Origin: a virus
DNA length: 22,639 bases
IMG/VR virus record: IMGVR_UViG_3300035212_000981
Span: 1 to 22,639 of that record
Strand: one strand, 5' to 3'
A model generated the notes under the pieces. That model was not told the origin of the DNA, ran no database searches, and saw nothing but the letters and a program-made list of their open reading frames with translations. The translations under genes and the position numbers were made by a program. Shown piece by piece: positions 1 through 22,639 of the stretch. The stretch's first letter is position 1. Every line of letters starts with the position of its first letter.

Positions 1-698
1 ATCCACTCATCGCGACGAACCTCCATACGGGTAAAGAACGCATAGTCCTTACCAAGACCACCTGGGGTAGTGCGTGGGTCTCCGTACATTACTCCAATCT
101 TTGAGCGCCACTGGTTGATGATAATGCCAATAAAAGGGCGCTCAGGGGCCACTAAAGACCGTTTAGAGGCCTTACCGACCTTACGGAAGAACTTATTAGT
201 AAGGAGCGCTGAGCGCCCTACTGTTGATTCATCCATTTCTTTTTCGTCCTCTGCACTAGGTACAAGGGCAGGAAGACTATCAACAACGATACAGTCCACC
301 ACTTTACTTTCAGCGAATTTAATAACGGCTTCATAAGCTTCCTCCATGATATTTGTAGAAATAACGTAGACACGTGAGGCATCCACACCGCATAGTTCTG
401 CGTAGCCAGTTACCCACTCCTCGGCAGCAACCCATACAGTTGTAAACTCTGGGTCACGGCGCTGGTTAGCAGCAATAGTCTTAAGGGCTAGTGCAGTTTT
501 ACCATTGCTAGCCTCACCAATTAACTCGTGCCATTGGTTAGGGGGCCAGCCACCACCAAGTGCCATATCAATAGACAAAGAACCTGTGGTAAAACGAGCT
601 GGGTTAGGAATAATGTCTGAGCCCAACACTACAGTTGAGTCACCCATCTTTTTGTTAAGAGCGTTAATTACTTTTAATAGGTCTGCTGCAATTTTCAT
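1..698 (-). CDS. recA: RecA-like recombinase (partial, C-terminus beyond window)
   Basis: This is an ATP-dependent DNA strand-exchange protein for phage recombination and repair. Translation from the ATG at 698 is open to the left window edge, giving about 232 residues and no stop. Seen: Walker A GEASNGKT at residues 61-68, a hydrophobic Walker B strand ending in VVDS near 138, and the L2-loop-like block INQWRSKIGVMYGDPRTTPGG, which closely follows the bacterial RecA pattern (INQIRMKIGVMFG..TTPGG). The start lies directly after the stop of the zinc-ribbon gene (stop 699-701), so the two are probably translationally coupled. The N-terminus (MKIAADLLKVINAL) is short compared with bacterial RecA. 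It is the last visible gene of the replication/recombination module. The family call is firm. Only completeness is unknown. Confidence 0.93.
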   Translation of the reverse strand, partial: MKIAADLLKVINALNKKMGDSTVVLGSDIIPNPARFTTGSLSIDMALGGGWPPNQWHELIGEASNGKTALALKTIAANQRRDPEFTTVWVAAEEWVTGYAELCGVDASRVYVISTNIMEEAYEAVIKFAESKVVDCIVVDSLPALVPSAEDEKEMDESTVGRSALLTNKFFRKVGKASKRSLVAPERPFIGIIINQWRSKIGVMYGDPRTTPGGLGKDYAFFTRMEVRRDEW

Positions 699-1070
699 TT
701 AAATATGTCCAATGATTGTTGTTGGGTTGAATCCACCTGATTGTACTTGCTTTGCTGGCATAGCTGGACCAGCGGATTGACCACCTTGGCCTATGATGCC
801 TGTACCACCACCGCTACCTGATTGTTGAATAGGGTATCCGCAATCATAACAACGTTTACGTGCCTCTGGTGTTGCGCCACCGTAGTTACCGCTAGCGCAG
901 TTTGGGCAACGGTCAGCCTGTGGTGTCATCTGCTGTGTTGGCGGATATTGAGGCTGTTGAGGCCGTGCGTATGTAGCAGGCTGTGGTTGAGCCATAGGTA
1001 CCTGCGGCATAGCAGGTGTAGGCTGCTGTGGGACGTTTAGTTTACGTGCAAACCAATCTGCATTACTCAT
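699..1070 (-). CDS. Zinc-ribbon protein with Pro/Gln-rich linker
   Basis: Unknown function. From Met at 1070 it has 123 residues. The N-terminus is MSNADWFARKL, then comes a Pro/Gln-rich disordered linker (about residues 15-50), then a four-cysteine zinc ribbon CPNC...CYDC (Cys55, 58, 74, 77), then a Gly/Gln-rich tail ending in GFNPTTIIGHI. An upstream in-frame ATG at 1079 is possible, but AAGGA lies only 2 bases before it and 11 before the ATG at 1070. The 1070 start also gives a compact ATGAGTAA 8-base overlap with the preceding gene. The gene lies between the unknown gene 1063..1533 and recA, so a DNA-binding or adaptor role in replication is plausible but is inference. Confidence 0.8.
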   Translation of the reverse strand: MSNADWFARKLNVPQQPTPAMPQVPMAQPQPATYARPQQPQYPPTQQMTPQADRCPNCASGNYGGATPEARKRCYDCGYPIQQSGSGGGTGIIGQGGQSAGPAMPAKQVQSGGFNPTTIIGHI

Positions 1071-1533
1071 ATAGTTCATTATCCTTTTTTAGTGGCTGTG
1101 CATCTGTTGTAAGAGCTGTAATATCAATTAATCCTAGGGCGGACGCAGTAGAGAAGGCACCTATAAGTGTAGACAAAGATATTGACTTGTACAACATATT
1201 TAATAAATCTGCCATTTCATCTATATCTTCATCTTCGGGAATACCATTCTCGCTAGCCTCGTATATAGCAAGAGAAGCAAGAACATTTGCTGCTATATCA
1301 GACATAGAATCAATAAAAGGTATTAATGGCGTAAGCTCTATTAAACGCTCTTCGCTATCTTGAGCCTCTTTAATGTTTCCCTCCTCGCTAACGGGAGATA
1401 ATCCAATAAAAGTGTCAACCTCACGGTCACCGTACCCAACGTCATGGATAAACCAACGAACCATGGTGCTAAGGGGGACTTCATTAGTAAATACTTCGTA
1501 CTCAACTTTTCGGCGTCGTCTAAACCAACTCAC
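1063..1533 (-). CDS. Hypothetical protein downstream of DNA polymerase
   Basis: I do not recognise this protein. With a GTG start at 1533 it has 156 residues beginning SWFRRRRKVEYEVF after the initiator. The N-terminus is strongly basic (four consecutive Arg). The middle is acidic (NGIPEDEDIDEMADLL) and the C-terminal third is hydrophobic and possibly helical (STLIGAFSTASALGLIDITAL). The GTG forms a GTGA overlap with the polymerase stop, and GGGG lies 9 bases upstream. An ATG at 1548 is in frame but only 2 bases from that GGGG and would overlap the polymerase gene by 19 bases, so I prefer the GTG. It is co-transcribed with polymerase and recA. Confidence 0.7.
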   Translation of the reverse strand: MSWFRRRRKVEYEVFTNEVPLSTMVRWFIHDVGYGDREVDTFIGLSPVSEEGNIKEAQDSEERLIELTPLIPFIDSMSDIAANVLASLAIYEASENGIPEDEDIDEMADLLNMLYKSISLSTLIGAFSTASALGLIDITALTTDAQPLKKDNELYE

Positions 1534-3509
1534 TTTGCATCGCCCCACTTCTGTACAACTTTAATATCCGCTACCAAAGGTACCGACAGTATATCAATAC
1601 CTTCCATCGCTTCGCGAATCGCCTCGCAGGTTTGGTCAACCAAGTAGTCTGGGGCAATAGTTACTAGTTCATCATGAACTGTAAGAATCAACTTAGACTC
1701 CTTTGGTAGTAAATCGTGTGCTCGAATCATAGCAAGTTTAATGATATCTGCTGCAGTTCCTTGGATACGAGTGTTAAACGCTTGACGTTCAGAACTAGAA
1801 CGAAACTTCATAACCCGAGAATCAATATCTGGAAGATAACGACGACGGTTCATAAGAGTAGTTACGTAACCTTTTTTACGAGCTACGCTTACTACTGTTG
1901 TTTTGTACCTTGAAATTGATGGAAACTTCTCAGCAAAAGCGTTTAACAACCCCTTAGCCTCCTGAAGTGTGCACCCAATTTGACTTGAAATCTTATCGGG
2001 GCCTACCCCGTAAGCCATAGCCAATACTAGTACCTTTCCCGCCTTGCGGTCTACCCCCATAGTGTTACCTACAGTTGTGTAGATATCGCCTCCATTTAAG
2101 TAGTTATCTATCATAATAGGGTCTTTAGACATAGCTGCGATTACCCTAGGTTCAATCTGTGAGTAGTCAGCCACAACTAACTTATGTCCCTCAGGGGCAA
2201 TAAATAAGTTACGAATCGCTTTACCATGAGCCGTGTGGGGCGCTGGTACGTTTTGAAGGTTAGGGTTACGGCTTGAAAAACGACCTGTTTCAGCACCCCA
2301 TTGAATAAAGTCAGCGTGCAAGCGACCGTTAACAAGCATACTTTCACGAGTTTCAACTTTAGATTTACCATTAGTTGTCTTAACTACATCTCCGCCTAAG
2401 TAGGGAACTACATAGGTACTATGCAACTTATTTAAGTCTGCGTAAGAGAGCATAGCCCCAACTAACTCATCCTTTTCTCGCAAAGCTTCTAAAGCCTCTG
2501 CGCTTACGGAAAAGTCTTTATAAGTTAAAGCGTCTGAGCCATCTGCGTCTAGGGTCTTTTTCCCTGAACCTGTGAGGAGGTCTGTACGCAAACCACGGCA
2601 TCCTTCTCCTTTAGGCCCATACAAAATCCATTGTTTCTCACTTGTAGAGTTCATATTAAACACTTGACCAGCGATTCGGTAGACCTCGGACTTCGTACTT
2701 TCAAGTTCAATCTCAAGCTGGTCATTTAATTCTTGAAGAGCCTTAGTATCTATGTTGGCTCCAGTAAGCTTCATGTCGCATAGAACACTTAGAACGCCCA
2801 TCTCTAAGCCCATAACTTTTACAACGTCAGCGGCTTCTAGCTTAGGCGCAAGCTCTTTCCATAAAAGAAAAGTGTACTTAGCATCAAGATACGCGTACTT
2901 CGCAACCTCATCAAACGAATAATCCTCAACCTTGTGCCCAATTCCCTTTTTCATACTAAACCCAAGCTCTCGCTGAAGGCAGTCGTCAAGGCCAAGTTTT
3001 CCGCGATTCTTATTGTCGTATAGGAATGACGCCATGAGGGTGTCAAAATAAGGAGCGCAAGGAACCGCTCCCCCAAAGTACTTAGCAATAGATGCCAAGT
3101 CAAAACCAAGATTGTGACCAACCTTTAGTATATTTGGATTAAACATAAGTGGCTTAAGAGCCTTAAAGACCTCTCCAGGAAATAACTGCTCTGGGGCAGG
3201 TGTGAAAATCTTTGTAGCTTTCTTATCATCACGAGAATAATCTAATGGACGGGCTGGAAGACCAGCATCTACGCGCTTTTGTCCTTGACCTGTCAGTGGA
3301 CGAATCAACTCTACAAAGTCACCGTTGGGGTGTCCCATAGGGATTACGTCACCGCGCCCATGTGTTGCTAGTGAAATCCACATAACTTCGTTAACCGCTG
3401 GTATTACACGAAGCGGTCCTACGGTTTCTACGTCGTATGCAAACGCATCTTGCTCAAGGTAATAAGCAACCATCTCATCTAGTTGTTCTTTAGTTGTAAT
3501 AATATTCAA
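1530..3509 (-). CDS. polA: Family A DNA polymerase with 3'-5' exonuclease
   Basis: Replicative phage DNA polymerase of the Pol I family, 659 residues. It has a proofreading domain but no 5'-3' nuclease domain. Exonuclease motifs seen: Exo I D26-V-E28, Exo II N133LGFD137, Exo III Y205AYLD209. Polymerase motifs: GRFSSRNPNLQN around 409-420, motif A D448YSQIEPR, motif B R488KAGKVLVLAMAYG, RRRYLPDI around 555-562, motif C VHDE 611-614. All catalytic acids are present. Aligning motif B with E. coli RRSAKAINFGLIYG puts Leu496 at the Phe762 position. The start is TTG at 3509, with GGGG 7 bases upstream (3517-3520) and no better in-frame ATG before Met13. A strong hairpin separates it from the upstream gene. 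Confidence 0.97.
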   Translation of the reverse strand: MNIITTKEQLDEMVAYYLEQDAFAYDVETVGPLRVIPAVNEVMWISLATHGRGDVIPMGHPNGDFVELIRPLTGQGQKRVDAGLPARPLDYSRDDKKATKIFTPAPEQLFPGEVFKALKPLMFNPNILKVGHNLGFDLASIAKYFGGAVPCAPYFDTLMASFLYDNKNRGKLGLDDCLQRELGFSMKKGIGHKVEDYSFDEVAKYAYLDAKYTFLLWKELAPKLEAADVVKVMGLEMGVLSVLCDMKLTGANIDTKALQELNDQLEIELESTKSEVYRIAGQVFNMNSTSEKQWILYGPKGEGCRGLRTDLLTGSGKKTLDADGSDALTYKDFSVSAEALEALREKDELVGAMLSYADLNKLHSTYVVPYLGGDVVKTTNGKSKVETRESMLVNGRLHADFIQWGAETGRFSSRNPNLQNVPAPHTAHGKAIRNLFIAPEGHKLVVADYSQIEPRVIAAMSKDPIMIDNYLNGGDIYTTVGNTMGVDRKAGKVLVLAMAYGVGPDKISSQIGCTLQEAKGLLNAFAEKFPSISRYKTTVVSVARKKGYVTTLMNRRRYLPDIDSRVMKFRSSSERQAFNTRIQGTAADIIKLAMIRAHDLLPKESKLILTVHDELVTIAPDYLVDQTCEAIREAMEGIDILSVPLVADIKVVQKWGDAK

Positions 3510-3520
3510 ATTAATTCCCC
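3507..3520 (-). promoter_or_regulatory. Ribosome binding site and TTG start of DNA polymerase
   Basis: GGGG (3517-3520 on the complementary strand), a 7-base spacer, then TTG (3509-3507). This decides a non-ATG start for the polymerase. Confidence 0.65.
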
Positions 3521-3528
3521 AATGTAAA

Positions 3529-3572
3529 GCTAGAGAGCCAGGTACAGGGGATTAGTTTCCTGGCCCTCTAGC
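3529..3572 (-). terminator. 14-bp hairpin between possible SSB gene and DNA polymerase
   Basis: In minus-strand RNA the arms GCTAGAGGGCCAGG and CCTGGCTCTCTAGC pair over 14 positions: 13 Watson-Crick plus one G-U. The loop is 16 bases. The G-U pair would be an A-C mismatch in plus-strand RNA, so the structure fits minus-strand transcripts. UUUACAUU follows, a poor U tract, so this is either a weak intrinsic terminator/attenuator or an RNA-processing or stabilising hairpin. It lies in the 74-base gap just upstream of the polymerase ribosome binding site. Confidence 0.6.
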
Positions 3573-3583
3573 GACCTATTTGA

Positions 3584-4249
3584 CTAGAGCAGTGAAGCTG
3601 CTACAGCTTCTAACTCTTCCCAAGTTGGTTCCTTGAGGTCAGAACTTGTGAATGGCTTAATATCAGCAAGTGTTTTTTCAATAACCTCAATGTCTGTCAT
3701 TCCCCAATCCTCTACGAGGTCGCGGGCTTTGACAGCGTTCAAGTGATACATAGTTGTCTGCATCTTACCTGAACGTGAAATAGCCCAATAGTTTTTAGTT
3801 AACGGGCCTTGAGGTGAGAACTCTGCTGCATGTAGCGCATCGTATAGACGAGGGCTTGCAATGAGGCGCTCACGACGTGGGCCTCCTGGAGCACTAAGGT
3901 TAATAATGCTGAAAGCGCGCTTAAGTTCTGGCTTGCTTCCAAGCTTTACACATAGTGGGTCGTTAGCACCTAATGAAATATATGCGCGTTGACCGCTAGT
4001 TTTTTGAGATAAGAAGTGCTGTTTGTAAACAGCAAATGGACCGTTTGGGTCGATAAACTTAATAATCTGTGGAGCATCACCAAACTTAAAATCAGTAGGG
4101 TAGTTGCCACTTGAAGTCTTTTCTGCTGCGTCCCAACCTGACTGGACTGCAGAACTTGTTGTTTGAACTGGGCGCGCTGTGATTGGTTCATCAGTCATAG
4201 CGAACTCATCTGTTTCTGGAAGGAACTCATCTGTACGGTTTACTGCCAT
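3584..4249 (-). CDS. Hypothetical protein, possible ssDNA-binding protein
   Basis: 221 residues, ATG start at 4249 with AAGGAT about 10 bases upstream. The N-terminal 50 residues are polar, acidic and Thr/Ser-rich, probably disordered. A compact core follows (DFKFGDAPQIIKFIDPNGPF, then HFLSQKTSGQRAYISLG), and the C-terminus is acidic (LKEPTWEELEAVAASLL). No catalytic motif is visible. An abundant single-strand-binding protein next to the polymerase gene would fit the position, the beta-rich core and the acidic tail, but I cannot show homology. That role is inference and the alternative is simply an uncharacterised replication accessory protein. It is separated from the polymerase by the 3529..3572 hairpin. 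Confidence 0.75.
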   Translation of the reverse strand: MAVNRTDEFLPETDEFAMTDEPITARPVQTTSSAVQSGWDAAEKTSSGNYPTDFKFGDAPQIIKFIDPNGPFAVYKQHFLSQKTSGQRAYISLGANDPLCVKLGSKPELKRAFSIINLSAPGGPRRERLIASPRLYDALHAAEFSPQGPLTKNYWAISRSGKMQTTMYHLNAVKARDLVEDWGMTDIEVIEKTLADIKPFTSSDLKEPTWEELEAVAASLL

Positions 4250-4273
4250 TTTTTTATCATCCTTTTATAGTTA

Positions 4274-4741
4274 TCAGTTGTTTTCATATGCACGGATTTG
4301 ACTCCATGCCTCGGCAATCTCAAAGCTGAGCTGTCGGTTTGAGTCCCAGTCTATACGCTTGACGTATAAAAGTCCACTCTTATCAAACAGTTCTACAACC
4401 TTTTCCACCATAGCCCTTGAGTACAAGCGCCTGCCTTGGTGGTCCTTCCCGTTTATATTCTTCTTAACGGGTAGGCGATAAGGTGCTGCGGGTAGATAGC
4501 CCTCCTTTAACCATGCACGTATGGTTATAACAGGGCGACCTAGAGCCGAAGCAACTGCGCCAATAGTAAACATTTCTATATCTTTACCATTGGGCAATGT
4601 CGTAATGCGTGGGCGCGAATCCCACTGAGTATCTGGAAACACCTCTTGTTTTGGTGCAACCTTTTCTTTGCGCTTTTGTTTGCTGTTTGGATAGTAAACA
4701 TCCAAGTCAGCAAAAGCTTTATCAATAAAGTCTTCACTCAT
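4274..4741 (-). CDS. MerR-like helix-turn-helix DNA-binding protein
   Basis: 155 residues from ATG 4741. Residues 1-35 are acidic then basic (KQKRKEKVAPKQ). A MerR-type winged helix follows: MFTIGAVASALGRPVITIRAW at 57-77, the wing with KEGYLP at 79-84, and GRRLYSRAMVEKVVELF at 103-119. No MerR C-terminal sensor domain is seen. Likely a phage regulator or replication/excision DNA-binding factor. An in-frame ATG at 4795 would add 18 residues. I prefer 4741 because it begins one base after the TAA of the cysteine-rich microprotein ORF and the longer start would overlap that ORF by 53 bases. No strong SD is visible, so coupling to the upstream ORF is likely. Confidence 0.82.
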   Translation of the reverse strand: MSEDFIDKAFADLDVYYPNSKQKRKEKVAPKQEVFPDTQWDSRPRITTLPNGKDIEMFTIGAVASALGRPVITIRAWLKEGYLPAAPYRLPVKKNINGKDHQGRRLYSRAMVEKVVELFDKSGLLYVKRIDWDSNRQLSFEIAEAWSQIRAYENN

Positions 4742-4742
4742 T

Positions 4743-4850
4743 TTAGTTACAAGACCTACACTCACAAGTTCCACGCGTGCAATTGCAAACCGCATCGCTA
4801 GGCAATAATCCTGTTCCGTCGCACCAGTAGCAATCTTTAACGTTTTTCAT
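4743..4850 (-). CDS. 35-residue cysteine-rich microprotein (putative zinc knuckle)
   Basis: A short ORF that fills the gap between two annotated genes. Its translation starts MKNVKDCYWCDGTGLL and ends CNCTRGTCECRSCN. It holds 7 cysteines (7, 10, 22, 24, 29, 31, 34). The CYWCDGTG block resembles the CxxCxGxG knuckles of DnaJ-type zinc fingers. Three features support its being real. The ATG at 4850 makes an ATGA overlap with the stop of the upstream gene. GGTGG lies 7 bases before the start. Its TAA ends one base before the ATG of the MerR-like gene. Function unknown; a zinc-binding adaptor is inference. A coincidental ORF is possible given its length, but the junctions at both ends argue against that. 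Confidence 0.68.
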   Translation of the reverse strand: MKNVKDCYWCDGTGLLPSDAVCNCTRGTCECRSCN

Positions 4851-5242
4851 TTGGCATCCACCAAAAAAGCAAAAGTAATTTTGGCTGGAAACATAGAGTC
4901 AATGTCTTCTTCTGTAAGTAGGCCTTCATAAAAGGCTGACATAATCGAAGCCTCATCAAGAGTAGGCACCATTTTGATGCACTTATCTTTAATACCTTTA
5001 GAGGTTAAAATGTCTTCCGCTACCTGCATATCAAGTGACTTAGAAACACGACGTTGTTTGGTAAGAGTTACTTCACCTTTGTACTCATCTTCAATAACAA
5101 GTTTCTTATGACCTCGGTCGTCAAACTCTACGGCATCTACTTCTATAAGTAGTTCTTCTTTGATTTGAGTAGTGCGCTTTGTAAGTAAAGCAGCTTCATC
5201 ACGAAGTGCTAAGTACTGACGTACTTTTGATTTAATGTCCAT
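4847..5242 (-). CDS. Hypothetical protein with N-terminal coiled coil
   Basis: 131 residues, not recognised. Residues 1-35 (SKVRQYLALRDEAALLTKRT onward) look like an amphipathic or coiled-coil helix. A beta-rich central part (KKLVIEDEYKGEVTLTKQ) and an acidic C-terminal half (EGLLTEEDIDSMFP) follow. The start ATG 5242 has GGGGAG 6 bases upstream, a good site. The gene lies after the ribbon-helix-helix gene, and its stop overlaps the start of the cysteine-rich microprotein. The charged coiled-coil form suggests a protein-protein or DNA-associated accessory role in the replication operon, which is not shown. Confidence 0.75.
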   Translation of the reverse strand: MDIKSKVRQYLALRDEAALLTKRTTQIKEELLIEVDAVEFDDRGHKKLVIEDEYKGEVTLTKQRRVSKSLDMQVAEDILTSKGIKDKCIKMVPTLDEASIMSAFYEGLLTEEDIDSMFPAKITFAFLVDAK

Positions 5243-5284
5243 TTGGTTCTCCCCTAGTAGTAGTGGGCCAAACCTAGTACGTGG

Positions 5285-5431
5285 CTACTCCGCTGTCAAA
5301 TAGAATTCAAGAGACTTAATAATCACGCTGGTGACAGTGACCTTTTCTAAGGCAGCCTTCTTCTGGACGGCAAGCCATAGGTCATCTGGGACGCGGATAG
5401 TACGCGTGGGGGTTTTAGGTGCATTAGGCAT
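5285..5431 (-). CDS. 48-residue ribbon-helix-helix (CopG/Arc-like) DNA-binding protein
   Basis: A short gene in the 196-base gap after the SNF2-type helicase. Translation begins MPNAPKTPTRTIRVPDDLWL and ends IIKSLEFYLTAE. The TRTIRVPDDLW segment is the typical RHH beta strand and entry into helix A, and VTVTSVIIKSLEFYL fits helix B. At 48 residues it is a normal length for a stand-alone RHH repressor. The start ATG 5431 lies 7 bases after the helicase TAA. I see no clear SD, so it may depend on coupling. Members of this fold bind DNA as dimers and often repress their own operon. That it regulates this early/replication region is inference. Confidence 0.8.
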   Translation of the reverse strand: MPNAPKTPTRTIRVPDDLWLAVQKKAALEKVTVTSVIIKSLEFYLTAE

Positions 5432-5438
5432 TAGATAA

Positions 5439-7028
5439 TTATACGATAGCTGACATAAGGAACTGCTTTAAACTACCTATTGTGAGGGCTAGTTCCCCGT
5501 CCTTGTCTATACCTTTCCCATCAATGACTGCGTCTGCTACAGCAGATTTCTGCTGAAGGGACTCCCACTGGCGCTCTTCAATGCTCCCACGCATAAGTAT
5601 GTCTAAAATAACTATAGAGGGCCAGGTAGACGAAGCGCGCTTTATGCGTCCATTACGTTGAACAGCTGTGCCTGAAGACCAAGGTAAATCATAGTTTATT
5701 AGTAAGTTGGCGGCTGGTAAATCTACCCCATACCCACCAGCGTCTGAGCTAATCAATACTCGTACGGCGGGGTCTTCATTAAAAGCAATCTTGTTAGTTT
5801 CTTTAGTCTTAGCGTCCAAACGTCCTGAATACAGACGGCACTGGTCGGCCCCCAAAGCTTCGGCAATCTTGTCAAGCATATCTACATAGGTAGCAAAGAT
5901 AACAACCTTATTAAGGTCGTCCTGCTCTAAGAAATCTTTTACGTATTGGATTAAGTAGTCAAGCTTTGGTGAAGAATTTACCCCCTCAAGCGCACCGCTT
6001 TGAACAAGCTCTGCAGCGTAGGCAGACCCCTCCCCGTTCATTAAATGAAACTTGCGAGCGCTAGTAGTTAGCAAGTCTGGGTGGGAGCAAAGCATTTTAA
6101 GACAGCCTATCTTAGACATAATCTTTCCGCGCATCTCGTCCTCAGGGCCTCCTGAGCGCCCTTCCTGTCCATAATGTATAAGTATGTTAAAACTAGCTCC
6201 AAATAGGCTCTGAGCCTCTTCTAGCTCGTTTACAAGGTCGTTAACGATTCGTGTGTAAAGCCTAGAGGTCTTGCGGTCAAAGTCAATCATGATTGGGTCT
6301 TGATGAATGGTCGCTGGCAAATAAGGAGCCACATCGTCATCTCTTTGAGACTTACGAACGCTTGCTTCTTTCATCTTAGTGTGCAGAGTAGGTAGATTAC
6401 GATAATGCTGAACGCCTCCCCATGAGTTTCGCACAATAAAAGCTGAATCAAATATATCAAAGCGCCCGAGTACTGTTGGGTCTACAAACTGCATAATGCT
6501 GTAAAGCTCTTCTGGCTTACCGTTCTCAATGGGCGTTCCAGTTAAAGCAAAACGATAAGGGGTATGAAGTAAACGTTTTACGTGTTTTGACCTCTTTGAC
6601 CTGAAGGATTTGATTGCTGTTGCTTCGTCAAGTACGACAAATCCTCTTGGTAAGTCTTTGATGGAATCCCAGTCGTTAACAACTTGCTCATAGTTAAGAA
6701 TGATGTAATCAACCCCCGAACTCCGCCAGTCCATAGCGGCTTCGTATTGAGCTGCGCGTTTCTTCGGTGTTCCATCAATAACCAAAGCTTTTGAAGTTCC
6801 ATTTGTAAATTTCTCTATCTGATTAGCCCACTGGTACTTAAGTGAGGATAGACAAATAATAAGCCCTGGCTCAGTAATTTTCTGCTCATCCATCAAACGT
6901 TCAATAGCGGCTATGGTAATAACTGTTTTTCCTAGCCCTAAATCGTAAGCTACTAGCATTTTTGTGCGTTCGCACATACGTTCTACTGCCTCAGGCTGGT
7001 ACGGGAGTAAGGTCCCTGTGAAGGTCAT
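5439..7028 (-). CDS. SNF2-type (superfamily 2) helicase/ATPase
   Basis: 529 residues. Two RecA-like lobes with the SNF2/SF2 motifs in order: Q-motif-like LLPYQPEAVERM near 7-18, motif I DLGLGKT 29-35, motif II D134EAT, motif III LTGTP 162-166, motif V DAGGYGVDL 429-437, motif VI QRNGRIKR 457-464. These predict ATP-driven translocation on duplex DNA, probably in replication, recombination or restart. It is short for the family and has no extra nuclease or SWIM domain; a separate SWIM protein is encoded at 10291..10605. Its ATG overlaps the dNMP kinase stop (ATGA). Phage SNF2-like helicases are common; the exact role is not known from sequence. Confidence 0.93.
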   Translation of the reverse strand: MTFTGTLLPYQPEAVERMCERTKMLVAYDLGLGKTVITIAAIERLMDEQKITEPGLIICLSSLKYQWANQIEKFTNGTSKALVIDGTPKKRAAQYEAAMDWRSSGVDYIILNYEQVVNDWDSIKDLPRGFVVLDEATAIKSFRSKRSKHVKRLLHTPYRFALTGTPIENGKPEELYSIMQFVDPTVLGRFDIFDSAFIVRNSWGGVQHYRNLPTLHTKMKEASVRKSQRDDDVAPYLPATIHQDPIMIDFDRKTSRLYTRIVNDLVNELEEAQSLFGASFNILIHYGQEGRSGGPEDEMRGKIMSKIGCLKMLCSHPDLLTTSARKFHLMNGEGSAYAAELVQSGALEGVNSSPKLDYLIQYVKDFLEQDDLNKVVIFATYVDMLDKIAEALGADQCRLYSGRLDAKTKETNKIAFNEDPAVRVLISSDAGGYGVDLPAANLLINYDLPWSSGTAVQRNGRIKRASSTWPSIVILDILMRGSIEERQWESLQQKSAVADAVIDGKGIDKDGELALTIGSLKQFLMSAIV

Positions 7029-7552
7029 ACAAGCAAGCCTACCATGCGGGCTTTAACCAAAGCCTCTAGGTCTTCTATGGTGCCATTGTTTATAAATATT
7101 TGGTCAACAGGGTACCCATCCATTTGGGTTTCTGAAACGTGAGCGTTAACCGCTGAAACACCAATGCGTTTTATGCGCCATAAGTGTCCATTATTAGCTC
7201 TTATCATATCCGCTTCATTTAAAAACCTAACGTCTGTTACTACATAGTTAAGGTCTGGCCTAGGGTCGTTAAGCATAGATTTCATCGCCTCATGCACCCA
7301 AAAACCTTCTCCAAATACTTTTCGAGCACCCACACCTGTAATTTGAAGCAACTCACGTACAGTACTGTTTTGTTTAGCTCTATCCCAGCCAACCTCATCA
7401 ACAAGAAGTTTAATATAATCTGGGGCGGTCTCATATAAAAACTCACGAATCTTGTCAGCAAACGCAATCCTTGTGTACCCGTAATTATCTACAAGCATCT
7501 TGGCAACTGTATCTTTACCTGATTGTGCGTAACCTGTTAGTCCAATAATCAC
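7025..7552 (-). CDS. Deoxynucleoside monophosphate kinase
   Basis: 175 residues. P-loop kinase with Walker A GYAQSGKDT at residues 7-15 near the N-terminus, then the acceptor-binding helix TRIAFADKIREFL and a C-terminal DVRFLNEAD segment typical of phage dNMP kinases of the T4 gp1 type. It converts dNMPs to dNDPs to feed DNA synthesis. The start is GTG 7552: AAGGAG lies 5 bases upstream and GTGA overlaps the stop of the 68-residue gene. An ATG at 7554 is out of frame and stops at once. It sits between primase/helicase and SNF2 genes in a chain of 4-base overlaps. Whether it accepts modified nucleotides cannot be seen. Confidence 0.85.
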   Translation of the reverse strand: MIIGLTGYAQSGKDTVAKMLVDNYGYTRIAFADKIREFLYETAPDYIKLLVDEVGWDRAKQNSTVRELLQITGVGARKVFGEGFWVHEAMKSMLNDPRPDLNYVVTDVRFLNEADMIRANNGHLWRIKRIGVSAVNAHVSETQMDGYPVDQIFINNGTIEDLEALVKARMVGLLV

Positions 7553-7755
7553 ATTAACTCCTTCTCAATATCTTGAATAGTCGGGCAGGGGTAGTCAAAT
7601 TCGCAATTGTTGCAAAAGAGACCTTCGTCCTCATAGCCCCGATGGGTAATTGGCTTATGCAACTCAACTACTGCACGAAGGGCTTGATAACCAGGTGCTT
7701 TGTATGAGTCGTGCCATAGCCCCTCTAGTTTCTTACATAACTCATCGTGCTTCAT
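7549..7755 (-). CDS. Small hypothetical protein with Cys cluster
   Basis: 68 residues, not recognised. N-terminal helix (HDELCKKLEGLWHDSYKAPG), then a helix LRAVVELHK, then CNNCEFDYPCPTIQDIEKEL. The three C-terminal cysteines (CxxC then a Cys after 5 residues) plus an earlier His could bind a metal, but this is not certain. It overlaps by four bases both the primase stop (ATGA at its start) and the dNMP kinase start (GTGA at its end), so it is firmly part of the replication operon. Confidence 0.78.
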   Translation of the reverse strand: MKHDELCKKLEGLWHDSYKAPGYQALRAVVELHKPITHRGYEDEGLFCNNCEFDYPCPTIQDIEKELM

Positions 7756-8672
7756 ATAACCACCTTTAATCCATGCGCAATGTGCTTAGCGTTATCTAAG
7801 CCAAACCTTACCTCATCAAGGCTCATGCCGCCAATGTCTTTGACATCAAGGTGGTTGTAGTTAAAAAACCAAGCTTCTTTTTCCATCTCTTTGCAGGTGT
7901 GGTAAAGACTCATATTTGACTTATGCCCAGCCTCATCGTTATCCATAGCGAATACGACGCGCTCTCCACCACGTATAAGGTTGAACTGATACTCAGACAC
8001 TATGGCGCCGTAGGTCGCAACACCTCCAGAAATACCTAAGGATGCAAGTCGAACCACATCTAGGGGAGACTCAACAACAATCATGTCACCAGACATGTAG
8101 TTGTCGTACCCAAATAATGCACGGCTTTTCTGAATACCCGTGGGGTAGTTTCTAAAGTAACGTCGGTCGTGGCCTTTCTCTTGCCACCCCAAAAGTTTTC
8201 CAGTGTCAGACTCACGAATAGGAATAATCCAATTCTTGTTATGCCTATCCCATAAAAGACCATAGTAACGCGCCGCGTTACTAGTTAACCCACGTGAACG
8301 TAAAGCCTCAATAGGTGGTTCTACAAATGCACTAAGCATTGATTCTGTAATGTAAGTCTGTTCTTGAATCTTTGGTTGTTCACGTGTAGCGCGGTTAAAC
8401 CTAGCAGACAACCCCTGCTCGTTTTTAATCCAATCACTAGCGTCTACGTCGCCTTGCCTATAGTTAATAAGTGTGTAAAGGCTCCCTTTCCACCCGCAAG
8501 AGAAACAAATAAACGCACCGCTATCGGCATTAATATAGAAAGATGGATTACGGTCTTTATGACCAGTGCGCTCTTCATGAGCAGGGCACTCTGCTTGAAT
8601 CTCATCACCGCGATTAGAGTAAAACTCCACACCTAAACGAGTAAGGGCGTCTTGCATCTCCTCAACGGTCAT
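7752..8672 (-). CDS. dnaG: DnaG-like DNA primase
   Basis: 306 residues. It synthesises RNA primers for replication. The N-terminal CHC2-type zinc domain has C29, H32, C56 and C59 in CPAHEE...FICFSCGWKG. The TOPRIM catalytic core shows MIVVESPLDVVRL with E201 and the FAMDNDEAGHK motif with D243-N-D245. Much shorter than bacterial DnaG (about 580 residues): it lacks the C-terminal helicase-binding domain and is not fused to a helicase as in T7. The helicase is the separate preceding gene, whose stop overlaps this ATG by four bases. The function call is firm. Confidence 0.93.
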   Translation of the reverse strand: MTVEEMQDALTRLGVEFYSNRGDEIQAECPAHEERTGHKDRNPSFYINADSGAFICFSCGWKGSLYTLINYRQGDVDASDWIKNEQGLSARFNRATREQPKIQEQTYITESMLSAFVEPPIEALRSRGLTSNAARYYGLLWDRHNKNWIIPIRESDTGKLLGWQEKGHDRRYFRNYPTGIQKSRALFGYDNYMSGDMIVVESPLDVVRLASLGISGGVATYGAIVSEYQFNLIRGGERVVFAMDNDEAGHKSNMSLYHTCKEMEKEAWFFNYNHLDVKDIGGMSLDEVRFGLDNAKHIAHGLKVVI

Positions 8673-9892
8673 AGGTCAGTTTCGTCAATCTCTCGGAATA
8701 CTCCAGTTTCCCAATTCCACATAAGAGCAACCTCTTTAAACCCACCGTTACGGTTAGCGATAACCTTCAATGTACGGGTGTCATCTACTGTTTCATCTTC
8801 ACGCTGTAGACCAAAAATAACGTCCGCGTCTTGGTGGAAAGAGGATGAGTACCCAATAGCATCGGCTGTAACCTGTCCTTTGCGCATCTTCCAGTTAAGG
8901 ACTTGAGTAGTGGCTACTACTGGAATCTTAGACTTCTGTGCCAGACGCTTAAGTGCGCGAGTAATGTTAGTCATCTGCTGGTTATAAGCCTCAGCGCCCT
9001 CCTCATCAATCATAAGATAAGTACCGTCTACATAAACAATATCTGGCTTAAAGTTTTGAATCTTGCTAGCAATGCTACTTACAGTAACGCCGTTCGCTGA
9101 ATCAACAAACCACATCTCGTCTTCCATGTTTTGTATAGCGTCAATCTTTTGATAGAAACGACCCTCTTCTTCTTGAGTAAGAGTACCTGTGCGTAGACGG
9201 TGATGAGAGATTCGTGCACGAATTGCGTAGTAACGAAGCTTCTGCTCTTCGTTGTTCATCTCAAAGGAAAGGAACATTGGGCGCAGTCCGTTAAGGTGGT
9301 TGGTCGCAGCCATCTGCAGTGCCACAGTAGATTTACCAGTCTTAGGAGGGGCAACAATAAATATTAACTGACCTGCTTGCATACCAGCGGTAGCCTCATC
9401 CATAGTTGGAAACCCTGTAGAAAAACCAAGCATACCTGGATTGTTTTTACGACGCTCGTATTCTTCTTTAGCTAACGACGCAGCTTTAGTAATCTCAATG
9501 TCATTAGTACGAGACAGTCCTTCGTTCTCAATACGAGCAAACCCACGTAGAAGAGCGTTAAGCGCCTCCTCATGGTCTTTTTTGTTCTCAACCTGTTCTA
9601 TCGCGTCACTGATAGTTGAAACAACAATAGACTTACGTCGCTCCTCTACTAGGCGGTCTAAAAGGTACTCAAGGCTATCTTCAACTACAACTGGGGTATA
9701 AGTTGGAAAGTTCTCTTGAATTACATCAAGACTAGGCGTTTCTGAGTAGTTAGCAAAATGGTGCTGTAAAAACTTAAAAAGCTTCTTATCGTTGGAGTCA
9801 TGAAACCATGACTCGTTAACTCCCTTTTCAAATAGGTAATTAACATTGCGCCCCTGCACAATCTTGCTAAGTAGTTTAGCCTCGTGGTTCAT
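8669..9892 (-). CDS. dnaB: DnaB-like replicative helicase
   Basis: 407 residues from ATG 9892. N-terminal helical domain (about 1-120), linker, then a RecA-fold motor: Walker A APPKTGKS at 181-188, LSFEMNNEE after it, Walker B DIVYVDG with Asp289, then the VVATTQVLN strand. Hexameric 5'-3' unwinding at the fork is the family role. An upstream in-frame TTG at 9910 is possible, but ATG 9892 makes an ATGA overlap with the preceding gene, so I use it. Flanked by a loader (DnaC-like), a SWIM protein and primase, which forms a complete helicase-loading and priming set. Confidence 0.92.
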   Translation of the reverse strand: MNHEAKLLSKIVQGRNVNYLFEKGVNESWFHDSNDKKLFKFLQHHFANYSETPSLDVIQENFPTYTPVVVEDSLEYLLDRLVEERRKSIVVSTISDAIEQVENKKDHEEALNALLRGFARIENEGLSRTNDIEITKAASLAKEEYERRKNNPGMLGFSTGFPTMDEATAGMQAGQLIFIVAPPKTGKSTVALQMAATNHLNGLRPMFLSFEMNNEEQKLRYYAIRARISHHRLRTGTLTQEEEGRFYQKIDAIQNMEDEMWFVDSANGVTVSSIASKIQNFKPDIVYVDGTYLMIDEEGAEAYNQQMTNITRALKRLAQKSKIPVVATTQVLNWKMRKGQVTADAIGYSSSFHQDADVIFGLQREDETVDDTRTLKVIANRNGGFKEVALMWNWETGVFREIDETDL

Positions 9893-10290
9893 ATCTGGTC
9901 CAATCCCCAATGTCCGTATCGTAGTTGCCTAGATGGTATATCTAATACACCCTTCACTTCTGGCCTATATGGTAACTCAGCAATTAAGTGCTCAATTGAT
10001 TCGTATGCCGTGTAGTACCTAAAAGGGTTAGTCCCTAAGTAGTCAAGCTTATCCATAAAACCACTTAATTCTTTTTCATCCATATCAAAGGATGCTAACT
10101 CTAGAGTAACACCTTGGCGAGTAGTGTATATGTACAGGTGACTTAACATTTGACGGCTAATCTCCTGCTTTACCTTAGGTATAGAAAATATCTTAAACTT
10201 CTTTTCCATCTGTATCTGGTTTTGAACAAATACATCCGTGGTAACAAGCACTCTAAGAGATAGCTCATTACTAATATCCCCATTTTTCAT
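9889..10290 (-). CDS. Hypothetical protein between SWIM protein and DnaB-like helicase
   Basis: 133 residues, not recognised. Mixed alpha/beta with YIYTTRQGVTLELASFDMDE and GVLDIPSRQLRYGHWGLDQI at the C-terminus. No catalytic or metal motif seen. Its ATG (10290) directly follows the TAA of the SWIM gene with no spacer, and its TGA overlaps the helicase ATG. Its place inside the helicase operon suggests a helicase or loader partner, which is inference only. Confidence 0.75.
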   Translation of the reverse strand: MKNGDISNELSLRVLVTTDVFVQNQIQMEKKFKIFSIPKVKQEISRQMLSHLYIYTTRQGVTLELASFDMDEKELSGFMDKLDYLGTNPFRYYTAYESIEHLIAELPYRPEVKGVLDIPSRQLRYGHWGLDQI

Positions 10291-10605
10291 TTATAAAACC
10301 TCTATTTTTCCATAACGTATAATAAAACTACGGTACTCCTCATTAGAAAGTTTAGCTTTTGCGGCGTCTGCTTCCGTAGCTTTACTTAAAATCTCAAGTG
10401 GATAACTACCATTGTTATCTTCTATGCGAGCGTTAACAAGGACTGTATGCTTGCAGCGCTTGCGGGCGATAAACCCAGGGCAAGTGCAAAATAAATCCCC
10501 TGATGAGTTAGTTAAAACTTCAAATATTCCAGGACCTGGTGTTTTAGATTGACTTAAAAAAACCTGTACTAGACGTAACGGGGTGCTCACTGGAACCTCT
10601 TTCAT
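10291..10605 (-). CDS. Stand-alone SWIM zinc-finger protein
   Basis: 104 residues. The motif LFCTCPGFIARKRCKHTVLV fits the SWIM consensus CxCx(n)CxH: two Cys separated by one residue, then Cys-Lys-His. SWIM domains bind zinc and mediate DNA or protein contacts. They are known in bacterial SNF2 ATPases and in recombination accessory factors. The flanks are a basic N-terminus (STPLRLVQVFLSQSK) and a C-terminal helix with ATEADAAKAKLSNEEY. The ATG at 10605 overlaps the DnaC-like stop (ATGA), and its TAA abuts the next ATG. A DNA-binding accessory role in replication or recombination is inferred from the motif and neighbours. Confidence 0.85.
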   Translation of the reverse strand: MKEVPVSTPLRLVQVFLSQSKTPGPGIFEVLTNSSGDLFCTCPGFIARKRCKHTVLVNARIEDNNGSYPLEILSKATEADAAKAKLSNEEYRSFIIRYGKIEVL

Positions 10606-11294
10606 TTACGAAGGTCGCCCTTGTCTGAAATAATTGGAATATAAACAAAAGCCTCATTAGCAAAACTTTCTGTAGAATCGCCGTATAAAGCTGCCCAATC
10701 TTCCAATTTAATGTTGGTAGTAACAATAGTAGGCAATCCATTATTAAAACGTGTGCGTAACACTTCATGAAGAAGGTTTTTCTGCCACCCGCTTAAACTA
10801 GCGTGTTCTTTTCCAATATCATCAATAACTAATACACGAATATTAAAGGAATCCTGCTCACACACACCCATGATTCCGTTATAAATAACTTCTTGGTCAT
10901 CTGTAGCATTTCCACCAATAATTGAGCCTTTAATATTTAGAATCTCATTAAACGTGGTAAAGAAGCAAGGACGAACTAACGTGTTACCGTCCTTTACATC
11001 CAACTCATCCATAGTAAAAGTGCGAATAATCTCTTGGATAATAGCAAGAGCTAAAGTAGTCTTGCCTTTTCCTGGAGTTCCGTAAAACATCAAACCGCTC
11101 CCACATAGGCTACTGCCTTGGGCACGTATAACTTCTTTATTTTTTAGACTTGCTATCCAGCTCTTGACATCCGTCATATCCTCTTCGCCAATAGCTTTGC
11201 AGTCGTCAAGCTCCCACCCAGTTAGGTGTGGAGGTATGTGCGCCAGCTTAAGCCATGAAGAACGGCGAAGTTTTAGTTCGTTACTTTTGAACAC
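10602..11294 (-). CDS. dnaC: DnaC/IstB-like helicase loader ATPase
   Basis: 230 residues from GTG 11294. AAA+ core with Walker A GTPGKGKT at 72-79, Walker B VLVIDDIG with D158 and D159, sensor-like PTIVTTNIKLEDW near the C-terminus, and a basic N-terminal part (KSNELKLRRSSWLKLA). Loads the DnaB-like helicase encoded downstream. Start choice: AAGGAG at 11303-11308 lies 8 bases before GTG. An in-frame ATG at 11396 would put 34 extra residues deep inside the upstream gene and has no such site. The gene overlaps the initiator-like gene by 14 bases. Confidence 0.9.
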   Translation of the reverse strand: MFKSNELKLRRSSWLKLAHIPPHLTGWELDDCKAIGEEDMTDVKSWIASLKNKEVIRAQGSSLCGSGLMFYGTPGKGKTTLALAIIQEIIRTFTMDELDVKDGNTLVRPCFFTTFNEILNIKGSIIGGNATDDQEVIYNGIMGVCEQDSFNIRVLVIDDIGKEHASLSGWQKNLLHEVLRTRFNNGLPTIVTTNIKLEDWAALYGDSTESFANEAFVYIPIISDKGDLRK

Positions 11295-12138
11295 GTAGTT
11301 TGCTCCTTGACTTCTGTGAGCGCTCGCGCTCGGTTTCCAACTGCTCAGGTGTTGCACTCTGTCTAGTGACCTGTAGGAAGAGACTACCAAAATCAACGAT
11401 AAACTTTTTCCAGATTAGCTCTGGGTCGTTAATCTTAGTGTCATGCTTAATACGGTCAAAGAAAATGTCCATCATCTGGCATTCAATGTCGCCCGTAGTG
11501 TTGTACTCAGAACGCTTCTTGTCAAGAGCAAAACGGAACCGACTGCGAGTGACCTGCCAAGGGGCCACGTGCCATAACAACTGCATACGGTGACCAAACT
11601 CAAATGCAACGTCTGTAGGTGACCAATTAACGCGGTTGCTGTCTTCGCGGCGCTTCATGCGCTCGCCACGAATGCGTTCGTGCTGGTCCATCTTTTCCTG
11701 ATGCTTAAGTTCGCGCTTCTTCTTAAGCAGGGCATCCCTGTCTTCAGGGTCTACGTACATAGGAGCAAAGTCGTCCCAATCCATGTCATTTCCTCCACGC
11801 AACGCGCCTGCGTTGCTATTCTGTTTATGATTTAGTAAATGTGTATTAGTATCTAGTAATAGATTGTTATTAGCATTTAGCTGTATCAGCAGTATAGATG
11901 TACGGCTTTTCAGGAACTGATAACCCGACTCAGTTACCTTAATGCTACGGGCAAAACCAAGCTTGCCTGTCTTGACTGTGGTGGTCTCTATTAGACCCAT
12001 AGTACGTAAGTCCGTGAGCGCGTTTTGAATAGCGTCACGTCCCTCTCCCAAACGCTCTGAAAGGCCTCTAGCGCCTCCGTGGTTGGGGTTTATAAGTATT
12101 TCCTCTAGGACGCCTATAGCGCGGGCTGTAAGAGCCAT
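11281..12138 (-). CDS. Winged-helix protein, likely replication initiator
   Basis: 285 residues from ATG 12138, which follows the upstream TAG by one base, with AAAAGG 7 bases before it. A start at 12270 would overlap the upstream gene by 131 bases and is rejected. Residues 1-77 form a winged-helix domain (ALTARAIGVLEEILI, LSERLGEGRDAIQNALTDLR, MGLIETTTV). An Asn/Leu-rich linker (LNANNNLLLDTNTHLLNHKQ) is encoded by a very AT-rich stretch. From residue 119 a charged helical domain begins (MDWDDFAPMYVDPEDRD, LKKKRELKHQEKMDQHERIR), followed by a compact C-terminal part. The arrangement (DNA-binding N-terminus, AT-rich middle, C-terminus followed by the loader gene) recalls lambda O and other phage initiators. 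That role is inference. Confidence 0.8.
   Translation of the reverse strand: MALTARAIGVLEEILINPNHGGARGLSERLGEGRDAIQNALTDLRTMGLIETTTVKTGKLGFARSIKVTESGYQFLKSRTSILLIQLNANNNLLLDTNTHLLNHKQNSNAGALRGGNDMDWDDFAPMYVDPEDRDALLKKKRELKHQEKMDQHERIRGERMKRREDSNRVNWSPTDVAFEFGHRMQLLWHVAPWQVTRSRFRFALDKKRSEYNTTGDIECQMMDIFFDRIKHDTKINDPELIWKKFIVDFGSLFLQVTRQSATPEQLETERERSQKSRSKLRVQK
11292..11308 (-). promoter_or_regulatory. Ribosome binding site deciding the GTG start of the DnaC-like gene
   Basis: AAGGAG on the minus strand (11308-11303), 8-base spacer, GTG (11294-11292), all inside the 3' end of the upstream gene. Confidence 0.75.
11782..11796 (-). promoter_or_regulatory. Strong internal ribosome binding site inside the initiator-like gene
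   Basis: Minus-strand GGAGG (11796-11792), 7-base spacer, ATG (11784-11782) in frame with the large ORF. Starting here would give a 167-residue C-terminal product beginning MDWDDFAPMYV. Whether it is used cannot be decided from sequence. Confidence 0.5.
11799..11905. other. Candidate replication origin within the initiator-like gene
   Basis: A perfect 7-bp inverted repeat GCAACGC-GCCT-GCGTTGC (11799-11816) is followed at once by an AT-rich stretch. In 11821-11880 I counted 14 G/C in 60 bases (23% GC), while 11761-11820 has 32 in 60 (53% GC). The AT-rich part holds three TAGTA cores at 11833, 11847 and 11854 (14 and 7 bases apart) and TAATA-6nt-TATTA. The hairpin plus AT-rich unwinding region plus short repeats within an initiator gene matches known phage origin layouts such as lambda ori in gene O. 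No experimental support. Confidence 0.4.
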
Positions 12139-12139
12139 C

Positions 12140-12724
12140 CTAGAGCCTTTTAAGGGCATCTTGGACGGCAGCCCTGGCAGCAGCCACGACAGAGTCTGTG
12201 ATTTGGGCCTTGACAGCCTCTGAGAGCCCTGTAGGGGCGACGTCCGATAACTTGAGTTGCACTGGCTCAACTTTTGGCTCTGGCTCTTCAGATGGGTCTA
12301 AAACCTCACACACCTTGTTAGGTATTAGAGTCAAACCCTCACACAGGTTGTGAGGTTTTATATTATTTGCGGTACAGAACTCTAGGGCGACTAGGCAGTT
12401 AGGGTCCGAGTCATCCCATAGAAGCATTACGGTAGCCTCAGAAAATCCCTTAAGCGCGGATAGCACTGGGGTCTTTGAATTAGTAAAGCTTGCCGTAGGA
12501 AAGCTGGCCACATTAGCGCCCTCTTGGCAAAATATGACAACGTCCTTGCCTTTGTCCTTTGCGTACTGTGCGGCAAAGACTTGACCTTGGCTTGGTGCTT
12601 TATCGAAGGCTAGTAATAAAACAGCCTCTTTGTTTTTAGCGTAGAAATAGTCTTCTACAAGCGCCTCTAGGTTAGCGCGACTGGTAACTCCTGTACCAGC
12701 AATTAACACATATAACTTGTCCAT
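12140..12724 (-). CDS. Rossmann-fold protein, possibly SLOG/DUF2493-like
   Basis: 194 residues. The N-terminal half alternates strands and helices: LYVLIAGTGVTSRANLEALV, then EAVLLLAFDKAPSQGQVFAA, then KGKDVVIFCQEG, later ATVMLLWDDSDPNCLVALEF and NIKPHNLCEGL. This order (Gly motif after strand 1, strand with an S/G-rich loop, 'Y.KDKGKDVVIF', 'WDDSD.N' strand) resembles SLOG/DUF2493 nucleotide-binding proteins, but the match is by eye and key residues differ. A Pro/Glu-rich linker (PSEEPEPKVEPV) precedes a C-terminal amphipathic helix (VVAARAAVQDALKRL type). It is the first gene of the replication module, and AAGGAGGT lies just before its ATG. Confidence 0.72.
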   Translation of the reverse strand: MDKLYVLIAGTGVTSRANLEALVEDYFYAKNKEAVLLLAFDKAPSQGQVFAAQYAKDKGKDVVIFCQEGANVASFPTASFTNSKTPVLSALKGFSEATVMLLWDDSDPNCLVALEFCTANNIKPHNLCEGLTLIPNKVCEVLDPSEEPEPKVEPVQLKLSDVAPTGLSEAVKAQITDSVVAAARAAVQDALKRL

Positions 12725-12725
12725 A

Positions 12726-12748
12726 GGACCTCCTTATTAGGGGAGGCC
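12726..12748 (-). promoter_or_regulatory. Hairpin covering the Shine-Dalgarno of the first replication gene
   Basis: Minus-strand RNA GGCCUCC-CCUAAUAA-GGAGGUC can pair over 7 bp (six Watson-Crick, one G-U) with an 8-base loop. The right arm contains the GGAGG of the SD located 3-5 bases before the ATG at 12724. Folding would hide the ribosome site. No U tract follows, so it does not look like a terminator. Confidence 0.5.
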
Positions 12749-12764
12749 TACTCTAGCAGATGAT

Positions 12765-13046
12765 TTACTGTTGTCTAGTTGGGTTAACTATGGCTGTACG
12801 AAAAGTATATAGGCGCTCAACTACCTTTATATTAACCATCCCTAGAAAGGCACCAGCAGCTATTTTAACTATAAAGACTTTTCCAAAGGGTTCGCTTAGG
12901 AGATAAAAACCTAAACTAGACAACGACAAAGACACTACGAAATTAATTAAGAGCATGTTAACGAACATACCCATCATGTCTAAAAAAGACTCTACGGAAA
13001 CATATATAAAAGAAACAAATAAAGATACAAGTAGTAGTTCGAACAT
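12765..13046 (-). CDS. Small membrane protein (three predicted TM helices), possible holin
   Basis: 93 residues. Three hydrophobic segments are visible: about 2-20 (ELLLVSLFVSFIYVSV), 27-50 (MFVNMLLINFVVSLSLSSLG) and 54-76 (GKVFIVKIAAGAFLGMVNIK). A basic C-terminus follows (RLYTFRTAIVNPTRQQ). It lies 12 bases after the last tail gene and before the replication genes. Small membrane proteins at the end of the tail genes are often holins, but no endolysin gene is in the window and no holin family motif is recognised, so this is only a possibility. Confidence 0.75.
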   Translation of the reverse strand: MFELLLVSLFVSFIYVSVESFLDMMGMFVNMLLINFVVSLSLSSLGFYLLSEPFGKVFIVKIAAGAFLGMVNIKVVERLYTFRTAIVNPTRQQ

Positions 13047-13058
13047 GAAGGTAGTGTA

Positions 13059-15623
13059 CTACGTTTTTGGTTGAGCGTAGTACACGGCTACTGTGCCGCC
13101 AAGGGGAACTTGGTCTGTTAGAGCCCCATTGGATAAACGATTAGATAGGACAGCGTAGTTTTTGTAGTAATGGCTACGACTAGCATTAGCTGTGCCCTCC
13201 CAAATAAAAGATGAACTTTCGGCAGAACCACCCGCTCCTGAAAAGAATGGAGAAGCAAAAGCTTTATTTTCAAATAAGGCAGAGTCTAGAAGTAGAGTGT
13301 TTGTAGACGCCGTTGCGAATGTAACTTTAACGGTTGCATAGGCCGCGGTACTTGGGGCAACAGCTGTTACGAAAGGGCGAACCCAAGATGCGCTCCCAGG
13401 GGCCGCTGTAATGGTTACCGTAGCCCCAGTGGATGTTGATATAACCACATTAGAACTGGTGTACCACGTAATAGATGGGGTGGCTGTGTTACTAGCGTTA
13501 GAGCTTTTCACATAAGCGCTAAATGTGTACTCAGTGTCTGGGTAATAAATTCCCATTTGTTGTGCAACAGTTGAGCCGTCCCAAGAGTTAACTACTACTG
13601 ATGAGCCAGATGCAGTAACTTCTAATGATGTGCTTGCTTTATAAAATGAACCAGTAACCGCCGTTCTAGCTGCTGTAGTAGAGCCTCCAGTATTGAAAGT
13701 TATATAAGAAGAGTATGAAAGTGACGCAGGTTCCCAGGTTAACACTGTGTAGACTCCGTTAGTAATTCCAGAAACACCAGTGACATATATTACGTCGCCA
13801 GGTACAAGGTCTGAGGTACGAGTTGATTCTAGTGTTGCAACACCAGCACCTAACGTTAGATAGTTTGCTGAATACAATGTTGCAGTAGGCTCAATTTGAT
13901 TTTCAACTACAACGTCAGTACCACCAGTTGTTACCCAAGGAGCAGCGCTAGTAGTTCCTGCAAAATGTGGGTTAATTAACTCATTAATATTGGTAGCAGT
14001 GGCAACCACACGCACTTGTCTTGCTTCATCAAAGTTTGTCGCAGTTGCTGATTGCTCAAACTGAGCGGCATCAAAGTAATGCCACTCATTGCTAGCAGAC
14101 CCCGCAGAAGATGCTATAGACACGGTAGGTACGGCATAGTAAGCACCTGTTGGTGCTGTCTTATTAATAGATTGAAGGCGGGTAGATAGCTGCCCAGCTA
14201 CGTTAGCAGTTCCAGTTCCAGTACTAGATGATAAATAAACACCAAAACGGTTATACCAATCGATACCTACTGTGATTGTTCTAGTAGTTCCATTTGCTGA
14301 TGTGTATATGCTAAAGCTGTACGCCAGACCTGCAGTTACTGGTATTCCTTTAGTAATTGCGTTAGAAGCTCCACAAGAAAATGCCACAGTACCGCTAGAC
14401 ACACTAGCGTTTCTAACAGCTAGTACACCTTTTTGTTTATTTGGATAGCCGACAGGGGTTGTTGTCTGGTTCCAAGGGGTAGGGTATGGAGAAATTAATG
14501 GGTATGAATCCGTACTGTTATTATAAGCAGTAGTGGATGGGACATTTGTTCCAGTAAGGGCAAAGCTAATTGTTGTTCCAGTAATAGCTGTAATAGTTAC
14601 TGTAGAAGCCCCACTATTAAATAAAGGTGCGCTAAATCCACTGGTATACACTTTTTGGCTAACTTGATAGTTATGTGCGCCAATAGTTAAAGTAGCAACG
14701 TTTGAAGTAAGAGCTAGATTTGTTACTTTATATTGTTTTAGACAGTATAGAGAAGCACTAGAGTTTGGAGAAGTCCAGTGTCCATTAGATTCTTCAAAAG
14801 AAGAATCGTTGTAATCAAGCATCAAGTTAGGGCCAACTGTTAGGCCCGTCACATGTGGGTTAGGGGCTGTTGATGTGCCCCCTACCTCGTACCCAGCGTA
14901 CGACTTAATAAACTCAACTAAGCCCTCCCCAGTACCACGTTCTTTATTTATAAGTACAGAGTTTTGCAAAAGTATACGAGACTGTTGAAGCCCAATCTCA
15001 GGTTCAAAAGAAAGACCAAATTGTTGCATAAACGTTGGGATTAGAGTTCCGCCTACTTTTTCCGTTGAATAGCGGTTTACAATAAGGTTTGTATATGTAT
15101 GAGATAGGTTTAGCTGAAATCCAAACAAAGATAAAAAGTTGTATAAGTCTTCGTTGTCTGTATCAATAAAGGGGTCGCCAAGGCTGTTAATCTTGTACAC
15201 ATTTGGTAAGTATTCATACAATAAGTTAGTGTAATTATAGTTACCTGAGGATAGGGCAATTACGTCTCCAGACCTTATCCATTTTTCAGAGTCGTTGTCA
15301 AATACAAATAATGAATAGTAATAAAATGTGTTTAACCCAATATTAGTGTTATCAATAAAATTAACAGGGTCTGTTTCTTTAAAAGCAAAGTATGTTCCAT
15401 CTTTAGAAATATCTAATTCAGCACCGTCCCAAGGGTCAATTGGAAAACCATAACTATTTCTAGTAAGTTTAATTCTTGACCACTCACCAAAAGGGCTCGT
15501 CCAGTTTATTTCAATACTTCCAAAGTTTTTAGAACGAGCCGTCATTGAATACGAAGAAAATAAAACCCCATCGGGTGGCCCGTAGGTTGTTAGAGCATAT
15601 AAATCTGAACCGTATAGTCCCAT
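13059..15623 (-). CDS. Tail/baseplate protein with carbohydrate-binding-like modules (receptor-binding candidate)
   Basis: 854 residues. About 20-125 looks FnIII-like (SIEINWTSPFGEWSRIKL). About 130-255 resembles the P2 gpI / T4-type tail-protein family that links the baseplate to fibres (NLLYEYLPNVYKINS, LVEFIKSYAGYEVGG). Then two CBM4_9-like jelly-roll modules follow, about 265-535 (ending WHYFDAAQFEQ) and 546-800 (ending TNTLLLDSALFEN). Each has a small beta module inserted near its start (303-366 and 588-658). The end FIWEGTANASRSHYYK is typical of phage CBM-bearing fibres. Likely function: attaching fibres and binding host surface glycans. Ser/Thr-rich throughout. The start ATG 15623 has GGAGG 12 bases upstream, rather far. 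Confidence 0.85.
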   Translation of the reverse strand: MGLYGSDLYALTTYGPPDGVLFSSYSMTARSKNFGSIEINWTSPFGEWSRIKLTRNSYGFPIDPWDGAELDISKDGTYFAFKETDPVNFIDNTNIGLNTFYYYSLFVFDNDSEKWIRSGDVIALSSGNYNYTNLLYEYLPNVYKINSLGDPFIDTDNEDLYNFLSLFGFQLNLSHTYTNLIVNRYSTEKVGGTLIPTFMQQFGLSFEPEIGLQQSRILLQNSVLINKERGTGEGLVEFIKSYAGYEVGGTSTAPNPHVTGLTVGPNLMLDYNDSSFEESNGHWTSPNSSASLYCLKQYKVTNLALTSNVATLTIGAHNYQVSQKVYTSGFSAPLFNSGASTVTITAITGTTISFALTGTNVPSTTAYNNSTDSYPLISPYPTPWNQTTTPVGYPNKQKGVLAVRNASVSSGTVAFSCGASNAITKGIPVTAGLAYSFSIYTSANGTTRTITVGIDWYNRFGVYLSSSTGTGTANVAGQLSTRLQSINKTAPTGAYYAVPTVSIASSAGSASNEWHYFDAAQFEQSATATNFDEARQVRVVATATNINELINPHFAGTTSAAPWVTTGGTDVVVENQIEPTATLYSANYLTLGAGVATLESTRTSDLVPGDVIYVTGVSGITNGVYTVLTWEPASLSYSSYITFNTGGSTTAARTAVTGSFYKASTSLEVTASGSSVVVNSWDGSTVAQQMGIYYPDTEYTFSAYVKSSNASNTATPSITWYTSSNVVISTSTGATVTITAAPGSASWVRPFVTAVAPSTAAYATVKVTFATASTNTLLLDSALFENKAFASPFFSGAGGSAESSSFIWEGTANASRSHYYKNYAVLSNRLSNGALTDQVPLGGTVAVYYAQPKT
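13650..13862 (-). repeat. Beta module copy 3 (tail protein residues 588-658)
   Basis: Encodes LTLGAGVATLESTRTSDLVP, then GDVIYVTGVSGITNGVYTV. The strand pattern (VAT-L, then G-x-I-x-V-x-G-V, then NGVYTV) matches copies 1 and 2. Sequence identity is lower than between those two. Confidence 0.4.
14526..14717 (-). repeat. Beta module copy 2 (tail protein residues 303-366)
   Basis: Begins ALTSNVATLTIGAHNYQVSQ. The eight residues ALTSNVAT are identical to those in the gp6-like protein. At DNA level 14692-14715 matches 15897-15920 at 20 of 24 positions. Confidence 0.6.
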
Positions 15624-15625
15624 TT

Positions 15626-17344
15626 TTAAATGATACCTCCACTAAATGTAAGTGAAAGGGCGCTTGCGTTAAGCTTAGGTATTTCGTTCGGCCCACAAAT
15701 AATGTCTTTTATATTTAAAGCAGTTACGGAACCACCAGAAACAACTGCAGATACCACGTTAGTAGCAACGCTAGAATAACTAATAGTGGTAGCCGCTACT
15801 CCAGTTACAACAAATGTACCATTAAATTCAGTACCTACGCCAGATACAGAAATTGTTTGACCAATTGTAATATTGTGAGTTGCTGATGTAGTAATAGTTG
15901 CTACATTTGAAGTAAGTGCTTTGTTATTTACCGTAAACGTTTGGTCCTGGTCGTTTCTAACAAGTTTTGTTATTTTAACTGAAGCTACTCCGTTTACTGA
16001 AGTAATAGCGCTTATTACGTCGTGTAAGTAAATTGTGTCTTGAAAAGCAACGTTTTCTAAAGCAAACAAAAGTGCAATTGCCCTTCTTGCTTCTATTTGT
16101 ACATTAATGTTTTTATACTTAGGCAGAATTGTAATTTGAGCAGTTAAGTCAGAGTTAACATAAAAAGCTGGTTGATATGTAACAGTAGTATTAGCTGGAA
16201 TTTTATCTGTTAAATACGTTTTAATTTTAGGAACTGTATTATTAAAGATTGTAGACGGGGTGATATTGTCTACTAAAACTCCAGGGTCTCCATAAGGTAC
16301 AAAAAAGACAGTTACGCTTGTGTATACGTCCGCTACAGCTGAAGCCTTTGCCACCCCTGCGGCTTTAACTAGGGCCGCATAATCCGATAGGGATACAGCT
16401 CTGTTAATTGTTCGTAGGCTTAGTGGGGCGTTAATGCGGATAGAATCCGTAGTTTCCGCATCTGTCCCGCCAGTAGCTGAGCCATTGTCTTCTGGGTTTC
16501 CATAAACTGTATTAAGTACCGTAAGCCCTACTTGATTATTAGTAAGTATGGTTTTAATAGTATTAGCGGCCACATTTCCAGATGTGCCCCCGCCCACACG
16601 GTATGTAGCGTAGATAACTGAAGAGTTTGTAGGGACTCGTCCGCTTATGTTATCTCCAAATAGAACATAAGAAACTCCAGCAGCATTGGTGTATAAAGAG
16701 AAGACTGCGTCGTACCCGTTATAGTCAATTAGGTATGGAACTTGGGTATACGTGACCCCGCCAGAAACTACGCTTACACTGTTATTAATCACTGAAGCCT
16801 GAGAGAGTTTGTAAACCTGATTTAACTGACCATTGCTAGTTCCAATAACCTCGTTGGACACGGTAGTTCCTTGGGATGCAGCGGCTTGAACTGAGCCATT
16901 TGTTGAGCCAACTTTTGCTGGAACTGTCGCTTCAGCTAGTGTCTCAAAAACAATTTGCGATGAAGCCGCATTTGTCACCGCTGTTGTAGCCACTTTGGTA
17001 CCTGCTGGTACTGTTAGAGGACTAGCTGTAGAGTTATAGAAAGTAAGGGTTACGTTAGCGGCGGTGTTTTCAACAGGCTTGTACCCTAAGATTCTGGCAA
17101 TCTGCAGTACGTTATCTCTTTGGCTAGCTGTACCTATAAAAGCTTCGTTAGCGGAGCGGTCAATGTAATAGCTAAGCAAGTCTCCCATATAGGAAAAGAG
17201 TTCAATAAGTGTCATGCCAAAGTCTGAAGGGTCTCGGCTAGTCCAGTTTGGGGCATACTCTGGGATAAGGGCAATCATGTCATCTCGTATGCTTGTAAAG
17301 TCACGAGAGGTGTAATCCACCTGTGGTACGTATTTTTCAGTCAT
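15626..17344 (-). CDS. Baseplate J / T4 gp6-like wedge protein
   Basis: 572 residues. The N-terminus (VDYTSRDFTSIRDDMIALIP, then SDFGMTLIELFSYMGDLLSY and IDRSANEAFIGTASQRDNVL) is the hallmark of phage baseplate assembly J/gp6 proteins. The central part TDAETTDSIRINAPLSLRTI and AVSLSDYAALVKAAG is also typical. It forms the baseplate wedge ring with the gp25-like protein. An extra beta module (474-541) is inserted before the C-terminal GPNEIPKLN. ATG 17344 has GGAGGT 8 bases upstream and overlaps the gp25 gene by 8 bases. The family call is firm. Confidence 0.93.
   Translation of the reverse strand: MTEKYVPQVDYTSRDFTSIRDDMIALIPEYAPNWTSRDPSDFGMTLIELFSYMGDLLSYYIDRSANEAFIGTASQRDNVLQIARILGYKPVENTAANVTLTFYNSTASPLTVPAGTKVATTAVTNAASSQIVFETLAEATVPAKVGSTNGSVQAAASQGTTVSNEVIGTSNGQLNQVYKLSQASVINNSVSVVSGGVTYTQVPYLIDYNGYDAVFSLYTNAAGVSYVLFGDNISGRVPTNSSVIYATYRVGGGTSGNVAANTIKTILTNNQVGLTVLNTVYGNPEDNGSATGGTDAETTDSIRINAPLSLRTINRAVSLSDYAALVKAAGVAKASAVADVYTSVTVFFVPYGDPGVLVDNITPSTIFNNTVPKIKTYLTDKIPANTTVTYQPAFYVNSDLTAQITILPKYKNINVQIEARRAIALLFALENVAFQDTIYLHDVISAITSVNGVASVKITKLVRNDQDQTFTVNNKALTSNVATITTSATHNITIGQTISVSGVGTEFNGTFVVTGVAATTISYSSVATNVVSAVVSGGSVTALNIKDIICGPNEIPKLNASALSLTFSGGII
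15722..15925 (-). repeat. Beta module copy 1 (gp6/J-like protein residues 474-541)
   Basis: Begins ALTSNVATITTSATHNITIG then QTISVSGVGTEFNGTFVVTG. It interrupts the normally continuous C-terminal end of a J/gp6 protein, between KLVRNDQD and DIICGPNEIPKLN. Confidence 0.6.
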
Positions 17345-17747
17345 TCTTTGATACCTCCAGTAGTATGTCGCCGCTTCGGCTTAGAACGGCTGTCTTAATA
17401 TTCACTGTTTGTGTTTGTTCTAGGTTACGGTAATTATATTTGATTTGTACTATAAGGTACCCGTCGTACTCATCTACAGACCCAATTACTTCTACCAAAA
17501 CTAAGTCTTTAAGCCAACGGCTAAAGGTAACCGTTATGCTTTGGCGTATGATTGAAAGGGCATCGCTAAGGTTTTCCCCCACAGTGCTGTGCACGTCGCT
17601 CCCGTAGGTGGGGCGCATAACGCGCTCCTTTAGTCCAGTCATAACCGCAATTATTACCCTGTCTTGCCAAATCTTTGCTGGGTCATTTGTCGACGAGATA
17701 GCCCCCGCTTCATTGAAGCTAAACGGTAGTGATATAGCTGAGTTCAT
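17337..17747 (-). CDS. T4 gp25-like baseplate wedge protein
   Basis: 136 residues from ATG 17747, which shares one base with the preceding stop (TAATG) and has GGAG 7 bases upstream. An ATG at 17765 would add six residues without an SD. The gp25/gpW-family core is seen: WQDRVIIAVMTGLKERVMRP, TYGSDVHSTVGE, then a C-terminal beta part (LVEVIGSVDEYDGYLIVQI). It is a lysozyme-like-family structural wedge component in contractile tails, with no catalytic role. It sits next to the gp6-like partner as usual. Confidence 0.9.
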   Translation of the reverse strand: MNSAISLPFSFNEAGAISSTNDPAKIWQDRVIIAVMTGLKERVMRPTYGSDVHSTVGENLSDALSIIRQSITVTFSRWLKDLVLVEVIGSVDEYDGYLIVQIKYNYRNLEQTQTVNIKTAVLSRSGDILLEVSKND

Positions 17748-18442
17748 TAGATAGCTCCAGTCCATAGTGGAAAGTTAGGGTCGCCGCCAAGAAATGAGGC
17801 CCAGACCACAGTTCCAGGTTTTGGTTTGTATTTACCGACAAGGTTAATTGTAGCGATAATACTAGGTACATCTGGCCTCGTAGGGGTTGTCAAACCTGTA
17901 TGTGCTACTAAGCCCACGGTAGTCCCCGAAGATGAAAAAACAACTTCTACGTAGTCGTTAGCATCTAAATCAAGGATATAGCTTACAGCTATAAGAACTT
18001 CGTTTGGGTTACCTTGCAATGTAACTCGGCTATTTGTTCTAGGAATGTCTATTCCATTTTTACGTAGCCAAACATCGGCTTGTTCAGAGCTGCTTCCCGT
18101 TTTAGCAACTTGTGCTGAAAATTGAAAAAAGTAATCTCCACTTTCTAAAACAGTTATTTGAGTAGTGTCGATAAGCTCTATGTTGTTAATATCTTCAATT
18201 GTATCAAAAGTAGCAATAGTGGGTACGTTGGCGCCAGCTACTAACTGTGTCTGGGTCTCTACAAACGTACCGTAAGGATAGTTCCATTGGGATATGGCCC
18301 CTCCTATAGGGCTTGCCCAACCAGTTACAGCCTCACCTAATATTTGTGGAATTTGCATAGTAATTCTGCCACGCTCATCTGGGTCATCGTTGTTTACGCA
18401 GATAGCTTGGTAAGTTCCATAAAACCTTTTGTCAAAGCTCAT
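17747..18442 (-). CDS. gp5-like baseplate spike OB-fold protein with C1q/TNF-like insertion
   Basis: 231 residues. N-terminal OB-fold segment 6-46 (YGTYQAICVNNDDPDERGRI, then VTGWASPIGG) is typical of gp5/VgrG spike proteins, and the OB fold finishes at about 206-231 with KPGTVVWASFLGGDPNFPLW. Between them, about 57-201, lies a different domain: ITVLESGDYFFQFSAQVAKT, VWLRKNGIDIPRTNSRVTL, VSYILDLDANDYVEVVFSSS, ending PTRPDVPSIIATINLVGK. This is the pattern of C1q/TNF-like jelly rolls common in phage tail and collagen-like proteins. There is no lysozyme domain and no beta-helix needle. ATG 18442 overlaps the hub stop (ATGA). Confidence 0.85.
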   Translation of the reverse strand: MSFDKRFYGTYQAICVNNDDPDERGRITMQIPQILGEAVTGWASPIGGAISQWNYPYGTFVETQTQLVAGANVPTIATFDTIEDINNIELIDTTQITVLESGDYFFQFSAQVAKTGSSSEQADVWLRKNGIDIPRTNSRVTLQGNPNEVLIAVSYILDLDANDYVEVVFSSSGTTVGLVAHTGLTTPTRPDVPSIIATINLVGKYKPKPGTVVWASFLGGDPNFPLWTGAI

Positions 18443-19782
18443 AGTATTCCTAGTTTCTTTGCAAAACGATTAGTTATAAAGACTGGGTTGTTTTGTTCAT
18501 AAATTATAGGGTCTAAGGACGTTGTATCTGTTTGCCACATGGCTACTTCGTTAGACCTACCATTAATGTTTGGTTTAGCTCTATTCTGTGGGTTACCAAA
18601 GCTTCCATTATTAGATAATGTTTCATACGCAACTTTTTTATTAAGAACTGTAATTGGTTGAACTTTTGTCTGAAGAACGTTTGGTATGATAGTTCTGCGA
18701 GCTCTAAACTCAGGAGATTCTACAGTTTTGCTGTCGGTCCACGCAACAGCTTGTCCTAAAGAATCAGTACCAACTACTAAAGTAGTCGTGTACCGTTGGC
18801 GATTAATTTCTTCTTCAACAATGCGATGATGGGTCTCTAGCACTACCCAATAGCCAGAGTAAGGCTCACCAATGCCTTCTAAGTAAACAGGCATATCTGG
18901 GCGGAGTGTAGGGTTTCCAAGGACCTCTACTGTCCCTCTATACGGAAAGTAGTTTCTGTTTTCAGCAGCTTCTGACTCAAACGATGCAACAGATATATTT
19001 GGGGCAACTACTGTAGTATCAAAAATATCAAAGAACTCATTTTGTTGTTTTATCTTTGTCTTAGCGGTTCTAATCTGTTGTGTTATTGAGATTGGAGTTG
19101 CGTTATCAATATCTACTCCACCTACAGCTACAGCGCCTTTAGTAGCATCTTCGTAAGGCATAGACTCGCTCAGTATTGGTCTAAATGAATAGATAGTTGA
19201 ACCTTCTGGGTTACCAGCTGGACGAAGGATAAATTTAGGAGCTTCTTCTCTTTTTGTAGTGTAATCTTCCATAATTGGTTGGAAGTAAAGTTCCGTGTTA
19301 TTTGCGCGCAGAGTGTAGCCACATTGTTTTGCCAATCGCACCATAAGTTCCCAGTCAGTGTGGCCTGCCTGACCAACTTGGGGGTACACACGGTTATGCG
19401 GAACGGCATAGCAAACAAAGTTGTGTTTAGAAGCAATCTGTTGTACTAACTGGTCCGCTGTTATGTCTTTATAAACAGTTTGTGTTTGTTGTTTCATAGG
19501 AAAGGAGGCGCCAATTAAAGTAACTTCTGTAAAGAACTTGCCTGGGGTTCTATTTAGTTTAATATGGTGCACATACCCATAAAGTTCTCTTTGCTCGTGC
19601 AGCCCTTTTATCGTTAAATGTACGGGGGACCCCGCCTTAACTACATCATATTGAACACCCCAGTCTTTAAACTGCAAGGTAACCATTTCATGGGCATAGC
19701 GCTTCTGTACAAGCTCAGCGCTGTATACCACTTGTGGTTGCAATGTAGTTTGAGGGAAGTTAACAGTAATATAGTTAAACAT
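18439..19782 (-). CDS. Baseplate hub protein (phage late control gpD / T4 gp27-like)
   Basis: 447 residues. The N-terminal half has the gpD/gp27 barrel pattern (MVTLQFKDWGVQYDVVKAGS, ELYGYVHHIKLNR, VTLIGASFPMKQQTQTVYKD, then ITADQLVQQIASKHNF and TDWELMVRLAKQCGYTL). The segment DWELMVRLAKQCGY is especially typical of the family. It forms the trimeric hub below the tail tube on which the gp5-like protein sits. The C-terminal ~60 residues are polar and likely flexible. Start ATG 19782 overlaps the LysM gene by 8 bases. The order LysM, hub, spike, gp25, gp6 is the usual one in contractile tails. Confidence 0.88.
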   Translation of the reverse strand: MFNYITVNFPQTTLQPQVVYSAELVQKRYAHEMVTLQFKDWGVQYDVVKAGSPVHLTIKGLHEQRELYGYVHHIKLNRTPGKFFTEVTLIGASFPMKQQTQTVYKDITADQLVQQIASKHNFVCYAVPHNRVYPQVGQAGHTDWELMVRLAKQCGYTLRANNTELYFQPIMEDYTTKREEAPKFILRPAGNPEGSTIYSFRPILSESMPYEDATKGAVAVGGVDIDNATPISITQQIRTAKTKIKQQNEFFDIFDTTVVAPNISVASFESEAAENRNYFPYRGTVEVLGNPTLRPDMPVYLEGIGEPYSGYWVVLETHHRIVEEEINRQRYTTTLVVGTDSLGQAVAWTDSKTVESPEFRARRTIIPNVLQTKVQPITVLNKKVAYETLSNNGSFGNPQNRAKPNINGRSNEVAMWQTDTTSLDPIIYEQNNPVFITNRFAKKLGIL

Positions 19783-20056
19783 TAGGTATTTTTAACACCG
19801 TCCCCGCTGGGATATTGTTGATATCGTTAATTGCAGGGTTATACTCAGGAATAATCCACCAATATTCTGGTCGGTTATAGTACTTAAATGCAATTTCGTC
19901 TAGACGCTCACCAGCTTTGTATACGTGCTCCCAATACTTGGTTAAGCCAAGGTTAGAGAATTGATACATTACATAAGGCTTAGATGGCTCGTTAGCTTTA
20001 GTTGAAAAGTAATCTATTGTTGAGTATTCATAACGAGAACCTTTGTATATAGACAT
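19775..20056 (-). CDS. LysM-domain baseplate protein
   Basis: 93 residues. The C-terminal half is a LysM domain: YKAGERLDEIAFKYYNRPEY, WWIIPEYNPAIND, IPAGTVLKIP (about 46-92). The N-terminal half (YEYSTIDYFSTKANEPSKPY) is polar. Small LysM proteins beside the hub, comparable to T4 gp53 or P2 gpX, bind the tube/baseplate interface and are structural, not cell-wall enzymes in this setting. Start ATG 20056 lies 1 base after the preceding gene's stop (20058-20060). Confidence 0.88.
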   Translation of the reverse strand: MSIYKGSRYEYSTIDYFSTKANEPSKPYVMYQFSNLGLTKYWEHVYKAGERLDEIAFKYYNRPEYWWIIPEYNPAINDINNIPAGTVLKIPNV

Positions 20057-20057
20057 A

Positions 20058-21080
20058 TTACTCTCCTGACGTCAATCCAGAACCAGCAAAGCATTGTATA
20101 GAAATGCCAACTTCGGTTCTAATAGGAATCATATTTTCTGTAAAAGCTGTGTGATTTAGACTTACATTTGATACCCAACCAACATATGAAAGGTTGTTCA
20201 AGGTAGGCCCAAGTTGAATTCCTAAAAGAGTTGGCGCTAGGTATCCAACATTTGCTGTTTGTTTACCCAATAGGTTGGACCACTGTAGGGTGCCGTTACC
20301 ACTTCCGTTAATAGCTTTAAAAAGGTACTCAAGGTCAGCCATAGTCCCCTGCCCCATTAAGTTAATTATTTGGGAGCCCATATCTTGGATACCAGAGCCA
20401 GGGTATGAAGAGTTATAGTACCTACTAAATTCATTGTAATTGCCAGCCGCAGCTGCCCTGATGCAAGCAAAGTCGTTAGTTCTATCAATTATTAAACTTA
20501 AATTTACAGTCTCTTGTCCTGGGAACACGCCAGCCACCACGCGAAGTGCATCAGCGTTTGACGGGGTAATGTCCATATTTCTAGACACATTAGTAGATAT
20601 ATTTGTTGGGTTCCAAAGGAATTGAAATCCCCAAGCAGTATCCACAGTAGAGGTGGCTGCGGATTCACCCTCCGCTGCGTTATTTAAATTGTTTACGCCA
20701 GCCCAGTACCATATGCGGCCACGGCGAAGGCCGTGGAAAGATGAGTCAAGGGTTCTACCAACGAAAGCTGGGTCGACAGTCACTGGGCGAATCGGAAGGC
20801 TCCAGTCGTGGGGAGGTAAGTTAAACTTATACCCAATAGGCTGCGTAATTCCAACTTGGTTAGCTGGAGGAAGAGACGAAGAGGTTGTCATAATAGCTGC
20901 TGATAAAACAGCATCAGATACAGAAACAACCCCTACAGCGGTGTTTGGAGTTGCGTTTAATGCAGCTTCCTCTATAGCGGCTAGTTTTGCTAAACGAGTA
21001 ACTGCAGCGGAGGTTGAGGTAGTTGTAGTTGTAGACGACACGTTAGAAACAAGGTCATTTGTTGTTGTTAAGTCAGCCAT
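20058..21080 (-). CDS. Tail tube/baseplate adaptor-like protein
   Basis: 340 residues. The N-terminal 70 residues are Thr/Ser/Ala-rich (NVSSTTTTTSTSAAVTRLAK) and likely disordered or coiled. The core has WGFQFLWNPTNISTNVSRNM, FPGQETVNLSLIIDRTNDFA, then MADLEYLFKAINGSG and a C-terminal VSNVSLNHTAFTENMIPIRT. The pattern 'FQFLWNPT.IS' followed by 'V.L.LIIDR' resembles contractile-injection-system tube-adaptor/LysM-family baseplate proteins that join tube and hub. The similarity is by eye. Located between tape measure and LysM/hub, which fits. The ATG shares one base with the tape-measure stop (TAATG). Confidence 0.65.
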   Translation of the reverse strand: MADLTTTNDLVSNVSSTTTTTSTSAAVTRLAKLAAIEEAALNATPNTAVGVVSVSDAVLSAAIMTTSSSLPPANQVGITQPIGYKFNLPPHDWSLPIRPVTVDPAFVGRTLDSSFHGLRRGRIWYWAGVNNLNNAAEGESAATSTVDTAWGFQFLWNPTNISTNVSRNMDITPSNADALRVVAGVFPGQETVNLSLIIDRTNDFACIRAAAAGNYNEFSRYYNSSYPGSGIQDMGSQIINLMGQGTMADLEYLFKAINGSGNGTLQWSNLLGKQTANVGYLAPTLLGIQLGPTLNNLSYVGWVSNVSLNHTAFTENMIPIRTEVGISIQCFAGSGLTSGE

Positions 21081-22639
21081 TACACTTCACTTACCTTTCG
21101 ACTTGTTTCAAGTTGTAAAAGAACATTTTTAATCTCTGAAACTAAATCTTCTGTGTTCCCACTAGCTGCATTTATTGTAAAGCTGTAGCTATAGGTAGCT
21201 CCAGAACCCATGGTTGACACTTTATTTCCAACAGAGTCCCATTTAATATCTTTGGTGTTGGCTGTTGTAGCAGCAGAAGCGTCACCCCCAGAACCAGGTA
21301 ATAGACCTGATATACCTGCTAGTAACTCCCCAAATTTTGGTAGGTCGAATAGGTCTCCAAAGACACCAAGACCACTTGTAAGCATACCTATAGGGTCGCG
21401 CAGGTTCAGCATATTAGATAACTTTTCAGGAGCAACTATATTTTGTCCAACACCAGCACCAATTATAGCTGATACTGGGTTTCCTCCAAACGCGGTTAAT
21501 AGTGTATCCCCGAATGCTTTTTGAAATACTAGTTTTGCCATTTCTTGTGCTTTTGAGTAATAATCACCTACAAGGGCATTTGAGCTTTGAAATCCTTCCG
21601 ACGCTGAACCCTGCCCAGCGGTCATAAATCCCTGTCCAGCAGCAGCGGTGTTTGTATACGAAGTCATTGCGTCTGTAGTTCCACCTAAACGAGAAACTGC
21701 TTCTTTCATTGTTTCTTTTCTGGTAACTCCATTAACTGTTACGTCTTTAGTTCCACCACCCTGAGCTTTATAAAGAAGTCCATTAGCTACTAATTGCTTT
21801 AACATAGGGTCATTACCAAAGTAAGTACTAAGCATTGAGTCTAAAGAGTTACCTGGTTGCAGCGATATCTGAACTTCATCAAGTGTTGGTTTTCCACCAT
21901 TTTTTGCAGCACCATAGGCTTGTTTATAATCTCGACATATTTTCTGCCACACATCTTCAATTACTTGGTCAGGTCCTTTTAAAGTTCCGTTTGCATCTCT
22001 TATTTGAATACCAATACCGCGCAGCATATTTACATTATTAGCTTGTTGCATAGCTCCAGATGCGCGAACAGCACCTTCTACACCAAGACCAGGCATTAAG
22101 TTAGATACATTAGCAGAACCACTTAATACTTTTGCTGCGCTAGCCCCACCTAATCCATAACTTTGAGCAGCAACTTGGGCGCGAAGAACATCCATTTGTG
22201 GGTTATCTCCACTCAACATGGCAGAGTTTGCTAGTCCTTTTTGAAGTGTTTGAATATCCCCAATTCCACTTTTACCACCACCCGCATAAAAAGAAGCTCT
22301 TTGCTGTAAAAGCTGTGCTTCAAGAACATCTGATGTAGATGGCGTAAGGTCCGCCCCAACGTTGTAAACTGCGTAAGCACCTGACATTAGAGCACCAAAT
22401 AATGGAATATTAGAAGTGCCCTTATCCCTATTAGTTGTGCCGCTTCCTCCAGCGCCGCCTCCTCTAGAAGAGAACCTACTACTACCGCCAGCGCCACCCC
22501 CACCGCCACCACCACCAACTTCTGGTTGATACAAGGTAGCTGCCCCTGTTTGAGCAGAAAAAGAAGTTAAATTAGTTGGCCCCCTAGCTACAAGAGATGA
22601 GCCTGTGCCTCCCCCTCCAGCTACTAACCCGTTACCAGT
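21080..22639 (-). CDS. Tape-measure-like tail protein (C-terminal part, N-terminus beyond window)
   Basis: The frame is open to the right window edge, so the visible 519 residues are a fragment. The TTG at 22534 is not a credible start, because coding continues upstream as GLVAGGGGTGSS, ARGPTNLTSFSAQTGAATL. Visible features: a Gly/Ser-rich stretch with eight consecutive Gly, long Ala/Gly-rich helical segments (LEAQLLQQRASF, DVLRAQVAAQSYGLGG), several hydrophobic patches (NPVSAIIGAGVGQNIVAP, GMLTSGLGVFGDLFDLP), and a C-terminus YSYSFTINAASGNTEDLVSE as in many tape-measure proteins. It sets tail length and its C-terminal part is packed near the baseplate. Position just before baseplate genes supports this. 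Confidence 0.72.
   Translation of the reverse strand, partial: TGNGLVAGGGGTGSSLVARGPTNLTSFSAQTGAATLYQPEVGGGGGGGGAGGSSRFSSRGGGAGGSGTTNRDKGTSNIPLFGALMSGAYAVYNVGADLTPSTSDVLEAQLLQQRASFYAGGGKSGIGDIQTLQKGLANSAMLSGDNPQMDVLRAQVAAQSYGLGGASAAKVLSGSANVSNLMPGLGVEGAVRASGAMQQANNVNMLRGIGIQIRDANGTLKGPDQVIEDVWQKICRDYKQAYGAAKNGGKPTLDEVQISLQPGNSLDSMLSTYFGNDPMLKQLVANGLLYKAQGGGTKDVTVNGVTRKETMKEAVSRLGGTTDAMTSYTNTAAAGQGFMTAGQGSASEGFQSSNALVGDYYSKAQEMAKLVFQKAFGDTLLTAFGGNPVSAIIGAGVGQNIVAPEKLSNMLNLRDPIGMLTSGLGVFGDLFDLPKFGELLAGISGLLPGSGGDASAATTANTKDIKWDSVGNKVSTMGSGATYSYSFTINAASGNTEDLVSEIKNVLLQLETSRKVSEV

Follow-up and report, generated by a model that had tools for sequence, protein, structure and literature searches.

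A C1q/TNF-like jelly roll nested in the OB fold of a small, needle-less phage spike protein, at a site whose inserts are exchanged among relatives

The spike proteins of T4 (gp5), P2 (gpV) and R2 pyocin as well as VgrG belong to the same OB family, share its fold and have a gp27-like hub as partner. Not all OB spikes have a beta-helix: small spikes without one are known from Clostridioides difficile particles, namely CD1369 of diffocin and the needle tip gp63 of phiCD508 (PMC10996793, PMC11948020). In the cryo-EM structure of CD1369, the OB fold is made of residues 24 to 60 and 81 to 108, and the hairpin in between (residues 61 to 80), present three times, forms the spike tip with iron bound by histidines (PMC10996793). 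A C1q/TNF-like fold is found in the knob/petal part of the central spike of the Staphylococcus kayvirus phi812 (PDB 9eul), which is known to us by its title and by our alignment. The heads of BclA, BxpB, C1q and the TNF ligands are free or collagen stalked and occur on spores and in animals. In phages, variable C1q domains encoded next to tail fibers were proposed as receptor-binding proteins of marine phages (PMC3909814), the TNF-like domain of the Pam3 tail fiber was assigned to host recognition (PMC9608196), and carbohydrate-binding modules have been described in the spikes of Bacillus phages (PMC11406892).

Here, we describe a spike gene from the IMG/VR virus record IMGVR_UViG_3300035212_000981, of which positions 1 to 22,639 were analyzed (the window). 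The open reading frame at 17747-18442 (minus strand, as are all genes named below for the window) is intact and encodes a protein of 231 residues that, according to Pfam, AlphaFold2 (AF2) and VIA-align, combines an OB fold of the gp5/VgrG type with a nested C1q/TNF-like domain. Its start codon overlaps the stop codon (ATGA) of the gene for the gp27/GPD-like baseplate hub (18439-19782; PF05954, E 1.8e-5, below the cut-off; phrog_52, E 3.7e-14), which is syntenic with LuckySocke gp95. At its 3' end it overlaps the start of the gene for a gp25-like baseplate wedge protein (17337-17765; PF04965, phrog_43), and next to this lies the gene for a gp6/baseplate J-like wedge protein (15626-17344; phrog_219, E 6e-35; 34% to LuckySocke gp98), from which the neighbor tree used below was built. 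Thus, a gp27/GPD-type hub gene and gp25/gp6 wedge genes adjoin the spike gene, as is typical of OB spikes of this type. On the far side of the hub gene are genes for a small LysM/tail protein X-like baseplate protein (19775-20056; Pfam and PHROG profile matches) and for a CIS tube-like/tube initiator-like protein (20058-21080; PF19266, weak and below the cut-off). Downstream of gp6, an 854-residue protein (13059-15623) contains repeated segments resembling carbohydrate-binding beta-sandwiches (motif YFDAAQFEQ) and matches phrog_16363 (E 5e-10), a PHROG of unknown function.

The order hub-spike-gp25-gp6 is common to the window, its relatives and Streptomyces phages of the BRock/LuckySocke type. 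The closest deposited phages for the gp6-like, OB, hub and DNA polymerase proteins are likewise Streptomyces phages (BRock, LuckySocke, Alone3, pSt2308 and GiJojo), and the DNA polymerase I-like protein (1530-3509) is 39 to 40% identical over its full length to those of Borockvirus-like Streptomyces phages. Given this kinship and the shared baseplate order, an actinobacterial host is likely, as judged from sequence. A relative of the spike protein was not found in 84,980 bacterial and archaeal genomes, which therefore provided no prophage or host link.

A first-pass annotation of the DNA had assigned the two ends of the protein to an OB fold of the gp5/VgrG kind and the part in between to a C1q-like domain, and both assignments hold. 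The phage baseplate OB profile PF04717 matched residues 11 to 46 with profile positions 1 to 36 only (E 3.6e-8, two stretches), with a score of 34.1 bits that is above the curated cut-off of 23.8. The second OB piece, as seen in longer relatives, covers profile positions 48 to 73 or 74, and therefore the OB fold is split between positions 36 and 48 of the profile. After refinement of the boundaries, the first OB piece comprises residues ~6 to 46 with strands 1 to 3 (18305-18427; delimited by bare-OB orthologs and the model), the insert residues ~53 to 203 (17834-18286) and the second OB piece residues ~206 to 231 with strands 4 and 5 and the motif GDPNFPLW (17750-17827; delimited by alignment). 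The fold of the OB part alone could be examined in the ortholog of a relative (L094), which is bare, has only 81 residues, scores 53.1 bits against PF04717 and was modeled by AF2 with a pLDDT of 88. Its model aligned with the central spike of A-1(L) (VIA-align Z 11.3), the CIS spike of S. coelicolor (11.3), the baseplate protein Gp5 of P1 (10.0), chain B of the phi812 baseplate (9euf; 7.8) and T4 gp5 (7.7). The five strands of this ortholog are at residues 16-22, 32-35, 48-50, 62-67 and 75-80, and the insert of the window maps between the third and the fourth.

A PDB sequence search with the single spike protein gave chance matches only, and the BclA_C profile PF18573 matched residues 70 to 183 weakly (E 8.6e-5; 22.8 bits, below the Pfam cut-off of 38). 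The AF2 monomer, computed from an alignment of 43 sequences, has a pLDDT of 86.4 overall and mostly 90 to 97 over residues 61 to 200, and the insert is all beta in this model. In Foldseek and VIA-align, residues 53 to 203 fall on the C1q/TNF/BclA fold: Z scores were 18.4 for BxpB, 17.2 for BclA, 17.1 for the C1q domain of Caprin-2, 15.2 for the NC1 domain of collagen X and 15 to 16 for several TNF ligands. Over the set of C1q, TNF ligands, BclA and BxpB, Z was 15 to 18 over 123 to 137 residues, with an rmsd of 1.5 to 2.5 Å in most rows. Phage structures matched as well, namely the phi812 central spike (9eul, residues 467 to 608; Z 16.3 over 136 residues), the portal-tail complex of cyanophage A4 (16.0) and the cell-binding domain (CBD) of the A-1(L) short tail fiber (15.4). 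The insert is thus, by its model, a jelly roll with C1q/TNF topology. An ordinary OB fold or a beta-helix, named beforehand as the outcomes that would speak against a jelly roll, are ruled out by this alignment of residues 53 to 203 to C1q/TNF/BclA folds with Z scores of 15 to 18. Hence, the spike protein is confirmed as a gp5/VgrG-type OB protein with a jelly roll nested between OB strands 3 and 4.

This architecture differs from each of the systems described above. Unlike the phi812 spike, which is large and multidomain (382 residues are modeled for knob and petals alone), the window protein has 231 residues in total, its jelly roll lies within the OB fold, and there is no separate knob or beta-helix. 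BclA and BxpB share the fold of the insert (Z 17 to 18) and the weak BclA_C match, but their heads are not enclosed by a phage OB fold. In contrast to T4 gp5, P2 gpV, the R2 pyocin spike and VgrG, the window spike has no lysozyme, beta-helix or PAAR partner, and its extra domain is inside the OB fold and not after it. As in diffocin, a module sits within the OB fold, here between strands 3 and 4, and by analogy it may form the tip; however, the diffocin and phiCD508 tips are short metal-binding histidine hairpins and the window insert is a C1q-like domain of 150 residues. HxH motifs, as expected for a histidine-coordinated metal tip of the diffocin type, were not found in the window spike protein. 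By sequence, the spikes of phiC2 and Jimmer2 belong to DUF2577 and not, as the window spike, to PF04717. In DUF2577 spikes of Gram-positive phages (Jimmer2, PVJ1), an HxH segment lies just upstream of the last two strands (K.GD..LL....GGQ.Y..LDR) and aligns to the place of the window insert, although the alignment is weak and the sequence families differ; the HxH hairpin is absent from the DUF2577 homolog of phiC2.

The same full-length layout exists in A0A6J7WM73 (BFVD/UniProt; uncultured Caudovirales phage; 235 residues, 36% identity), which is titled as OB-fold only, with the insert unnamed. In cultured phages, a full-length relative was not found, and the domain alone matched. The cultured phages BRock (gp130; L156:8007-8636) and LuckySocke (gp96; L157:8007-8609) have syntenic, needle-less OB orthologs with an extra domain, but this domain is C-terminal, has ~125 residues and gave no Pfam match. 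There are therefore precedents both for a central spike with a C1q-like domain (phi812) and for the layout itself (UniProt); for the nested form or an exchangeable slot we found no published description in our literature search, nor a paper joining C1q, baseplate, OB-fold and phage. The first-pass annotation had considered the arrangement unusual, which has to be toned down in view of the phi812 spike and the beta-helix-less spikes of phiCD508 and diffocin.

It had also stated that the usual lysozyme and needle are missing, and this was borne out. Only four residues follow the GDPNFPLW motif, the protein has neither lysozyme nor beta-helix, and nine relatives on contigs of 60 to 98 kb, which may be incomplete, encode one PF04717 protein each and no detectable PAAR protein. 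In light of the Clostridioides difficile spikes, the missing beta-helix excludes the T4/P2-like subtype only. Not supported is the idea that the jelly roll is an alternative solution for piercing: a globular head makes a poor piercing tip, relatives with a bare OB do without one, and wall cutting can happen outside the spike, as indicated by the probable tape-measure protein of one relative (L057:601-2973; 791 residues, in the presumed tape-measure position), which contains an M23 peptidase domain (E 2.2e-31). The M23 domain was not found in the corresponding protein of another relative (L025).

A scan of IMG/VR with the whole spike protein retrieved 196 stretches coding for a relative. Among the 80 best of these were 47 distinct full-length versions, including that of the window. 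In their alignment, pairs of versions are on average 53% and 66% identical in the two OB pieces and 36% identical in the insert, and GDPNFPLW is invariant. A second scan with the OB part as the query revealed the same gene in other forms, whose insert classes were assigned by HMM. At least 53 of 78 distinct members in IMG/VR carry the C1q-like insert. Nine members are bare OB proteins of 77 to 89 residues (L091, L094, L104, L119, L120, L124, L125, L133 and L149), and ten have, at the same site, a histidine-rich insert that is 94 to 119 residues long (L115, L121, L122, L126, L130, L131, L138, L151, L153 and L154). The histidine-rich inserts hold one to three HxH motifs each, and perhaps they bind metal and form a tip of the diffocin kind; this is only a suggestion, because the enrichment of HxH over shuffles is not significant and the motif is no more frequent than composition predicts.

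Other modules are attached to the end of the OB protein: a C1q-like domain in L132:3980-4711 (E 1.9e-41), the same module thus occurring in two positions, a tail collar domain in L135:3980-4585 (PF07484, E 1.2e-17) and a long fiber-like C terminus in L116:3980-5005. Such fusions would also be expected if the OB protein were a peripheral adaptor instead of a spike and held a C1q-like fiber head at the rim of the baseplate. We consider this very improbable, since the gene directly follows that of the gp27-like hub and precedes gp25 and gp6, the nine long relatives have a single PF04717 copy each, and the best fold matches are central spikes. More credit, though still little, is due to the view that the domain is a decorative adhesin, a moron-like mobile unit of weak, nonspecific adhesion comparable to Ig-like or carbohydrate-binding domains, for which the spike is one landing site of many. 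The same domain family is present in fiber-like proteins of other phages (34 to 38% identity), the domain is optional by phylogeny, and its C-terminal position in L132 fits as well. However, the insertion point is single and constant, being common to 53 inserts, and the OB boundaries are clean, which indicates that the site serves a purpose tied to the spike. In a tree of OB inserts and fiber domains, the OB inserts required only three changes, and a single origin fits; several captures from fibers are not claimed, since the insert tree demands no more than one origin.

The distribution of the insert was analyzed on the tree of the gp6-like protein, where the nearest kin of the window, L125 and L149, are both bare OB. 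Presence and absence of the C1q-like insert requires 11 changes on this tree, at least nine of them on well-supported branches, and the four insert labels together require 12, compared to a minimum of 3 and a mean of 22.8 after shuffling; exchange is therefore frequent yet not free, because the labels are still clustered. Among three close relatives (L002, L029 and L142), gp6 is 95 to 96%, gp25 91 to 93% and gp27 95% (L002/L142) identical, but the inserts are only 29 to 35% identical, and L005 and L104 are 93 to 99% identical outside the insert, yet one of them has none. Conversely, diverged OB parts share recently exchanged inserts: dS was 1.25 in the OB part and 0.19 in the insert for L030/L033, and 1.22 and 0.35 for L038/L044; the pattern was reversed for L022/L027 (0.50 and 2.2). 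Synonymous divergence that differs between OB and insert of one and the same gene confirms the behavior of a cassette, which is exchanged and lost among close relatives. The insert is dispensable for the basic function, given that numerous relatives lack it, the two closest to the window among them. In closely related pairs, dN was well below dS in the OB part, and in the insert it was equal to dS or lower, indicating that the domain is kept by selection; this selection is purifying and not diversifying among inserts of one type. Together with the 47 full-length versions of the first scan, it speaks against a chance arrangement.

What does the insert do? Binding to the host surface is favored by the way in which the inserts are exchanged and by the occurrence of the fold in the proposed receptor-binding proteins of marine phages and in the tail fiber of Pam3; this role, which the first-pass annotation had proposed, is thereby supported indirectly. 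Binding by a C1q-like domain is not automatic, as the CBD of the A-1(L) short tail fiber alone bound no cells and stem plus CBD did (PMC10966104). For the axial placement of the jelly roll at the baseplate, also proposed before, support is indirect and comes from the tip of the diffocin spike, which is an OB insertion too. We find it slightly more probable than not that this protein of a contractile-tailed phage acts as its central spike, with a C1q/TNF-like head in place of the usual tip, and that this head is a coaxial trimer that touches or binds the host surface.

The main rival to such surface binding is a purely structural role, in which the C1q-like trimer clamps or plugs the tiny OB spike, stabilizes it and closes the end of the tube before infection, with no part in host recognition. 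C1q/TNF folds are stable trimers, and the bare OB of only ~80 residues is without the beta-helix that clamps other spikes. In addition, the diffocin and phiCD508 tips are stabilized by metal (PMC10996793, PMC11948020), and relatives have histidine-rich inserts at the same site. However, some close relatives manage with a bare OB ortholog and hence without a clamp (L125 and L149 next to the window; L005/L104), and a mere clamp is not expected to swap so often between closely related phages. We therefore regard a structural cap as possible but rather unlikely.

In our model of a surface-binding head, three OB domains would sit on the trimer of the gp27-like hub, and their loops between strands 3 and 4 would come together distally on the axis, in the manner of the diffocin tip hairpins. 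The three C1q-like domains would associate as a trimer of the usual C1q/TNF type that is coaxial with the tube, and this head would make contact with the cell before any other part of the tail axis. Binding to a surface polymer, a glycan or a protein, could then center and seat the baseplate. Once the sheath has contracted, the head may enter the wall with the tube or be shed. Cutting of the wall would be left to enzymes located elsewhere, such as the M23 peptidase domain of the probable tape-measure protein in L057. The cassette would be exchanged because the surface read by the head varies between hosts.

In sum, the findings lead to a testable statement on contractile tails: besides the fibers, the axial spike can carry an exchangeable recognition module. 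The very small OB fold of the spike has a natural insertion site that tolerates a domain of 150 residues, and the bare, C1q-like and histidine-rich versions in close relatives are ready-made controls. Furthermore, the data suggest that counterparts of the needle-less spikes known from Clostridioides difficile particles exist in a large group of uncultured phages related to Streptomyces phages.
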